This document shows, piece after piece, positions 1-64,000 of a DNA stretch of 64,000 bases; position 1 is the first letter of the stretch; each line of letters begins with the position of its first letter. Both the position numbers and the translations under genes were made by a program. The notes below the pieces were generated by a model. It was not told where the DNA came from, did not search any database, and worked only from the letters and a program-made list of their open reading frames with translations. The DNA comes from a virus. Location of the stretch: the IMG/VR virus record IMGVR_UViG_3300020190_000023, positions 1-64,000 of that record; one strand, given 5' to 3'.

Positions 1-2150
1 ACAGTTTTAGTAGGCGTGATAGATGGAGTTACAGTATTAGTTGGAGTTACAGTATTAGTAGGTGTATTAGTTGGAGTAATAGTATTAGTAGGTGTTACAG
101 TTTTAGTAGGCGTGATAGATGGAGTTACAGTATTAGTTGGAGTTACAGTATTAGTAGGTGTATTAGTTGGAGTAATAGTATTAGTAGGTGTTACAGTTTT
201 AGTAGGCGTGATAGATGGAGTTATAGTATTAGTCGGAGTTACAGTATTAGTCGGAGTTACAGTATTAGTAGGTGTATTAGTTGGTGTTTGTGTTATAGTT
301 GGAGTTTGAGTTCTTGTTGGTGTTAATGAAATAGTTGGAGTAATAGTATTAGTAGGTGTTATAGTTGGAGTTTGAGTTCTTGTTGGTGTTATGGTATTAG
401 TAGGTGTTATAGTCGGAGTTACAGTATTACTTGGTGTTTGTGTTATAGTTGGAGTTACAGTTTTAGTAGGCGTGATAGATGGAGTTTGAGTATTAGTCGG
501 AGTTACAGTATTAGTTGGTGTTATGGTATTAGTTGGAGTTACAGTTTTAGTAGGTGTGATAGATGGAGTTTGAGTATTAGTTGGAGTTATAGTATTAGTT
601 GGAGTTACAGTATTAGTTGGAGTTACAGTGTTAGTAGGTGTTACAGTTTTAGTAGGCGTGATAGATGGAGTTACAGTATTAGTTGGAGTAATAGTATTAG
701 TAGGTGTTATAGTTGGAGTTACAGTATTAGTTGGAGTAATAGTATTAGTAGGTGTTATAGTCGGAGTTACAGTATTAGTTGGAGTTACAGTATTAGTCGG
801 AGTTACAGTATTAGTAGGTGTTATAGTCGGAGTTACAGTATTAGTTGGAGTTACAGTATTAGTAGGTGTTATAGTCGGAGTTACAGTATTAGTTGGAGTT
901 ACAGTGTTAGTAGGTGTTATAGTTGGAGTTTGAGTTCTTGTTGGTGTTAATGAAATAGTTGGAGTAACTGTAGGGGTGACAGTATTAGTTGGTGTTTGTG
1001 TTATAGTCGGAGTTACAGTATTAGTAGGTGTATTAGTTGGAGTTACAGTATTAGTTGGAGTTACAGTATTAGTAGGTGTTACAGTATTAGTTGGAGTAAT
1101 AGTATTAGTAGGTGTTATAGTCGGAGTTACAGTATTAGTTGGAGTTATAGTATTAGTTGGAGTAATAGTATTAGTAGGTGTTATAGTCGGAGTTTGAGTT
1201 CTTGTTGGTGTTAATGAAATAGTTGGAGTAATAGTATTAGTAGGTGTTATAGTCGGAGTTACAGTATTAGATGGAGTTACAGTATTAGTTGGAGTTACAG
1301 TATTAGTAGGTGTTATAGTTGGAGTTTGAGTTCTTGTTGGTGTTAATGAAATAGTTGGAGTAATAGTATTAGTAGGTGTTACAGTTTTAGTAGGCGTGAT
1401 AGATGGAGTTACAGTATTAGTTGGAGTTATAGTATTAGTTGGAGTTACAGTATTAGTAGGTGTTATAGTCGGAGTTACAGTATTAGTTGGAGTTATAGTA
1501 TTAGTCGGAGTTACAGTATTAGTAGGTGTATTAGTTGGTGTTATGGTATTAGTTGGAGTTCTTGTAATTGTTGGGGTAATGGTATTAGTAGGTGTTATAG
1601 TCGGAGTTACAGTATTAGTTGGAGTTATAGTATTAGTCGGAGTTACAGTATTAGTAGGTGTATTAGTTGGTGTTATGGTATTAGTTGGAGTTCTTGTAAT
1701 TGTTGGGGTAATGGTATTAGTTGGGGTAACAGTGTTAGTTGGCGTTACCGTATTAGTCTGAGTAATTGTGTGTGTTGGTGTAATAGTTGGTGTTTGAGTT
1801 TTTGTTGGAGTTATAGTATTGGTAGGAGTATTAGTTGGTCTTACCGTATTAGTTGGTGTAATCGTTTGGGTTCTAGTTACAGTTGGGGTAACAGTTGAAG
1901 TTTTAGTGGGAGTAATAGTAGGAGTTGATGTTTTAGTAACTGTTGGAGTGACGGTATTAGTAGGTGTTATAGTAACTGTTGGAGTGACAGTTTCGGTTGG
2001 TGTAACTGTTGGCGTTGTAGTTGGGGTCGATGTTACAGTGGGTGTAACGGTTTCCGTTGGTGTAACTGTTGGCGTTGTAGTTGGGGTCGATGTTACAGTG
2101 GGTGTAACGGTTTCCGTTGGGGTGATGGTAGGTGTTACAGTAGGGGTTGG
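1..2150 (-). repeat. 18-bp coding tandem repeat array (Thr-Pro hexapeptides)
   Basis: The array is built from 18-bp units (on the plus strand, agttggagttacagtatt and variants), interspersed with 12-bp and longer variants. All preserve the minus-strand reading frame. Higher-order blocks recur, for example the block containing gttcttgttggtgttaatgaa near 310, 930, 1200 and 1330. Units near 1960-2150 are more diverged (GTDVTVGV-type shadow; TPTVTS and TPTETV on the coding strand). No spacer-repeat alternation is present, so this is not a CRISPR array. Confidence 0.9.
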
Positions 2151-2933
2151 TGAAGGACATGGATAAGTTGATTCACAATCAGAACATGAAGTAAACGATA
2201 TTGCATCGATGTAAACATACGCATTAGGTGAAAATGTTGGAGGTATTGAAGTAACACAACCATTAAAACCTGCACTTTCAACATAATAAACTCCACTCAA
2301 TGGATAATAACTAAGAGGAATTGTTGAGATAATAACAATATTTGACGGGTCACAACAATATTGGAAATATCCCACTAAAGGTACCAATGTTTTTGTTGGT
2401 GTAATTGTTGGTGTTGAGGTGTTAGTCGGTGTTTGTGTAGGAGTTAATGTCGGTGGTGGGGGAGGACACACTCCTCCAACACAAAAATCCCCTATTGTAA
2501 CAATAACTGAAGGGCTACTAACTGAAGGACTTTTACCACAAAAAGTTAATACCGTTTCAGGTGAAATAACAGTGTCTATATTATTACCACTACAATCAAT
2601 AAAAGAAATTGTATGTTCAATAACATCCTCATTATTAAACTCAAGACAATTACAATTAACTGTCATTGTTGGTGTTATTGTAGGGGTTAATGTTGGCGTT
2701 TGGCTAGGTAAAATACATGGGCATACCTGTAAACAAGGACATCCCTCAGAATCAATTAATCTTACAACAACTTCAGTTGCACCACTTAAAACGTTAGGTA
2801 ATGTAAATTGATAGGTTGGTGGTATAGGAACTGATGACGCAATTGGTACACACAATGATAATGTGATATCACATACCTCAATGTCGTAAGGACCTGTACC
2901 TGACGCACCAGTTATTTCTATTGATTGAATCAT
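1..2933 (-). CDS. Giant Thr-Pro-repeat adhesin/tail-fibre-like protein, C-terminus beyond window
   Basis: Reading left from the ATG at 2931-2933, the frame stays open for 977 codons and runs off the left edge with no stop. The first ~257 residues mix non-repetitive, Cys-containing segments ([25 protein letters not shown]) with short Thr-Pro linkers. From about residue 258 to the edge, nearly every second residue is Thr, in six-residue units such as [18 protein letters not shown] and TPTRTQ. It is the last gene of a leftward set with the two upstream Thr-Pro proteins (20 nt gap). I infer an extended fibre or stalk on the virion surface; there is no recognised catalytic domain. The plus-strand 'VLVGV' frames here are shadows. 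Confidence in the frame is high; function is a guess. Confidence 0.8.
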
Positions 2934-2953
2934 TTAATAATATATATTTATCG

Positions 2954-3517
2954 TTATTCACAATCTTCAGGAATAATATAATTATTATCTTCAGAAATTA
3001 TAGGATTACCCGATTCACTCGTGATATAATAAGTAATAAGTGTTGGTGTTGGAGTTAATGTAGGCGTTTGAGTATTAGTAGGTGTTGGAGTTTTAGTTGG
3101 GAATGGTGTTATACACGGGTCCCAACTTGGTGTAGGTGTTGGAGATGATTTAGGTGTTTTAGTTGGTGTAACACTTTTAGTTGGTGTTGGTGTAATAAAT
3201 TTACAAGGGTCAATAGTTTGAGTTGGTGTTTGGGTAGGAGTTGGTGTTGGTGTGGGGGTTTTTGTAGTTGTGTTACTAGGTGTTGGAGTTGGAGTTGGTG
3301 CAGGAACGTTTAAATAATAAGTACAACTTTCCTCAACAAGGAAAATAGTGTAATCACCATATGGTTTTAAAGGAGGAACTAATAAAGAAGGGTCGAATTC
3401 AAAAGGTAATGTAATATTACCCAAATTAATGACTTTGTTAGACCCCGATGGTTTAAATAACACATTCGCCAATTCACCATCGTAATTTATACTTTTTATT
3501 ACTATAATTTCACTCAT
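2954..3517 (-). CDS. Small Thr-Pro-rich virion-associated protein
   Basis: This 187-residue protein has a ~70-residue non-repetitive N-terminal domain ([18 protein letters not shown]...). Thr-Pro linkers around residues 74-100, 108-132 and 140-162 follow, broken by short Cys-containing inserts ([14 protein letters not shown]). Its start codon overlaps the stop of the upstream 949-residue gene in a TAATG arrangement, which indicates translational coupling. It shares its linker style with both neighbours, so the three probably form one fibre or adhesin module. No known family was recognised. Confidence 0.75.
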
Positions 3518-6366
3518 TAGTTAGACCTTTTTTCTATAGCTAAACAAACTTCACCGTTTTGTCTAATAAGTTTATTCATATCATTAAAAGAAATAAAGGC
3601 ATGTCCTTGTTTACCCCAAGAACGACCCCAACTATTTTTAATTCTAAATTGTTTTTTAATTGTATCAACACCATTGATAACATAGGCATGACCTCCAATC
3701 TTGAAACCCGAAACTTTCATTAAACCATTAATATTAGGTCTATTCATCGATGAGTACCAATTAGTACCGACAACAACAGGTCCTTTAGTTAATACAGTCG
3801 ATATTAAAACGTTTATATCATAAGTCCATAAATATTGCTCAATTCTACCAATACTCTTTAAATATTTGGCCCCCGCTCTAACAGAAGTTCCTTTATAATT
3901 TTCACCAGGCCACTCATCTATTTTTTGAGCTTCTTTATAAATAATTGTTGGGTGAACTATTGGAGCGATACCGCTATGTTTGATTGGCCCGTCCTCGACC
4001 CAATGAGCCCAAGCGTAACCAACACATTCAGAAGTTTTTCCTTGGTCTCCCCACCATTCATCGGACTCCCAATACATTGTAGTTGGTTTATTAGGAGTTA
4101 ATTTTAACTTCCTTTCAATCAAATAATTTTTATCTCTTAAATCCTCAATATATAATCTACCTAAAGGTTCGTTACCAAATGGGTCTTCAGTTGTTGTGGT
4201 TGGAGTATCTGCAGAAAGTATATAAGTAATGTCGTCAGGTTTACATATTGTTGTTGAACAATTAGGACAATCTGGATTAAACATATTAAATTTACTTACA
4301 AGTAATTTAAAATTGTGTTTAACTTCAGGTGCCGATAATGGTTCTACATACATTCTAAATTGTGAGATTCCTCCATCAAAAGTACCTGCAAAATTTTGTT
4401 CGATTAAAATATTAGTAGTTAACCCATTGAATGTTGTTGCCGTTAAATCATTAGTTGGAAAACACTCAGGGTCTTGGATATAGGGTCCATTAGGAATTGT
4501 TGTTGAGGAGAAGGTTAAGTTTTCTCTAAGCCCTTGTGTTCCTCCGCCCCATGAGATATTAAATGGTACACCAACCTGTTTTTCTTTATCAGTATTTAGA
4601 GCTCTTGGTATAATTTCCTCAAAATCCTCGATAGTGTGAAATATCTTACCATTAATGTAGATTTTTAATCTACCCTTTCTCATTTTACCCTCAATTAACC
4701 ATTTTTCATTTAAATTGATGATATCCATTTTTTCAGCAACTTTACCATTTTCTTTTGTGTAAGGAGTACTAATTAATGAGGTTGTATTATTTGCTAAAGA
4801 TTCTAAATAAACTTGTTTAGTTATATCACCTAATCCACCACGATATTTTAAATCACAGTAATCGAACCAAGTATATCTTTCCCAAACAACATTAACTTGG
4901 AACCAATGTTCTTCATTTAACCAAGCAGGATTTTCTTTTTCACATCTTGGGTATATTGGTGGTGTACATATATCAGTTATAGTATATCCCGTTGAGTATG
5001 TGATTCCACTAGTAGAACACTCTCCTGAAGTTGTACAATCACCTGTAAATCTTAAAAATCTAACACCTATTTTTGGGTTTTTAGGGTCTCCACATAATCT
5101 TAATGAAAAAGCATTTGACATTGAGTCGTATAATGGGTCCTTTTCACAAGTGTCCTCAATAGAAGAAAAACCTTCAGGTTTACAATCTAAACAGTCATCG
5201 CAAGTATCACACTTAGTACATGTAGGTGTACAAGTAGGGGTAACAATACAATTATTACTTGTTGGGGTTGGTGTAGGACTTTGAGTTGGGGTTGGGGTGG
5301 GTGTTGTTGGGCAAATGTGTGTTTGACATTCCCACCCACAATTCTCACATTGTGGTTTGTCGCAACCACACCCGCATGATAACTGTTTTGTCTTTAAACC
5401 ACCACATGTATCACAACCATAATTAACTCTAGGGTCATGTTTACCATCCTTAGACCTTGGCGGGTATACATATATACATCTACTATTCTTTATTGTTAAA
5501 TCACAACATGCGCATGTACTTAAACCCGTTAAAGGAGTTGTTACTCGAGTATAACCTGTAAAACAATCAGGAGTACCATCCGCATGATGATAAAACTTAT
5601 TCTCGGCTCTAGTACCAAAATAAAAAAATGTATTTTTATTATTTGGGTATATCCCATTTAATGTTGTCTCGCCAGGTCCTAGTACATATTCATTAAATAA
5701 TCTCGGTTTAAGAATCATTTCGACCGACCACCCTTTGGTCATCCTTTCAGGAAAAATTTCATAATCATAACCATGAAGTTTATAAAACCCTTGATAAAAC
5801 CCTCCATATAATTCGTGGTATCTACCGATTACAGGGTCGTTTTTACTAACGACTTCATATAATACGGTATTATTAAAACCAGAAAATCTTACATTTGGAG
5901 TATTTGTATACCCCGTTACTTGGAACATTTTGAATCTTCTATCAAAACTTAACCTATCAAATTTTAAAAAATCTGAAAATAAACCTTTAGTAAATGTTAT
6001 GGTTTGACCTGTCATTTTATTTACTAAACCGTTATCAATTCCTGTTAAACCTATATCACATGAAGTTTCTGCAGTAAAACATTTCAAATCTAATTTATCA
6101 GGGTTGTAATAATTTTGAGAAACAAAAATATTGTTATTGTTATAATTTTTATATGTTAAATTTAAATTTTGGACGGTATCAATATTATTTATGTCAATAT
6201 TGATTGGTAGTTTATTACCATATGTTTGAGCGATTAAATAAGGTGAGAAAACAACCTCCTGATTAAAATCTGTTTCATCAGATGTTAGGGACATATCATA
6301 ACTATCCAAATAAAGTTTTGGGTATAGGTTGTTCCTTACATATTGATTTATATTTTGACTCGACAT
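3517..6366 (-). CDS. Tail/adhesin-like protein with C-terminal papain-like cysteine protease domain
   Basis: The protein has 949 residues. The N-terminal ~650 residues resemble lectin/LamG-like virion proteins (WSVEMILK near 213; a second beta-rich segment after residue 600). A very Cys-rich segment lies at ~285-396 ([17 protein letters not shown]), with a Thr-Pro linker at ~354-369. The last ~180 residues match the peptidase C1 (papain) fold. [12 protein letters not shown] provides the oxyanion Gln and nucleophile Cys, GGHAYVI the His, and KNSWGRSWG the Asn. No classic inhibitory propeptide is visible. It is the first gene of the leftward module, with an ATATTTAT-like box at 6377-6384. A protease on a fibre-like protein could act in maturation or on host-surface protein; that is inference. 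Confidence 0.8.
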
Positions 6367-6376
6367 CTTTTTTTAT

Positions 6377-6384
6377 GATAAATA
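6377..6384 (-). promoter_or_regulatory. Putative late promoter box (TATTTATC) for the adhesin operon
   Basis: The box lies 11 nt upstream of the 6366 start codon, back to back with the plus-strand box at 6398. Confidence 0.45.
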
Positions 6385-6397
6385 CATTAAAACGAAG

Positions 6398-6405
6398 TAT
6401 TTATT
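6398..6405 (+). promoter_or_regulatory. Putative late promoter box (TATTTATT) for the 6418 operon
   Basis: The box ends 12 nt before the ATG at 6418. It forms a divergent pair with 6377-6384 in a 51-bp intergenic gap. Confidence 0.45.
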
Positions 6406-6417
6406 GATAAAAAAGTC

Positions 6418-7251
6418 ATGATTAATTTTAATAAAGAATACTTTAATAATAATTGTTATTTTTTCCTTAAAGATAAAGGTGATAAAATTTCCCTATATTA
6501 TTCTGTTGCGGAAACTTTATCCGAATCTAGAAAAACCGATAACAAAAAAGACTTCAATAAAAAAGATGAGAAAAAAGTTAAATCAATTGTCCAAAAATTT
6601 TTAACCAAGAAAGAAAAAGTTAAAAAGAAGGATATTGAAAAAGAACTTGATGATGTTAGTGATACTAAAGAAATAAATGAATTAATAGGTTCTGACGGTA
6701 CCTTTAGAGACTCAAGTATTCCATTTATTAATATGTACTTACACCCAAAGAAGACAATGGACCAAACTATTGTTGCCACAAGACAAACCAATGACCCTGT
6801 AACTAGAGGTTATAGAGTTTATTACGGTGAAAGTGAAGAAAAGGATGGAGATATTGTTAAAGAGATTGATTTTTCAGATGCCTTTGGTTATGAAGAAACT
6901 AAAGATATGGATTTTATCGAATCAGTAAAAACTCTTAAAGATATGGGTGTTGATAACCCTGTTGAGAGGACTAATGACTTTGGTAAATTAAAAGGTCAAA
7001 AAAGAAAAAAGGGTAAACTTAAACAACGTTTAGTTGAGAAGGGTTCTTTAGAAGAGGCACAAAAACAAAGAATGATTAAAATGGTTGAGGATATGTTATC
7101 TAAAAAGGATAGTGATTATTCTGACGTTGTTAGAAAAGATTCCCCTGTTAGTAAAATATTAGTTAAAAACTTACAATCAATTAAAAAAATTGCCGACAAA
7201 GAAGGTATAAGTATTAATAAACTTATAAGTATTTTAAAAACCAGTGAATAA
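6418..7251 (+). CDS. Unknown charged protein, first gene of plus-strand block
   Basis: This 277-residue protein is not recognised. A Lys/Glu/Asp-rich stretch lies at ~35-80. It is followed by a better-ordered middle (FRDSSIPFINMYLHPKK, TRGYRVYYGESEEKDGD) and a basic C-terminal half with KGQKRKKGKLKQRL. The C-terminal ~30 residues look helical (LQSIKKIADKEGISINKLISIL). It overlaps the next gene's GTG start by 8 nt. Position at the head of a run of small genes between adhesins and glycosyltransferases suggests a virion or assembly role, but this is unproven. Confidence 0.7.
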   Translation: MINFNKEYFNNNCYFFLKDKGDKISLYYSVAETLSESRKTDNKKDFNKKDEKKVKSIVQKFLTKKEKVKKKDIEKELDDVSDTKEINELIGSDGTFRDSSIPFINMYLHPKKTMDQTIVATRQTNDPVTRGYRVYYGESEEKDGDIVKEIDFSDAFGYEETKDMDFIESVKTLKDMGVDNPVERTNDFGKLKGQKRKKGKLKQRLVEKGSLEEAQKQRMIKMVEDMLSKKDSDYSDVVRKDSPVSKILVKNLQSIKKIADKEGISINKLISILKTSE

Positions 7252-7714
7252 AGATTTATACGGAAATAAAGTCCAATTACCTGAAGATGTTATGACCTAT
7301 TTAAAACAATGTCATGACGCAGCTCAAGGTGCGGATGAAAACACCGAAGGTTTTAGAAGAAATAAAGAACTTAGAGATAATGGTGAAATTTCATACCAAC
7401 AACTAAAAAGAATGAAAAATTGGTTTGATTCATTCAATGGAAGAGAAAACGATTTACCATTTATATTAAATGGAGGTCATTATGTTAGAAATTGGGTTGA
7501 TAATACCCTAACATCAATGAGGGATGGTGTACATAGTTTAAAACAAAATAGGTCTGAAGTTCTTCCTAACCAATTTATAGACCCACATGAAAAAAATGGA
7601 ATAAACAATTTAAATAGACCATCAAAAAGTCATAGTAGTAACACCGAATATTATAATTTGGAGGTTACCGAAAGCCTAAAACGCATAAACGACTTAATTA
7701 AAAAAATAATTTAA
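7244..7714 (+). CDS. Unknown protein, GTG start
   Basis: A 156-residue protein that starts with GTG inside the end of the previous gene. It reads MNKDLYGNKVQLPEDV and contains FRRNKELRDNGEISYQQLKRMKNWFD, a helical Lys/Arg-rich segment. The C-terminus (EVTESLKRINDLIKKII) is an amphipathic helix like those seen on several other proteins in this genome. No family was recognised. Confidence 0.65.
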   Translation: MNKDLYGNKVQLPEDVMTYLKQCHDAAQGADENTEGFRRNKELRDNGEISYQQLKRMKNWFDSFNGRENDLPFILNGGHYVRNWVDNTLTSMRDGVHSLKQNRSEVLPNQFIDPHEKNGINNLNRPSKSHSSNTEYYNLEVTESLKRINDLIKKII

Positions 7715-7716
7715 AA

Positions 7717-8013
7717 ATGGCAGTAAATGAACCTTTAAATTTTGAACAACCTAAAAATGAGTTAAGTTCAATAGCTGAGGCGGAAAGAGCTAAATTATTA
7801 CCTAAAAATGATTTTAAAAAGACCGCAAATGAATACTCAAGTGTTAATCCTGATGCTTTAGCCGATGGTGATGAGCAAGGTAAAGGTACGGGAGGATTTT
7901 TAGATGTTTATAACCAAGGAGCAGGAGCAATCCAAGATATTTTGGAAAGAAAAGCTGAAATAGTTATTAACGAATATCAACCTAACAAACCATACACAAC
8001 ACCATCCGCGTAA
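7717..8013 (+). CDS. Unknown small protein
   Basis: This 98-residue protein is Ala/Glu/Asn-rich with no hydrophobic segment. It contains DEQGKGTGGFLDVYNQGAGA. The ATG follows the previous stop by 2 nt and the stop overlaps the next start (TAATG), so it is clearly part of the operon. Confidence 0.6.
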   Translation: MAVNEPLNFEQPKNELSSIAEAERAKLLPKNDFKKTANEYSSVNPDALADGDEQGKGTGGFLDVYNQGAGAIQDILERKAEIVINEYQPNKPYTTPSA

Positions 8014-8414
8014 TGAAACTTTACAACATAACTAAATCACTTATTTTAGAAGTAGCTTCTGTCGAGTCTATAATAGATTCTATTAAGAAAAAACAAAAAA
8101 TAGTAATTTATTATGATGGTGACGAGCCAGGTGGTAGGGGATTACGTGTTATTGAACCTGTTTGTTTTGGTTACAGTAAAGCGGATAACCCTGTTTTAAG
8201 AGCTTGGGATGAAGAAGGTTCTTCACACACAGGATATAAAGGTGAACAACCATTACCTGGGTGGAGACTTTTTAGACTTGATAAAATTTTATCATTTAAA
8301 CCGACCGCTGAAAATTTTAACACACCAAAACCTGGTTATAATCCAAGAGGTGATAGAAGTATGAAAAGAGTAGTGATTAACGCGGTCTTTAATAATGAAG
8401 AAGAAAACATTTAA
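8013..8414 (+). CDS. WYL-domain-like small protein
   Basis: The protein has 133 residues. Residues ~18-95 have the pattern of a WYL ligand-binding domain: an initial helix (SIIDSIKKKQKIVIYYDG), a strand with RVIEPVCFGY, then LRAWDEEGSS and WRLFRLDKILSFKP. There is no DNA-binding domain as in bacterial WYL regulators, so this is a stand-alone domain. The N-terminal ITKSLILEVASVES resembles the short leaders on other proteins here. The family assignment is moderate. Confidence 0.55.
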   Translation: MKLYNITKSLILEVASVESIIDSIKKKQKIVIYYDGDEPGGRGLRVIEPVCFGYSKADNPVLRAWDEEGSSHTGYKGEQPLPGWRLFRLDKILSFKPTAENFNTPKPGYNPRGDRSMKRVVINAVFNNEEENI

Positions 8415-8416
8415 AT

Positions 8417-9010
8417 ATGACAAACGAAAATGATTTATTACAAAAATTAATGATATCCAAAAAAATGATGGATATTCATAATCAAATGCCGAGAAGTGGT
8501 CAAAATGTACCATTGGCAAATTACAACATTCCCAATACTGAAAATTTTGATAATCCTAAAGCTAATTACAACATTCCACAAGAATTTATGATGGAACAAT
8601 CAAAACCAATTTATAATACCGAAACACCTACGGTAGATAGAATTATGGGGTCTAAATTACCAGATGAAATAAAACAACTTATGATAGAATATCCAATTGC
8701 ACAACCTAATGGTATGTCAGGTCCCACTTTATCAAATGAGTTAGTTGAGAAAGCTACGAGGTTAATGAATTCTAATGGTAATGTCATAAATGAGACAAAT
8801 CCTAAAAGACAACAAACTAATCCAAATCAAATTAGTAGTTCACTTACCGCAAAACAAATTAAAGATATTGTGAGAGAAACTGTTGAAGAAGTTTTATCTG
8901 AAAACGGTTTGTTGACCGAATCAACCCAAAAATCAAATGAGCTTTTCCAATTTAAAGTTGGAAAACACATTTTTGAAGGTAAGGTAACCAAAATTAAAAA
9001 AGTACAATAA
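8417..9010 (+). CDS. Unknown protein, last gene before terminator
   Basis: A 197-residue, Asn/Gln/Pro-rich protein. The N-terminal part repeats short ANYNIP motifs (residues ~34 and ~50), suggesting disorder. A helix near 150-170 (AKQIKDIVRETVEEVLSENG) precedes a compact C-terminal strand region (FQFKVGKHIFEGKVTKIKK). It could be a small structural or assembly factor. A terminator follows directly. Confidence 0.6.
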   Translation: MTNENDLLQKLMISKKMMDIHNQMPRSGQNVPLANYNIPNTENFDNPKANYNIPQEFMMEQSKPIYNTETPTVDRIMGSKLPDEIKQLMIEYPIAQPNGMSGPTLSNELVEKATRLMNSNGNVINETNPKRQQTNPNQISSSLTAKQIKDIVRETVEEVLSENGLLTESTQKSNELFQFKVGKHIFEGKVTKIKKVQ

Positions 9011-9014
9011 CTTG

Positions 9015-9042
9015 AACCCCGTCAATCGATGGGGTTTTTTAT
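9015..9042 (+). terminator. Intrinsic terminator
   Basis: AACCCC and GGGGTT arms enclose a 10-nt loop and are followed by a T tract. The structure lies immediately after the stop at 9010. Confidence 0.8.
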
Positions 9043-9103
9043 TTATTATTATATTGATAATGTCTGTTTATCTGACTATATTTTCTATGTTATATATAAA
9101 AAT

Positions 9104-10321
9104 ATGTCAGAAAAAATTAAAGTTTTAGTATTACCATCAGACCGTACAGGTGTTGGTAAATTTAGGTCGATTGACCCCCATATAATGTTACAAAACATGT
9201 ATAATGATGATTTTCATGTCGATATCGATTATGAACCAAGAATTAGTGACCCCAATTATTGGAAGAAGTACCAAATAGTCCATGTACATAGAAACATTGG
9301 TCAAAATTACGACTCCTGTCCTGCGATAATTAGAAATTTAAAATCAATGGGTATTGTTGTAGTAGTTGATATTGATGATTATTGGTTACCGACAAAAGAA
9401 CATCCTATCCATAGTATTATTTTACAAGAAAAAATACATGAAAAAATTGTTGCTAATCTAAAAGAAGCTAGTTATGTTACAACAACTACTGAAATATTTG
9501 CAAATGAAATACGTAAATTTAACAAAAACGTAATTGTTTTACCAAATGCAGTGGACCCAAATGAACCTCAGTTTAAAGAACCAACATTAGAATCTGATAG
9601 AATTAGAGTTGGTTGGTTAGGTGGTTCTTCCCACTTACATGATTTAAAGTTATTAGATGGATTTGTAACAAAAAACAGTTCATTAAAAAATAACATACAA
9701 TATGTTTTATGTGGTTTCGATACTAGAGGTCATATAACAGAAATTAACAAACAAACGGGAGAAAAAAAACAAAGACCAATTAGACCTGAAGAAACTGTTT
9801 GGGCTCGTTATGAAGAAATATTTACAGATAAATATAGTATTATCGATGAAGACTATAAAAAATATCTAACGTTGTATGAGGAAAAAAATTATATGACTGA
9901 TAAGTCATTACCTTATGTTAGAGTATGGACAAGACCTGTAACACAATATGCCTCTAACTACTCTAAGTTTGACATATCTTTAGCTCCAATCAAAAACCAC
10001 ATATTCAATAGAATGAAATCTCAATTAAAAGTGATTGAGGCGGGATTTTATAAAAAGGCATTAATCGCTTCCGAAATAGGACCTTACACTATAGACCTTA
10101 AACATTGTCTAAAAAATGGTGAGTTTGTTGATGGTAATGCTATGTTAGTTAATGAAAATAGAAATCATAGTGATTGGCATAAATTCATTAAAAAATTATT
10201 ACAAAATCCAAACCTAATGACAGATATGGGTGAAAGACTATATGAAACTGTTAAAGACAAATACAATTTGCAAAATGTTACTACTTTGCGAAAAGAATTT
10301 TACAAATCACTAATTAAATAA
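9104..10321 (+). CDS. GT-B fold glycosyltransferase
   Basis: I start this protein (405 residues) at the ATG of MSEKIKVLVLPSD. An in-frame ATG at 9029 lies inside the terminator stem and would add 25 unrelated residues. The two-domain GT-B (GT4-like) pattern is visible: an N-terminal Rossmann part (HVHRNIGQ, VVVDIDDYW, a linker PNAVDP) and a C-terminal part opening with RVGWLGGSS. KVIEAGFYKKALIASEIGPY corresponds to the nucleotide-sugar site. It is the first of several glycosyltransferases between here and 18 kb; target (virion protein, DNA or host glycan) is unknown. Confidence 0.8.
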   Translation: MSEKIKVLVLPSDRTGVGKFRSIDPHIMLQNMYNDDFHVDIDYEPRISDPNYWKKYQIVHVHRNIGQNYDSCPAIIRNLKSMGIVVVVDIDDYWLPTKEHPIHSIILQEKIHEKIVANLKEASYVTTTTEIFANEIRKFNKNVIVLPNAVDPNEPQFKEPTLESDRIRVGWLGGSSHLHDLKLLDGFVTKNSSLKNNIQYVLCGFDTRGHITEINKQTGEKKQRPIRPEETVWARYEEIFTDKYSIIDEDYKKYLTLYEEKNYMTDKSLPYVRVWTRPVTQYASNYSKFDISLAPIKNHIFNRMKSQLKVIEAGFYKKALIASEIGPYTIDLKHCLKNGEFVDGNAMLVNENRNHSDWHKFIKKLLQNPNLMTDMGERLYETVKDKYNLQNVTTLRKEFYKSLIK

Positions 10322-10324
10322 GTT

Positions 10325-11035
10325 ATGATTAATATACCAATTACAAAAATTTTATTCTTAGACATTGAAACTGTCGGGGGTTGTCCCGACTATGATTCTT
10401 GTCAAAAATTTAGTCCTGAGATTGCTAGTCAATTTGAAAAGTATTTTGATTGGTTCCAAAAAAGATTCCCTGAAGATGCTACGGTTGACATCGACTCTAA
10501 AAATTTTATGTTTAAACGAAGAGCTGCTCTAGTACCTGAGTTTGCAAAAATAGTTTGTGTATCAATGGCGTTTGTTATGGATAATGGAGATGTTAAAAAA
10601 CAAACTTTTTCAGGTAATAACGAAAAAGAATTATTAATCCAAGTTAGAAATTTACTTGATAGGTGTCACAAATTAGATTTTTATTTATGTGGTCACAATC
10701 TTAAGAATTTTGATATCCCGATGTTAGCTAAAAGAATGATTATCAATGGTATTATGCCGTCAAAAATTCTTCCATCTTATGATACAAAACCATGGGAAGT
10801 AAAGGCAATTGACACTAAAGAAATTTGGCAATACGGAGCGTACTCCTCAATTGGTTCATTAGATTTAATGTGTAGTTGTTTAGAAATCCCAACACCTAAA
10901 GATGGTGAAGTTACAGGTGATAAGGTACATGAAACCTATTGGGAAAAACAAGATTTAAAATCAATCTCAGAATACTGTGAAAAAGATGTTGTTGTTTTAG
11001 TCGACACAATTAAAAAATTAAAAAATTTACAATAA
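10325..11035 (+). CDS. DEDD-type 3'-5' exonuclease (predicted PolB-like)
   Basis: The protein has 236 residues. It carries the DnaQ/PolB-exonuclease motifs: FLDIET (Exo I) near residue 13, CGHNLKNFDIPML (Exo II) near 120 and YCEKDVVVLVDT (Exo III) near the C-terminus. No polymerase domain follows, so it is a free-standing nuclease, known in many bacteria and phages as 'predicted 3'-5' exonuclease related to PolB'. It probably works in DNA repair or replication clean-up. Its stop overlaps the dUTPase start (TAATG). Confidence 0.8.
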   Translation: MINIPITKILFLDIETVGGCPDYDSCQKFSPEIASQFEKYFDWFQKRFPEDATVDIDSKNFMFKRRAALVPEFAKIVCVSMAFVMDNGDVKKQTFSGNNEKELLIQVRNLLDRCHKLDFYLCGHNLKNFDIPMLAKRMIINGIMPSKILPSYDTKPWEVKAIDTKEIWQYGAYSSIGSLDLMCSCLEIPTPKDGEVTGDKVHETYWEKQDLKSISEYCEKDVVVLVDTIKKLKNLQ

Positions 11036-11634
11036 TGAATGGACTTGATGATTTAGACTTAAGTGAGTATGCAAAAAAACTCCAAAAAATGATTGATGAG
11101 AGTGGGAACGGTGAGTTGGATTATGATATGATTTTAAATGACTTTGGGTTAGATATGAAATCTCTCGAGGATGATTTATCCAACTACAACCCTAAATTAC
11201 CTCTTGGATTTGTAAAGTTACACCCTGATTCCGTTGAGCCAAAATACAATTATCCAAGCGATTCAGGATTTGATTTACATTCTGTAATTGACGTTGATAT
11301 CCCTCCATTTGGTAGAGTTTTGGTACCAACAGGAATTTCTTTAGACATTAAAGACGGATATGAAATTCAGGTAAGGTCTAAAAGTGGGTTATCTTTAAAA
11401 CAAGGTTTAATGGTATTAAATTCACCAGGTACTGTAGATAATGGTTATACAGGAGAGATACAGGTGATTATATTTAACACCAACAACTATAATGTTATGA
11501 TTCCAAAAGGAATGAAAGTTGCTCAAGCGGTTTTATGTCCTGTAGTAAATGGTAAATGGGTAGAGTTAACCGAAAATAAAAATCAAAAAAATAAAGATAG
11601 AGGGGAGAATGGATTTGGTTCTACAGGAATATGA
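11035..11634 (+). CDS. dut: dUTP diphosphatase with N-terminal extension
   Basis: This 199-residue protein is a trimeric-type dUTPase that hydrolyses dUTP to dUMP and limits uracil in phage DNA. Conserved motifs are DSGFDLHS (motif 1), VRSKSGLSLKQG (2), PGTVDNGYTGEI (3), KGMKVAQAV (4) and the P-loop-like RGENGFGSTG at the C-terminus (5). About 55 extra acidic residues precede the core and are not part of the usual enzyme. The gene overlaps the next one by 4 nt. Confidence 0.95.
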   Translation: MNGLDDLDLSEYAKKLQKMIDESGNGELDYDMILNDFGLDMKSLEDDLSNYNPKLPLGFVKLHPDSVEPKYNYPSDSGFDLHSVIDVDIPPFGRVLVPTGISLDIKDGYEIQVRSKSGLSLKQGLMVLNSPGTVDNGYTGEIQVIIFNTNNYNVMIPKGMKVAQAVLCPVVNGKWVELTENKNQKNKDRGENGFGSTGI

Positions 11635-12977
11635 AAGAATTGAAGACTGTAATGAGAACTCATGATTTTGAGTTAGAGTTAAGAAAATTATGTCAAGATT
11701 TAAAACCCATATTAGGGGAATCTCCTACAATTGTTGAGTTAGGTTCCTATATGGGTGAGAGTAGTGCAATCTTCGCTCAAGAATTCCCAAACGGAATTAT
11801 AATATGTATTGACTCTTGGGAAGGTGGATTTGATGATGCGGATTCCGCTAGTTATGCCGATTACGTTGATGTTGAGGAACAATTTGATTTGAGAGCTTCT
11901 TTATACGGAAATATTAGAAAAATTAAAGGTTATACTACAGATTATTCTATAGAATGTGATATGGTTTATATTGATGCCTGTCATAAATATGAATGTGTTA
12001 AAAATGACATCGTTCATTGGAGTCCGTTGGTTAAAAAAGTTATTTCAGGTCATGATTATCAAACTGATGAGTTTGTTAATGTTCATAGACATATTGCGGG
12101 TGTTAGAGTTGCGGTCAACGAAATGTTAGGTAAACCTGATAATAGTTATGGTGACGGTTCTTGGTATAAATTAATTTCTAATAAAGATAACCAAACAAAG
12201 AATGTTTATTGGTTTACTGGATTAAACACTCATAATCAAAATAGTTATTTAAACTATATAAAGATGTATAAAGTTGCGGTGATAACCGCAAAAAAAACAA
12301 ATCCGTTTTTAACACCTATCTTAATACTTGATGGTGAAGAAGATTCCCATATCGAGGAATTAACTAAACTTGGTGTTACAGTAATAAACCATAGGATAAC
12401 ATTTTATGATGATTTAAAAAAACACTACGGTGATGACACAATTGCTTATGGAGCCTTTTTAAGAGTTGATATACCAATTGTGTGTGAATCTCTTGATATT
12501 AAAGATGATTATGTTTTGTATACCGATAATGATGTTATGTTTATGTCAGATATTTCTGACATTTTAGATAACAAACCTAATACATTTATGTGTGCTGGGG
12601 AATTTACAAAAGTTGGTAAACATTGGGATATGAATAGCGGCGTAATGTGGATTAATTGGAGGTATTTAAAAGATACCTATAATGAGTTCGTTGAATTTAT
12701 TAAATTAAATTTAAGTAAATTTAATGTGTACGACCAAGACGCGTACAAAATGTTTTATAATGAATCAATTGAAAGATTAAACTATAGGTTTAATTATAAA
12801 CCTTATTGGGGTCCGTTTAATGGCATTAAAATTTTACATTTTCATGGACCAAAACCAACTTTTAATGATGATAACTATATTGATTTTCCACATCAAACTT
12901 TAATAACACCATTCTTTCATGAAATGAAAGATAAATTCGACGAAATTTATGATAACAATAATCTATTCAACACATAA
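11631..12977 (+). CDS. Fused class I methyltransferase and GT8-like glycosyltransferase
   Basis: The 448-residue protein has two parts. Residues ~1-185 form a SAM-dependent methyltransferase: VELGSYMGESS is the SAM loop, ICIDSW strand 2 and MVYIDACHKYECV strand 4. Residues ~195-440 resemble family 8 glycosyltransferases: an N-terminal FTGLN region, DDYVLYTDNDVMF with the metal-binding DxD-type motif, MNSGVMWINWR, and a late LHFHGPKP. The fusion implies methylation and glycosyl transfer on the same or linked substrates. It overlaps its downstream glycosyltransferase neighbour by 29 nt. Confidence 0.75.
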   Translation: MKELKTVMRTHDFELELRKLCQDLKPILGESPTIVELGSYMGESSAIFAQEFPNGIIICIDSWEGGFDDADSASYADYVDVEEQFDLRASLYGNIRKIKGYTTDYSIECDMVYIDACHKYECVKNDIVHWSPLVKKVISGHDYQTDEFVNVHRHIAGVRVAVNEMLGKPDNSYGDGSWYKLISNKDNQTKNVYWFTGLNTHNQNSYLNYIKMYKVAVITAKKTNPFLTPILILDGEEDSHIEELTKLGVTVINHRITFYDDLKKHYGDDTIAYGAFLRVDIPIVCESLDIKDDYVLYTDNDVMFMSDISDILDNKPNTFMCAGEFTKVGKHWDMNSGVMWINWRYLKDTYNEFVEFIKLNLSKFNVYDQDAYKMFYNESIERLNYRFNYKPYWGPFNGIKILHFHGPKPTFNDDNYIDFPHQTLITPFFHEMKDKFDEIYDNNNLFNT

Positions 12978-14457
12978 AGACAAAGAGTATAATGATAAAT
13001 TTAATGACCATCTTATACTAACATCAGGACTTCAGTGGGTACAAGTATTACCTTATGTAAATCATAATGAATATTCACTATCTGAAGTTTACAATCAAGG
13101 AATCAAAGAAGCTAAGTATGACATTATTGTTTGTTGTCATAACGATATTAAATTAGAAAAAGGATGGGGCGTTAAATTACTTGAGGATTTTTCTAATAAT
13201 CCCGAATTCGGTATAATTGGAAAAGCAGGTACTTGTTATTTCCCTTCATCAGGTGTTTATTGGGAAAGGATGCAACAGACAATGGTTGGTCAAGTATACC
13301 ACCATCCAAAAGGAGGTAAAAAATTTTTAAGTAAGTATTCACCCAAATTACCTTTTTTAATTCCTGTTGTAAGTGTTGATGGATTATTTATTTCATTTGA
13401 TAAAACAAAAATAAAACATTTATTTGACCAATCCTTTGGTAAATTTCATTTTTATGACCACGGTTTTTGCATCCCAAATTATTTAGATAACGTTAAACTA
13501 GGAGTAACTTCGTCATTTGAAATTACTCACGAATCAATAGGTCAACCTAATCAAGAATTTTTTGAGTCTAAAGATAAATTTTTAGAAAAGTGGGGTAAAA
13601 ATTTACCAATAGATTTAAAACCTAATGATGTTTATATACCTGAAATAACTGAAAAAACAATCAAGAATATTGGTAAAGTGGGAATCGTTATTGTCACTAA
13701 AGGTAAAACTAATCTTTTATTTAATTGTGTAGAATCATTTTATAAAAACTGTAATAGTGATTTATTTGATATTTTTATTGGTGATACAGGGTCTTCTAAA
13801 GAAGAAAAAGAATGGATTAAAAATAATATATTACCAATGGGTAATATAAAACTAATCGAGTATGACTATTATAATTTTGCACAGATAAATAACGATATAG
13901 TTAAAAATCACATTTCAAGTGATTATGAATATTTGTTATTTTCAAACAACGATATTAAATTATTAAATAACGTTGTATACGGAATGTTAAAAATTTTTAA
14001 TGACAATAAAAAGGTTGGTACTGTTGGTGCAAGACTTCATTATGAAGATAACACAATACAACATGATGGTATTGTCACATTCATTGATAAAAAAAGAGCT
14101 TTCCAAGTGACACACTCTAATTTAAAATCGTATTACAATTTTACAACCAATGTAAAAAAAGTTGTGGGTTCTACTGCGGCATTATTGATGATACGTAAAA
14201 ATGTTTTTGAGAAATGTGGTTATTTTAATGAAAATTATATTAGTTGTTTTGAGGACGTAGAGTTGAATTTAAAATGTGTAACATTAGGATTTGATAATTA
14301 TTATGACGGTTCTTTAGTTGCGTATCACTTAGAAAGTCAAACCAGAAATGAGGACAGTGACAACCTTTTAAAAGTACAAACAGACTATTTTCAATCCTTA
14401 CAACCTTTTGTTATTAATAATTTAGAAAAGATAAAGAAACACATAATTGTTATGTAA
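12949..14457 (+). CDS. Tandem GT2-family glycosyltransferase (two GT-A domains)
   Basis: The protein has 502 residues. Residues ~1-215 resemble a GT-A domain (ITIIYSTHKD, IIVCCHNDIKLEKGWG, VVSVDGLFISF). Residues ~225-480 are a clearer GT2 domain (VGIVIVTKGKTNLLFNCVES, LFSNNDIKLL as the DxD-like position, VGSTAALLMIRK, FEDVELNLKC). Two transferase domains in one chain suggest successive sugar additions. The start lies inside the previous gene, consistent with coupling. Acceptor unknown. Confidence 0.75.
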   Translation: MITIIYSTHKDKEYNDKFNDHLILTSGLQWVQVLPYVNHNEYSLSEVYNQGIKEAKYDIIVCCHNDIKLEKGWGVKLLEDFSNNPEFGIIGKAGTCYFPSSGVYWERMQQTMVGQVYHHPKGGKKFLSKYSPKLPFLIPVVSVDGLFISFDKTKIKHLFDQSFGKFHFYDHGFCIPNYLDNVKLGVTSSFEITHESIGQPNQEFFESKDKFLEKWGKNLPIDLKPNDVYIPEITEKTIKNIGKVGIVIVTKGKTNLLFNCVESFYKNCNSDLFDIFIGDTGSSKEEKEWIKNNILPMGNIKLIEYDYYNFAQINNDIVKNHISSDYEYLLFSNNDIKLLNNVVYGMLKIFNDNKKVGTVGARLHYEDNTIQHDGIVTFIDKKRAFQVTHSNLKSYYNFTTNVKKVVGSTAALLMIRKNVFEKCGYFNENYISCFEDVELNLKCVTLGFDNYYDGSLVAYHLESQTRNEDSDNLLKVQTDYFQSLQPFVINNLEKIKKHIIVM

Positions 14458-14529
14458 TATATACGTAAATAATTTTCGTATTCACATTTGTTAAAAATAA
14501 AATATATTTTTATAAATATAATTAAAAAT

Positions 14530-15270
14530 ATGACTCAAAGAAAAAAACAACCTCCATTGTCTGAGGACTCTGAAGTTAAACCATTCTCAAGAAAAGAATT
14601 CATTAATTCGGTAGTTAAGAAAAAACAAAAAAATAAATTTTTATCACCAAATCAAGAAGAGTATTATAAAATTTTAAAAGAAAATCAAATTACAATTTGT
14701 TCGGGACCTGCAGGTGTTGGTAAATCTTATATAGCAATGAAAGCGGCGGTAGATTTATTAATTGACCCGAATAACTCATATGAAAAACTAATAATTGTTA
14801 GACCTGCGGTAGAAGCGGAAGAAAAACTTGGTTCGTTACCAGGAAATTTAGAAGAAAAGTTAGACCCTTATATTTTCCCTTCATATTACTTATTAAATAA
14901 AATTATTGGTAAAGACGCTAGAGAAAAATTAAAAGAGGCTGAAATTATCGAAGTGTTTGCACTCGCTTACATGAGAGGTATGAATATAGACAACTCAATC
15001 TTAGTTTTTGAGGAAGCTCAAAACGCAACACCTAACCAAATTAAATTATTAATGACAAGGATTGGTTTTAATAGTAAATTCTTTATTTCTGGTGATTTGG
15101 AACAGACAGATAGATACAAAGATAAAAAACAATCAGGTTTATATGACGCATTACAGAAATTTCAAAATATTAATGATATCGGGGTTTACGATTTTAGAAA
15201 CGCTAAAAATGTGCGAAACCCTTTAATTGCTAAAATATTAGAAAAATACGAAGATGAGAATAGGGATTGA
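14530..15270 (+). CDS. phoH: PhoH-like ATPase
   Basis: I start this protein (246 residues) at the ATG of MTQRKKQ; the longer frame would begin at a TTG in an AT-rich leader. PhoH signatures are Walker A GPAGVGKSY, the following IIVRPAVEAEEKLGSLPG segment, Walker B-like ILVFEEAQNATPNQIKLLMTRIG, and SGDLEQTDRY. PhoH-type ATPases are common in phages; the biological role is unsettled, with proposed RNA-related functions. The gene overlaps its neighbour by 17 nt. Confidence 0.9.
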   Translation: MTQRKKQPPLSEDSEVKPFSRKEFINSVVKKKQKNKFLSPNQEEYYKILKENQITICSGPAGVGKSYIAMKAAVDLLIDPNNSYEKLIIVRPAVEAEEKLGSLPGNLEEKLDPYIFPSYYLLNKIIGKDAREKLKEAEIIEVFALAYMRGMNIDNSILVFEEAQNATPNQIKLLMTRIGFNSKFFISGDLEQTDRYKDKKQSGLYDALQKFQNINDIGVYDFRNAKNVRNPLIAKILEKYEDENRD

Positions 15271-15850
15271 AATTAATGGTGTATTAAGAAATACGATTGG
15301 TAAAATAGAACAAACCTACGATAAATTCTTAATTCAAAAAACAGAAGGGATAGAAGATGAGTCAGACTTTAAATATGAAATGATTCTACCTGTAACTTCA
15401 TTAAATTTAGGAGAACACTTTAAATTTAAAGAACCTGATGATTTATTTTCATTTTTATATGAGGAATTCCCAATGGAGATTTTTGGTCACTCTCAGTCTA
15501 CTGAATATACAACTTTTAATGATTTAAACGATGTGTATGTTAATCTTAGAGATAACCATGATTTTATAGTTGTTTCAGACGAAATCGGTAGGTCTAAGCC
15601 AGCTTCACTATTCTTCCTTTCAAAATTCGGATGTCAATTAGAAAGAGTATTTTTTTATAGTAATTATACAATAAAATCAATGTGGGAACAAATAGACATT
15701 TTACTTACATCCAACCCATCATTATTATTAGAATATCCTTCAGACAAAATTTTAATAAAATTCGAAACTGAATATAATAAACATATCGACCATCCTAACA
15801 CAATTAGTACTATAAAGGAATTGGAAGATGAACTAAAAAAGTTTTTATAA
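15254..15850 (+). CDS. HAD-superfamily-like protein with degenerate active site
   Basis: The 198-residue protein opens IGIEINGVLRNTIGKIEQ, where HAD phosphatases normally have a DxDGVL nucleophile motif; here the two Asp are Glu and Asn. The middle FIVVSDEIGRSKPASLFFLSKFG resembles HAD motif II/III spacing. DILLTSNPSLLLEYP stands where DD-containing motif IV normally lies. I infer a HAD-like fold that has lost phosphatase chemistry and may act as a binding protein. The fold assignment is tentative. Confidence 0.45.
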   Translation: MRIGIEINGVLRNTIGKIEQTYDKFLIQKTEGIEDESDFKYEMILPVTSLNLGEHFKFKEPDDLFSFLYEEFPMEIFGHSQSTEYTTFNDLNDVYVNLRDNHDFIVVSDEIGRSKPASLFFLSKFGCQLERVFFYSNYTIKSMWEQIDILLTSNPSLLLEYPSDKILIKFETEYNKHIDHPNTISTIKELEDELKKFL

Positions 15851-16119
15851 TGTTAAAAATTTTAAATGAACACTACTATCTTGATTTAGATGCTATTGAG
15901 AAGTATACAAACGCAAAACCCCGGAAAGATTATTCGGGTTCTGCAGAAAACCATATTAGTGTTGTTAAATACGATATGGTTAAATTATTAACAGATGTGT
16001 TATTAACCGAAATTGAGGAAGTCGATGAAACGTTAGGTATTAAAAATAATGAGTTATCTATACCGTTTAAAATCGCTTTTAATAGTCTTTTAAATAAAAA
16101 ATTATTAAATAAATATTAA
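15850..16119 (+). CDS. Unknown small protein
   Basis: This 89-residue protein (MLKILNEHYYLDLDAIEKYTN...) shares its start with the previous stop (TAATG). It is mostly helical by composition, with no motif that I recognise. Confidence 0.6.
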   Translation: MLKILNEHYYLDLDAIEKYTNAKPRKDYSGSAENHISVVKYDMVKLLTDVLLTEIEEVDETLGIKNNELSIPFKIAFNSLLNKKLLNKY

Positions 16120-16120
16120 T

Positions 16121-17182
16121 ATGAATCAGGAACAAATTACAAAATTAGAAAAGTCGATTGAGAACTTAAAAAACAAAAAATCTAAAATTTATCTATTAGT
16201 ACAAGATACTAAGGGTAATGCAAAGGCATCTATATCCTACATATATAACTTGGGTATTGCCTTATTAGATAATGGGTACAACCCAATAATTCTACATGAA
16301 AAGTCTGACTACGCAGGTGTTGCTAATTGGTTAGGTCAGGATTATATGGATAGATTACCTCATCAACCTATTGAGGGTCAGAATCTACAAGTCGCACCTG
16401 AAGACTTTATTGTTATTCCTGAACTTTACGGATTTGTAATGAGTCAGATTACTAAATTACCTTGTGGTAAAATAGTTCTTTGTCAAGCGTATGACCATAT
16501 GTTAGAGACTTTACAACCAGGTCAGACATGGAACCAATTAGGATTTTTTAAATGTATTACTACTTCAGAATTCCAAAAAGAATATATTACAAACGTAATG
16601 AGAGGGTTATCTATTGATGTGTTAGAACCTTTTATTTCTGATAATTTTAAAAATCAAACATTACCACCAAAACCAATTATTGCTATTCATACAAGAGAAC
16701 CAAGAGACACTGCAAATATAATTAAAACTTTTTATATTAAATTTCCTCAGTATAGATGGATTACATTTAAAGATATGAGAGGATTGAGTGAAAAAGAATT
16801 TGCAAATTCACTTAACGATTGTTTCCTTTCTGTTTGGATTGATGAGACAAGTTCCTATGGGACATTCCCTCTCGAATCTATGAAATCAGGTATACCTGTT
16901 TTAGGATTAGTTCCTAATTTATTACCTCATTGGTTAAATGAAGATAATGGTATTTGGATTAACAATAAAAACCAAATTGTAGATTTTATTGCAGATGTAT
17001 TACAAAATTGGTTAGAGGATAATTTAAATGAAACTCTATTTGATGGTATGAAAAAAACTGTCGGGGAATTACAGATTAAAGAAAATTTCAATAAGAATAC
17101 TGTAAAATTATTTGACTACTATCTTAAATCTCGTCAAATATCGTTTGAAGAGCAATTATCTAAATTACAACCAGCAGAATAA
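16121..17182 (+). CDS. GT-B fold glycosyltransferase
   Basis: A 353-residue protein with a coiled N-terminal ~20 residues, then a Rossmann-like region (KIYLLVQDTKGNAKASISYIYNLG, FIVIPELYG). The C-terminal donor-site signature SSYGTFPLESMKSGIPVLGLVP is typical of GT4-like enzymes. It is followed 21 nt later by a GT2 gene. Like the other transferases here it lies upstream of baseplate genes, so modification of virion proteins is possible but not shown. Confidence 0.7.
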   Translation: MNQEQITKLEKSIENLKNKKSKIYLLVQDTKGNAKASISYIYNLGIALLDNGYNPIILHEKSDYAGVANWLGQDYMDRLPHQPIEGQNLQVAPEDFIVIPELYGFVMSQITKLPCGKIVLCQAYDHMLETLQPGQTWNQLGFFKCITTSEFQKEYITNVMRGLSIDVLEPFISDNFKNQTLPPKPIIAIHTREPRDTANIIKTFYIKFPQYRWITFKDMRGLSEKEFANSLNDCFLSVWIDETSSYGTFPLESMKSGIPVLGLVPNLLPHWLNEDNGIWINNKNQIVDFIADVLQNWLEDNLNETLFDGMKKTVGELQIKENFNKNTVKLFDYYLKSRQISFEEQLSKLQPAE

Positions 17183-17203
17183 AAAATTAAAATTAAAAAC
17201 AAT

Positions 17204-18007
17204 ATGGAAAAATTTGACGTATCAGTAATATTACCTATCAAATCTTCAGGTGCTAGAGGTTTTGACGAATACTTTACAAAAGCAATCGAATCATTAAAAA
17301 TACAAAAAACCAAAATAAATGAATTAGTTATAGTACATACTAATGAAACTCAATTAGTTGAATATTTGGACTCTTTTGATTTTTCAGATTTAAAAGTGAA
17401 TAAAGTTTTATGGACAAAAGAACCTAATTTTTCAGAACAGGTAAATTATGGGGTTAGAAATGCTAACTCAAAATGGATTTCAATTTTTGAATTTGACGAT
17501 GAGTATTCAAAAATATGGTTTAATAATGTTAAAAAATATTCAGAATCGTACCCTGATGTTGAGTCTTTTCTACCAATAGTGGTTGATACAGATGAAAAAG
17601 GTCAATTTGCAGGGTTCACTAATGAGGCAACATTCGCTTTAAATATTAGTTCTGAAATGGGTGTGTTAACTAATGACACATTACAAACTTATCAAAATTT
17701 TCAAATTTCAGGAATGGTTATTAAAAAGGATTCTTTTTTAAATTTTGGGTTATTAAAACCATCATTCAAATTAACTTTTGGGTATGAATTCTTTTTAAGG
17801 ATGACTCACAATTCTATAAGAATTATGTCAATTCCTAAGATAGGTTATAAACACACAAATTTAAGAGAAGGGTCTATTTTCTGGAATTATAAGAATGGTG
17901 ATAACGTACTTAGTGAAGAAGAAGTTAGATTTTGGATTGATTCGGCCAAAAAAGAATATTTCTTTATCAATGACAGAGCCATAAAATATGATGCTCAAGA
18001 AGTTTAA
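17204..18007 (+). CDS. GT2-like glycosyltransferase
   Basis: The 267-residue protein begins VSVILPIKSSGARGFDEYFTKAIESL, the opening strand-helix of GT2 enzymes. It has ELVIVHTNET and a metal-site-like IFEFDDEYS, where EFDDE replaces DxD. ISGMVIKKDSFLNFG and FGYEFFLRM follow, as in GT2 acceptor regions. The stop is immediately followed by the sigma-like gene. Confidence 0.7.
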   Translation: MEKFDVSVILPIKSSGARGFDEYFTKAIESLKIQKTKINELVIVHTNETQLVEYLDSFDFSDLKVNKVLWTKEPNFSEQVNYGVRNANSKWISIFEFDDEYSKIWFNNVKKYSESYPDVESFLPIVVDTDEKGQFAGFTNEATFALNISSEMGVLTNDTLQTYQNFQISGMVIKKDSFLNFGLLKPSFKLTFGYEFFLRMTHNSIRIMSIPKIGYKHTNLREGSIFWNYKNGDNVLSEEEVRFWIDSAKKEYFFINDRAIKYDAQEV

Positions 18008-18757
18008 ATGACTGAATCTTTAAATATATCGGGAAATACTGATGTAGAATTAAAAAGAAAAGGTAGAAAACCTAAACAGTCTAATTATTTTGATGTACGT
18101 GAAGAGTTGGCGGTAATTGAATTTTTACAAGCCGAGACATTTGAAGAAAAAAATAAAATATACAATGACTTTTTAAGGAAACCTTTGGATAAGATGATAT
18201 CTTCTATTATTAGGAGATATAAATTATACCGTAAAGATATGGATTTTTATGAAATTCATATTGACACTCATTCTTTCTTAATGACTAAAATTGATAAGTT
18301 TAAACCTTCTAAAGAAAAGAAGGCTTACTCATATTTTGGGACGATTTGTAAGAATTATTTGATGGGTCAGATAATAAAAGACCAAAAAGAGATAAATCGT
18401 AAAATTTCATATGAAGACATTTCTTTTGATTTAGAAAACAATGAAGATTTTTCGTATAGTATAGAAAACGACACTCCCGATTCAGCCCAAGTAATCCAAA
18501 ATTTCTTAGTCGAGTTAGATACTTTTTTAAAAGAAGAAAATTTAAATGAAAATGAGATTAAACTAGGTCACGCACTTTACGAAATTTTCGATAATTACGA
18601 AAACATTTTTGTAGGTGCGTCTAACAACAAATTCAATAAAAATATAATCTTACTCTCACTGAGAGAAATGACTAATCTAACAACAAAAGAGATTAGAAGT
18701 TCAATGAAAAAATACAAAATAATTTATCTTGATTTAGTTGAGAAAATGGTTAAATAA
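18008..18757 (+). CDS. gp55-like late-transcription sigma factor
   Basis: The protein has 249 residues. The segment FLRKPLDKMISSIIRRYKLY through IDTHSFLMTKIDKFKPSKEKKAYSYFGTICKNYLMGQI (residues ~55-125) has the pattern of the sigma region 2-like core found in T4 gp55 and relatives. KFxPSK and a Tyr-Phe helix are especially telling. A C-terminal helical part (SLREMTNLTTKEIRSSMKKYK) could be a second DNA- or clamp-interacting element. It would direct host RNA polymerase to late promoters; the ATATTTAT boxes in this window are candidate sites. Family assignment by eye only. Confidence 0.65.
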   Translation: MTESLNISGNTDVELKRKGRKPKQSNYFDVREELAVIEFLQAETFEEKNKIYNDFLRKPLDKMISSIIRRYKLYRKDMDFYEIHIDTHSFLMTKIDKFKPSKEKKAYSYFGTICKNYLMGQIIKDQKEINRKISYEDISFDLENNEDFSYSIENDTPDSAQVIQNFLVELDTFLKEENLNENEIKLGHALYEIFDNYENIFVGASNNKFNKNIILLSLREMTNLTTKEIRSSMKKYKIIYLDLVEKMVK

Positions 18758-18772
18758 AAAATGTAAATAAAA

Positions 18773-18780
18773 ATATTTAT
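18773..18780 (+). promoter_or_regulatory. ATATTTAT late promoter box
   Basis: The box ends 5 nt before the ATG at 18786, so any leader would be very short. Confidence 0.45.
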
Positions 18781-18785
18781 TAAAC

Positions 18786-19160
18786 ATGGGAAGACCTCAA
18801 AAAAAAGAAATTAATTTAAGTAAAGAATCTATACTTTCATTGATGCAAGAAATATACAATGAATTAGTTGAGCAAAGAAACACTGCTATTAGAATTCAGA
18901 ATAAAATGTTGTCAATGATGAAGGAACCTGAAGACATGACTCTTATTGGTCCTGTGATTGAAAAACAACAAAAAATAATAAACGATTGTGTTGAGAAAAA
19001 ACTTTCACTCTCTAAGTTACAAGCAAGTATATGGGAAAAAAGTAATTCTAATAAAGAATCGTTCTCAATATCCGATTTAGATGTCGATGGTGATATAATA
19101 CAAAACTTGTTAGAGAAAGATATTTCTAAACCAAACGACACATATAAAATGAATAAATAA
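18786..19160 (+). CDS. Unknown small helical protein
   Basis: This 124-residue protein starts MGRPQKKEINLSKESILSLMQEIYNEL. It is helical, with a Met-rich stretch (IRIQNKMLSMMKEPEDM) and a Gln/Lys helix (VIEKQQKIINDCVEKKLSLSKLQ) that could form a coiled coil. It is the first gene after a putative late promoter and precedes a large baseplate candidate. A tail or baseplate chaperone role is possible, but no family was recognised. Confidence 0.6.
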   Translation: MGRPQKKEINLSKESILSLMQEIYNELVEQRNTAIRIQNKMLSMMKEPEDMTLIGPVIEKQQKIINDCVEKKLSLSKLQASIWEKSNSNKESFSISDLDVDGDIIQNLLEKDISKPNDTYKMNK

Positions 19161-19161
19161 A

Positions 19162-21069
19162 ATGGCGTCATTAGATTTAAATGCTGATTATAAGAAAGCA
19201 CAGGACAAAATCACTGCGACTAAGGCGTATACAGAACTTAAGTCTGATTATAAAAAGGCGAAAAAAAAGGCAGGTGAGTCGTTTGAAAAAACCAAATCTG
19301 ATATTACTTCATCATTAAATGATGTAAAGAAAAAAACCAAAAGTTTTGAAAAACAAGTTAAGAATCAGCTTGAGCAACTTTTAGATATTAACAATTTAAC
19401 AGGGGGTAAAGGTAGTAATTCTATTAAATATATTAAAAACTTATTACTAAAAACGTTAAAGAACATCGAACCCAAGATACAAGAAATTTTATTAGAGGAG
19501 TGTTTAACCGCGGTTGGGTGTGACCAACAACAAACGTTTGATGCTCAAGTTTTATATATTAAAGTACCTTCAGTAGATATTGGAGGGTTATTAATTAAAG
19601 ACCCTGTTGAATCTCCTGGTAAAGTTATGTATGAAAAAAATCCTGTTCAAATACAAACTTACCCATTTTCAATGAACAAAGAATTGTATCTAAGAATACA
19701 AAGTGGACAACCATATTCAATTGATAACGGACAAAATTATGTTGGTAAATCAGGTCAAGATTTATTTGATATACAATATGTAGAACAGGATAATTTAGGA
19801 CAAACAGGACCTTGGTTCAAGGTAACATTATATAACAGAATTAATAATGTTAACAAAGTTGGGGAGTTTCTGGCCGATTATTATAAAACAATAAAAATAG
19901 TTGATTTCACAACTATGATTGCCTACATCATAGAATCTTTAACGGGGGCGATATCTATTAAAGCGAATATCGGAATTAACCAAGCGGGCGACGCTAGTAA
20001 ATTTGCTTTAATATTACAAAGAATCTTAGGTCTTTGTTTTGACAATACAAAAGAAATTGATGTTAGTGGAATTGCTAAAATTGCTGAATTAGATGGAGTT
20101 GATGACTCCTTCTTCGAGTTTACTGAAATAGATTTAAGAAATATTGACCTTAGAGTTGATAATTTAAAAAATGGGGTTGTTGAGTATCAGGATTGTGGTA
20201 ATGTAAAACTTCCTATAGATGCTGACGCCATTATTGATTCGTTAGAAAATTTACAATTTGTTCCTGATAGTGATTTAGTTAATGCCGCAGACGCAATTAC
20301 CCAATCAATTAGTAATAACCCTCAATGGCAAGGATTAGCCATCGAAGGTAATATAGATGCGGCGTTAGACCTTAATTTTGTAAAATTAATGGCTCAAGGG
20401 ATTGTGTATTCACTTTTATCACCTAAAATTTTATTACCGATTTTTATAATGTTAAAATCGATTGGTAATCAAATTGTGGACCTTGTAAAAAGCTACATAG
20501 AGTTTGCAAAACTATTCAAGGAATTCGTCATCAATTTAGTTTCTAAAGTAGGTGCCATTTTCGTAAAAGAGTTATTTGAATTAATTAAACGGGACATTAG
20601 AAATTTAATTCAACAAGTAATTACTGATATTGCCAGAGAACAAAGTGATAAAAGAATTACAATGATTTTAAAATTAATACAGTTATTGTTAACTGTTGCT
20701 CAATTTATTAGTGATTGGAGAAGGTGTAAGAGTGTCATCGATGAAATCTTATGGTTGTTAAAAATTGCGGGTACAGGATGGGGAATTCAAATACCATTAC
20801 CTTTACTATTTGCATCTCAAATATTAGATGGTTATTCCGAATCTAGAGCCTTTATTGGGGCTATAGAAGAACTACAAAAAATAGGTGTTCCTACAGGTGC
20901 AATGCCTGATGGAAGTCCTAACTTAGATATTTTGTCTAAATTTTCACAAATGAAGGCCATGGCGAAAGAAGAATCTGAAAATGGTAAAGTACAAGTTGCG
21001 ATTGGAGCCTTAGCAATAACACCTGCAGGTCTCACAGTACCTGCATCCTCATTTGGTAAAAAAATGTAA
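19162..21069 (+). CDS. Large virion (baseplate/tail) protein, family unknown
   Basis: The protein has 635 residues. Residues ~1-70 are Lys/Asp-rich coiled coil (DYKKAKKKAGESFEKTKSD). The middle is beta-rich (VLYIKVPSVDIGGLLIKDP). Residues ~390-545 contain long hydrophobic helices (KLMAQGIVYSLLSPKILLPI, IQLLLTVAQFISDW), unusual for a baseplate component and suggestive of a membrane-contacting or tape-like element. It lies in a baseplate-type gene run just before the gp5-like hub. It could be a tail tip, pilot or tape-measure-like protein; I cannot decide. Confidence 0.6.
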   Translation: MASLDLNADYKKAQDKITATKAYTELKSDYKKAKKKAGESFEKTKSDITSSLNDVKKKTKSFEKQVKNQLEQLLDINNLTGGKGSNSIKYIKNLLLKTLKNIEPKIQEILLEECLTAVGCDQQQTFDAQVLYIKVPSVDIGGLLIKDPVESPGKVMYEKNPVQIQTYPFSMNKELYLRIQSGQPYSIDNGQNYVGKSGQDLFDIQYVEQDNLGQTGPWFKVTLYNRINNVNKVGEFLADYYKTIKIVDFTTMIAYIIESLTGAISIKANIGINQAGDASKFALILQRILGLCFDNTKEIDVSGIAKIAELDGVDDSFFEFTEIDLRNIDLRVDNLKNGVVEYQDCGNVKLPIDADAIIDSLENLQFVPDSDLVNAADAITQSISNNPQWQGLAIEGNIDAALDLNFVKLMAQGIVYSLLSPKILLPIFIMLKSIGNQIVDLVKSYIEFAKLFKEFVINLVSKVGAIFVKELFELIKRDIRNLIQQVITDIAREQSDKRITMILKLIQLLLTVAQFISDWRRCKSVIDEILWLLKIAGTGWGIQIPLPLLFASQILDGYSESRAFIGAIEELQKIGVPTGAMPDGSPNLDILSKFSQMKAMAKEESENGKVQVAIGALAITPAGLTVPASSFGKKM

Positions 21070-21070
21070 T

Positions 21071-21283
21071 ATGAGTAAAAAACAAGACGCTGAAAAGGTA
21101 TTAAAGATAATTAAAGATTTTAAATCACATTCAAATAAAGATTTACAATTTGTTATGGACTTTATTAATGAAGATTTTAATCTTACTAAAGAAACGGTTA
21201 TTAAATTAACACAACATTTAGATAAGTTAGAATTAACATATAATACGGTTAAAAAAGAATACGACTCAAGAATTAAAAAATGA
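21071..21283 (+). CDS. Unknown small coiled protein
   Basis: This 70-residue protein (MSKKQDAEKVLKIIKDFKSHSNKDL...) is charged and helical. I chose the ATG at 21071; an upstream TTG would extend it into the previous gene. It overlaps the hub gene by 4 nt, so it may be a partner or chaperone of the hub. Confidence 0.6.
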   Translation: MSKKQDAEKVLKIIKDFKSHSNKDLQFVMDFINEDFNLTKETVIKLTQHLDKLELTYNTVKKEYDSRIKK

Positions 21284-22857
21284 AAATAACCGAACAAAAT
21301 AAGTATCAAATAATTTTTGAGGGGACTGTTTATGATAACAAGGACCCTATGATGCTGGGTAGACTTAGAGTTATACCTGCACCATATGTTGATTACGAAT
21401 CAGCTAAAAAAGCAGTAGAATTTAAAGAAGGTGATGAATGGACATCAAAAGACCCTTTTGTGTTCTTACCTTTATTACCTTTTTATATTAGCCAAGTCCC
21501 TGAAAATAAAGAATATGTTCACATTATTTATCAGAACAAAAAATTCTTATATGAAAATCAATTCTACATACAAGGACCATTTTCATCACCACTAACTAGC
21601 CCGTTTGAGTATAATGAGGGTGCGAAGAAATATTTAGCGGCTGGTGACCAAATTAAAGAGGGTCGTAGTTTAAGAAATCCTGATGGTACATATAGAGATA
21701 AACCAAAAACATATGGAATTTTTCCTGAACCTTTAGACAACGGTTTATTAGGTAGAGGTAGTGCAGATGTTATTGTAAAAAAAGATACAGTACTAATTAG
21801 GGCGGGTAAGGTAATTGAACCTTTAAGTAAAAGTACTTTTCCACCTGTAGGTAATTCTAATAGAGCATTTTTACAATTATCTATTTTTGGTCGAACTAAG
21901 AAAAATTTAGAACCTGAAGTTAGAGTTAATTTAAAAGAGGTTGTTAAAGTGGTTAAAAAAATGGTTATCTGGGATATTGAAAATCTTGAGAATACTCAAA
22001 ATGTTTTTAACGGTAGTGTCGGTGTATACAATGTGACACCTAATTCTGATATGGTTAACACTAAAAACTTCAAAGCGAAAACAATAACTCAATTAAGTCC
22101 AGGGTCCGATTATACATTGTTAAATGAAATTCGTTTTACAAATAAAAGTTTTGATGAGGTAGTCTTTATTATAAACAAATATATTGATGGTGTTTTTACC
22201 TCTAACGTCAATGTATCCCCATACCCAACGTATGTTGTTACAGACCAATTTCCATTTATTACAACCCCATCAATCGCAACTTTTCAAAAAGGAAATAAAT
22301 TTTCACCGACGGAAACCAATAATGATATTGCAGAATTAAATAACTATATTAAATTTTACACTAAAATAAAATTAAGTCCTGGTAAAGTATCGAGCGGTTT
22401 CTTTTTAGTTTCAGAAAATAAAAATGGTAACGCCTTATTAGGTCCACAAAGTGAAGTTGTTACATCAACAGTTACTCCATTTGATTTTGAGGGTTCGGCT
22501 ATTACTTATGGGGTTTTAGGGGCACAAAGATTATATTTAATATCTCAAGACTCTGAAGGACCAAGAGGTAATGAAAGTACCAAATTATTAAATTCGTTAT
22601 ACGGGGTAGAGCAAGATAGTTTTATCGGTCAAGGTACCAAAACTATATTAAACCAAACTTACCCAACAGTTAGAGGAGATGAATTAATAACATTGTTAAG
22701 AAAAATAATGTTATTTATAAAAGGTCACGTACATCCTATTGCAACAATGCCACCTGTACCCGTAGCTGCGGGTAATCTACAGAGTACAACTGAGATTGAC
22801 CAATTATTAGCAGATGCTGAAAATACTATATTAAATCAAAATATCAGAATTAATTGA
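21280..22857 (+). CDS. gp5-like baseplate hub/spike protein with OB-fold start
   Basis: This protein (525 residues) opens with FEGTVYDNKDPMMLGRLRVIPAPY, the OB-fold signature of T4 gp5-like central hub proteins (V-x-DN-x-DP-x-x-x-GR-x-RV). The long middle is beta-rich and looks phage-specific. The C-terminal ~100 residues include GHVHPIATMPPVPVAAG, resembling the end of gp5-type beta-helix or OB modules. No lysozyme domain is visible inside, unlike T4 gp5. It acts at the tail tip. Confidence 0.65.
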   Translation: MKITEQNKYQIIFEGTVYDNKDPMMLGRLRVIPAPYVDYESAKKAVEFKEGDEWTSKDPFVFLPLLPFYISQVPENKEYVHIIYQNKKFLYENQFYIQGPFSSPLTSPFEYNEGAKKYLAAGDQIKEGRSLRNPDGTYRDKPKTYGIFPEPLDNGLLGRGSADVIVKKDTVLIRAGKVIEPLSKSTFPPVGNSNRAFLQLSIFGRTKKNLEPEVRVNLKEVVKVVKKMVIWDIENLENTQNVFNGSVGVYNVTPNSDMVNTKNFKAKTITQLSPGSDYTLLNEIRFTNKSFDEVVFIINKYIDGVFTSNVNVSPYPTYVVTDQFPFITTPSIATFQKGNKFSPTETNNDIAELNNYIKFYTKIKLSPGKVSSGFFLVSENKNGNALLGPQSEVVTSTVTPFDFEGSAITYGVLGAQRLYLISQDSEGPRGNESTKLLNSLYGVEQDSFIGQGTKTILNQTYPTVRGDELITLLRKIMLFIKGHVHPIATMPPVPVAAGNLQSTTEIDQLLADAENTILNQNIRIN

Positions 22858-22864
22858 TATTTAT
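22857..22864 (+). promoter_or_regulatory. ATATTTAT late promoter box
   Basis: The box overlaps the final stop codon bases of the hub gene and lies 15 nt before the ATG at 22880. Confidence 0.4.
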
Positions 22865-22879
22865 TTAATAAAGTAATTG

Positions 22880-24340
22880 ATGTCAATAAATAATTCATAT
22901 TTTAGCAGGAACAATACTATAATTTCCAATAGTTACACCAATACAGGTAGAAACCCTGTTACTGAAATATTCTTTGGTGAACTAGCAAGCTCAACATTTC
23001 CAAATGGATATAGTCGTTTTATATTTGATTTGGATTTATCTCTTCTTTTAGAAAAAATAAATGAAGGTACAATAAACACAAATTGTGTAGGTGACGGTGT
23101 TAAACATACATTACGAATGGTAAACACCTCAACTTTTAACCCTGAGTTATTAAATACCACAACATCACAATCAAGACAAAGAGCTACCTCATTTGACTTA
23201 ATTTTATTTAGAATACCATATATTAATGACGACCCATCGACACCTCAATTATGGGACGAAGGGGTTGGGTATGATTTTGCCGACTTACAATACGAGATTG
23301 ATTATGATAGAAATTATTCTAATAGACCATCAAATTTTTACCAAAGAACAACAATAGATGATTGGTCAGAACCAGGAATTTATAATAATAAAAATTTAGG
23401 GAATGTACCTTTTAGTGCATTAACCATTATTGATGTCCAACATTTTGAATTTGGTAATGAAAATATTGCCTTTGATATGACTAACGAAATCAATTCTATA
23501 ATCGATGGTTCATTAATTAATGTTGCGGGATGGGGAATCGCATTTAAACCTGAATTAGAAAATTTAACAGGTTTATCAGATGCTTATGAAGTACAATTTT
23601 TTACAAGACACACTCAAACGTTTTACGAACCTCATTTAGAAACTAATTATGATGACTCAATTGATGACGATAGGAATCTTTTCACTTTAGGTAAAGTAAA
23701 TAAATTATATCTATACCTCTATGAAAATGGTAATCCGATTAACTTAGACTCAAATCCATTAGTAGATATATTAGATAATTCGGGAACACCAATTTTAACG
23801 GGACTACCGACATGTAGAAGAACCAATGGTGTCTATGAAGTTGTGGTACCTCCATTAGTTGGTTATAAAACACCTTGTACTTTTTCAGATAAATGGTACA
23901 ACTTAGAATTAAACGGTTTTTTTATTTCACCAATACTAAATGACTTCACTCTATATCCATTTAAAAACTCAATACAAATTGGAACAAGTTCGGTAGAGCC
24001 TAAATTATACGGGTTTGACTATTATGGTATCAAACAAGATGAGAAAATTTTAAATAGTGATGTCAGAAAAGTTGGGGTTATTGTAAAACAATCCTTTACA
24101 ACTCAAAAATTATTACAAAAAGTTGATATTTATTATAGAGTATATGTTCGAGAAGGTCAAACTGAAGTAGAGGTACAACAATGGACTATGGTTAACAGAA
24201 CACCTAATGAGTACTTTTTTATTTTTGATACTCGAGATAAAATACCAAACGAATATTTCATCGATTTAAAAGTTGAGAGTTCGGGTGAGGTGAACACCTA
24301 TAAAAGACAAATAAAGTTTCAAATAGTAAACGAAAAATAA
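22880..24340 (+). CDS. Beta-rich structural (baseplate or fibre) protein
   Basis: The 486-residue protein starts at the ATG at 22880; the frame could begin at a TTG one codon earlier. It has low charge and is rich in Asn, Phe, Tyr and Thr. Segments such as TEIFFGELASSTFPNGYSRF and GNVPFSALTIIDVQHFEFGN are typical of folded virion proteins. A late Ig-like part (KVDIYYRVYVREGQTEVEVQ) is visible near residues 415-450. It probably belongs to the baseplate or a tail appendage. Confidence 0.6.
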   Translation: MSINNSYFSRNNTIISNSYTNTGRNPVTEIFFGELASSTFPNGYSRFIFDLDLSLLLEKINEGTINTNCVGDGVKHTLRMVNTSTFNPELLNTTTSQSRQRATSFDLILFRIPYINDDPSTPQLWDEGVGYDFADLQYEIDYDRNYSNRPSNFYQRTTIDDWSEPGIYNNKNLGNVPFSALTIIDVQHFEFGNENIAFDMTNEINSIIDGSLINVAGWGIAFKPELENLTGLSDAYEVQFFTRHTQTFYEPHLETNYDDSIDDDRNLFTLGKVNKLYLYLYENGNPINLDSNPLVDILDNSGTPILTGLPTCRRTNGVYEVVVPPLVGYKTPCTFSDKWYNLELNGFFISPILNDFTLYPFKNSIQIGTSSVEPKLYGFDYYGIKQDEKILNSDVRKVGVIVKQSFTTQKLLQKVDIYYRVYVREGQTEVEVQQWTMVNRTPNEYFFIFDTRDKIPNEYFIDLKVESSGEVNTYKRQIKFQIVNEK

Positions 24341-24341
24341 A

Positions 24342-24530
24342 ATGGCCGAAGAAATTTTTAGCGCTAACACTGAACAACCTCTATGTATACTTGATTGTAG
24401 TGGGAATACTTTAACTGTCTTTCCTCCACACCCAATATGGACTGATGGTATAGATGCGTCTGGTAACACAAGAACTGTAATGCAATTAGATGCCGTACAA
24501 TTAGGGGGGATAAACGGATATTATAATTAA
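24342..24530 (+). CDS. Unknown small protein
   Basis: A 62-residue protein (MAEEIFSANTEQPLCILDCSGNTL...). The start follows the previous stop with a 1-nt gap and the same operon continues. Two Cys (CILDC) and no charge clusters. It could be a small decoration or tail component. Confidence 0.55.
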   Translation: MAEEIFSANTEQPLCILDCSGNTLTVFPPHPIWTDGIDASGNTRTVMQLDAVQLGGINGYYN

Positions 24531-24531
24531 T

Positions 24532-24765
24532 ATGAAAAAGATAATAAGATTAACTGAAAACGATTTACATAATATTGTTAAGAGAATCATCAAAGAAGAA
24601 GAAAAAGAAACATTAATAAAAAAATTGATGAGAAAACTTAAAGGTGTTGATGACAAACAATTAGATTATAATATTAAAAATGACTTACCTTGGGATTGGA
24701 AAGGTTCTAAAGAGGGTTATTATGAAAAGATGGAAGGTCGTAGACACCATTCAGGTTCAAATTAA
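24532..24765 (+). CDS. Small protein with shared MKK-IRLTE leader
   Basis: The 77-residue protein begins MKKIIRLTENDLHNIVKRI. This leader recurs almost unchanged in the next gene, and loosely in several others. The remainder is short and basic (KLMRKLKGVDDKQLDYNI; GRRHHSGSN end). It may be carried into the capsid by the leader; see the finding on capsid-targeting signals. Confidence 0.6.
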   Translation: MKKIIRLTENDLHNIVKRIIKEEEKETLIKKLMRKLKGVDDKQLDYNIKNDLPWDWKGSKEGYYEKMEGRRHHSGSN

Positions 24766-24771
24766 TAAACA

Positions 24772-25083
24772 ATGAAAAAGACAGTAAGATTAACGGAATC
24801 AGATTTAAATCGAATCATTAAAAGAGTTATTAATGAATCTGACGAAGAATTTGATGACGAGATTGGTAATTCTAAATTTAGTGTCGAACCTAATGTTAGA
24901 ATGCAACCAAGAGAAAAGGAGATTGAATCTTTATTTGGTAAATATGATGAGCAAATCCCTGCTGACATTTTAAGATACATGAGAAAAAATCCCCAATTAA
25001 TTATGGATAGATTAGCCAAAATATATGGTGAAAAGTTCATAAAATATGCAGATAAAGCATATGTGAAATATCTTAATATATGA
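24772..25083 (+). CDS. Small protein with shared MKK-VRLTE leader
   Basis: This 103-residue protein begins MKKTVRLTESDLNRIIKRV, followed by an acidic NESDEEFDDE segment that would be a plausible gp21-type cleavage zone. The rest (LFGKYDEQIPADILRYMRKNPQLI) is helical. Its stop overlaps the next start by 4 nt. Confidence 0.6.
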   Translation: MKKTVRLTESDLNRIIKRVINESDEEFDDEIGNSKFSVEPNVRMQPREKEIESLFGKYDEQIPADILRYMRKNPQLIMDRLAKIYGEKFIKYADKAYVKYLNI

Positions 25084-25544
25084 AAAATTTAAATACACTT
25101 ATAAAAAAAGTTTTAAGGGAAGAGGCGTACGAAAGTAGTAGATATATGTTCTTTTCTAATTTAGAACAAATGAGAAGACAATGTGATTTACTATTAGATT
25201 TAGACCGTAACATGGTAGAATCTATTTTAGAGAATGGTCACGATTGGGCACAAGACCATATTGCAGAATCTAAAAATACTTTAGACCAAGTTTTTGATTT
25301 TATAATGAATCAGTCAAAAAAAGATGGTATGGAATTATCTATGAATATAGATGATAAAGATATGGTTATGATGGAAGGTAGAAAGAAAACGGGTACTAAA
25401 TTATGTGCTCGTGGTAAAGCGGCCGCCAAGGCGAGGTACGACGTATTTCCCAGTGCATATAGTAATGGACATGGAGTACAAGTTTGTAAAGGAAAGATAA
25501 AAGGTCTCGATGGTAAAAAGAGATGTTCACCACCTTATTGTTAA
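25080..25544 (+). CDS. Protein with Cys/Lys-rich C-terminal domain (DUF5872-like)
   Basis: A 154-residue protein with the leader MKNLNTLIKKVLREEAY. The C-terminal ~45 residues (TKLCARGKAAAKARYDVFPS; VQVCKGKIKGLDGKKRCSPP) have the spaced Cys, Lys and Gly pattern found in small phage and archaeal-virus proteins of the DUF5872 type. Function is unknown; the Cys spacing suggests metal binding. A terminator follows. The 26078 gene carries a related Cys motif. Confidence 0.55.
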   Translation: MKNLNTLIKKVLREEAYESSRYMFFSNLEQMRRQCDLLLDLDRNMVESILENGHDWAQDHIAESKNTLDQVFDFIMNQSKKDGMELSMNIDDKDMVMMEGRKKTGTKLCARGKAAAKARYDVFPSAYSNGHGVQVCKGKIKGLDGKKRCSPPYC

Positions 25545-25550
25545 AAAATA

Positions 25551-25577
25551 AAAGAGACTAAACGTCTCTTTTTTTTT
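25551..25577 (+). terminator. Intrinsic terminator
   Basis: AGAGAC and GTCTCT arms enclose TAAAC and are followed by eight or more T residues, directly after the stop at 25544. Confidence 0.85.
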
Positions 25578-25609
25578 GTATTTTAATGTTTACCCATACA
25601 TTTATTAGT

Positions 25610-26092
25610 ATGGATAAACAATGTAGTAAATGTGGTAAAATAAAGTCAGAAAATGATTTTTATAAAACACAAAGAGGTAGTAAATGTAAAGAATGTATTT
25701 TAATTGATACAAGAGAATATAAACGAAAAAAAAGATTAGAACCTAAACATAGAATCAAGGAGAGTATTAAACAAAAAGAAAGAAGAGTAAGACTTTGGCA
25801 AAATACCTTAATAAATGATTCAAAACATCGTAACTTAGAAAATACTTTAACGGTTAGTGATATTAATGAGATGTTTGAAAAACAAAACGGTTTGTGTTAT
25901 TGGTTTAAAGTCCCTTTAATACCATCAAACTATAAGAAACATCCCCAACAACCTTCTTTAGATAGGTTAGATAGAAATAAAGGTTACACTAAAGAAAATG
26001 TTGTATTATGTTGTTATTCCGCCAATATAGGTAGAAATGAGAACGATTTAAATACGTGGACTAATTTTATTAACTTGTTAAAGACTATTTAA
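25610..26092 (+). CDS. HNH-type (homing) endonuclease
   Basis: I chose ATG 25610 (160 residues), which opens MDKQCSKCGKIKSENDFYKT; an upstream in-frame ATG at 25586 is possible. An N-terminal four-Cys zinc ribbon (CSKC...CKEC) precedes a basic helix (EYKRKKRLEPKHRIKES). The C-terminal nuclease core reads FEKQNGLCYWFKVPL, PSLDRLDRNKGYTKENVV and SANIGRNEND, as in phage free-standing HNH endonucleases. It sits between a terminator and a convergent gene, a typical position for a mobile gene. The tail-to-tail overlap with the next gene is 15 nt. Confidence 0.75.
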   Translation: MDKQCSKCGKIKSENDFYKTQRGSKCKECILIDTREYKRKKRLEPKHRIKESIKQKERRVRLWQNTLINDSKHRNLENTLTVSDINEMFEKQNGLCYWFKVPLIPSNYKKHPQQPSLDRLDRNKGYTKENVVLCCYSANIGRNENDLNTWTNFINLLKTI

Positions 26093-26701
26093 AACTCTAT
26101 TAATAATTTTAGATAAAGACTCCTCAAGAGTCTTTTTCTTTTTTGGTTTGTATGATGTCATCACAGGTTTTTGACCTTTACCACTTTGTGTATCTTTTTT
26201 CTCAGCCGCTCTTTTTTGTTGACACGCCGCTTTCTTTTGTGAATCAGACATTTTACCCGCAACACCCGCCGCTCTACACTTAGGGTACGCACCTTTATCA
26301 GTATTAGGCCTTCCACATGGAGGATGTTTACCGTCCTTATCTTTACGACATATGTTAACCCAAGGACCTTTTGGTTGTGAAGAACCTTTTGGTTTCTTTT
26401 TAGTACCAAACCAAACCGCTAAATCTTCATTAATAGTGTGTACATCATGTGTCGGAACATCGTAAGTACCATCAGTACCTTTTTCCCACATTCCTACTAC
26501 ACGAGCTTTATTATTCTTTAGAGTTTTTTGTTTACTAAGTTTATTAAGTTCATTTTTTAAACTTACGTAAAATGGACCCATTTCGGATTTTTTCCATTTT
26601 TTTATACCTAATTCTTGTGGACCGTTATAAACACCTGCAGTTAATGAAGTCATCGTTGCTTCATTTATTGGTAATTTATTAACGTCAATCCATTCATCCA
26701 T
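26078..26701 (-). CDS. Protein with Cys-rich DUF5872-like motif
   Basis: I chose the start at MDEWIDVNKL (207 residues) because the upstream residues are encoded in the AT-rich promoter stretch. The middle reads EDLAVWFGTKKKPKGSSQPKGPWVNICRK, then KHPPCGRPNTDKGAYPKCRAAG. It is followed by a Lys-rich tail ending LEESLSKIINRVLNSL, which resembles, in reverse position, the leader helices of other proteins. The WVNICR and PPCGR motifs are conserved in small phage proteins of unknown function. A role in the virion interior is possible. Confidence 0.5.
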   Translation of the reverse strand: MDEWIDVNKLPINEATMTSLTAGVYNGPQELGIKKWKKSEMGPFYVSLKNELNKLSKQKTLKNNKARVVGMWEKGTDGTYDVPTHDVHTINEDLAVWFGTKKKPKGSSQPKGPWVNICRKDKDGKHPPCGRPNTDKGAYPKCRAAGVAGKMSDSQKKAACQQKRAAEKKDTQSGKGQKPVMTSYKPKKKKTLEESLSKIINRVLNSL

Positions 26702-26705
26702 ATCT

Positions 26706-26713
26706 ATAAATAT
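26706..26713 (-). promoter_or_regulatory. ATATTTAT late promoter box
   Basis: The box lies 4 nt upstream of the ATG at 26701 and supports this start. Confidence 0.45.
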
Positions 26714-26795
26714 TTTAATAATGTAAAAACTTTTAACAAGACCTGTTTTTATCAATATTTTATCCTATACTTAATTGAATATAAAAAATAAAATT

Positions 26796-27209
26796 ATGAG
26801 GAGAATTTTTAAAAGGTTGTACGTTAAGTGGTCATTATTATTAAAATATAAATTCATGAAGTCTGAGGATGATGAATTGTCGGAAAATGAAAGGACTTGT
26901 GTTAGTATTTGTAGAGGTTTAATTAGACATGACGATTCTAAGTTTTTAATCGCTCCTCTATCAGGTAAACGTTATATCAGAAATACAACTCTTGATTTAT
27001 TTGTTATTTTAGATGATAGACGAGTAAGTATGACTAATCATGTATATCATTATGATGTTAGATTAGTACAGAGGGATTGGGATAGATTAACAAATATGTA
27101 TGATAATAAAACAGAAAAAATAAGAATTGATTTAGAAAATCAAATTAAGTCTCAAATAAACTATTCCTTACATACAATTTTGGAAAAGGTTAACGGTTCA
27201 TTAAATTAA
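26796..27209 (+). CDS. Unknown protein
   Basis: I chose the ATG of MRRIFKRLYVKWSLLLKYKF (137 residues); an upstream TTG is possible. The N-terminus is basic and amphipathic. The centre (TCVSICRGLIRHDDSKFLIAPL, KRYIRNTTLDLFVILDD) looks like a folded domain. The C-terminus forms a helix (RIDLENQIKSQINYSL). No family was recognised. Confidence 0.6.
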   Translation: MRRIFKRLYVKWSLLLKYKFMKSEDDELSENERTCVSICRGLIRHDDSKFLIAPLSGKRYIRNTTLDLFVILDDRRVSMTNHVYHYDVRLVQRDWDRLTNMYDNKTEKIRIDLENQIKSQINYSLHTILEKVNGSLN

Positions 27210-27213
27210 AATT

Positions 27214-27450
27214 ATGGAAGAAAAATTATACGGAAAATTATTTAATAATATACAACTACAAGATGAAAATCATTTAGAGGTATTACTCGATACTATGGAT
27301 AAGGACAGAGCAATTTATCTTTTGGTTGAAGCGATTAAATATTGTCATAATATGAGTGCCTTTACTCTTGGTGAGTCTGAAGTTATTTCTAAATGTATTA
27401 GAGTATTAAGTAGGGAACAAGTTGGGAAGGGAACTGAAGATGACATATAA
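27214..27450 (+). CDS. Unknown small protein
   Basis: This 78-residue, acidic, helical protein (MEEKLYGKLFNNIQLQDENHL...) follows the previous gene by 4 nt and ends at a bidirectional terminator. No motif is recognised. Confidence 0.6.
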   Translation: MEEKLYGKLFNNIQLQDENHLEVLLDTMDKDRAIYLLVEAIKYCHNMSAFTLGESEVISKCIRVLSREQVGKGTEDDI

Positions 27451-27451
27451 T

Positions 27452-27484
27452 AAAAAAGACCGATTTGTAGTCGGTCTTTTTATT
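27452..27484. terminator. Bidirectional terminator between convergent genes
   Basis: A 10-bp stem AAAAGACCGA / TCGGTCTTTT with a 7-nt loop, with A and T tracts at each side, serves both the 27450 and 27502 genes. Confidence 0.85.
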
Positions 27485-27501
27485 ATACTATATTTTATTT
27501 T

Positions 27502-28005
27502 TTAACCAAAATTAAATTCTTGTCCCACCACATTAGGGTCTATACCACCACCTCCTGATGCTGCGTCGGTTGAAGTTTGTGTTGTTGAGCCAGCAACCGT
27601 AGTTGTTGAAGTTACTGAACCACCCGCTACTGTAGTAGTAGGTGTTGTGGATACTCCTGTTGAGGTTCCTGCAGATGAACCTGATGAACCCTCGAGAGCG
27701 TTCATAATTGCACCAAGAGTTAAAGGACCAACTCTACCATCCTCTTTTAAACCAGCACTAAATTTTGTATTGAGTAATTTTTGAACTTCTAAACCTGTGG
27801 CTTTTCTAGTTGTTTTAGTAGTTGTTGAAGGAGTGCTTGATACGGTCGGAGCAACAGTTTTAGGTCCAACACTAACTTCTTGTTTACCACCAACCACAAA
27901 ATCTGTCACATCAGAACTTTCTTGTTCAGAAATAACTTTACCTCTCCTATAGTCAAAGAGATATTTCATTTCATTTATTTCTTTAAGTATATTAGTATTT
28001 TTCAT
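27502..28005 (-). CDS. Peptidoglycan-binding-domain protein with leader motif
   Basis: This 167-residue protein has the leader MKNTNILKEINEMKYLFDY and a Ser/Thr-rich linker. A PG_binding_1-like motif (VQKLLNTKFSAGLKEDGRVG then PLTLGAIMNAL) lies at residues ~73-105, followed by a Ser/Thr/Gly-rich tail. No enzymatic domain is present. It is one of three adjacent proteins combining a short leader with a peptidoglycan-binding motif, next to the capsid gene. Confidence 0.65.
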   Translation of the reverse strand: MKNTNILKEINEMKYLFDYRRGKVISEQESSDVTDFVVGGKQEVSVGPKTVAPTVSSTPSTTTKTTRKATGLEVQKLLNTKFSAGLKEDGRVGPLTLGAIMNALEGSSGSSAGTSTGVSTTPTTTVAGGSVTSTTTVAGSTTQTSTDAASGGGGIDPNVVGQEFNFG

Positions 28006-28007
28006 AA

Positions 28008-28463
28008 TTATTTGGTAGTTTTGTTAAATACTTTTTTACAAAGTCTATAGTCTTTATTAGTTTTTCTTGTACCACAAGCTTGTTCTAAAGTTGTTGCCCC
28101 CGCAACAGGTGCCGCTGAGAATGTTGTAGTGGTAGCCGCGGCAGGTGTAGTAGGTGTAGTAGGGGTTGTTGGTGTAGTAGGTGTAGTAGGGGTTGTTGGT
28201 GTAGTAGGTGTAGTAGGGGTTGTTGGTGTTGCAGGTGTCGTAGGTGTTGCGGTTTTATTGGTCGCCGCCGCTGATGAACCTCCACCTAATTTTGCGATAA
28301 TAGATGAGATTGTTTTAGGTCCTGCCACACCATCCGCAGTTAAACCTAAAGATTTTTGTATTGCCATAATATCGTCTTTAGCAGCCTCATTTAAAAATGA
28401 TTTACTACCGTGTTTTAAAAGAATACTTCTTTTTTCTTCTTCAGTTATAATTAATCTTTTCAT
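28008..28463 (-). CDS. Peptidoglycan-binding-domain protein with TTP repeat
   Basis: The 151-residue protein begins MKRLIITEEEKRSILLKHG. The PG_binding_1-like motif (IMAIQKSLGLTADGVAGPKT) follows at ~32-58. A (TTP)n repeat spans ~72-110, and the C-terminal domain contains ACGTRKTNKDYRLCKKVF with two Cys. The domain order is leader, binding domain, rigid linker, C-terminal cap. Confidence 0.65.
   Translation of the reverse strand: MKRLIITEEEKRSILLKHGSKSFLNEAAKDDIMAIQKSLGLTADGVAGPKTISSIIAKLGGGSSAAATNKTATPTTPATPTTPTTPTTPTTPTTPTTPTTPTTPTTPAAATTTTFSAAPVAGATTLEQACGTRKTNKDYRLCKKVFNKTTK
28133..28250 (-). repeat. (Thr-Thr-Pro)n coding repeat
   Basis: The plus strand shows gttgttggtgtagtaggtgt-like units repeated in tandem. 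They encode TTP triplets within the 28008-28463 protein; copy number is likely unstable. Confidence 0.8.
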
Positions 28464-28484
28464 GATTATATTTTTCTTAATTTA

Positions 28485-29504
28485 TTAAATTCCTAATTTA
28501 GTTCTAACTGCCTTAGCAGTCACATCATCAAACACACCTGTTTCCGCAACTCCAACAAGTTTTTGGACTTGTTTTACATTGGATTGAGCCACAGGACTTG
28601 GTGTTTTAGTTGCGGTTTTACCTGTTGTTGAGGTTTTACTTGATGTAGAAGTTTTACTTGAGGTTGTTGGGGTTACTGTTGAGCCAGGACATGTATACGA
28701 TTTCATAGTACCATCAGGAGCTTTATATCTTCCGTTGTCATAATAAACAGAACCACCGATTGTGATTGCATAACTACCATTAGACATTTTACCTGGTTTA
28801 GCGTCCTTATTGTTAAGGATACATTTATATTTAGCCCACGAAGGTTGCCATTTAACCATAGACGCAATCATCGCGGCTTTAGCACTTCTTGAAATTGCTC
28901 CGAACATACCTCCTCCTGAAGATTTTCCTGCTCCAAGTTCTTCTGATTTTCTTTTAGCTGCTAATAATGGTTGGTATACATATTTATTCCATTCACTATC
29001 ACTATCGATATCACCATCTAAATCACCTAATAATGTACTACCAGGGTAATTTTCAGCATATCTTTTATTAACCGCACATAAATCAGGAATTGTTGCGATT
29101 TGTCCTAATGCCGATTTAATAGCATCTTCATCGGTACCCCATCCATCAATTGCGGTTCTCACTTGTTTTGAGATACTATCGAGAGTTCCTCCGTTCATTG
29201 TTGATTTACCCATACCTGAAGCATTACAAGCGTCAAATATTTTTTTAACACCATTATAAGACCCTGCAGATGAATTAACATAAGCCAAAGCGGCTCCCAC
29301 AACACCACCTAAAGCAAGTCCTGTCGCTACCGCTCCCGCATCAGCTTCATCTAATTCAGAATATTCATACATATCTGATTTACCACATCCCTCACACATT
29401 CTATTATCCATGTCTTCGGTTATGTATTGTTTTCTTGTGGCACTCTTATGAAGTTTTAAAATTCTTTCTTTTTCTTCTTCATTTAGAAAATACAATTTTT
29501 TCAT
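28485..29504 (-). CDS. Annexin-like plus peptidoglycan-binding protein
   Basis: This protein (339 residues) starts with the leader MKKLYFLNEEEKERILKLHK. A Cys pair (MCEGCGKSDMYEY) comes next, then a Gly/Ala hydrophobic segment (ALGGVVGAALAYV) at ~60-80. Residues ~115-180 read AIDGWGTDEDAIKSALGQI and AVNKRYAENYPGSTLLGDL, closely matching the annexin repeat (GxGTDE, Ca/phospholipid site). The C-terminus contains a Thr/Ser linker and a PG_binding_1-like motif (VKQVQKLVGVAETGVFDDVT). Annexin repeats occur sporadically in bacteria; membrane attachment of the virion or ejected protein is inference. Confidence 0.65.
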   Translation of the reverse strand: MKKLYFLNEEEKERILKLHKSATRKQYITEDMDNRMCEGCGKSDMYEYSELDEADAGAVATGLALGGVVGAALAYVNSSAGSYNGVKKIFDACNASGMGKSTMNGGTLDSISKQVRTAIDGWGTDEDAIKSALGQIATIPDLCAVNKRYAENYPGSTLLGDLDGDIDSDSEWNKYVYQPLLAAKRKSEELGAGKSSGGGMFGAISRSAKAAMIASMVKWQPSWAKYKCILNNKDAKPGKMSNGSYAITIGGSVYYDNGRYKAPDGTMKSYTCPGSTVTPTTSSKTSTSSKTSTTGKTATKTPSPVAQSNVKQVQKLVGVAETGVFDDVTAKAVRTKLGI

Positions 29505-29521
29505 AATTACATTGTTTATAA

Positions 29522-29529
29522 ATAAATAT
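29522..29529 (-). promoter_or_regulatory. ATATTTAT late promoter box
   Basis: The box is 17 nt upstream of the ATG at 29504. It probably drives the set of three peptidoglycan-binding-domain genes to 27502. Confidence 0.45.
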
Positions 29530-29567
29530 CTTATTAGTTAAAAAAAAACATTTAGAATTCATTATCT

Positions 29568-29594
29568 AAAAAGAAAAGTGGGTTTCCCCACTTT
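29568..29594 (-). terminator. Intrinsic terminator
   Basis: An AAAGTGGG / CCCACTTT stem with a four-nt GAAA-type loop is followed on the minus strand by a T-rich run, just after the 29593 stop. Confidence 0.75.
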
Positions 29595-29875
29595 ACCTAA
29601 TTATTTTTTTCATTGTCCCGTCTTCATACACCTCAAAAATTAAACCCTATAGGTAATAAAGCGGATGATACATTATCATCTAAAAAACCTGCGGTACTAT
29701 TAGGTAATGTTCCTGAATACGCGGTATTATTCCAATTGGTAAAATTATCATAATTAACACCACCTGTTATTGGTGTATATGTTCCACTTGATGATGAGAA
29801 AGAATACCTACCTGATACTTGTCCTACAGTTACAAATGACATTAAAAAAACTAATATCATTAATATAAACTTCAT
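29593..29875 (-). pseudogene. Truncated, frameshifted T9SS-cargo-like remnant
   Basis: An N-terminal signal peptide (MKFILMILVFLMSFVTVGQV) is followed by YSFSSSSGTYTPITGG and DDNVSSALLPIGFNF, the usual opening of Bacteroidota secreted proteins with T9SS sorting domains. The frame then stops after 80 codons (29633) in a run of five T. Removing one T would continue as EVYEDGTMKKIIR and stop at 29593. It looks like a secretory gene with a large internal deletion and a homopolymer frameshift. The functional status is uncertain; a sequencing error in the T run would give an intact 95-residue protein. Confidence 0.5.
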
Positions 29876-29904
29876 AGTTATTTTTTTTAAGATTATTGTA
29901 ATTT

Positions 29905-29912
29905 ATAAATAT
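29905..29912 (-). promoter_or_regulatory. ATATTTAT late promoter box
   Basis: The box is 29 nt upstream of the 29875 start of the remnant gene. Confidence 0.35.
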
Positions 29913-30002
29913 TCTAAATTAAATTAATAATAAGTATAAACACTTAATAAGTTTTATTAATTTTTAGTTAAATGAGCAAAGTATCAATTTAAATTATCAA
30001 AC

Positions 30003-30036
30003 AAAAAAAAAGGTCAGATTTATCTGACCTTTTTCT
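30003..30036. terminator. Bidirectional terminator after major capsid gene
   Basis: A perfect 12-bp stem (AAAAAGGTCAGA with TCTGACCTTTTT) and a TTTA loop lie 18 nt past the capsid stop. Confidence 0.9.
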
Positions 30037-30053
30037 TATTTTTAAGATTTTGA

Positions 30054-31934
30054 TTATCTCAATTCTCTTAAGTCGAATGTACGGATACCATCAACAGTTA
30101 CTCTACCATAGAAACGGTTGTTAACCATTTTCTTAGCGTATCTTGTCATAATACCTTTGATAGGTGTAAAGTTGAATGGGTTATACATTGTAGGTGTTAA
30201 TTGTAGAGGTACATACGGTGCGTAGATGTAACCTGTGTCTAACAATGACGTTCCCTTGTGACCAATTAAGATTTGGTTTGGTGGGAAGTAAGGGTCACGG
30301 TAAACTTGGTAACGACCTGATAATGTACCAACTCTTTCAATACCCATGTTGTATTGGTCTTGCTCAGGAGACGCGTTAGATACGTGGAAGTATTCTAAAT
30401 CATCAAAAATCGCAGAAACCTCAGAAGATACAACAATCCAGTTAGCTCCACCTCTTAAAGTAGATTTGTGGATTTGTGCTGACAATTGGTTGATTGCAGT
30501 AATCAATGTTTGGTTCCAGTCTTTTTGTGTATACGCAGTAGTAGCGTTGATTCTTCTCCATCCGTTGTAATCCCAACGTAAGTTCCAAGCCGCACCTTTT
30601 CTAAGGTCTCTTAAGATTTCACGGTCGATTTCTGCCGCAACTTGTTCAGATAATAAAGCCGTTAATTCAGCTTCAGCATCGATGTTGTGGAATGCCGCTA
30701 CGTCTTGAGCCAATTCAGGTGACCATTGTGCTCTTAATTTTCTTTCAGTTACAGAAACTGTTACAGACTCAAGGTCGAAAGAAACCTCACCGATTTTGTC
30801 TTCGAATTCAAGTTCTTTGTAACGTCTAAATACTGCAGTGAAGTCATTAAGACCTAATGTATCGATTGTAGTACCTGTGTAACCATCTAAAGATGTTGCG
30901 TTACAGTTAGCACATACAGGACAAGAAAGGTCAACTTCTAAAAAGATACATCCATCAGGAGTACAAATATCATTAAAGTATCCACCATTTCCTTCTGTAG
31001 GCCAAGATGCTTGTGCTCTTGTTGATAAATTAGAAACAATTCCTTGTCCATATTGTTGTGTAACTACACGGAACAATAAAGAATTTGGTATAGTTTTAGC
31101 GTCGTCAGCAAAAACAACATTACATGGTGAATCATCATCTGTGAAATTTTCGTTAGCGAATACTCTTAAGTCTGCTAAGAATGATTCAGTATCATACTCA
31201 TTTCCATCAGGTCCGATTAATTTACCATTACCTGTGTTAGCAAAACCACACATTTTAACGATTACTTTTCTTACGTTTTCGCCATTGTATTGACCATCAG
31301 CGTCAACTAAGTTAGAACCATTCCAAACTTGTACGTCTGTAGTTGCAGTAATCGCCGACCACTGACCTTTAGAGTAATCAAATAATCCTGGAGGGTCTAA
31401 TTGACCTTCATTACCTTCATAGAATAAATCGTAAAGATTTTTCTTGTAAGTAGGATTGTAATTAGACGCAGTACCTGTAGTATAACCTTGACCAGCTTTA
31501 GCTTGGTCAGCAGTTAAACCGTTTACTGCTCCAACAGGACCGTAATGTTCTCCTGAACCACCTGAATAAGTCGCCGCATCATAACTACCATCTTTATACC
31601 CTTGGATTTTAGGTACGAAGTAGAATAATTTACCGATAGGTAAGTTCATAGCTTGTACAGACACGATGTCGTTAGCTAATAATTTAGAGAATACACGTCT
31701 AACGATTGGGAAAACAACAGTTTCAAATGAACCTGAAGAACCGTCAGAAGTTGCCTCATTAATTAGGTGAGACGCTTGGTTCTCATATAACTGAGCTACG
31801 TTCTCTTTTAAATGTCCTCTTAGACCTTCTAGGAATCCTAATCTATCCCATTTGTTAATTGTATCTTCTTTGATAACTTTAAGGTGCTTAAGACCGATGT
31901 TACCAACAAGACCTGATTCTAATAATGCTCCCAT
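30054..31934 (-). CDS. gp23: Major capsid protein (T4 gp23-like)
   Basis: This 626-residue protein forms the head shell. The gp23 pattern is clear: an N-terminal helical prodomain (LRGHLKENVAQLYENQASHL followed by INEA, a likely gp21 cleavage site near residue 64), then FPIVRRVFSKLLANDIVSVQ and PIGKLFYFVPKIQGY. The C-terminal half has FEDKIGEVSFDLESVTVSVT and RKLRAQWSPELAQDVAAFH as in gp23. It is ~100 residues longer than T4 gp23, owing to a middle insertion with a CPVCANC Cys cluster. A long A-rich leader and terminator flank it. Confidence 0.95.
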   Translation of the reverse strand: MGALLESGLVGNIGLKHLKVIKEDTINKWDRLGFLEGLRGHLKENVAQLYENQASHLINEATSDGSSGSFETVVFPIVRRVFSKLLANDIVSVQAMNLPIGKLFYFVPKIQGYKDGSYDAATYSGGSGEHYGPVGAVNGLTADQAKAGQGYTTGTASNYNPTYKKNLYDLFYEGNEGQLDPPGLFDYSKGQWSAITATTDVQVWNGSNLVDADGQYNGENVRKVIVKMCGFANTGNGKLIGPDGNEYDTESFLADLRVFANENFTDDDSPCNVVFADDAKTIPNSLLFRVVTQQYGQGIVSNLSTRAQASWPTEGNGGYFNDICTPDGCIFLEVDLSCPVCANCNATSLDGYTGTTIDTLGLNDFTAVFRRYKELEFEDKIGEVSFDLESVTVSVTERKLRAQWSPELAQDVAAFHNIDAEAELTALLSEQVAAEIDREILRDLRKGAAWNLRWDYNGWRRINATTAYTQKDWNQTLITAINQLSAQIHKSTLRGGANWIVVSSEVSAIFDDLEYFHVSNASPEQDQYNMGIERVGTLSGRYQVYRDPYFPPNQILIGHKGTSLLDTGYIYAPYVPLQLTPTMYNPFNFTPIKGIMTRYAKKMVNNRFYGRVTVDGIRTFDLRELR

Positions 31935-31977
31935 TTTTTTTGGTTTTTTATTTGCTTTTTTGTTTATTTATTTTTTA

Positions 31978-33711
31978 TTATCTTAATTTTGACATTAAGT
32001 CTTTCATTCTTAAGAATTGTGGATTTTCATATGTCTTAGACTCAATCAAGTTAACCGCTGAACCTGTAGAAGGAGTTTTTTCAATTACTCTTTCAAATGA
32101 TTCGTTGATTGGTGATTGGTTTGATGACACAGATAATTCATCCTTAACTTGGTGATATAAATTCTTAGACTCTTTAATAGTTTCTACAGAATCAAATCTT
32201 CTTAATATATTTATTTTTTCTTGTTTAGACGTTGAGTGTTCTGTAAACAAACGTGTAGCGTAAGCCAAGTTTGAGTTAAACACCGCAACCTCATTCAATT
32301 TATTTCTGAAGATATTTAATGCTTTTCTGTATTCTTCATTTTTTTCTCTAAGGATTTGTATTTCTCTCGCGTCAACGTTTTCAAACGTAAGGTTTCTATT
32401 AGGAGTGATTCCTTTTCTAAGCCCTCTTCCTGATTTAGAACCATTACCATATGTACGTGCCGCTTCTTTTGCTTCAAACTTTTTAGGTTTAACTCTAAAT
32501 TCTCCATCCATTTGACCATTATCTTTGTCAGCGTCAAACTTAGATGCTTTTTTAGCGTTTCCAAATCCAATTCCTTTACCACCGTAACCTTGTTTTTTCA
32601 CACGTAAGTTTTGGTTAGGTTTGCCATCATAAGAAAATTTAGGTTTACCCATTCCGACTCCAGGTATTTTACGTGACATTTTTTTACTTTCCATTACAGG
32701 TTCTTCCATATCTTCATCAATACCTAATCCTCCTGATATTCCTCCTGCTAAAGCACCACCCCAAGACCATTCTTCAAGTTCATCATAATCTCCATCTTTA
32801 TAGTCATCCGTAGTGTCATATTCATCTTCATCTTCACCACGTCTACCAAAATGGTATTTTAAATCACGATATCTAGAGTGGCCCCGTTCAGAAAGTTCAG
32901 GTTCTTCTCCATCAAATTCAATTTCGTAAACGATATCATCGTTATCCTCACCTAATTGGTCAGCACCTTCGTCTCCGTACATTTTGTTCATATCAATACT
33001 ATCGAAATCATCTTCATCTAAGGCACCCATATTTGCTTCATCGTCATAATCTTCGCGAACGGCAGCGTAAACACCTTCGTCCATACCACCAAGTCCAACA
33101 AAGTCAGAAGTGTCATCATAGTCAGAATCTTCAGAATATTCATCTTCAACACCAAAAACTCTTTCAACAAGAGCATCGATATCTTCATTATTCATTCCAT
33201 CTGTCGACCAATCTTCTTCATTCATATCACCTAATTCAGAGTATTCGTTCAGATAATCTTCTTCTTCAATGTTTTCACCTACTATCATATATTCTTTGTT
33301 TGTTTCGTTATCTTTTAAGTTTATGTTCCCATTAGGGTCTTTAGTAACCACTATTTGGTCTTCAGGTCCAAGTAATTGAAACACTTTAAGAACTTCAGAA
33401 CTAGGTTGACCTGTTAAGTCAATTACATCTTCAGAATCCGCATCTACATCAACGTCAATGTCTTCATCACCTAAGTCGTTATCTGTATCCATATCATCTT
33501 CGGCATCCATATCAATGTCTGCGTCATCTTCAATGTCAACATCTGTTTCAACCTCATCTTCATCTTGTTCAGATAGAGATTCTTTTACTAAATCTTTGAT
33601 TTCTTGCTTCATCGTTGATGCAAGTATTCCTTTTGCATTTTCGGCAACCGCCTCTTCCAAATTCTTCATTTGGATGATTGCTTCTTCTACTAATGATTTT
33701 TCTTTTGCCAT
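31978..33711 (-). CDS. gp22: Acidic prohead core scaffold (gp22-like)
   Basis: The 577-residue protein lies directly upstream of the capsid gene. An N-terminal helix (EEAIIQMKNLEEAVAENAKG) is followed by a very acidic stretch at ~48-95 (Asp/Glu/Met-rich) and a long low-complexity acidic middle. A basic segment follows (SKKMSRKIPGVGMGKPK). The helical C-terminal third reads REKNEEYRKALNIFRNKLNE and FTEHSTSKQEKINILRRFD. Composition, size and position match the scaffold core of T4-like phages, degraded by gp21 after assembly. It is much longer than T4 gp22 (269 residues). Confidence 0.75.
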   Translation of the reverse strand: MAKEKSLVEEAIIQMKNLEEAVAENAKGILASTMKQEIKDLVKESLSEQDEDEVETDVDIEDDADIDMDAEDDMDTDNDLGDEDIDVDVDADSEDVIDLTGQPSSEVLKVFQLLGPEDQIVVTKDPNGNINLKDNETNKEYMIVGENIEEEDYLNEYSELGDMNEEDWSTDGMNNEDIDALVERVFGVEDEYSEDSDYDDTSDFVGLGGMDEGVYAAVREDYDDEANMGALDEDDFDSIDMNKMYGDEGADQLGEDNDDIVYEIEFDGEEPELSERGHSRYRDLKYHFGRRGEDEDEYDTTDDYKDGDYDELEEWSWGGALAGGISGGLGIDEDMEEPVMESKKMSRKIPGVGMGKPKFSYDGKPNQNLRVKKQGYGGKGIGFGNAKKASKFDADKDNGQMDGEFRVKPKKFEAKEAARTYGNGSKSGRGLRKGITPNRNLTFENVDAREIQILREKNEEYRKALNIFRNKLNEVAVFNSNLAYATRLFTEHSTSKQEKINILRRFDSVETIKESKNLYHQVKDELSVSSNQSPINESFERVIEKTPSTGSAVNLIESKTYENPQFLRMKDLMSKLR

Positions 33712-33732
33712 TTTGCGTTTTTTATTTTTATA

Positions 33733-33740
33733 ATAAATAT
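33733..33740 (-). promoter_or_regulatory. ATATTTAT late promoter box
   Basis: The box is 21 nt upstream of the scaffold start at 33711. Confidence 0.45.
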
Positions 33741-33824
33741 TACCAATTGTTAAAAAAGTTTTATTTTTAACTGTTTCAACAATTAGTTTTTATATTCCAT
33801 AAATATTTCTATTTTTGACAAAAA

Positions 33825-33853
33825 ACAAAAAGGAGGTCTATTGACCCCCTTTT
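33825..33853. terminator. Terminator after the 33882 gene
   Basis: An AAAAGGAGGTC / GACCCCCTTTT stem (one mismatch) with a TATT loop ends the leftward protease-gene transcript. Confidence 0.75.
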
Positions 33854-33881
33854 CTATGTTAATTAAACTATTGAAATCTAA

Positions 33882-34091
33882 TTATTCTATCACCTCATCT
33901 ATTTTACTTTCAACAATAGCGGTTATTCGCCAATCTTGTGTATAATGCTCAAACACCTTAGTAATTTTAGCTTCAACATCAGTTGGGTTATAACCCTTAA
34001 CTAACTTTTCTTCTTTTTGTTTTTTTACTTTACCTGATTCTGAATCTACCATATCAATGGTAACTCGGGCAATGAAATATTTTTCGTCCAT
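33882..34091 (-). CDS. DUF4494-like small protein
   Basis: The 69-residue protein (YFIARVTIDMVDSESGKVKK, then VKGYNPTDVEAKITKVFEHY) has the strand, Gly-Tyr-x-x-x-Ala/Val-Glu and helix pattern of the small Bacteroidota DUF4494 family. It lies between the protease and scaffold genes. Function is unknown. Confidence 0.55.
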   Translation of the reverse strand: MDEKYFIARVTIDMVDSESGKVKKQKEEKLVKGYNPTDVEAKITKVFEHYTQDWRITAIVESKIDEVIE

Positions 34092-34103
34092 AAATAAATT
34101 TTT

Positions 34104-34829
34104 TTAGTATCCTAAATAATCGGATAACTTTCTCATTAAGTCAAGTGATTTATTTCCTGACTGTCCAACATTTCTTTCAATTGACATTTTTTTCTCCTCA
34201 TCAAGATTTTCCTCGAAATTATTTTTGTCTTCAGGATTTAAAAATAAATAAGCCCCAGGTGTTGATGGTGACGAAACTAAATCAAAACAAATCAATTCAA
34301 AATCATCCTGCACTTCATTTTGTTCCCCAACCTTTTTTAATGAACCTACCCCACGAGAAGAAATACCAAGAGTTACCCCTTGTCTTAAATAGTTTGCCGC
34401 TAAATCACCTTTTGTGGAACACACACCTCTTTCATGAAATCCTGGGCTTGTAAGTAATTTTAATTTACCCATTAATATTGGTCCATCCCACCATACATCA
34501 GTTATAATATGAGATACTCTATCTAAGTCTATAAGAGAAGATTCAGGGTGATTCAATTCAGATAATGATGTCCCCTTTTCAATCATTTTTTTGTAATTAT
34601 CAGCTTCTCTTTTTAAAATCCTTTCAGGGTAAATTCTACCGTTCCTATTTGGTGTATTATATTTTTGTAATACTGCATAAAATTCAAAAGGTTTTGTATG
34701 GTCCATGAAATTTTTGGATTCTCTGATTAGTTCAGAATTATACTTATCTTTAGGATTAATAAATCCTGCGTCATATTCGATAAGAATTCCTTTACCTACT
34801 TGGCCTGGTTGTATTATTTGTAAACTCAT
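34104..34829 (-). CDS. gp21: Prohead maturation protease (gp21-like)
   Basis: I chose the ATG of MSLQIIQPGQ (241 residues); a TTG two codons upstream is possible. The herpesvirus/T4-type serine protease signature is visible: His in TSLSELNHPESS, nucleophile Ser in GVTLGISSRGVGS, and a further conserved strand ELICFDLVSSPSTPGAY. It cleaves scaffold and capsid N-termini after assembly. The location between portal-side genes and the scaffold/capsid pair matches T4. Confidence 0.9.
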   Translation of the reverse strand: MSLQIIQPGQVGKGILIEYDAGFINPKDKYNSELIRESKNFMDHTKPFEFYAVLQKYNTPNRNGRIYPERILKREADNYKKMIEKGTSLSELNHPESSLIDLDRVSHIITDVWWDGPILMGKLKLLTSPGFHERGVCSTKGDLAANYLRQGVTLGISSRGVGSLKKVGEQNEVQDDFELICFDLVSSPSTPGAYLFLNPEDKNNFEENLDEEKKMSIERNVGQSGNKSLDLMRKLSDYLGY

Positions 34830-34843
34830 TGTCAATTTTAATT

Positions 34844-34851
34844 ATAAATAT
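34844..34851 (-). promoter_or_regulatory. ATATTTAT late promoter box
   Basis: The box is 14 nt upstream of the protease start at 34829. Confidence 0.45.
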
Positions 34852-34865
34852 TGAAGTATTTGAGT

Positions 34866-35312
34866 TTATACTTTTACTTTATCTTTTTTGCTTAAATAAT
34901 AGGTGAAATACCTACTCTCTAAAAATCCTTTTTGGAAAACGTCTCGGGATAATTTTTTTAGTGAACCTCTTAAACTATTTGATTTAAAATCAATACCTTC
35001 TTCCTTTAAGTATAAATTTATTTCAAGGTTAAGAAATGATTTTTTTCCTAATGTTAACCCACTCGACCTTAAATCTAAATCAACAATAAATTTATCATCA
35101 AAGATTGATTTATCTAATGAATCTAACACAACATGTTTTATTGTTCTACTTAGATTTTGTACGACTCGACTCCAATTTTCCGAGTCTATAATTGGTTCTA
35201 CCCATGTTTGAATGTTTAAATACAGTGACCTTAGATTAAATGAGTCCACTGTACCATAAATAACTTTGGCAGTTCTGAACCCTGCGATTTTTGAGGTTTT
35301 CCCCTTTTTCAT
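34866..35312 (-). CDS. Unknown head-module protein
   Basis: A 148-residue protein with a basic start (MKKGKTSKIAGFRTAKVIYG) and a beta-rich body (FIVDLDLRSSGLTLGKKSFL, NLEINLYLKEEGIDF). It lies between the portal region and the protease and is transcribed divergently from the bS21 gene. No family was recognised; a head or neck role is suggested only by position. Confidence 0.6.
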   Translation of the reverse strand: MKKGKTSKIAGFRTAKVIYGTVDSFNLRSLYLNIQTWVEPIIDSENWSRVVQNLSRTIKHVVLDSLDKSIFDDKFIVDLDLRSSGLTLGKKSFLNLEINLYLKEEGIDFKSNSLRGSLKKLSRDVFQKGFLESRYFTYYLSKKDKVKV

Positions 35313-35352
35313 TAAATTCCATATTTTTAAGTTTATTTTTCAAAAAAATAAG

Positions 35353-35360
35353 TATATTTG
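35353..35360 (+). promoter_or_regulatory. Host-type -7 box (TATATTTG) before bS21 gene
   Basis: TATATTTG matches the Bacteroidota -7 consensus TAnnTTTG and lies 44 nt before the ATG. A TTTG -33 element at the expected distance is not clear. Confidence 0.4.
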
Positions 35361-35404
35361 TATCAATAGTCAAAAAAAGAAAATTTTTAAGATATATGTA
35401 GTAT

Positions 35405-35599
35405 ATGATAATAGTTAAAGTGGATAATAAAAACTCAATAGAGAAAGCTCTAAAACAATACAAAAGTAAAATTATTAAGATAAGACAAATGTCTGAATTA
35501 AATAATAGAAAAACTTTTATAAAGAAATCAGTTATAAAAAGACAGGAACTTCAAAAAGCTAAATACGTACAACAAAAATTTAAATCTAATTTAGATTAA
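35405..35599 (+). CDS. rpsU: Ribosomal protein bS21
   Basis: The protein has 64 residues, the normal length for bS21. It reads MIIVKVDNKNSIEKALKQYK, then KIRQMSELNNRKTFIKKSVI and KRQELQKAKYVQQKFKSN. That is the start-helix-helix plan of bS21 with the conserved ALK.YK, R..F.K.S..KR and YVQQ positions of Bacteroidota members. It is the only plus-strand gene inside the minus-strand head module and has its own promoter-like box. bS21 binds the 30S platform beside the anti-Shine-Dalgarno end of 16S rRNA. A phage copy could replace the host protein and favour phage mRNAs. Confidence 0.85.
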   Translation: MIIVKVDNKNSIEKALKQYKSKIIKIRQMSELNNRKTFIKKSVIKRQELQKAKYVQQKFKSNLD

Positions 35600-36312
35600 A
35601 GATTTTCTTTTAGTTTTTTCAGTTTGAATAGTGTAAACTTGTTACATTTTTCTGATGATACTCTCTCGATAGTTTCGTTTATTCGGGATAATGTTTCCGA
35701 ATCGGAACCTTTTTTAAGATTTGATAATTTATTAATTACCTGATTTTTAACCTCATTAAAATCATTATTTAGAGATGAATCGTCAGTGTTTAAAAAATCA
35801 ATTAATTCTTTCTTTTCAGATTCATTTAAACTTTCAACGTAACTAGAAATTGTTTTATTTGCTATTCCAACCATAGTACTTAATGGTAGATGAACATATT
35901 CTTTTTGTATAGGTTTTGGTTTTGTTAACGATTCTTTAATTATTTTTTTACTTTTTATTTTAGATTCAATTGTTAAAACATCAGTGGAAAATAAACTATC
36001 AATTTCAGGATAGTCGTTGTTTGAATTGACGTTACTTACCCAATTTTTTAATCTTAAAATATCTTTTTCTTTAACTTTATTAATTGTGTTTTCGTAAATG
36101 GTTATACATTCATTTATATAATCATTTGCAAGGATATCATTTAACCCTCTTTTATAATTTAATTCGTCATAAAGATAAAATAATTTACTAATGTTTTTAT
36201 TCTCTAAAACATATACTTTAAATCTTTTCAATTCTTCTTTAAAAGTATCATTTGAGTACGACTCAACTAATACTTTTTCTATCTTTGATTTTAATAATCC
36301 AAACTTAACCAT
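35596..36312 (-). CDS. Unknown helical protein
   Basis: I chose the ATG of MVKFGLLKSKIEKVLVESY (238 residues), which follows an ATATTTAT box; an upstream start would overlap the portal gene. It is almost wholly helical and charged, with KKIIKESL and a C-terminal LSRINETIERVSSEKCN. It sits next to the portal gene and has no recognisable family. Its 3' end overlaps the bS21 gene by 4 nt. Confidence 0.6.
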   Translation of the reverse strand: MVKFGLLKSKIEKVLVESYSNDTFKEELKRFKVYVLENKNISKLFYLYDELNYKRGLNDILANDYINECITIYENTINKVKEKDILRLKNWVSNVNSNNDYPEIDSLFSTDVLTIESKIKSKKIIKESLTKPKPIQKEYVHLPLSTMVGIANKTISSYVESLNESEKKELIDFLNTDDSSLNNDFNEVKNQVINKLSNLKKGSDSETLSRINETIERVSSEKCNKFTLFKLKKLKENL

Positions 36313-36327
36313 CTTGTATTTTTTATT

Positions 36328-36335
36328 ATAAATAT
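36328..36335 (-). promoter_or_regulatory. ATATTTAT late promoter box
   Basis: The box is 15 nt upstream of the 36312 ATG, overlapping the end of the portal gene. Confidence 0.45.
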
Positions 36336-38143
36336 CAATCACCTAAAAGTTTATTCAATCTATCCTCAATTTCACCCAAAGAATTTTTCGCTTTGGATAA
36401 ATCTATGTAGGAACCATCGTCAGTTAAAGAATCAGATTCTAGTAATATTTTTAAATTATCTCTATTTAATGATTCAGGGGTTACTCCCGCATCACCGCCA
36501 GGTTCAGGTCCAGGAGGTGGTGTAGGTGCTCCCATATCCCCCCCGCCTGGAGGTGGTGGGGCGGCCCCTCCTCCCGCAGTATCACCTGACTTGGAACCAT
36601 AAAGTTTATCAACATTATCAAATAAACCTGTGTGACTTATAATTGTTGCAGTATTAGTTAATTCAGCACCAACGGCCTTTTCAATTCTTTGTTGTTGTAA
36701 ATCAAGTTTTATTTCTTCATCTGAGAAACCTAAAATATGTTTTTTGGCCCATGAAACTGATACAGGAGCAATACCTTCTATTGCGGTTACTGCGTCTTTA
36801 TATAATAATATTTTTTCTTTCCAAACGTCAACTTTTAATAAATCAGCTTGTGTTGATGGGTTAGTTAATCCTAATGTAAAATTACCTAACTCATCTTCAA
36901 AACCTAACAGAAATAAATGTATAATCGCAATTTTATTTAATTCTGCAATCATACATTTTTGTATTCTATTAATAGTTCTTGCAAAACGAATATCTTGTAA
37001 CGATAAATTTTTACCTTCACCAACAGGTTCTTCAAATCCTAAAAACGCTTTAGGTACTCGTAATGCGGTTAATAATTTTTTCTGAATATATTCAATATCA
37101 GCAATTTCAGCTAAATTTTGAGCCCCAGGTAAAGTGTCAATAGGTGATGCTTGTGCAGGGTCACGAACAGGAATAAAATAATCTTGGTCTACGGCCATCT
37201 GATTAAATCTTAAATCAACATTACCTGTTTTGTCATCTACTATTTGATTTCTTTTAAATTTATTGGCAACTCTTTGTACGTATGCCTCAACGTCTTTGTC
37301 ATCCATATTACCGACAAAAACTTTAAATACTCTTCTTTCAGGCGCTCTTGATGTTCTATAAATTAACATAGCGTCTTCAGATAATAATAATTGTTTCCAA
37401 ATACGTCTTGCCTTTTCTAACATAGATGTTCCGTATGGAAGTTTTCTATCGTCACCTAACAATCTAAAATGTGCTATCTCCCAAGCATTAAATTCCATGT
37501 CTTTAATTTTCCATTTAAATCTAAGACCTTTATTCTCTGCAGGCTCCTCAATATTCTGTCTTGTTGCTTGTGCAGGCATACCTCTCTCTAGTCTTTCAAT
37601 TTCGATATTTGGTAATTGCATACAACCAACCACACCTTTTTCTGAATCTAATTTTAAGTAAACAAAATTATCACCATATTTACATGTGTTTCTTGTCCAC
37701 ATTGGTAAATTAGTATTAATATCTAACACATTGTTAAATAAATCGGCTAATATTCCTTTAATACGTTTAGATTCCGAATAAATTTGTAACATATAACCAT
37801 TTTGGTCAACAGTTGTTGATTCTTCACCGTATATATCTAACGCGGCTGAAATCTCAGGAGTGTATTCCATAGATTCATAATCATAAAATGATGCTAACCT
37901 TGTTGGTTCGTAATAGACCGCCTGAGTATATAAGTTACTTTCAATCTTGGTCCATTGACCCGACAAATACATAGTTTGTTGAGCTTGTAATAACTCTCTA
38001 TCGTATTCTTGTTTTGAAGTAGTTTTTAATAAATCTTTTTTATCAAATTTGTACGTTGGGTAATCTTGATTCAATAAGGCATTGGGTCCGAGTGCATGGG
38101 ACAACCTTTGCCAAACCGTTAGATTATTGTTATTATTTTCCAT
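36335..38143 (-). CDS. gp20: Portal vertex protein (gp20-like)
   Basis: The 602-residue protein forms the dodecameric portal through which DNA is packaged. gp20 features include YTPEISAALDIYGEESTTVD, MWTRNTCKYGDNFVYLKLD, then AHFRLLGDDRKLPYGTSMLE and YRTSRAPERRVFKVFVGNMD. The region RVPKAFLGFEEPVGEGKNLS is also typical. The C-terminal ~100 residues add a Pro/Gly-rich stretch (GGAAPPPPGGGDMGAPTPPP) not seen in T4. It is followed by the terminase side of the module. Confidence 0.92.
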   Translation of the reverse strand: MENNNNNLTVWQRLSHALGPNALLNQDYPTYKFDKKDLLKTTSKQEYDRELLQAQQTMYLSGQWTKIESNLYTQAVYYEPTRLASFYDYESMEYTPEISAALDIYGEESTTVDQNGYMLQIYSESKRIKGILADLFNNVLDINTNLPMWTRNTCKYGDNFVYLKLDSEKGVVGCMQLPNIEIERLERGMPAQATRQNIEEPAENKGLRFKWKIKDMEFNAWEIAHFRLLGDDRKLPYGTSMLEKARRIWKQLLLSEDAMLIYRTSRAPERRVFKVFVGNMDDKDVEAYVQRVANKFKRNQIVDDKTGNVDLRFNQMAVDQDYFIPVRDPAQASPIDTLPGAQNLAEIADIEYIQKKLLTALRVPKAFLGFEEPVGEGKNLSLQDIRFARTINRIQKCMIAELNKIAIIHLFLLGFEDELGNFTLGLTNPSTQADLLKVDVWKEKILLYKDAVTAIEGIAPVSVSWAKKHILGFSDEEIKLDLQQQRIEKAVGAELTNTATIISHTGLFDNVDKLYGSKSGDTAGGGAAPPPPGGGDMGAPTPPPGPEPGGDAGVTPESLNRDNLKILLESDSLTDDGSYIDLSKAKNSLGEIEDRLNKLLGD

Positions 38144-38181
38144 ATAATTAATTTAATCACAAACAGAAGTAATATAAATAG

Positions 38182-38331
38182 TTATTGATTATTACCTTTA
38201 CTATCACTACCTTTTTGTTGATTTATTTTATTATCACCGCCAGGTTTAACAGAACTAATTCCTTGACCAGGAACATTTAGCTTACTTCCATTAAATTTTT
38301 TACCCGACCTTTTTCTACTTGTTAGACCCAT
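38182..38331 (-). CDS. Small basic protein between terminase and portal genes
   Basis: The 49-residue frame begins MGLTSRKRSGKKFNGSKLNV and ends in a Gly/Asn/Lys-rich tail. It has its own ATATTTAT box at 38346-38353, 14 nt upstream of the ATG. It occupies the gap between the terminase and portal genes and does not overlap either. Small basic proteins at this position could be head-completion or DNA-binding factors; no homology is claimed. Confidence 0.6.
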   Translation of the reverse strand: MGLTSRKRSGKKFNGSKLNVPGQGISSVKPGGDNKINQQKGSDSKGNNQ

Positions 38332-38343
38332 AGTTTTATTTTA

Positions 38344-40119
38344 TTATAAATATTGTCTACCACCAAATAACCAAGCGTGTTTCATATATTCTTCTCTTGG
38401 TATATGACCTGAATTAAATTGTGATATTCTTTCATTGTAATGCGGTATCACGGGATTAAACGCTATTTGTTGTGATACATTTTCATTATTACTAACCGAC
38501 CATGAATCAATCATTGCTTTAGTATGTTCAGTTACTTTTGTTAAATTACTAAATGACGATTCAGCAACATAGGTTGCCATGGCAATACCCATAATAAGGT
38601 CATCGTGATGACCTTTTTGGTGGTCAGGTCTTCCGTTAATATATACAAATGTATTCATCTCGTTAAATAAACGGGAACTGTATATTTTAAACTCATGTCT
38701 CATTACCTCCTCAAATGAAGCAATTATCTGTACACGTTTATTATTAAAATTTATTCCAGGGATTTTTTCTAATGCTTTAGGGTCATACTTCCATTTATTA
38801 GAAACATCAATACCATCAACGTATAAATTTTTATAACCCATTTCTTGCATTTTCCTTGCGGTAGAAACACCCATACCACCTGTAATATCAATCACCACAA
38901 AACAAGAATACATGTTGGCCCATTTATAACATATCTCAGCCATTGTGTCAGGAGGTAATTTACCAACGTATTCTGCAACTTGTTCTCTATTATCAAAATC
39001 AATGATTTGGAAACAACTAAAATCTTCACTATCTCCTCTTGATACATCAACTCCCATAACATATTTGTGACCTACAATGGGTTCTTTCCATATCCATAAA
39101 GCATTACCCATCATTTTGTTTGTCGGGGGTTTAATAGAATTCTCTTTAATTTTTTGTAACATTAAAGAATCGAATACGTTATCACCCGAACCTAAAAAGT
39201 TACATTCTAACTCTTGAGATACTTTTCTCTTATCATACTTAAGTTTTTTGACCATGTTCTCAAACCAAGTAGAACATGGTTTATAACCTTGATTCATTAA
39301 CTCTTTTACTTCTTTATAATCCCTATTCTCAAAAGGTTTTTCTTCCCACTTTATAAAATCAGATTCATTATATTCTTCTTTATTTAATAAGTAGTGTATT
39401 ATACTTTCAGTTTTAATAAAGAATAAATCTTTGGTATATCTTGGGTCTCTAAACCAATACATTTCAGTAATCTTAAAATCGTTCATGTTACGTAATGATT
39501 GGTCATAAATTTCATAATAGATTGGGTCGTATCCGTTAGGTGTGGAAACTACGATTACTTTACCTCCCGTAGATAATGAGGCCATACAAGCCGCCCAAAA
39601 ATCACTGTCCGCTTCGATAAAAGCCGCCTCATCAAATACAAGTACAGTAGGTGTAAATCCTCGTAAGGCGTCTTTAGATGTTGCAACCGCCTTAACCTCA
39701 CACCCATTGGTTAATTTGTAATGTTTAGTTGATTTTTTATTAGGGTCAATGTCAACACCCGTCCAAGACGGCCATTGGCTAACGAACATTCTAATTTTAT
39801 TTGCCATTTCAATAGAAGTGTCCAATTTGTTAGCGATAATAAGAATCTTTTCAGGTTTTTCTTTTTTAGCAAAAACTAATTTTTTAGAAATCCAAGCACC
39901 TGTAACTGTTGATACACCTGCCTGTCTGTACTTTAATGCGATATTTTCGTTATACTGCTCATAGTCTTCAAGTAATGTTACTTGGTCTGGAAATAATTCT
40001 AACGGTACATATTTTGATACTGTATTGTCATATGTTTGCAAATAGGTTCTTAATGCGTATGGAGTATCTCTCATACACTTAACATACTCTAAAAGAAGTT
40101 GTTCTTTTGTTAAACTCAT
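38344..40119 (-). CDS. terL: Large terminase subunit (gp17-like)
   Basis: This packaging motor (591 residues) carries an ATPase Walker A-like KYRQAGVSTVTGAW near residue 60, Walker B TVLVFDEAAFIEAD and the coupling motif VVSTPNGYDP. Nuclease-domain acidic residues appear in YVMGVDVSRGDSEDFS, FVVIDITGGMG and KGHHDDLIMGIAMATY. The length fits the T4 gp17 family (610 residues in T4). No small terminase was recognised in this window. Confidence 0.95.
   Translation of the reverse strand: MSLTKEQLLLEYVKCMRDTPYALRTYLQTYDNTVSKYVPLELFPDQVTLLEDYEQYNENIALKYRQAGVSTVTGAWISKKLVFAKKEKPEKILIIANKLDTSIEMANKIRMFVSQWPSWTGVDIDPNKKSTKHYKLTNGCEVKAVATSKDALRGFTPTVLVFDEAAFIEADSDFWAACMASLSTGGKVIVVSTPNGYDPIYYEIYDQSLRNMNDFKITEMYWFRDPRYTKDLFFIKTESIIHYLLNKEEYNESDFIKWEEKPFENRDYKEVKELMNQGYKPCSTWFENMVKKLKYDKRKVSQELECNFLGSGDNVFDSLMLQKIKENSIKPPTNKMMGNALWIWKEPIVGHKYVMGVDVSRGDSEDFSCFQIIDFDNREQVAEYVGKLPPDTMAEICYKWANMYSCFVVIDITGGMGVSTARKMQEMGYKNLYVDGIDVSNKWKYDPKALEKIPGINFNNKRVQIIASFEEVMRHEFKIYSSRLFNEMNTFVYINGRPDHQKGHHDDLIMGIAMATYVAESSFSNLTKVTEHTKAMIDSWSVSNNENVSQQIAFNPVIPHYNERISQFNSGHIPREEYMKHAWLFGGRQYL
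38346..38353 (-). promoter_or_regulatory. ATATTTAT late promoter box
   Basis: The box drives the 38331 small gene and probably the portal gene. It overlaps the last codons of the terminase gene. Confidence 0.45.
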
Positions 40120-40133
40120 AAAACTATTTTACT

Positions 40134-40141
40134 ATAAATAT
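40134..40141 (-). promoter_or_regulatory. ATATTTAT late promoter box
   Basis: The box is 14 nt upstream of the terminase start, just inside the terminator of the previous unit. Confidence 0.5.
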
Positions 40142-40143
40142 TA

Positions 40144-40175
40144 AAACCCTCACTTAATTTAATAAATGAGGGTTT
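40144..40175. terminator. Terminator between the 40195 gene and terminase
   Basis: An AAACCCTCA / TGAGGGTTT stem with a 14-nt loop. On the minus strand it is followed by a T-rich run that merges into the terminase promoter box. Confidence 0.7.
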
Positions 40176-40194
40176 ATTTTTGTTGTTTTGTATT

Positions 40195-41538
40195 TTATAA
40201 TCCTAATTGTGAAAGGTCGATATCGTCATAATCATCATCGTCATCGTCATATTGATTCATACTTCTTTCATATTCTTGTTTTTTTAATTCTGAAACTATT
40301 TCATCAACCATCCTTTGAATGAATTGTTGTCCTTTAGGGTCTCCTTGTAATATAAGTTTGGCAACTCTAAAGAATTCATTCGCATCTAATTTAGAAAATC
40401 TCATAAATAGATAATGTTGGATGTGTTTCATATCATCCTCGAATAATTCTATCGGGTATGTCGCAACAAATTTTTCCCAAAAAATAGGTCCTAATCTTGA
40501 ATCCCAAATCTCAGCAGGTAATGTATCTTCAGAACCCATAACCATTTCTTGTTGTCTTGGGTCATCAGGTAATCCGTGAGTACCAAATACTTCATAAACA
40601 CCTTTTACCAATTCATGAATTAATAACGGAAAAGTACCTGCCCTAGCCTTTACTGTTGGTGGGTCGGTCTCATCATCAATTTCACTTTGACCTAATTGTC
40701 CACCTCCCGAACCCGCCATATTTTCCATATCAGGGAAAACCCAATATAGATGTTCCATTAATGATTGGTTAACACCATACATCTGTAATAATCTTGGGTC
40801 AATATTGTTTATTTCATCAGCCGCCAAGACATACATGTGTCCACCCTTGAACGCCGCACCTTGTATTAAAGAATTTATAAATCGTCTTTTTGCTTTCTCT
40901 AAATTGAATTTTTCGAACTCATCTACAAAGTTTAATAAATCTTCGGTATGTTCTTCACCTTCTTTAAAAGCATCTTTAATCTCATCTTCAGAAGGATTTT
41001 GTGATTGGGTTTGCATCCCTTGAGCGGCACTCATAGGTCCACTAACTAATTCGGCGTCGAATTGTAAAGCTCCTTCAGGAATCCCCATTTCTTTTTTAAC
41101 CAACTCAACCGCTAATTCTTCAAGTCTTTGTTTATTTCTTGATTCAATAGATGAAATTTGTTGTAATGATTGCATACCCATCATCATCAAGTTCATAAAA
41201 GAGTTTGGTCCTTGTAGAGGTTGGGTATTACCTAAAAATCTTCTTACTTTATCAACTGAGTCTTTAAATCTTTTTGATGCAATCACCTCGATAAAATCTC
41301 TTTGTTCTTGAGGTATTGCGGGGTGACCATGAAATGGAGTCTCTCTCTGTGTTATTTTTCTCTCAACATCCTGACCCATTCTTTCAGGACCTTCATAATC
41401 TATGGGTGCCTCAGTTAAACTTTTTTTGATTTCATTTAATAATGATTTCTCATTATAAGTTAAACCTTCTCTAACTAATTTTTTTTCTAAATTAGTTTTT
41501 GCTCTTAATATTTTTTCCATTTTATAATTAACACTCAT
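40195..41538 (-). CDS. Unknown virion-module protein
   Basis: The protein has 447 residues. The start is helical (EKILRAKTNLEKKLVREGLTYN, SLLNEIKKSLTEAP) and ends at a possible leader boundary. The middle contains ASKRFKDSVDKVRRFLGNTQ and a Met-rich helix. Folded motifs include AAFKGGHMYVLAADEINNID, then RAGTFPLLIHELVKGVYEVF and PAEIWDSRLGPIFWEKFVAT. A run of Asp closes the protein (YDDDDDDYDDIDL). It sits immediately before the terminase. No family was recognised. Confidence 0.65.
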   Translation of the reverse strand: MSVNYKMEKILRAKTNLEKKLVREGLTYNEKSLLNEIKKSLTEAPIDYEGPERMGQDVERKITQRETPFHGHPAIPQEQRDFIEVIASKRFKDSVDKVRRFLGNTQPLQGPNSFMNLMMMGMQSLQQISSIESRNKQRLEELAVELVKKEMGIPEGALQFDAELVSGPMSAAQGMQTQSQNPSEDEIKDAFKEGEEHTEDLLNFVDEFEKFNLEKAKRRFINSLIQGAAFKGGHMYVLAADEINNIDPRLLQMYGVNQSLMEHLYWVFPDMENMAGSGGGQLGQSEIDDETDPPTVKARAGTFPLLIHELVKGVYEVFGTHGLPDDPRQQEMVMGSEDTLPAEIWDSRLGPIFWEKFVATYPIELFEDDMKHIQHYLFMRFSKLDANEFFRVAKLILQGDPKGQQFIQRMVDEIVSELKKQEYERSMNQYDDDDDDYDDIDLSQLGL

Positions 41539-41539
41539 C

Positions 41540-42526
41540 TTATTTTAGATTAATTCCAATAGCATCAAATGTCAACCAATTAGGTAGTTTTCCCTTGTCA
41601 GCTTTTGGTGCGGGTTTAACTTTAGGGTTATATGGGGTATTTGTATCAGGTTTACCAGGTTTTGTAGGTGTTTTAGGTATTGGAGGTGCAATCTTGGTAT
41701 CTCCCGCTTTTGGACTTTTCTTTGGTCCAGGTTTAGGAGCATACGGATTATCACGTTCAGGGCTTTTAGTTTTTTCTTTTTCCTTAGTTCTCTCCTTTTC
41801 TTTAGTTCCTTGTTCAAAAACCAAATTTAGTAAATCCCTTTTACTCATTTTAGGTGTAATATGTTTTTCAACCAAAGACATAATACCTTTTTCTAACTCT
41901 TTTTTATTGATACTTTCTTTTGCCATTTTACTTAATTGTCCTTTCATGTTATTTGCATAAGCACTACCCACTTTATCCAAATAATTTTTCATGGTGAATT
42001 CTTCTTTGGTTTCTTTCTTTTTAGTTTTAGGTAGTTTTTTAAAATTTGTTTTTTCCGCAAATTCTTCAGCCATTTTACACCATTTTTTTTCTTCTTTTGT
42101 TTTTCCATCACCACATTTCGCAAAAAAATATTTTTGTTGTTTTTTAGATACGAATTTTTCCATTAATTCTTTCTCTTGGATTGAATTTGGGTCCCCGTCA
42201 CCTGTAGGTCCTTTTTGAATTGGTTCTTGGTCATGACCTGTTAATCCCCAATTAATATCTGATTCTTCATCTTCTTTAACTTCTATGTTTTGACCTTGTA
42301 ATTTAGAAGGGTCTTTTAACATTTGATTTAATTTAGCCTTTTGGTCTTCTTTAGAAGAATCAAAAACCATTGTTTGAGTGTTTACAATTTGTTGTTCTTT
42401 AGTTTCTTTTTTATTTTCAACTAATCTACTATACATTGAATTGATTTGAGCTTCGTTTAGCGTATTAAGTAACGAACCTTTAAACCCATGGTTTAACAAA
42501 GATAGTATTTTTTTATTATTTTTCAT
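41540..42526 (-). CDS. Unknown Lys-rich protein with DUF3008-like motif
   Basis: I chose the ATG of MKNNKKILSLLNHGFKGSLL (328 residues); a longer frame would overlap the next gene by 53 nt. The leader ends near TLNEAQ. A central motif (MEKFVSKKQQKYFFAKCGDG, KKWCKMAEEFAEKT) resembles the SKAQQ-type DUF3008 domain of small phage proteins. A Lys/Glu-rich helix and a Pro-rich C-terminal tail follow (KPGPKKSPKAGD). Likely a head-interior or accessory protein; function unknown. Confidence 0.5.
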   Translation of the reverse strand: MKNNKKILSLLNHGFKGSLLNTLNEAQINSMYSRLVENKKETKEQQIVNTQTMVFDSSKEDQKAKLNQMLKDPSKLQGQNIEVKEDEESDINWGLTGHDQEPIQKGPTGDGDPNSIQEKELMEKFVSKKQQKYFFAKCGDGKTKEEKKWCKMAEEFAEKTNFKKLPKTKKKETKEEFTMKNYLDKVGSAYANNMKGQLSKMAKESINKKELEKGIMSLVEKHITPKMSKRDLLNLVFEQGTKEKERTKEKEKTKSPERDNPYAPKPGPKKSPKAGDTKIAPPIPKTPTKPGKPDTNTPYNPKVKPAPKADKGKLPNWLTFDAIGINLK

Positions 42527-42926
42527 AAACCACTTTCTTCTCAAATTCAAGAACGAAATCTCGTTCATATAATTTATCTTTTACGGAGTCTTCAGTTTGA
42601 CCAAAACTAAATACCAATCTTTTAACTAAGTCAAAATTGGTTGTTTCGTTTTCATCTTCCCACGCCAACGCTATAACTCTATCAATTGCGTCAACCATTG
42701 AAAAGTAATCAGAGTTTTGAATAACTGATAATGTTGTCTTATCTGTCTTCAAAACTCCAACTTTTTCTATGTAATCTAAATCGGGTGGAGATGGGTAACC
42801 ATTCGATGGTTTTGATTCCCAAGAATCTCCCCATACATTTTCCAAATTATCGGAGAAAATGAATTCATAAGTTGTTTCCCCTTTATAATTTGCACCTAAT
42901 TCATTTACATAAATTAAATAACTCAT
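42516..42926 (-). CDS. Unknown protein
   Basis: This 136-residue protein begins MSYLIYVNELGANYKGETTY and has a mixed alpha/beta look with several Trp (NVWGDSWESKPSNGYP). It overlaps both neighbours by a few nt and belongs to the same operon. No family was recognised. Confidence 0.6.
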   Translation of the reverse strand: MSYLIYVNELGANYKGETTYEFIFSDNLENVWGDSWESKPSNGYPSPPDLDYIEKVGVLKTDKTTLSVIQNSDYFSMVDAIDRVIALAWEDENETTNFDLVKRLVFSFGQTEDSVKDKLYERDFVLEFEKKVVYEK

Positions 42927-44278
42927 AAAATACTTCCTTTAGGAGTTACTTTAATTCTTCTACTATTATTCTCAAATATTAAATTATTTTGTTGTGACTT
43001 TCCAACAAACTTTAAATTTGGGTATTTTTTAATTAACTTACTTGATGATATCTCTTGAGCAACTGTCTCAGATAAATTTTTAATCCTAACAATATTTTTA
43101 TTTGTTTTTTCAGCTAAAACACTTTTTTGTTTTTTCTTTTCTTCTAAGATAACTCTCTCCTTTTCATCAACTCTAAAATATTTTTTCAAAATGTTGTCGA
43201 CTTTAGACTCACTAAATAAACCTTCAATCATTCCTTCTACCGCACCTGACTCATCTTCTCCAAGTTCTGTAAACCTGTGTTTCTTACCTCTATAACCACG
43301 ATTTTTACCGTAATTTTCATAATCTTCCTCTTCACTAAAAATATCATCAACAAATTCTTTACCATCGTCTAAGTCATCATACTCGGCAACTTCACCCGTC
43401 GCAGGTGCCGCTGGAGGTGCGGGAGCCACTTCAGGTGACGGCATTTCAGGTGACGGCATTGGTTCACCACCTTCTTCACCTTCTTCTTCACCTTCTTCTT
43501 CACCTTCTTCTTCACCTTCTAATTTAGAAATAATTTCATCTAAATCGTCATCTTCTAATGAATCTAAATCAATTGCGGAAACTACGGAGTTAATTACATA
43601 TTTAATATCTTTAGAAGACATTTCATTTTCTTCGTCTTCCATAAAAGTTCTAATTTTTTGAGCCAATTTACCTGTTAGTTTTTGAATCATTTTAAACGTA
43701 ACATCTTCATCATCTTCAGGTTCTTCATCTGGCATATCCATGTCATCTTCAGGTTCTTCATCTGGCATATCAGCACCTCCCATATCAGCATCTACAGGTG
43801 CTTCAGGAGCGGGTGCAGGAGCGGGTGCAGGAGCGGGTGCGGGTGCAGGAGCAGGAGCGGGAACATCCTGTTCATTAGTTTCACCACCATCTAACTTAAG
43901 AAAATATTTTTCTTCCACATCATCCTCACTTTCAAATAAAGAAATATTTTTAATATAACCTTCAGAAGAATTAATTTCCTTGGCCATAATGTTTAATCTC
44001 TTAAGAGCTTGAGAATATGATGGGTAGTATTTTCTATCTTTCATTGATTCCATATAATCAGCAACCGATTCATTCAACCCCTTTTTAATTATGTAACCAT
44101 TATTCTCCTTTACAATAACATATGTATTACCATCTGATAATGTTTTTTGATACTCCAAAGATTTATTCTCATTGATTGGAGTTGGGATATGCTCATTATA
44201 TTTCGCTATTTGTAAAATACGATTTATTTTGTCCATTCCTTGTAGTTTTTCACTACCAATTGGTCTCAAATTTCCCAT
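42923..44278 (-). CDS. Acidic Pro-Ala-repeat protein (assembly-core candidate)
   Basis: The 451-residue protein has an N-terminal region with FESEDDVEEKYFLKLDGGET, then a (PA)n stretch near residue 142-160 and duplicated DMPDEEPEDD blocks. An (EEGE)n stretch lies near residue 255-270. The C-terminal third is basic and helical (KYFRVDEKERVILEEKKKQK; SETVAQEISSSKLIKKYPNL). The composition resembles scaffold or core proteins cleaved by gp21-like proteases, but no family was identified. Confidence 0.6.
   Translation of the reverse strand: MGNLRPIGSEKLQGMDKINRILQIAKYNEHIPTPINENKSLEYQKTLSDGNTYVIVKENNGYIIKKGLNESVADYMESMKDRKYYPSYSQALKRLNIMAKEINSSEGYIKNISLFESEDDVEEKYFLKLDGGETNEQDVPAPAPAPAPAPAPAPAPAPEAPVDADMGGADMPDEEPEDDMDMPDEEPEDDEDVTFKMIQKLTGKLAQKIRTFMEDEENEMSSKDIKYVINSVVSAIDLDSLEDDDLDEIISKLEGEEEGEEEGEEEGEEGGEPMPSPEMPSPEVAPAPPAAPATGEVAEYDDLDDGKEFVDDIFSEEEDYENYGKNRGYRGKKHRFTELGEDESGAVEGMIEGLFSESKVDNILKKYFRVDEKERVILEEKKKQKSVLAEKTNKNIVRIKNLSETVAQEISSSKLIKKYPNLKFVGKSQQNNLIFENNSRRIKVTPKGSIL
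43797..43863 (-). repeat. (Pro-Ala)n coding repeat
   Basis: Tandem 12-bp gcaggagcgggt-type units encode alternating Pro-Ala inside the 42923-44278 gene. Confidence 0.75.
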
Positions 44279-44311
44279 TTTATTTTTGTTTTTGTTTAAA
44301 TTATTTTATTT

Positions 44312-44319
44312 ATAAATAT
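44312..44319 (-). promoter_or_regulatory. ATATTTAT late promoter box
   Basis: The box is 33 nt upstream of the 44278 start and is a candidate driver of the operon running down to 40195. Confidence 0.45.
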
Positions 44320-44345
44320 ATCGTTTAACTTAATTATCGATTTAT

Positions 44346-46685
44346 TTAGGTGATATTATTATCTACGTCAAATTTTTTAGATGACACAATTGCAGCACCT
44401 CTACCAAATGAAGAGTTCCTCCTACCAGCATTTAAATCCGCAAAGTAGTTAACTGAATCTTCTTTTGATTTAAATTTAGGGAGAGAACTTGCTGATTTAC
44501 CTTTAGTAAAATATGTAATTGCAACTTTAGCAGCAATTTTAGGGTCTTCCATTAACTCAGGATTAGATACTAAATCCACTCCAACCATTCCACCGTATTT
44601 ACGATAATTTGCTTTACCTGTAAGACCATTAAGACCTCTACCAACATATTTCCATCCATCACCAGGTTGGTCGTTTCCTAAACTTAAACCTGATTTATAT
44701 CCGTAAAGACAATCAAAAAATTTCGCGTCATTACATTTAAGAGATTTACACATGTTACCTCTTTTGTTACCAAAGATACTAACAATTCTACTATCTGAAG
44801 TCCCACAATAACCAACTTCTTTAAAACTTTTAAAATTACTCTCTTTGTCAATAACCGATAAAATACCTATTTGAGCGTAAGAATCAGTAATACCCACTCT
44901 TTTCATTTCATCAATTAATGATGAAATAATATTTTTTTGTGAACTATTATAACTACCAACTATTTTAACATTCCCCATCACTTTAGAATCATTTGTTAAA
45001 TTTGGGTCTTCATCTTTTTCAATTGATGACATATTAGAATCGTTAAAATCTTTTAAAACTAAAATGGAAAATAATTTTGTTAAGTCTTCACTTGACATAG
45101 TTCCATCCCCATCCAATTTGTATTTCTTTTGGAAGTCTTTAACCGCTATTTCAGTTTCATTTCCAAATTTACCATCAACACCCCATTTAGGTAATAGGAA
45201 CCCTAAAAACTGTAGTGCTATTTGAAGTAATTCAACTCCTCTGTCAACAGGGATTGTTGATTCAACACCTTTAAGATTTTTGAGTTCTTTTTTAGATTGT
45301 ACTAATTTATAAAACTCACTTAAAATTTTATTTTTTCCTTCTTCGGCATTTTCTAAAGTTGTGATAACATTTTCTTTTTTAGTATTAGCAAACTCAGAAT
45401 TATCTTTAATCAATTCATTTGCAGAATCTACTATTTTTTTATCTATCTCACTATCTCTTTTTAATGGTAAAGAATCGTCTGATGGTGGTGGAACAGTTTT
45501 TCCACTTCCACCTGCAGAACCAACAAATATTTTATCTGAATTCTTTAATAAATCTCTTAAATGTTTTCCTCTTGGTAATCCAATATGAACGTGAGTCATA
45601 TTATCATGACCGACCCATTCAGATATAAGCCCAATAACATCACCCACTTTAACTTTATCGCCCTTTTGTAATTTTACATTCTTCAGGTGAGTATAAAAAA
45701 TATCAGGATATCCATTAGTCCCTGTTATTGAGACTTGTGTACCAAATACTTTACCTGAATTTTTACCTGTGTCCCTTATTTTTATTACGGTACCTTCAGT
45801 ATATGAATTAACCACAGTACCTGCAGGGGCGAATATATCCCAAGCATTATCCGATTGCCAATTACCAAAGGCTCGTTTACCATGGTTAGATGGACCATTT
45901 TCAATGTCTACTTTAAATTTACCACCGATGGTTGTCGTCGCTTCTTTTAAGGATAATCTTTTATCGACCAATTTATTTTTCATACTTTTAATTTTCTCAA
46001 GGTAACCATTTCTTCTCAATATTTTAAATACAAGATTTTCATCAGAATATTCCCCACCAGACTCTAAACCACATTCTCTATATTTTCTGATTTTATTAAC
46101 GTATTTTTTGATTAATGATTTTGCGGTGTCAATATCCTCGTCTTGTATGTTTTCCGCAACACCATCGATTATTCTCATCCATTGTTTAGCTTTTTCAGTT
46201 ACATTGGTTTTATTAATATTAACTAAATCTTTTTTAGGTGAACTTTTCCATTCATCATATAATATTGAGTAGATTGCAATGTTCTTTACATCCTTTTCAA
46301 TATTCTCATCCTCAACATAAAGCTCAACGTCATACCCAAAAATTTTAATATTTTGTTTATTACCGTAAATTGCTTTTTTTAAGTAGAACAACTCTTCGTA
46401 TAAAGTTTTTACATTTTCAGGAAATTGACTAAAATCAACAATTATGTGGATGTCGACATCAGAATAGTTAGACCAATTATAATTGGCCAATGAACCTGTC
46501 ATTACAACATCAGACACTATAATATCAACATCTAAAAATTCTATAAAATCATTAGCAATCTCTAACAGGGTCTCTCTAACTTTAGGGACCATTTTTGTAT
46601 TTGAAGATTTTGGATTAACCCATATCTTTGGGTTAAGATTGTCTTTTAAATTAAAACTTTTTAAGATAGATTGTAAATTGCTCAT
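44346..46685 (-). CDS. Four-domain lysin: nucleotidyltransferase, M23 peptidase, PG-binding, GH19
   Basis: The protein has 779 residues. At ~55-125 there is a minimal nucleotidyltransferase signature: MTGSLANY, SDVDIHIIVD and a third acidic strand VELYVED. At ~270-380 is an M23 endopeptidase-like domain (SDNAWDIFAPAGT, YTHLKNVKLQKGDKVKVGDV, THVHIGLPRG). At ~483-540 is a PG_binding_1 motif (GVDGKFGNETEIAVKDFQKK). At ~585-770 is a GH19 chitinase/muramidase-like domain (IGILSVIDKESNF with likely catalytic Glu, GWKYVGRGLNGLTGKANYR). The cell-wall half fits a tail lysin or endolysin. The attached nucleotidyltransferase is unexpected. The usual first M23 zinc His is replaced by Asn, so that activity needs testing. 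Confidence 0.75.
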   Translation of the reverse strand: MSNLQSILKSFNLKDNLNPKIWVNPKSSNTKMVPKVRETLLEIANDFIEFLDVDIIVSDVVMTGSLANYNWSNYSDVDIHIIVDFSQFPENVKTLYEELFYLKKAIYGNKQNIKIFGYDVELYVEDENIEKDVKNIAIYSILYDEWKSSPKKDLVNINKTNVTEKAKQWMRIIDGVAENIQDEDIDTAKSLIKKYVNKIRKYRECGLESGGEYSDENLVFKILRRNGYLEKIKSMKNKLVDKRLSLKEATTTIGGKFKVDIENGPSNHGKRAFGNWQSDNAWDIFAPAGTVVNSYTEGTVIKIRDTGKNSGKVFGTQVSITGTNGYPDIFYTHLKNVKLQKGDKVKVGDVIGLISEWVGHDNMTHVHIGLPRGKHLRDLLKNSDKIFVGSAGGSGKTVPPPSDDSLPLKRDSEIDKKIVDSANELIKDNSEFANTKKENVITTLENAEEGKNKILSEFYKLVQSKKELKNLKGVESTIPVDRGVELLQIALQFLGFLLPKWGVDGKFGNETEIAVKDFQKKYKLDGDGTMSSEDLTKLFSILVLKDFNDSNMSSIEKDEDPNLTNDSKVMGNVKIVGSYNSSQKNIISSLIDEMKRVGITDSYAQIGILSVIDKESNFKSFKEVGYCGTSDSRIVSIFGNKRGNMCKSLKCNDAKFFDCLYGYKSGLSLGNDQPGDGWKYVGRGLNGLTGKANYRKYGGMVGVDLVSNPELMEDPKIAAKVAITYFTKGKSASSLPKFKSKEDSVNYFADLNAGRRNSSFGRGAAIVSSKKFDVDNNIT

Positions 46686-46690
46686 TACCC

Positions 46691-46698
46691 ATAAATAT
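46691..46698 (-). promoter_or_regulatory. ATATTTAT late promoter box
   Basis: The box is 5 nt upstream of the lysin start at 46685 and overlaps the last base of the KTSC gene stop. Confidence 0.45.
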
Positions 46699-46940
46699 CA
46701 TAATTTTTTGTATTTAAAGGTTTTTGAAATTTTGCTTGTAAAAAATTTACCTTGTGACTCGGATAATCTAAATTGAGTATAAATTTGATGAGGTACTTCA
46801 TCATACTCGTATTTAGAGCCGTTTTTAAATTCAACAACCAATTTTTTTGTTTCGGTATCATATTCAGTCTTAACTAAATTTGATGATTGGACTTCATTAA
46901 TAATCTTCGTCCCCTTGATTTCCTCTTTCAATATTGCCAT
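46698..46940 (-). CDS. KTSC-domain protein
   Basis: This 80-residue protein contains VQSSNLVKTEYDTETKKLVV, KNGSKYEYDEVPHQIYTQF and SESQGKFFTSKI, matching the small KTSC domain (named after the lysyl-tRNA-synthetase C-terminal-like segment). The domain is common next to phage and toxin genes with unknown function. The start overlaps the previous gene by 44 nt. Confidence 0.8.
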   Translation of the reverse strand: MAILKEEIKGTKIINEVQSSNLVKTEYDTETKKLVVEFKNGSKYEYDEVPHQIYTQFRLSESQGKFFTSKISKTFKYKKL

Positions 46941-47235
46941 CTTCTAATGGTATTTCTAAATTTATTATTTTAAGTTTATCTTGAAGATAATCTACAAATT
47001 CATTATGGTCAATATCAAAGAAACTTCTTAACTCAGAAAATAATTTATCTCTTAGGATACTAAAATTTTGAAAATTTCTCATGATATCGTTTGGATAATA
47101 AGGAGGATTTTGTAAATCTTTCTCTGTCCACCCTTCTCTTTGAAACGCTCTTCTTAAATCTCTATAAGTCTCCAATAAGTCATTATCGGCTTTTAAAGTT
47201 TCAACGTATTTACTATAATGTTTCCTTATACTCAT
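46897..47235 (-). CDS. Unknown small protein
   Basis: I chose the second Met (MSIRKHYSKYVETLKADNDL; 112 residues), because the first lies inside the ATATTTAT box at 47240-47247. The protein is helical and charged with EGWTEKDLQNPPYYPNDIMR in the middle. No family was recognised. Confidence 0.6.
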   Translation of the reverse strand: MSIRKHYSKYVETLKADNDLLETYRDLRRAFQREGWTEKDLQNPPYYPNDIMRNFQNFSILRDKLFSELRSFFDIDHNEFVDYLQDKLKIINLEIPLEDGNIERGNQGDEDY

Positions 47236-47239
47236 ATTC

Positions 47240-47247
47240 ATAAATAT
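47240..47247 (-). promoter_or_regulatory. ATATTTAT late promoter box
   Basis: The box ends 4 nt before the chosen ATG and supports the shorter start of the 46897-47235 gene. Confidence 0.45.
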
Positions 47248-47305
47248 ATTTTAATTGAGTTGAAAATAGTAAATTAAATATTATATTTTTTGAAAACGTA
47301 TTAGT

Positions 47306-49348
47306 ATGATAGAATCTAAGGATGGTAGTAACCAAAACAAAGGTAAAGGTAACGAGAATTCCCCGACACCTGTTTTGGACAATTTTAGTAGAGATTTAAT
47401 AAAGTTAGCGGAAGAAGGTAAATTAGACCCTGTAATTGGTAGAGAACGTGAGATAACAAGAATTGCACAAATTCTTTCAAGAAGAAAAAAGAATAACCCA
47501 ATCATTATTGGCGAACCAGGTTGTGGTAAAACTGCAATTGCCGAAGGATTAGCTATTAAGATATTCAATGGGGAATGTCCAAGAAACTTAACTGATAAAA
47601 GAATTGTATCATTAGATATGACCTCAATTGTTGCAGGTACAAAATACCGAGGTCAGTTTGAGGAAAGAATGAAAGTAATAATTGATGAACTTCAAAACAA
47701 TTCAAATATTATTGTATTCATAGATGAAATTCATACAATAGTTGGTGCTGGTAATTCTTCAGGTTCCTTGGATGCGTCAAATATATTTAAACCCGCATTA
47801 GCGAGAGGTGAAATACAATGTATTGGTGCCACAACACTTGATGAATATCGAAAAAATTTCGAGAAGGACGGAGCATTAGAAAGGAGATTTCAAAAAGTAA
47901 TTGTTGATTCTGCAACAAAACAAGAAACTTTAGAGATTTTAAAACATGCAAAAGACAAGTACGAGACATACCATAAAGTCTCATATACTGATGAAATACT
48001 TAACTTATGTGTTGATTTGGCTGAACGGTATATCACAGATAGGGAATTTCCAGATAAAGCGTTTGATATTATAGATGAGGTTGGCGCAAGAAGTCAAGTT
48101 GATATAAAAATGCCTGAAATTATTGAAAAATTAAAATTACAAGCTCAGGATATTAAATTAGAAAAAATTGAAGTTGTAAAAAAACAAAACTACGAAGAGG
48201 CTGCAAATTTAAGAGATAAAGAAAGACGAATTTTAGATAAATTAGACTCCGAAAAGAAAAAATTTGAATCTGAATTACAAAACCAAAAACGAGAAGTTAG
48301 TCTCGAATTAGTTTATGAAGTAGTTTCAAACATGACTAAAATTCCGATTTCAAAATTAAATTCTGATGAGACTCAATCATTGACTAAATTAGAAGAGAGT
48401 TTAGGTAATAAAGTTATTGGTCAATCTGAAGCGGTTTCTAAAATTGCAAAATCAATCAGAAGAAATAGATTAGGTATTAAAGACCCTAATAAACCGATAG
48501 GTTCTTTTATTTTCTTAGGGTCCACAGGTGTTGGTAAAACATATTTGGCAAAACAATTAGCAAAAGAAATATTTGGTAGTGAAGAAAATTTAATTCGAGT
48601 TGACATGTCGGAGTTTCAAGAGAAACATACGATTTCAAGATTAATCGGGGCACCTCCAGGATATGTAGGTTATGATGAAGGTGGACAACTAACTGAACAA
48701 GTTAAAAATAAACCGTACTCTGTTATTTTATTTGATGAGATTGAAAAGGCGAATAAAGATATTTTTTCATCACTATTACAAGTTTTAGATGATGGTCATA
48801 TTACTGATGGTCTTGGTAGAAAGATTAATTTTAAAAATTGTGTCATCATTATGACATCTAATTTGGGAGTTAAAAAATTACAGGATTTTGGTTCTGGTGT
48901 CGGATTTAAAAGTAATAACAATACATATATTGAGGAGGAATATAAACGAGACTTGTTGAAGAAGGAATTACAGAAGTTTTTTGCACCTGAATTCTTAAAC
49001 AGGATTGATGAAATAGTTATCTTTAATTCTCTTAAAAAGGATGAAGTTAAATCGATAGTTAAATTGGAACTTGATAAATTATTTGAAAGGTTGGTTAATC
49101 TGAAATATCAGATTACTTATGATGATACTATTTTAGATTTAATCTCTGAAGTTGGGTTTGATGAAACTTACGGGGCAAGACCTATTAAAAGAGCAATACA
49201 AGATAAGATTGAGGACTTTATTTCCGAAGAAGTATTAAAAGGTAATATAAATGAACAAACAAAATATATTCTATACGTAGAAGAAAAAGAAATCAAAATA
49301 AAGACAGTACCTGTTAAAAAGGGTAGAAAGAAAAAAGGGGATGAATAA
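47306..49348 (+). CDS. clpC: ClpC/ClpA-like AAA+ unfoldase lacking the N-domain
   Basis: The protein has 680 residues and two AAA+ modules. D1 has Walker A GEPGCGKT near residue 70, pore motif KYRGQFEERMK and Walker B IVFIDEIHT. D2 has GSTGVGKT and pore loop GYVGYDEGG. A UVR-like motif (NYEEAANLRDKERRILDKLD) lies between them, as in ClpC. In D2, SGVGF is at the position of the ClpP-docking loop. The family's usual N-terminal adaptor domain is absent and replaced by ~30 disordered residues. It probably unfolds substrates for a ClpP, host or phage. It is the only gene between a late-type minus operon and the M20 peptidase. Confidence 0.9.
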   Translation: MIESKDGSNQNKGKGNENSPTPVLDNFSRDLIKLAEEGKLDPVIGREREITRIAQILSRRKKNNPIIIGEPGCGKTAIAEGLAIKIFNGECPRNLTDKRIVSLDMTSIVAGTKYRGQFEERMKVIIDELQNNSNIIVFIDEIHTIVGAGNSSGSLDASNIFKPALARGEIQCIGATTLDEYRKNFEKDGALERRFQKVIVDSATKQETLEILKHAKDKYETYHKVSYTDEILNLCVDLAERYITDREFPDKAFDIIDEVGARSQVDIKMPEIIEKLKLQAQDIKLEKIEVVKKQNYEEAANLRDKERRILDKLDSEKKKFESELQNQKREVSLELVYEVVSNMTKIPISKLNSDETQSLTKLEESLGNKVIGQSEAVSKIAKSIRRNRLGIKDPNKPIGSFIFLGSTGVGKTYLAKQLAKEIFGSEENLIRVDMSEFQEKHTISRLIGAPPGYVGYDEGGQLTEQVKNKPYSVILFDEIEKANKDIFSSLLQVLDDGHITDGLGRKINFKNCVIIMTSNLGVKKLQDFGSGVGFKSNNNTYIEEEYKRDLLKKELQKFFAPEFLNRIDEIVIFNSLKKDEVKSIVKLELDKLFERLVNLKYQITYDDTILDLISEVGFDETYGARPIKRAIQDKIEDFISEEVLKGNINEQTKYILYVEEKEIKIKTVPVKKGRKKKGDE

Positions 49349-49362
49349 TCCCCCTTTTTTTT
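49331..49362. terminator. Bidirectional terminator
   Basis: A GGGGAT / ATCCCC stem flanked by A and T runs separates the convergent ClpC and peptidase genes. Confidence 0.85.
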
Positions 49363-50188
49363 ATCCAAACAATGTTTGTTGTTGTTTTCGTTTCGGAATG
49401 AAAGTGTGTTTAGTGTTACCTAACCTCTCAATCATTTTTTTACCCGTTTCGATACCACTGTAAACATCCTCAATAACAACATATTCATTAGGGGTGTGAT
49501 AATTGTAATAACCAATAGAGAAATTGATACAAGCAAAATCAAATAACTGTTTTAAAGCGTAAACATCAGTATACGGGTGTGCTTGGTATTTTTGTCGATT
49601 TTCGAACCCCTCAGTTAAAGCCTCATTACAAGATTTAAAAAATTCGGTACCACGTTCAAATAATTGGACTCCCATACAATATTCGCTAACCATCCAATTA
49701 CCAGGAGCATCAAATTCAATAACGTAACCAACATTACCAAAGAATTCTTTATCGGCATTTCTTGAGCCATGGCAACCTGTTTCTTCAGACACAAAGAAAG
49801 CCGCTTTTAGATTCGGTATTTCTTTTAACAATTCTAAACAAGCGTATATACCACATTTGTCATCACCACCAATACCTGTTGGTAATCCTTCATTGTTATA
49901 AGCCTTTAATGCGGGTTTTAAAACATTCTGAGCGTTTGGTAAATTACCTTCACGTATATTAATCGTGTCAATATTATGAACGGTATCCGTATGTGCAACT
50001 ACACAAGGAAAATACTCAATATTTTCATCTGTTTGTTTTGTAACATAGATGTTGTTCATTTTATCAACAAAAAATGGGAAGTTGTTTTCCGTTAACCATT
50101 CGGTTAGGAATTTAATCATACGTTCTTCTTGATACGTTTTAGATGGAACGGACAAAACACTCTTTAATAATTCGTAATCTCTTTGCAT
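49361..50188 (-). CDS. M20/M42-type metallopeptidase, short form
   Basis: The 275-residue protein carries the M20 zinc and catalytic motifs: VVAHTDTV, TGIGGDDKCGIYACLEL, FFVSEETGCHGS, IEFDAPGN and a final His in YYNYHTPNEY. It is ~100-130 residues shorter than typical M20 peptidases and appears to lack the dimerisation lid. Likely substrates are small peptides; it may recycle peptides produced by the adjacent Clp unfoldase. The neighbourhood link is inference. Confidence 0.8.
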   Translation of the reverse strand: MQRDYELLKSVLSVPSKTYQEERMIKFLTEWLTENNFPFFVDKMNNIYVTKQTDENIEYFPCVVAHTDTVHNIDTINIREGNLPNAQNVLKPALKAYNNEGLPTGIGGDDKCGIYACLELLKEIPNLKAAFFVSEETGCHGSRNADKEFFGNVGYVIEFDAPGNWMVSEYCMGVQLFERGTEFFKSCNEALTEGFENRQKYQAHPYTDVYALKQLFDFACINFSIGYYNYHTPNEYVVIEDVYSGIETGKKMIERLGNTKHTFIPKRKQQQTLFG

Positions 50189-50197
50189 ATTACAAAG

Positions 50198-51583
50198 TTA
50201 CAACTTTTTTCGGGATTTCAAAAATTTTCTTTCAAATAATTCCAAATTATATAAAAAAGAATTAAACTCATCAAGAGTTAGATTCCTGTTTTGAGTGGAT
50301 TCGAATTGTCTTTGAGTGACTATTGTAATTTTATTTGTGAATGGGTCTATAAACCTAATATTGAATTTTAAGGATTTATCTTTTGGGGTTGAGTACCATT
50401 TATCAAAGTCGTAATTTTTACGGACTTCGCTACTAACCTTTTTAAATTCTTCTAAATTACTAAATCTGTCGCTCTCCTCAATTTCTTCTAATATTTTATC
50501 TAGTTGACCTGATACGTAATTATTAAATGATTCACTATCAAAATCATCACAACCATACTCGTACATATATTCTTCATAAGGACCAACACTAAACTCATGA
50601 GCTAATTTACTCATTAATTCCTGTATTGTTAAATCGTGGTCTCCATATTTCTTATAAAGAGATAATAAAACATTGACCGTTGTCACATATTTATTAAACA
50701 TATTTTTTTCAAAAATACCATAATTAGTAAACTTATCTTTTAAGTCATCAGTTATTTCTTTTTGAGCGGTTCTTGACATACACGATTCTTTTTCTGATTG
50801 GTAATCATCAACAATATTTTCAGTTTGTCTTTGGAATGTACCAATTAGTAATTTGGCAATTTGAGGGTTTGTTGAGTCCTCCATTTTATTTAAATTTGGG
50901 TTAAAAAATGACATTATCTCCAAAACTTTACGTCTATTTTCTTCGTTAAATTCATACAATAAATAACCATTCCCCCAATCTTCGTAGGCATAATCAGATT
51001 GGTAAAATCCCATATCACTATCATAATAAGAAAACAAATTTCTTAAAAACCAAATATCACCTTCACCCAAGTCAAATAATTTAAAATAATCTTCATTATA
51101 GTCAAATGTTAATTGTACCATACTTTTACCAGGTGAATTTTTATTAAAACGAAAACCACTAATTAAATCATCATACCTATTTAATGTGTGACTTGAGTAT
51201 TCTTCACCATTTTTTATTTTTTTTAAAATTTGGTAAATATTTTGTGCTGGAATTGTTTTATAAACAAGGTTTTCTATTTGTGGGAACCAATGAAAAAAAG
51301 TTGATGTTTTAATTTCTTGGTCTTCATCATCTAAATAATGTGTACCATAATCACTAACACTAATAACATAAGATTTTGTCGGGGACCAATCGTTACCTTT
51401 TTTATCAACAACTATAAAAGTGTCACCGTATTTATGAGTGTTCCATTTTTTCCATAAGAATGGAGGTCCAAAATATTTTGCGGATTCATAGGAAAGACAT
51501 TTCAGGAAGATAATATTATCATCTTCATATAAGATTTTACTACCTTTATAGGCATCATTTTTTAGTTCTTCCTGTTCTGACAT
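50198..51583 (-). CDS. Unknown large protein next to tmRNA gene
   Basis: I chose the ATG of MSEQEELKNDAYKGSKILYE (461 residues); 36 further in-frame residues would overlap the tmRNA gene. The N-terminal ~130 residues have an alternating strand pattern (DNIIFLKCLSYESAKYFGPP, DTFIVVDKKGNDWSPTKSYV, VYKTIPAQNIYQILKK). The middle and C-terminal parts are acidic and Tyr/Phe-rich (YMYEYGCDDFDSESFNNYVS). No family was recognised. Confidence 0.65.
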   Translation of the reverse strand: MSEQEELKNDAYKGSKILYEDDNIIFLKCLSYESAKYFGPPFLWKKWNTHKYGDTFIVVDKKGNDWSPTKSYVISVSDYGTHYLDDEDQEIKTSTFFHWFPQIENLVYKTIPAQNIYQILKKIKNGEEYSSHTLNRYDDLISGFRFNKNSPGKSMVQLTFDYNEDYFKLFDLGEGDIWFLRNLFSYYDSDMGFYQSDYAYEDWGNGYLLYEFNEENRRKVLEIMSFFNPNLNKMEDSTNPQIAKLLIGTFQRQTENIVDDYQSEKESCMSRTAQKEITDDLKDKFTNYGIFEKNMFNKYVTTVNVLLSLYKKYGDHDLTIQELMSKLAHEFSVGPYEEYMYEYGCDDFDSESFNNYVSGQLDKILEEIEESDRFSNLEEFKKVSSEVRKNYDFDKWYSTPKDKSLKFNIRFIDPFTNKITIVTQRQFESTQNRNLTLDEFNSFLYNLELFERKFLKSRKKL

Positions 51584-51593
51584 ATTTATACAA

Positions 51594-51601
51594 ATAAATA
51601 T
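51594..51601 (-). promoter_or_regulatory. ATATTTAT late promoter box
   Basis: The box is 10 nt upstream of the 51583 start and lies back to back with the tmRNA promoter. Confidence 0.45.
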
Positions 51602-51608
51602 TGAAAAA

Positions 51609-51639
51609 TTTGATAATAAGGATTTTTTTTGTATATTTG
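51609..51639 (+). promoter_or_regulatory. Host-type promoter of the tmRNA gene
   Basis: TTTG at 51609-51612, a 19-nt spacer and TATATTTG at 51632-51639 match the Bacteroidota housekeeping promoter (TTTG-N19-TAnnTTTG). Transcription would start ~20 nt before the mature tmRNA end. Confidence 0.8.
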
Positions 51640-51649
51640 TAAAACAAAA

Positions 51650-51660
51650 GTTCTTTAACA
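51650..51660 (+). promoter_or_regulatory. boxA-like antitermination element
   Basis: GTTCTTTAACA matches the core of rRNA boxA elements (E. coli TGCTCTTTAACA). It sits between the promoter and the mature tmRNA 5' end. Confidence 0.5.
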
Positions 51661-51663
51661 TAT

Positions 51664-52061
51664 GGGGGTAACCTTGGAAATTGACTGTCATAGTTAGTTA
51701 CTCGGGGCACGTCAAGGATGAATCTAACCTTGTTAAAATGGTTCAAAATCGATAAACGGCAACGTTATCAACAAACTTTCTGCAGTAGGACTTGTTCGTA
51801 CTGAGGAAGTGGCGGTAGCTTAATCAGATTAAGCGAAACCTTCGGGTCGGTGGACATATAACCCAGGAACAGAAGTCTTTACAAAGGTGTGGTTTCTACC
51901 CGAAAAGGAACAAGTGGAGGATTAGTTCTCAGTAAACCGAACCACTTTAAAAATAAGGGAATTGTGAAATTTCGGAACATTAGCTCAAATGTTGACCTAA
52001 GCGTGTAGTCCTTAGTAGGTAATGTGAGCAGGACGCGGTTCGACTCCGCATACCTCCACCA
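51664..52061 (+). ncRNA. ssrA: Transfer-messenger RNA (tmRNA), one-piece
   Basis: The RNA is ~398 nt. The tRNA-like half is complete: 5' GGGGGTA (51664-51670) pairs with 3' TACCTCC, followed by A and an encoded CCA ending at 52061. The T arm has loop TTCGACT, and upstream is the conserved CCTAAGCGTGTAGTCC segment. The tag frame probably runs from GGC at 51758 to TAA at 51821-51823 (21 codons), beginning GNVINK and ending TEEVAVA. The stop codon lies in a perfect 7-bp hairpin (GCTTAATCAGATTAAGC), as in known tmRNAs. The tag ends AVA, not the usual ALAA. It rescues stalled ribosomes; the phage copy may also retag or relabel proteins. Confidence 0.9.
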
Positions 52062-52063
52062 AT

Positions 52064-52100
52064 TAAAAAACCCCACCTTTTCAGGATGGGGTTTATTGTT
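52064..52100. terminator. Bidirectional terminator after tmRNA
   Basis: An AACCCCA / TGGGGTT stem is followed by T-rich tracts in both directions, 3 nt past the CCA end. It also serves the convergent 52101 gene. Confidence 0.85.
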
Positions 52101-54314
52101 TTATCTAAAAGTTGTTAAATGTCCAAACATTTTTTTTCTTCCGTCATTTTCGGGTATACCAAATTCTAACTTCCATAAGTAGACACCGTCTTGACAGTAG
52201 TTACCATTAAAAGTACCGTCCCACCCAACTAAAGGGTTTTCACTAACCCATATTAATTCTCCCCATCTATTATAGATTTCCATTCTAAAATCATATGGGT
52301 CAAGTCCTGATGTAAATACAGGTTTCCATATATTGTTATGTTCATCTCCATCAGGTGTGAATGAGTTTGGTATATATATCAACTCTTCAGGGCATTCGTC
52401 AATAATAACTGTAGTTTGTTCTGGGTTAGAAATACATCCGTTTGTTGTTGTGGTAACTGAAATTATATAAGTTCCTTCACTACTAAAAGTTTGATTGTAT
52501 GCTTGGGTATTATAAATACTATCAATAAATGACCATTGATTAATTCCTTGAGGATTTGATGTCAATTCAAAATTGATGTTAACCGAATCTCCCATACAAA
52601 CTTCAAAAAATGGGTTTGACGGTGTTAAGGTTTCAATTATCGGTTGTGGGTAAACAATAATTGTCTCGGTTGTTGTAAACAAACATCCACTTTGTGTGTA
52701 AGTATACGTTATAAGATTATTACCAACCGCATTTATGGGAAAAAAATCATTATTTATAACACCATTTCCTGTATAATAACCACCAATAGGTGATGATTCT
52801 AAAGTAACAAATTCGTCATAAGAACAGAATGGACCGACAGGATTTATAAAAGGTGTAAGATTAAAAATAGTTATATCGATTAGTTCTGTTTGAGACTGAC
52901 ATCCGTTTCCGTCAATACCGTATACAGTTATCATGTTATTGTAAAAACCTGATTGGGTACCATTAACGTCAACAGTAATCTGATTTGTTCCTTGTCCGTT
53001 ATTAATAATTCCGTTGGTTGTTGACCAAACATAATTTAAACCCGTAATTAAATTTGTTGTGTTATAAAAATCACTAATAGAATTAATACATATAGTATCC
53101 TCACCAACAATAGGGTTTATAATTAGTGGTGGAGGGTCCATTAATGTAACGTTACTTGTTATTGTACACCCTAAAGCATCTGTTAAAGTAAAAACATAAT
53201 TCCCTGAACATAGGTTGTTTGGATTGAATCCAGATTGGGGTCCATTCCATGAAATTGTTTGAGCTCCATTACCTCCATTCGGAGTTATTATAAGACTACC
53301 ATCACAATACCCGTTACAAGTTGGTTCATTAGATATTATGGTTGGTAAAGGTAAATTAGGTGGACCAGGAACAACTAATACAGTATCAGGACCTAAACCA
53401 AGTGAACCATTACATGTTACCCATCCTGCATTACATGTCGGATATACAAAATGACAGGTGTAACTCGCTCCCGCGGCAGGTGGGTTAACCGTTATTGATG
53501 GACCCGTCCCTATTGGTATAGGATTACCAACCTGATACCAAGTTAATGTCGGAGTCACTACAGGTCCTGAAGGTGTCCATCTCCAAGAATCATTTTGTGC
53601 AACCCAAGCGGTTGAGTTTCTTCCTGGTACTGTTATCCCAATTGTACCTGCTAAATTATGGATACCCTCAACAGAAGTTCCATTTTGCCATTGTAGACAT
53701 GCAGGTTTACTTTGAATGTGATTTTCTATGATATTAGTTGTTTCATAAATTATAATGTGAAACGTACCAAGATTAGAAGTACATGAATACATTGGCATAT
53801 TAACCCAACTAACAATTAATTTACGACAAGGTGCAACTCCTTGAACTTGGTATTTTATTTGACCACCAATTCCAGGGTGCCAATCTTGCCAAGGACCCAT
53901 TATACAATTTTTTGGTACTAAGCCATTAGTTGTTGGTATTGATTGAGAAGTAAATGTTGTTGGTTGGTTTGGCGAAAAAGATATCCATCCGTTAGACCCT
54001 ATCCAAAATTGAGTATACGTCGTACCAAAAAAACAAAAATTAAAACCTATATTAAACGGACCCTGTTGGGAATCATCGGTCATTGTTAAATTAGTACCGT
54101 TATTTACTTGAGCAACGTAAGGTATATTTGTTACATTATAATTTGTTGTTTGATTTGGATTAATACCCCCAACTCCACATTGGGTTAAGTCCGCGGTAAG
54201 TGTTGTTGAGTTGGACCCGCAAGGTAATAATTGGTCAGGACCTAAATATGGACAGTATTGTCCGAAACCGACAAAACTAATTAGGTAGGTTAAAAGTGCT
54301 AAAATATTTCTCAT
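52101..54314 (-). CDS. T9SS type B (gliding-motility-associated C-terminal) cargo protein
   Basis: The protein has 737 residues. A Sec signal peptide (MRNILALLTYLISFVGFGQ) opens it. A beta-rich domain with many Cys and Trp fills ~25-260 (IGFNFCFFGTTYTQFWIGSN). An SprB-like repeat (NEPTCNGYCDGSLIITPNGG) comes near 335-390, then PKD/Ig-like domains. The last ~85 residues are the CHU_C/type B CTD that directs export by the type IX system: PNSFTPDGDEHNNIW, YNRWGELIW, GWDGTFNG, DGVYLWKLEF. This is a complete Bacteroidota surface protein within phage genes. It may alter the host surface or motility; origin by transfer from a host is likely. Confidence 0.9.
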   Translation of the reverse strand: MRNILALLTYLISFVGFGQYCPYLGPDQLLPCGSNSTTLTADLTQCGVGGINPNQTTNYNVTNIPYVAQVNNGTNLTMTDDSQQGPFNIGFNFCFFGTTYTQFWIGSNGWISFSPNQPTTFTSQSIPTTNGLVPKNCIMGPWQDWHPGIGGQIKYQVQGVAPCRKLIVSWVNMPMYSCTSNLGTFHIIIYETTNIIENHIQSKPACLQWQNGTSVEGIHNLAGTIGITVPGRNSTAWVAQNDSWRWTPSGPVVTPTLTWYQVGNPIPIGTGPSITVNPPAAGASYTCHFVYPTCNAGWVTCNGSLGLGPDTVLVVPGPPNLPLPTIISNEPTCNGYCDGSLIITPNGGNGAQTISWNGPQSGFNPNNLCSGNYVFTLTDALGCTITSNVTLMDPPPLIINPIVGEDTICINSISDFYNTTNLITGLNYVWSTTNGIINNGQGTNQITVDVNGTQSGFYNNMITVYGIDGNGCQSQTELIDITIFNLTPFINPVGPFCSYDEFVTLESSPIGGYYTGNGVINNDFFPINAVGNNLITYTYTQSGCLFTTTETIIVYPQPIIETLTPSNPFFEVCMGDSVNINFELTSNPQGINQWSFIDSIYNTQAYNQTFSSEGTYIISVTTTTNGCISNPEQTTVIIDECPEELIYIPNSFTPDGDEHNNIWKPVFTSGLDPYDFRMEIYNRWGELIWVSENPLVGWDGTFNGNYCQDGVYLWKLEFGIPENDGRKKMFGHLTTFR

Positions 54315-54318
54315 AATA

Positions 54319-54326
54319 ATAAATAC
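54319..54326 (-). promoter_or_regulatory. Variant late promoter box (GTATTTAT)
   Basis: The box is 4 nt upstream of the T9SS cargo gene start at 54314. Confidence 0.35.
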
Positions 54327-54399
54327 AAAAACTAAGATTTAAAAGTTGTCACAATAATGTTTTGAATGAGCAAGTCTACCTTATGAATTAATATAAAAT

Positions 54400-54445
54400 A
54401 AAAAAAAGAGGGAAGAATTTAACATTACGTTAGTTCTTCCCTCTT
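54400..54445 (-). terminator. Strong intrinsic terminator of the ncRNA locus
   Basis: A perfect 12-bp stem (AAGAGGGAAGAA with TTCTTCCCTCTT) and a T run at the minus-strand 3' end. It is the first terminator met by transcripts from the three promoters near 56400-56800. Confidence 0.9.
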
Positions 54446-54821
54446 GTTTGTCCTAGGAATCTAAACCTACCGAGTTGTTAGTGAGACAACTACAGAACCC
54501 TGTGACGTTGGGTGGTGACTAGTATTCACGACTATTTGTTTTATGTGTTTTCCGTTTTAAGACCTAAACACTGTGGTTATCATAGTACCCACATCTAAAA
54601 AGAGGTCCCTTACCAATTTTTTTCTCAAACTTCTTCAGTCTTTGGATTGACACCTCAAGGTAGAATTCATTTTTTATTAATTTTTAAGGATTAAAATTGG
54701 TCGTTATCAACTACAGAACAATCACCAAAAACCTTTACGAGAATTTTGAAGGTTAGTTTATACTCATAACTTCACGGGATATCGTTAATTACCGACCTAT
54801 CATTTGTTTGGAGTCACTTAG
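54446..54821 (-). ncRNA. Non-coding 3' segment of the large RNA locus
   Basis: No frame over 60 codons was supplied on either strand here. Short complementary arms are visible on the minus strand, for example GTGG/CCAC around a TATGATAA loop, GTGTTT/AAACAC, and AGTTGT/ACAACT around a seven-nt loop near 54500. The segment runs from the tRNA fragment into the terminator and would be the 3' end of any read-through transcript. I cannot assign a family. Confidence 0.4.
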
Positions 54822-54880
54822 TAGCGGGTGAGGGACTCGAACCCCCGTATTCGGCTTATGAGACCGAGCTGGAAACCACC
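54822..54880 (-). pseudogene. tRNA-Met(CAU) 3' fragment fused to GIY-YIG frame
   Basis: On the minus strand, the anticodon arm TCGGT-CTCATAA-GCCGA (anticodon CAT), the T arm with loop TTCGAGT and a 3' acceptor strand ACCCGCT plus A are recognisable. No complementary AGCGGGT 5' strand or proper D stem exists upstream. The GIY-YIG frame enters here and stops at TAA inside the anticodon loop. The element is probably a tRNA disrupted by insertion of the endonuclease gene. Confidence 0.6.
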
Positions 54881-55392
54881 ACGATATTTTTTGTATAATA
54901 CTGTTTCATTATTTCAGAATGTTTTTTTCTCGTTTCTTCATTTTGAAATCTTAATTTCGCCTTTTCGGAAAGTTTTAGTTTTGTACTTTCACTAAGAACT
55001 CTTTTTCTATTTCCTTCAGAAATTTTATTTCTTGTTTCTTCAGAAAAAATTCTACCTTTACTAATATCTGATAATTTTTGTTTAGTTTCATTAGTATGTT
55101 TTTTTCCTTTGAAATTAGAACCTCCTTCACCCCCCAAGGATTTATTATATGTATCTTTCCTTTTAATGAATTCTTCGGTAACTATCTCTCGTTCTTTTAA
55201 ATCCATTTCATTCTCGGTATTGAATATGAACAAAATTTCTTTAGTGAAAAATTTTTTACCGTATTTCTTTATTGCTTTCTCTAATAAAACACCAGAACCA
55301 AAATAACTATCATTAATATTTTCTGTTTGGTGCTTACCTATGTAAATTTTGTTATTTAACGTATTTGTAATTTTGTAAATTGTATATTTCAT
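54856..55392 (-). CDS. GIY-YIG homing endonuclease with NUMOD3 repeats
   Basis: The protein has 178 residues. The nuclease module opens YTIYKITNTLNNKIYIGKHQ, with the conserved Arg/Lys and FGSGVLLEKAIKKYGKKFF. A Glu-containing helix follows (MDLKEREIVTEEFI), then a DNA-binding tail of NUMOD3-type repeats: KKHTNETKQKLSDISKGR, then SEETRNKISEGNRKR, then a third. The last ~11 residues (IVVVSSSVS-type) are encoded by the tRNA fragment and are probably not original. Such genes invade tRNA and other conserved loci. An ATATTTAT box precedes it. Confidence 0.85.
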   Translation of the reverse strand: MKYTIYKITNTLNNKIYIGKHQTENINDSYFGSGVLLEKAIKKYGKKFFTKEILFIFNTENEMDLKEREIVTEEFIKRKDTYNKSLGGEGGSNFKGKKHTNETKQKLSDISKGRIFSEETRNKISEGNRKRVLSESTKLKLSEKAKLRFQNEETRKKHSEIMKQYYTKNIVVVSSSVS

Positions 55393-55396
55393 ATAT

Positions 55397-55404
55397 ATAA
55401 ATAT
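55397..55404 (-). promoter_or_regulatory. ATATTTAT late promoter box
   Basis: The box is 4 nt upstream of the GIY-YIG start at 55392. Confidence 0.4.
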
Positions 55405-55429
55405 ATCATTTTTAAACTAACGAACTACC

Positions 55430-56374
55430 TTTTTACGTTTAACAATGTATAGCTAAAAAAAGGCTGAGATTACACCTGTTAATTGAGAACCTTTAGAGTC
55501 ATTATTGTTTCTACTCTTATCCACTTCCTTTTAAGAAGTATTCCTCAGTGACGGTCTTTTAGGTTTACCACTCCTTGAGATTTTGGTTACTCTCTTATTA
55601 CTCAACTCTCTTCGAGGATGCCTCCCCAATAAATCCTTGCGGGACTAGAGGTCTTTGGTAAAACTACACTCAGACTTGGGGTCCTTGTGTGCAATGAACG
55701 GCTCATTACTATGTAGTCACCTTTCACCAAAACCTGATGGACACTTTTCCTTTATGTTCTTAAATGTTACTTCAATAATAGTAAAGTTTTTGTGTCGTGG
55801 ATGAATCGAAGTAGTGGTCCACCTTAAGCTCCATTTCCTTTTGAGAAACAGAATACTATACTACTCCGTGAGATATCCCTACCTCCATATTTTAAGATTA
55901 CTTCGTACCAAGACCTTGGTGGGTCTGTGGTAAGGATAGTAGCGACACCACTCGTTCTCTATCTTACCTTCAGGTATTACCCCTTCGGTTTTAAGTCACC
56001 TCTCATATTGGAACCCGCAATCATGTATTTGGAAATACATTTCTCACTTGATTCCTATGGGTTATTCTTATTGGTGTTCCCACCTCAAACAGACAATCCA
56101 CATTGCCTATTCAGTTTTCCATTTCCCTACGAAGTTATCCTCGGTACTACAGGCTCACTGATATCCCACTTGTATACTCGAGTTCGGTTTCCCAAACCGC
56201 AGAACCACTAACACTGATGGTTCCACTTTATCCCCCTTTCGAGGTTTATTTTATGGACTATATACGGCCCAATATCTTTATCAGTTTCAGTTTCAAATCC
56301 TAAGATTTTAATCTACTCCTGAATGGATATCTAAAATTTCAAAGAACGTTATCGGACGTTTCCGATTTGTTTTA
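55430..56374 (-). ncRNA. Candidate large structured non-coding RNA (~0.95 kb)
   Basis: A ~1.1-kb gap (55393-56530) holds no convincing gene. On the minus strand it begins at a consensus host-type promoter (56375-56406) and a boxA-like leader. The region is less A-rich than the coding DNA. It contains clear paired elements: CGGTTT/AAACCG with a three-nt loop near 56190, and a ~10-bp arm GGTAAG-ATAG with CTATCCTTACC near 55930. Location by a tRNA relic in a phage recalls the GOLLD and ROOL large-RNA classes, but I cannot verify membership. It could be novel. Confidence 0.5.
56337..56366 (-). promoter_or_regulatory. P3 leader: hairpin and boxA-like GTTCTTTGAAA
   Basis: After the P3 -7 box comes a hairpin ATCGG/CCGAT (56351-56366) and then GTTCTTTGAAA (56337-56347), close to Bacillus-type rRNA boxA. 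The P1 leader has the same order with ATCAG/CTGAT, a compensatory base-pair change. Confidence 0.55.
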
Positions 56375-56406
56375 CAAAGTTAAGAACAATTTTTTAAACT
56401 TCCAAA
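56375..56406 (-). promoter_or_regulatory. Host-type promoter P3
   Basis: TTTG-N20-TAACTTTG on the minus strand, reading into the large non-coding region. Confidence 0.75.
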
Positions 56407-56482
56407 TTTTTCTCTACTTTTTTTTTCAGATTTAGGAGACCTTTGTTTTACGGTAATTCCAACCTTTATCTGAAAGGTTTTA

Positions 56483-56512
56483 CAAAGTTAAACAATTTTT
56501 TTTAATTGTCAA
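56483..56512 (-). promoter_or_regulatory. Host-type promoter P2
   Basis: TTG-N19-TAACTTTG on the minus strand. It is followed by TAAAACC and a CCTTT/AAAGG hairpin, but no boxA. Confidence 0.7.
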
Positions 56513-56530
56513 GTACTTTGTTAACTTTTT

Positions 56531-56695
56531 TCATTTTCCCTCTACCTCTTCCACTTTAGTTACGTAGACAGTGTATGTCTCGTAAAAATTAGCACGTGCC
56601 TGTGCTAAATTTGGATTTGGGGTGTGGTACCTAACACCGTTTTTTCCAATGTAGGAAAAAATCAAGTTATCAAGAACTTGTGTCCCTTCACTCAT
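56531..56695 (-). CDS. Small protein between promoters P1 and P2
   Basis: This 54-residue frame begins MSEGTQVLDNLIFSYIGKNG and contains RYHTPNPNLAQARANFYETY. The charged C-terminus ends VEEVEGK. It is the only sizeable frame in the P1 transcript and has codon use like its neighbours. It does not resemble a known family. It may be the coding part of an otherwise non-coding locus. Confidence 0.5.
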   Translation of the reverse strand: MSEGTQVLDNLIFSYIGKNGVRYHTPNPNLAQARANFYETYTVYVTKVEEVEGK

Positions 56696-56727
56696 TTTTC
56701 GAGTTTTTAAAAGTTAATACTAAATTA

Positions 56728-56757
56728 TTTAAAAGAACGTTATCAGTTATTTCTGAT
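56728..56757 (-). promoter_or_regulatory. P1 leader: hairpin and boxA-like GTTCTTTTAAA
   Basis: A hairpin ATCAG/CTGAT (56742-56757) precedes GTTCTTTTAAA (56728-56738), arranged exactly as in the P3 leader. Confidence 0.5.
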
Positions 56758-56765
56758 TTGTTTTA

Positions 56766-56795
56766 CAAAGTTAAACATTTTTTTCTTTCTGACAA
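56766..56795 (-). promoter_or_regulatory. Host-type promoter P1
   Basis: TTG-N19-TAACTTTG on the minus strand, upstream of the 56695 small gene. The same initially transcribed TGTAAAACAAATC follows as at P3. Confidence 0.7.
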
Positions 56796-56912
56796 GTACT
56801 TTAAGAAAAAAAAAATAAAAAAGTTCCGAAACAGTCATTTCGGAAATATTGGTTTCTATATTAATTTAATAAAAATTAATTAATTGGTTATTGATTTATA
56901 AACATTAAACCT

Positions 56913-56920
56913 ATATTTAT
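56913..56920 (+). promoter_or_regulatory. ATATTTAT late promoter box
   Basis: The box is 22 nt upstream of the 56943 lipoprotein start. Confidence 0.4.
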
Positions 56921-56942
56921 TGTATCTAAAACAATAAATAAT

Positions 56943-57101
56943 ATGAAAAAGTTAATTTTTGGTGGTCTTATTGTTTTGTTAGCATCATGCGGAGGTGGAG
57001 CAACTTCAAACGAAGTTCCTGCAACTGACAGTGTAAGTACAACAAGTGAAGTTGTTGACTCAACTGCTACAAACAAAGTAGACACGGTAAAAACTAAGTA
57101 A
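56943..57101 (+). CDS. Small lipoprotein
   Basis: The 52-residue protein begins MKKLIFGGLIVLLASCGGGA, a lipoprotein signal with Cys as the predicted lipidated residue after LAS. The mature part is a Ser/Thr/Val-rich ~35 residues (TDSVSTTSEVVDSTATNK) without a domain. CGGG after the lipobox is typical of Bacteroidota lipoproteins sent to the outer membrane surface. It is followed by a terminator. It might act in superinfection exclusion or envelope change; that is speculation. Confidence 0.8.
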   Translation: MKKLIFGGLIVLLASCGGGATSNEVPATDSVSTTSEVVDSTATNKVDTVKTK

Positions 57102-57108
57102 TTTGGTT

Positions 57109-57134
57109 ATCCCCATCGAAAGGTGGGGTTTTTT
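57109..57134 (+). terminator. Intrinsic terminator
   Basis: A CCCCATC / GGTGGGG stem with a GAAA tetraloop and six T directly follows the lipoprotein gene. Confidence 0.9.
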
Positions 57135-58341
57135 ATATCATATTTTTTTTAATACGATTAATCTCATTTAGAAGTTTTTCTTTTTTATTACCAACACTTT
57201 CAGAAGTTGCGAATGGTGCCACAAAACCACTTAATACAGAATCAATTAATGAATCGGCAGCCGTTTGAGCACTACTAGTATCTATTTTTAAAGTTGTTGT
57301 ATTAGTTGTTGAGCTCGTTGATGATTTAGTTGTTGTTGTGGTTGTTGCCGAATCCGTAGTTTGTGAAGTAACTGTGTTATTAAACACGTAAATTGACCCA
57401 TTATAATCCATATAATATTTATTAGGGTTTTGAGTTTTACCGCCTCCGTATCCTTTTTCAGTTAATTTACTTTTTATAACATCATTTAAAATTACATATA
57501 CAGAATCGGGAGTACTGCCAGTTATATTTACCGTAATATTTTTTTCAGACCCAATTGAATTTAAATCAGTTAAAAGATTTTTATTTGTATTTTGGAAATT
57601 TGATTCAGACGGTGTAAAAACAATCTTAGGATAAGAAACTTGTAAAGCACCTTCGGAAATAACTACTTTATTAATCCTATTAATTTTTTCTATTTCATTT
57701 AATAATCTACCCATGTTTTTATTTTTTTTGTTTTCGGATAATCTACCTAAAGCACTAATCAACCCAAGGGTGTTGAAATCCAAACCCTTTGGTTTACTGT
57801 CTGTTGGAGGTGGTGAGGTTGTTGTTTTTGTAGTTTCACTACTATCATCGGAATTGTTATCAGAATCTTCTGATGAGGATGAAGATGAAGTTGAGGTTCC
57901 ATCATCCGATAGTCTTGAGACATGAACATGATGATGGTGATTAGGAAAACCAAACCATAAAACAGCCTTGTCATTCCCCCTTTCTGAATTTACCTTATAA
58001 CCCATACTTTCTAAGGCTTTGACAAATTTTTCTATTTTATCATATATACCTTTCTTTTTAGCATCCTCTTTACTACCATAACCCTTACCATCAAACATCG
58101 CCAAATCAACCGCCAAACCTCCAGGATTGTGTCTTGACCCAGGTCTGTGCCCTGTAACCGCAGTTGTAACACTTGCTTTGGTGCCCGCGATTATTGCAGC
58201 TTTGTCAACATCAGCTAATAAAGATGGATTAATTTTGTCTTTAGATGGTGTACTACTACCAACTACTCTATCTTTAAAATTAATACCTGTGTACTTTGAA
58301 GTATCTACTAATTGTGGTCCTTCTAAAATATAAATTATCAT
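57133..58341 (-). CDS. M15/VanY-like peptidase with Ser/Thr-rich linker
   Basis: The protein has 402 residues. Residues ~40-145 show the M15 (D-Ala-D-Ala carboxypeptidase/VanY-like) metal motif: TGHRPGSRHNPGGLAVDLAM supplies His and Asp, and NHHHHVHVS the third ligand. A Ser/Asp/Thr linker follows at ~148-185 and a helix GRLLNEIEKINRINKVVISE near 225. A second domain of unknown type lies at ~245-335. The end (KKEKLLNEINRIKKNMI) is an amphipathic helix. Likely a cell-wall-cleaving virion or lysis protein. Confidence 0.7.
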   Translation of the reverse strand: MIIYILEGPQLVDTSKYTGINFKDRVVGSSTPSKDKINPSLLADVDKAAIIAGTKASVTTAVTGHRPGSRHNPGGLAVDLAMFDGKGYGSKEDAKKKGIYDKIEKFVKALESMGYKVNSERGNDKAVLWFGFPNHHHHVHVSRLSDDGTSTSSSSSSEDSDNNSDDSSETTKTTTSPPPTDSKPKGLDFNTLGLISALGRLSENKKNKNMGRLLNEIEKINRINKVVISEGALQVSYPKIVFTPSESNFQNTNKNLLTDLNSIGSEKNITVNITGSTPDSVYVILNDVIKSKLTEKGYGGGKTQNPNKYYMDYNGSIYVFNNTVTSQTTDSATTTTTTKSSTSSTTNTTTLKIDTSSAQTAADSLIDSVLSGFVAPFATSESVGNKKEKLLNEINRIKKNMI

Positions 58342-58346
58342 CTCTA

Positions 58347-58354
58347 ATAAATAT
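58347..58354 (-). promoter_or_regulatory. ATATTTAT late promoter box
   Basis: The box is 5 nt upstream of the 58341 start. Confidence 0.45.
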
Positions 58355-58365
58355 AGAGATTTATT

Positions 58366-58974
58366 TTATTGTTCTAAATGGGTCATTAAAACGCCTCCTA
58401 TTTGAGATGCGTGAACTTCTAAATGATTTATAGATTCTATATCAAGCTTAGTTTTTTTCTTGATAAAGTCTAAACCTAATGTACCAATAAATTTGTCATC
58501 AATTGTTTTTATTGCTAATAGATAACCTGATTTACATCCCGTATCTTCCGCAATATATTTTAAACCATATGTTGCAATTGATTCGTCTTTATAATCAGGA
58601 ATTTCTATAACATCGTTATGTAATAACTGATTTATTGATTTTGAAAATAGATTAACGGGTATGTTATGAAAATTTGACTGTACGGATGACGCTCCTGAAC
58701 CTACAGATTCATACATAACTGAAAACTTAGCCATAGATTTTCCTGTCGGGTAGAAATTACCTCCATTATGAAATTGTGTAACCCATACTCTATCGGCATT
58801 AAACTCTTCTCTAATGTGTTCTATTTTTTGATTTATTAATTCACTGACTCTAAGTGTATCATGAACCATGTCAGGTTTTTTCTTATTTTTTTCTAATAAA
58901 TGTCTTATAAATATAACCGTTAAAGGTCCAAATATACCTGTAATAAAGGCAACAATAATTTCTATACTAACCAT
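58366..58974 (-). CDS. Membrane-anchored GAF-like protein
   Basis: The 202-residue protein has one N-terminal membrane helix (IEIIVAFITGIFGPLTVIFI). A basic stretch (RHLLEKNKKKPD) follows, then a GAF-like domain: KIEHIREEFNADRVWVTQFH, SNFHNIPVNLFS, YIAEDTGCKSGYLLAIKTID and FIGTLGLDFI. Its ligand is unknown. It could sense a small molecule at the host inner membrane during infection. Confidence 0.6.
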   Translation of the reverse strand: MVSIEIIVAFITGIFGPLTVIFIRHLLEKNKKKPDMVHDTLRVSELINQKIEHIREEFNADRVWVTQFHNGGNFYPTGKSMAKFSVMYESVGSGASSVQSNFHNIPVNLFSKSINQLLHNDVIEIPDYKDESIATYGLKYIAEDTGCKSGYLLAIKTIDDKFIGTLGLDFIKKKTKLDIESINHLEVHASQIGGVLMTHLEQ

Positions 58975-58991
58975 TTAAGTAATTTTACTTA

Positions 58992-58999
58992 ATAAATAC
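58992..58999 (-). promoter_or_regulatory. Variant late promoter box (GTATTTAT)
   Basis: The box is 17 nt upstream of the 58974 start. Confidence 0.35.
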
Positions 59000-59008
59000 T
59001 TTATAAAA

Positions 59009-59040
59009 AAAAAAAGTATGACTTTTCGTCATACTTTTAT
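59009..59040. terminator. Terminator after RNA ligase gene
   Basis: An 11-bp stem AAAAGTATGAC / GTCATACTTTT with a TTTTC loop, overlapping the end of the 59037 gene. Confidence 0.85.
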
Positions 59041-60089
59041 AGTTTTCTAAACTCAGGTTTTAATAATCTCCATATTATGTAGTCATATGGTTTTTTATCC
59101 CACATAGCAAATAGTACAGGACGTAAACCAGTTTTTGTTACATTTCTCATAACAAATTCTGCAAATTCTTTTTTAGTTGGTTCAGGGTCAACATCACCAT
59201 ACTTACCATATCTAAAACCATCATGTAGTTTACCACAATACTCATTTATTTGATGAAAATGGTATTTTAAATCCTTTTCATAAGATTTTATCTTATCATA
59301 AAATTCATCAGGAACATCATTTAATAATTCACCTATATCTCCTTGATTACTTAAAACTTCCCAAACAGAAGTAGTTGATATGTTAGTCATTATTTTATGT
59401 AATCGAAGATATTCTTCTCCTTTCACTTTTATTCTATTTCCATTAAAAAATTTTACTATAAAACCTTCATGGTTATCGGCAACCATTTTTTTCAAAAAAG
59501 TGTAATCAGTTATTCCATCATATTTTTTAACAACATTAAAGTTATTCCGATATGATTCCACGTCAAGTTCTTCACCAGACTCAGTTACTATTTTACCTAA
59601 TAATACCACATCTCTTAAATCACCATAGTTAACCACTATTCTATTTTCAGGATATAATATTTCAAACAAATAAGTACAAGAAAAGTCTAATAAATTAGTC
59701 GAATATTTTTCATCAAATATTTTTTTGAATTCGGCTGATTGGTCTGAAGTAAAAGAACCTTTAGATGCAAATATCCATTCACCTTCATAGTTAAATAATA
59801 TACCTAAAGAACCATCCATTTTTTCATACACATCAAATTCTTTAGTTGGTGTGAATCTTTTTTCTTCTATATTAAAAAATTTTTTAAATGGTCTTGCAAC
59901 AACGTTACTATTTTCATCAACAACTAAACCTCTTGCTTGAGTAGTTACCTCATCCCATAAAGCGTATTGATTATATAAAAGACCATATTGTACTTTTGGG
60001 GTGTAGTTCCATATAGACAAAGGAAGAGTTGGATGAACTTGTTTTGTCACCAACCCATCCTCGTAATATTTGTTCAACAATTCTAACAT
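59037..60089 (-). CDS. T4 Rnl1-like RNA ligase
   Basis: The 350-residue protein is close in length to T4 Rnl1 (374). Motifs include ARGLVVDENSNVVARPFKKF (motif before the active site), the nucleotidyl-accepting Lys in YEKMDGSLG near residue 89, FASKGSFTSDQ, LFEILYPENRIVV, EGFIVKFFNG and RIKVKGEEY. T4 Rnl1 repairs host tRNA cut by suicidal nucleases. This gene's place near RNA genes supports an RNA-repair role. It starts at ATG 60089, 4 nt after a TATATTTG box. Confidence 0.9.
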   Translation of the reverse strand: MLELLNKYYEDGLVTKQVHPTLPLSIWNYTPKVQYGLLYNQYALWDEVTTQARGLVVDENSNVVARPFKKFFNIEEKRFTPTKEFDVYEKMDGSLGILFNYEGEWIFASKGSFTSDQSAEFKKIFDEKYSTNLLDFSCTYLFEILYPENRIVVNYGDLRDVVLLGKIVTESGEELDVESYRNNFNVVKKYDGITDYTFLKKMVADNHEGFIVKFFNGNRIKVKGEEYLRLHKIMTNISTTSVWEVLSNQGDIGELLNDVPDEFYDKIKSYEKDLKYHFHQINEYCGKLHDGFRYGKYGDVDPEPTKKEFAEFVMRNVTKTGLRPVLFAMWDKKPYDYIIWRLLKPEFRKL

Positions 60090-60093
60090 GTTG

Positions 60094-60101
60094 CAAATAT
60101 A
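60094..60101 (-). promoter_or_regulatory. Host-type -7 box (TATATTTG)
   Basis: The box ends only 4 nt upstream of the ligase ATG at 60089, so a transcript from it would be nearly leaderless. No clear -33 element. Confidence 0.35.
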
Positions 60102-60104
60102 GTA

Positions 60105-61190
60105 TTATTTTTCGTTTAATAAAAATTTATTACTAATTGCTTTAAAGCTAATTCTTCTATCGTAAGAACGAACAACCACACCTTCTCTATCAAAGTTAGA
60201 ATTTAATTCGGACTTTTGGTTGGCATATTCTAACATATCATCAATCGTGTCAGGTAAATTAAATTCAAAGTCTAATATTGGAACCGTTTTTAATTTCATT
60301 TTTTGAACTAACTCAACAAACTCTAAAAATGGAATATTCTCTTGAGTGTCTATATTAAAACCATTAAAGAATCGAACTGTTTGACCTTTAATTTTGTACG
60401 GATTTCCTTGAATACCTTCCCCAATTAACTCACCTTGCAAACAGATATTGTTATCTAATTCACCTAATAATTCCTCTAACTTTAATTCGCGAGCAACTTT
60501 CCAAAAAGTATTTCCTTCACTTTCAGTTAATTCTAAATTACGAGAACACACTCCAAATACACCATCTTTAAAGTAAAATGTTGCTGAAGAACCGTCCAAC
60601 TTTTCAGTTACGTAGAATTTATGAGCGGAGGTGAATCTGTATCCTTGGTATTCTTTAGCCAAGTTTTGGACTCTCTCTTCATCGGTTTTACGTAAGAAAG
60701 ATGGAAACAATCCTTTTACTTTTCCTGTAAGTTCTGCAGGGATTGGTGGTTCGTATTTAACAATACCTAATATTTCAGTAACATCATCACCAATTCCAAC
60801 CATAGGAAAACCATCTTCTGCAAACATTTCATACTGAATACCCCATTCTTGTTTTGATGTTGTCATCATAGGAATATCAGTAGTTTTTAAAACAGATAAA
60901 GGTAAAATTAAACCTTGTGATACTTGACCACGAAGTTTAATAGTTTTTAAACGGAAACCTTCTTGGTCACCCATCTTTTTGTGTGAACTCTTTCTTAAGA
61001 ATTCAAACTCGTCTCTGATTGGTAAGAATGAATCAATTTCACAGTAAACAACTTTATCACCTACCTTATGACCAACATTCTTAGCAACAACAACTTTCCA
61101 ACCATCAACGATGGCCAATTCAATCATATCAGCATCAGGGATTCTTTGGATATCCCCGATAACTCTAACACTTGCTAATTTTCTTTCCAT
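60105..61190 (-). CDS. Rnl5/DraRnl-type RNA ligase with N-terminal OB-like domain
   Basis: The protein has 361 residues. The N-terminal ~150 residues form an OB-like domain (RKLASVRVIGDIQRIPDADM, DKVVYCEIDSFLPIRDEFEF) as in the Deinococcus RNA ligase group. The ligase core has FYVTEKLDGSSATFYFKDG (active-site Lys near 196), VCSRNLELTES, LQGELIGEGIQG and EGVVVRSYDRRISFKAI. This group can seal nicks in RNA-containing duplexes. It lies 15 nt upstream of the Rnl1-like gene, so two different RNA ligases probably share one transcript. Confidence 0.85.
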   Translation of the reverse strand: MERKLASVRVIGDIQRIPDADMIELAIVDGWKVVVAKNVGHKVGDKVVYCEIDSFLPIRDEFEFLRKSSHKKMGDQEGFRLKTIKLRGQVSQGLILPLSVLKTTDIPMMTTSKQEWGIQYEMFAEDGFPMVGIGDDVTEILGIVKYEPPIPAELTGKVKGLFPSFLRKTDEERVQNLAKEYQGYRFTSAHKFYVTEKLDGSSATFYFKDGVFGVCSRNLELTESEGNTFWKVARELKLEELLGELDNNICLQGELIGEGIQGNPYKIKGQTVRFFNGFNIDTQENIPFLEFVELVQKMKLKTVPILDFEFNLPDTIDDMLEYANQKSELNSNFDREGVVVRSYDRRISFKAISNKFLLNEK

Positions 61191-61191
61191 A

Positions 61192-61719
61192 TTATGATTC
61201 TATATTATCTTCATTAAAATCATCCGACTTCATTGAGTTTGGTGGGGTAAAATCCCAATTTGCATTCTCAAATTCTGTAACCCATTCACTAACATCTTCT
61301 CTTGTCCATATTGGGGCAAAAGATGGACGGTATTTAAATGGTAAATTTTTACTCTCATCCCATTCATCAAGTCGTTTCGTTACATCCTCAATTAGGTTTT
61401 TTCTTTTAGTATACTCAATCCATTGTCTGTAATCACCTTCTGAACGAATATACATAACATCCCCATAGTTATAAAATTCCATTTCAGGAAACCTCAAATT
61501 TGGGTTGTTAGTATATACATCAACAATACCATTATCTCCATTATATTCGCTACAAAGCTCCCTTAATGAATGTAAACTTTTAGGTCTTTCTTCCCAAACA
61601 CTACCAAACTGACGAACAGAGCAAATGTAGATATACCCATCTTCATATGAATGAATAAGTCCTTCAATTTTATTTCTTAAAGAAATAAGTTCCTTCATTG
61701 TTAGTTTTGATAAGTCCAT
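61192..61719 (-). CDS. Unknown protein
   Basis: A 175-residue protein. It begins with a helix (MDLSKLTMKELISLRNKIEG), then a Tyr/Trp-containing fold (YIYICSVRQFGSVWEERPKS, then EMEFYNYGDVMYIRSEGDYR) and an acidic tail. It precedes the two RNA ligases (1-nt gap). No family was recognised. Confidence 0.6.
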   Translation of the reverse strand: MDLSKLTMKELISLRNKIEGLIHSYEDGYIYICSVRQFGSVWEERPKSLHSLRELCSEYNGDNGIVDVYTNNPNLRFPEMEFYNYGDVMYIRSEGDYRQWIEYTKRKNLIEDVTKRLDEWDESKNLPFKYRPSFAPIWTREDVSEWVTEFENANWDFTPPNSMKSDDFNEDNIES

Positions 61720-61755
61720 ATTATATTTAATTATTGATTTGTTTTAATTTTTATT

Positions 61756-62013
61756 TCAATTAAATTTTACAAATTGTTTGAGTTTATCGTGTAATTTATA
61801 ATAATTTTGGTAGTAGTTACCCTTTTTGGTTCTTTTGAGTTCTTTATCGTGGTATCCAGAATCATATGCTAAGTTTACCATATCTTCTTCATCTTTTTCC
61901 ATATTTTTAATATGTTTTTGGATTTCAGATAATACATCTTTGATTTCATCATTTGATGTATTATTCTTTTTTTGTTCTAACCATATATTGAGATTTTGAC
62001 GATATGTTTTCAT
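61756..62013 (-). CDS. Unknown small helical protein
   Basis: This 85-residue protein (MKTYRQNLNIWLEQKKNNTS...) is helical and charged, with DSGYHDKELKRTKKGN. It is in the small-gene cluster below the host-type promoter at 62695. No family was recognised. Confidence 0.55.
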   Translation of the reverse strand: MKTYRQNLNIWLEQKKNNTSNDEIKDVLSEIQKHIKNMEKDEEDMVNLAYDSGYHDKELKRTKKGNYYQNYYKLHDKLKQFVKFN

Positions 62014-62016
62014 AAT

Positions 62017-62328
62017 TTATTTTTTTGTATATTTTTTTATTAAATTAAAAATTTCCTTAATGTCTGTAAAGTCGGATGGTGGTGAGTCATTTCTTCCTGG
62101 AAGAAACATCACAGTAAATCCGTGGTTTGCTTGAAAATTTTCTTTAACTCTTATACCACAGATTTCATCAAGATAAACCCAAGGAAAGTTTCCTGATAGT
62201 TTTACATCTATTCCTATTTTTTTAAGTCGTTCAATAAACACTCCGAGTTTATCTGTACTTATTTGTGTGTTACTTTTTGTTTCCATTGTATATATTCCAA
62301 ATTTAGTTTTTACTTCTCCCATCACCAT
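62017..62328 (-). CDS. Unknown small protein
   Basis: This 103-residue protein (MVMGEVKTKFGIYTMETKSN...) contains SGNFPWVYLDEICGIRVKEN and FTVMFLPGRNDSP, a mixed alpha/beta fold. The two alternative starts differ by two residues. It overlaps its upstream neighbour by 7 nt. Confidence 0.55.
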   Translation of the reverse strand: MVMGEVKTKFGIYTMETKSNTQISTDKLGVFIERLKKIGIDVKLSGNFPWVYLDEICGIRVKENFQANHGFTVMFLPGRNDSPPSDFTDIKEIFNLIKKYTKK

Positions 62329-62519
62329 TTAATTACTTCGTCTCTAAAATAAACATCACTAATTACCATTCCGTCAATATTCTTACCATTACCAAGATGA
62401 AGATAATTACCTTCAATTTTGGTAATCACACCAGAATCTTCTACAGAGCCAGTAATTCTATTAACCACCTTAACATAGTCACCTACTTTGATGTCTCTTC
62501 CGTTTTTATCTGTTGTCAT
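62322..62519 (-). CDS. SH3-like small protein
   Basis: I chose MTTDKNGRDIKVGDYVKVVN (65 residues); a start seven codons upstream is possible. The DIKVGDYVKVV, SGVITKIEGNYLHLGN and GMVISDVYFRDEV pattern is an SH3/KOW-like beta barrel that may bind nucleic acid. It overlaps the previous gene end. Confidence 0.5.
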   Translation of the reverse strand: MTTDKNGRDIKVGDYVKVVNRITGSVEDSGVITKIEGNYLHLGNGKNIDGMVISDVYFRDEVIKW

Positions 62520-62688
62520 TTCTACTTCCATAACATTCATGTTTTTTATCCGTTACATTCCACAAATCTTTTTTTCCTTCCGTCATATGACAGTTGTGTT
62601 TTTTTCCAGTTCTTTTTCCGAACTCCACAATCATATCATTATGACGATTACGAATAAGATGGGGACATTCTTTACAAGGTTTTTTCAT
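62506..62688 (-). CDS. Small Cys/His-rich zinc-binding-like protein
   Basis: I chose MKKPCKECPHLIRNRHNDMI (60 residues), which lies 6 nt after the host-type -7 box; the longer frame begins upstream of the promoter. Five Cys and several His (CKECPHL, KHNCHM, KHECYG) form a likely zinc site, similar to the PC..CP..... CH...CxG pattern of DUF6283-type phage proteins. It is the first gene of the 62.7-61.2 kb leftward cluster. Confidence 0.6.
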   Translation of the reverse strand: MKKPCKECPHLIRNRHNDMIVEFGKRTGKKHNCHMTEGKKDLWNVTDKKHECYGSRNDNR

Positions 62689-62694
62689 ACAGTA

Positions 62695-62726
62695 CAAAAG
62701 TACTAAATTAAAATGATTTTGACAAA
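62695..62726 (-). promoter_or_regulatory. Host-type promoter of the small-gene/RNA-ligase cluster
   Basis: TTTG-N20-TACTTTTG on the minus strand matches the Bacteroidota consensus. It fits an early operon that includes the two RNA ligases. Confidence 0.65.
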
Positions 62727-62733
62727 TATTTAT
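62726..62733 (+). promoter_or_regulatory. ATATTTAT late promoter box
   Basis: The box ends 4 nt before the 62738 ATG and overlaps the -33 element of the divergent host-type promoter by one base. Confidence 0.45.
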
Positions 62734-62737
62734 TGTC

Positions 62738-63337
62738 ATGAAAGTTTTAATTACAGAATCTCAATTTATTACTTTGTTTGAGGATATAAATCCTTCAGGT
62801 GAAGCAATTAAGAACATATGTGATTCTGAAAAATTTTGTAAAGCTCAAGGTAGAATAACTTTTGGTCAATTAAAAGCTATTGTTGATTCGGCAACAAGAA
62901 AACGAATTTTCACTCATCTAGGTGAAGGTGGTTATAAAGCAACTTTAAGATTATTACCTTGGTTCATTCCACAATTGTTACTTGTAGGAGCCGCGGCTTC
63001 TATAACAAGAGCAATTAACAAAATAATTAGACCTGCATTAGAGGATACCGAAACCTACAAGACTTGGTGGGGTAAAGCAATAATGAAATCTTTCGATGTT
63101 GTTGAAGGAGAACTTGGTGTTGAGGACCCTCTATCTAAAATATTTTTTATTTCTGATGGATTAATGACTCTAATGAATGAAAAATACAAAGTTAAATTTG
63201 CTAAATACATATCAGAAATTGCAAGTCAAACACCTGATGATGAGGTAGTTCCTGATTACTTTGTTGAGAATGAACTTAGGAATTGGTTAAATGAGAAATT
63301 TTTACTTGACCCTCCTTTACCACCAAAAACTAATTAA
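62738..63337 (+). CDS. Unknown protein with leader and hydrophobic helix
   Basis: The 199-residue protein begins MKVLITESQFITLFEDINPS, matching the short leaders of other proteins here. A hydrophobic helix (LRLLPWFIPQLLLVGAAASI) lies at ~70-90 and could span a membrane. The C-terminal part is helical (KIFFISDGLMTLMNEKYKVK) and ends in a Pro-rich tail. Function unknown. An ejected or membrane-acting internal protein is one possibility. Confidence 0.6.
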   Translation: MKVLITESQFITLFEDINPSGEAIKNICDSEKFCKAQGRITFGQLKAIVDSATRKRIFTHLGEGGYKATLRLLPWFIPQLLLVGAAASITRAINKIIRPALEDTETYKTWWGKAIMKSFDVVEGELGVEDPLSKIFFISDGLMTLMNEKYKVKFAKYISEIASQTPDDEVVPDYFVENELRNWLNEKFLLDPPLPPKTN

Positions 63338-63533
63338 TATTTAAAGGGAACTGTCTAACACTGATTGAATTAATTTTTATTGGTTCTTTTTTACTAAACC
63401 ATTTTTTTTCTGATTTTACAGTTTTCACCGCACAATCTGATAAATTTTGTATCATTTTAGAAGTTATTTCTTCTAAATTATCAGTGCTAGACAACTCAAT
63501 ATTAATTGTTATAGTCTTAAACTTCTTTTTCAT
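63330..63533 (-). CDS. Unknown small protein
   Basis: This 67-residue protein (MKKKFKTITINIELSSTDNL...) has a beta-alpha-beta look and is convergent with, and overlaps by 8 nt, the 62738 gene. It overlaps the start-side neighbour by 4 nt. Confidence 0.55.
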   Translation of the reverse strand: MKKKFKTITINIELSSTDNLEEITSKMIQNLSDCAVKTVKSEKKWFSKKEPIKINSISVRQFPLNIN

Positions 63534-64000
63534 TGACCTGCATCTATATTTACAATCTCATCCACATGGTGGTCTTCTCGTATTTCTGATTTAACAGGTC
63601 TACTTTTTAGAAGTGGAACACACTCACGAATTACGTGATATGGTCGGAAATCAGGGTGACCATCCATTCCCACGTCCATACGTTGACCAACCCCAAATCT
63701 TTTATTTGTAGGTAGGTGACAGTGACCGTGTAGGTGCATTATTCCTTTGTTAAGACCATCCCAAGAACTGATTGGGTAGTGCATTAAACGGAAAGTATAC
63801 CCCCCAACCACAAGAGTATTATAATGTTCTACTGATTTGAACAGTCCTTGAATTCCTTCACGGTTTTTTTCAATGTGATGGTCATGGTTACCAAGAACAA
63901 GGTGAATGTTTTTACAAACAATTCGGTCCCAAAATTCTTTAATAGATTCAAATCCACCAAAAGACCAATCACCAAGACAAATCAATATATCATCTTGCAT
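63530..64000 (-). CDS. Metallophosphoesterase, N-terminus beyond right edge
   Basis: At least 156 residues. Calcineurin-like motifs visible are ICLGDWSFGG (GD), VLGNHDHH (GNHD), a further His in LMHYPISSW and the C-terminal HLHGHCHLP (GHxH). The family's first motif (DxH) must lie upstream, so the true start is outside the window; the Met at 63998-64000 is internal. Such enzymes can be phosphodiesterases or nucleotidases. Substrate is unknown. Confidence 0.85.
   Translation of the reverse strand: MQDDILICLGDWSFGGFESIKEFWDRIVCKNIHLVLGNHDHHIEKNREGIQGLFKSVEHYNTLVVGGYTFRLMHYPISSWDGLNKGIMHLHGHCHLPTNKRFGVGQRMDVGMDGHPDFRPYHVIRECVPLLKSRPVKSEIREDHHVDEIVNIDAGQ

Follow-up and report, generated by a model that had tools for sequence, protein, structure and literature searches.

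Introduction

GOLLD RNAs are among the largest RNA-only assemblies known, and neither a function nor a dedicated protein partner is given for them in the literature that was searched. In other members of the family, 14 copies of the RNA form a cage, and expression rises during lysis (PMC12286853). ROOL RNAs form cages as well, and it has been suggested that the cages hold tRNAs or other cargo, with ribosome binding in pull-down experiments also being cited (PMC12286853). Known GOLLD RNAs are approximately 900 nt long, are carried by phages, adjoin tRNA-Met and other tRNA genes, and consist of a separate 5′ domain and a conserved 3′ domain, the only part spanned by the Rfam model RF02032.

The stretch of DNA analysed here, called the window, is 64 kb of the 100,219-base IMG/VR virus record IMGVR_UViG_3300020190_000023. 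Its GOLLD RNA shares this length, setting and domain layout and is a member of the known family. What is the window's own is that the phage is of the Bacteroidota type, that tandem promoters and an rRNA-like leader precede the RNA, and that an extra structured 3′ module of approximately 390 nt and a linked microprotein accompany it. The module, the leader and the microprotein appear to be new; like the tandem promoters, they were not found described in the literature searched (PMC12286853, PMC6582537), which did not cover the original GOLLD paper of 2009 or the Mycobacterium GOLLD paper of 2020.

Overview of the locus

Table 1. Features of the GOLLD unit and its surroundings (positions in the window).
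Feature	Position	Strand	Details
Promoter 1	56766..56795	-	Bacteroidota type (TTG-N-TAnnTTTG)
Box after promoter 1 (with hairpin)	about 56738-56731	-	boxA-like GTTCTTTT
Microprotein gene	56531..56695	-	54 codons, conserved; between promoters 1 and 2
Promoter 2	56483..56512	-	followed by hairpin without box
Promoter 3	56375..56405	-	fixed distance to GOLLD in nearly all relatives
rRNA-like leader	56340..56366	-	hairpin ATCGGA-AACG-TCCGAT, then boxA-like GTTCTTTG (56347-56340)
GOLLD RNA, whole	55461..56370	-	~910 nt
GOLLD 3′ domain	55461-55868	-	part covered by RF02032; 5′ domain lies upstream
GIY-YIG homing endonuclease gene	54856..55392	-	in tRNA slot; Pfam SegE_GIY-YIG and NUMOD3
tRNA-Met(CAU) relic	54822..54880	-	without 5′ acceptor and D-arm; scores 27.9 bits (gathering score 29)
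GOLLD 3′ module	54400..54818	-	second conserved structured RNA
Module P1	54814-54811/54765-54762	-
Module pseudoknot	about 54611-54603/54565-54559	-
Module P6	54593-54589/54576-54572	-
Module P7	54571-54566/54550-54545	-
Module P9	54513-54510/54500-54497	-
Module P10	54491-54486/54478-54473	-
Module P11	54469-54466/54457-54454	-
Terminator of whole unit	54399..54444	-	intrinsic; arms 54444-54434 and 54417-54407, then T8
737-aa phage protein gene	52101-54314	-	PKD-like domain and T9SS type B sorting domain (CHU_C/TIGR04131)
Phage tmRNA gene	51664-52061	+	convergent to GOLLD unit; RF00023, 81.7 bits
ClpA/ClpB-like ATPase gene	47306-49348	+	double AAA; near tmRNA gene
RNA ligase genes	59037-60089 and 60105-61190	-	near GOLLD unit; one T4 Rnl1-like (Pfam), the other RNA_ligase family

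The original prediction, made from sequence alone, had named three minus-strand promoters, boxA-like leaders, a GIY-YIG gene, a tRNA-Met relic, a strong terminator and, in passing, a further non-coding ~375 bp. All parts were confirmed, with positions that were exact or off by at most one base. The promoters occur far above chance across GOLLD loci; boxA-like leaders were found after promoters 1 and 3, and promoter 2 is followed by a hairpin only. Pfam confirmed the endonuclease gene, and the tRNA relic scored just below the Rfam gathering score. The terminator closes the whole unit after the module, and the ~375 bp are non-coding as stated, forming the second conserved structured RNA. The idea that the leaders resemble those of stable, antiterminated RNAs is supported by the comparison with 110 Bacteroidota 16S leaders described below. 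What had been missed is a gene, the conserved microprotein ORF between promoters 1 and 2.

The RNA of the locus is GOLLD

The large RNA of the locus is GOLLD, and not ROOL or an intron. In cmscan, RF02032 reached 314.4 bits (gathering score 150) and was matched over positions 1-416 of 416; this was the only strong Rfam match in the region. Further marks of the family are also present: a large structured 5′ domain (RNAalifold z of -17.7), a total length above 800 nt, and a phage location near tRNA genes, given here by the tRNA-Met relic downstream and the tRNA cluster of the record. No gene is contained in the GOLLD interval. The earlier expectation of a large structured phage RNA of the GOLLD or ROOL sort held, and a search with the GOLLD, ROOL, group I and group II covariance models, which matched GOLLD only, settled the choice that had been left open between these RNAs and a new class. 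ROOL, although alike as a large phage RNA near tRNAs, was rejected, having no covariance-model match at gathering or permissive thresholds.

By BLAST, up to 927 nt from the last promoter to position 55454 are approximately 65–84% identical in most of 174 GOLLD loci. The complete ~910-nt RNA, including the 5′ domain, is kept in more than 100 phage contigs, and the loci that conserve it include those of two phages of more than 630 kb. Many of these loci are near-identical copies, and most are fragments. A GOLLD pattern search of 84,980 bacterial genomes returned zero matches, and prophages therefore gave no clue to the host.

PHROG matches comprised a major head protein, a portal protein and the large subunit of terminase. 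The terminase matches were to T4-like phages and Flavobacterium phages, and together these findings point to a T4-like phage. The T9SS sorting domain at the C-terminus of the neighbouring 737-aa phage protein and the Bacteroidota type of the promoters make a Bacteroidota host very probable. From its sorting domain, we infer that this protein is probably exported via the type IX secretion system of the host. Taking the anatomy and the single-unit reading together, the locus is likely to be one non-coding RNA transcription unit in a large T4-like phage that infects Bacteroidota, although no transcript data are available.

Tandem promoters and an rRNA-like leader

Sequences upstream of GOLLD in 76 distinct loci were compared using the promoter pattern TTG-N18-22-TAnnTTTG. 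A mean of 2.4 matches per 560 nt was found, compared with 0.027 in shuffled sequences, and the end position of the last promoter is fixed in nearly all of these loci. The tandem promoters are real and conserved, as shown by comparison and without transcript data. In nearly all loci GTTCTTTG follows 26–28 nt past the last promoter, and the hairpin between promoter and box carries compensatory changes (TCGG/CCGA, TCAGG/CCTGA, CTTGG/CCAAG) in 47 of 56 distinct leaders.

The commonest 8-mers among the 110 Bacteroidota 16S leaders were TTCTTTGA (40 leaders) and GTTCTTTG (39 leaders, with 0.22 expected). Because GTTCTTTG is common in these leaders, the GOLLD leader is considered rRNA-like; it places a boxA-like motif of host rRNA leaders at a fixed distance after the promoter, which is what marks a leader of the rRNA type. 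Like bacterial rRNA leaders, with their promoter and boxB/boxA elements, it consists of a host-type promoter, a hairpin and then the box, but it drives a phage non-coding RNA, and a role for Nus factors is only inferred. That the leader supports antitermination, with Nus dependence and readthrough, is likewise an inference, which we put forward tentatively.

An exchangeable tRNA-Met slot

In relatives, an intact tRNA-Met lies between GOLLD and the module. In the window, the 3′ end of the endonuclease gene runs into the tRNA-Met relic. The window matches the relative L076 up to ATACATTGT, approximately at the start of the L076 tRNA; the GIY-YIG gene then follows, and the tRNA resumes at 54880 with its 3′ part only. 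This comparison shows that the endonuclease gene took the place of the 5′ part of the tRNA-Met. The gene resembles the SegE-type GIY-YIG homing endonucleases of T4-like phages in being free-standing and in having GIY-YIG and NUMOD3 domains, and is unlike them in its position in a tRNA slot between GOLLD and a 3′ module. It is present at 100% identity in L033, L043, L046 and, partly, L025, which are probably close relatives of the window's phage. The slot is exchangeable, since L041 and L047 have modules that are approximately 98% identical and quite different tRNA-Met genes.

A second structured RNA downstream of GOLLD

In relatives without the endonuclease gene, an intact tRNA-Met comes after GOLLD, or is missing, and a non-coding module of approximately 390–430 nt is next, with the terminator last. 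The module contains no ORF, has no match in Rfam (best E-values of 1.2 or higher, far below gathering scores), and is absent from the named phages that were searched. Seventeen representatives, less than 97% alike, were aligned, and they share short motifs, kept among sequences that are only 30–55% identical, together with many compensatory changes.

The fold of this alignment without the terminator was well supported against column shuffles (z of -7.2). In the strand-swap test, for which windows were placed by sequence anchors, support was obtained for P10 (z of -7.1), P7 (-5.5), P9 (-4.6) and the pseudoknot (-3.2); it was weak for P2 and P11 (about -2), and P3 was unsupported. In an alignment made by sequence only, 92.9% of cells pair, compared with 79.2% after shuffling, and the covariation score of 0.406 (0.170 shuffled) was reached by none of 500 shuffles. 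These comparisons show that the module is a conserved structured RNA, separate from GOLLD and not in Rfam. The window's module alone folds no better than shuffled sequence (z of +0.92), and the support for its structure is therefore comparative only; such a value can possibly occur with an AU-rich, pseudoknotted RNA.

Wherever module-bearing loci extend far enough, GOLLD lies 5′ of the module and in the same orientation, and pattern and covariance-model searches for GOLLD-free copies gave only chance matches outside GOLLD loci. It is missing from approximately 80% of GOLLD loci, and so it is not needed for GOLLD function in general. On the GOLLD tree, about 8 changes explain its distribution, which marks it as an old part that is lost or exchanged; L008 and L049 are a close pair of which the first has the module and the second lacks it. 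Away from typical loci, a covariance model of the module core gave weak scores that represent chance or divergent forms (L115, L011, L040). As a separate observation, these three loci, with their weak matches to the module, and L182 have a late terminator and a divergent or candidate second type of module.

GOLLD and the module share a terminator

The position of the terminator was scored in distinct loci by a strict requirement for a hairpin and T-run. A terminator beside GOLLD was found in 0 of 17 module-bearing loci and in 80 of 91 others (Fisher p of about 8e-13); in the module-bearing loci, the terminator is located at the 3′ end of the module instead. The 300 nt ahead of the module held no Bacteroidota-type promoter in any of 18 loci. 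Because the terminator shifts to the module 3′ end, GOLLD and the module very probably share one transcript, for which there are no transcript data.

A microprotein linked to GOLLD

The ORF between promoters 1 and 2 is one of a family encoding proteins of 43–59 aa, and 65 of 101 distinct loci carry a member upstream of GOLLD. Differences among the members number 198/192/537 at the first, second and third codon positions, and because they are mainly at third positions, the protein is considered to be under purifying selection. When IMG/VR was searched with the protein and without reference to GOLLD, 80 loci were found, and in each of the 64 where 700 nt or more of sequence follows, GOLLD lies downstream on the same strand. 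The query was a closer subset of the family, and because that family was drawn from GOLLD loci, distant relatives that occur without GOLLD cannot be excluded. Conservation shows that the ORF is a real, GOLLD-linked microprotein gene; there are no expression data.

The microprotein had no match in Pfam, PHROG, PDB sequences or named phages, and a fold search against the PDB gave nothing significant. AlphaFold predicts for it a small beta-beta-alpha-beta fold, with moderate confidence (pLDDT of 76). The stop codon is usually 40–220 nt ahead of GOLLD. A third of GOLLD loci do not have the microprotein, and it is therefore not needed for GOLLD function in general.

A proposed working of the unit

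The identity of GOLLD, the conserved promoters and leader, the covarying module, the shared terminator and the linkage of the microprotein are established; the following is built on them by inference. Host RNA polymerase would start transcription from tandem Bacteroidota promoters, of which there are two to four, and the hairpin and boxA-like leader would load Nus factors that spare the long untranslated RNA from early termination. The transcript would contain, in order, the microprotein ORF (when started at the upstream promoter), GOLLD, the tRNA-Met slot, the ~390-nt module and the terminator. By homology to the member studied by cryo-EM (PMC12286853), GOLLD would fold and assemble into an RNA cage. 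Where intact, the tRNA would probably be a processing point at which RNase P and 3′ tRNA processing part GOLLD from the module. The likeliest role of the module and the microprotein is that of accessory components dedicated to the GOLLD particle, with a part in its assembly, cargo or regulation. These functional steps (antitermination, co-processing, cage formation and what the module and the microprotein do) are, however, somewhat less likely than not.

A bolder reading places GOLLD, in phages of Bacteroidota, at the centre of a particle with several parts, in which the dedicated ~50-aa protein binds the cage, the module is attached or packed, and the whole is made during infection from an antiterminated, rRNA-like transcript. 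As a whole, this reading is somewhat less likely than not. The published ideas on cargo and ribosomes (PMC12286853) fit the frequent presence of tRNA-Met and phage tmRNA beside GOLLD. The linked microprotein (64/64), the very probably cotranscribed accessory RNA and the rRNA-like leader offer handles on cage binding, cage production and the role of the linked tRNA, and with the first two of these the biology of GOLLD can be tested.

Alternative explanations

The alternative that survives best sees the module as a small RNA in its own right, which only borrows GOLLD as its transcription unit and acts in trans. In its favor, most module loci have a tRNA-Met between GOLLD and the module that would be excised, the tree changes and the L008/L049 pair indicate that the module moves or is lost, and the near-identical modules of L041 and L047 follow different tRNAs. 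Against it, the module was never found without GOLLD, it has no promoter of its own, and no tRNA intervenes in L147, L186, L106 and L113. This alternative is somewhat less likely than not.

It is also possible, though less likely than not, that the ORF encodes a leader peptide or has a regulatory role, governing transcription into GOLLD by attenuation or readthrough, and that its product does not bind GOLLD. The location of the ORF between the upstream and GOLLD-proximal promoters, with its stop a short distance before GOLLD, is consistent with this. The purifying selection on the protein sequence, the predicted beta-beta-alpha-beta core, which is unlike typical leader peptides, and the absence from a third of loci argue against it.

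That the module is an unstructured spacer or decayed sequence ahead of the terminator would agree with its ordinary single-sequence fold, but is very unlikely given the compensatory changes in several helices, the strand-swap results, and the motifs conserved despite low identity. A group I or group II intron, or intron remnant, around the GIY-YIG gene is suggested by a tRNA interrupted by a homing endonuclease gene, but is all but excluded by the lack of any intron-family match around that gene, even at permissive thresholds, and by the tRNA, which is intact without an intron in relatives and merely misses its 5′ half in the window.

Neighbouring genes

An opposite-strand tmRNA gene 3′ of GOLLD is present in many relatives, 8 of the 13 sampled (Rfam or ARAGORN); further loci with this arrangement are L324, L112, L186, L111, L013, L032, L061, L055 and L067. 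The ClpA/ClpB-like ATPase encoded near the window's tmRNA may possibly serve the breakdown of tagged proteins. The tRNA cluster of the record is located at 65.5–69.5 kb. In L002 and L003, the loci from the phages of more than 630 kb, GOLLD is followed by tRNA-like genes that were poorly typed by ARAGORN, and in L005, L010 and L053 it is followed by long arrays of more than 10 tRNA genes.
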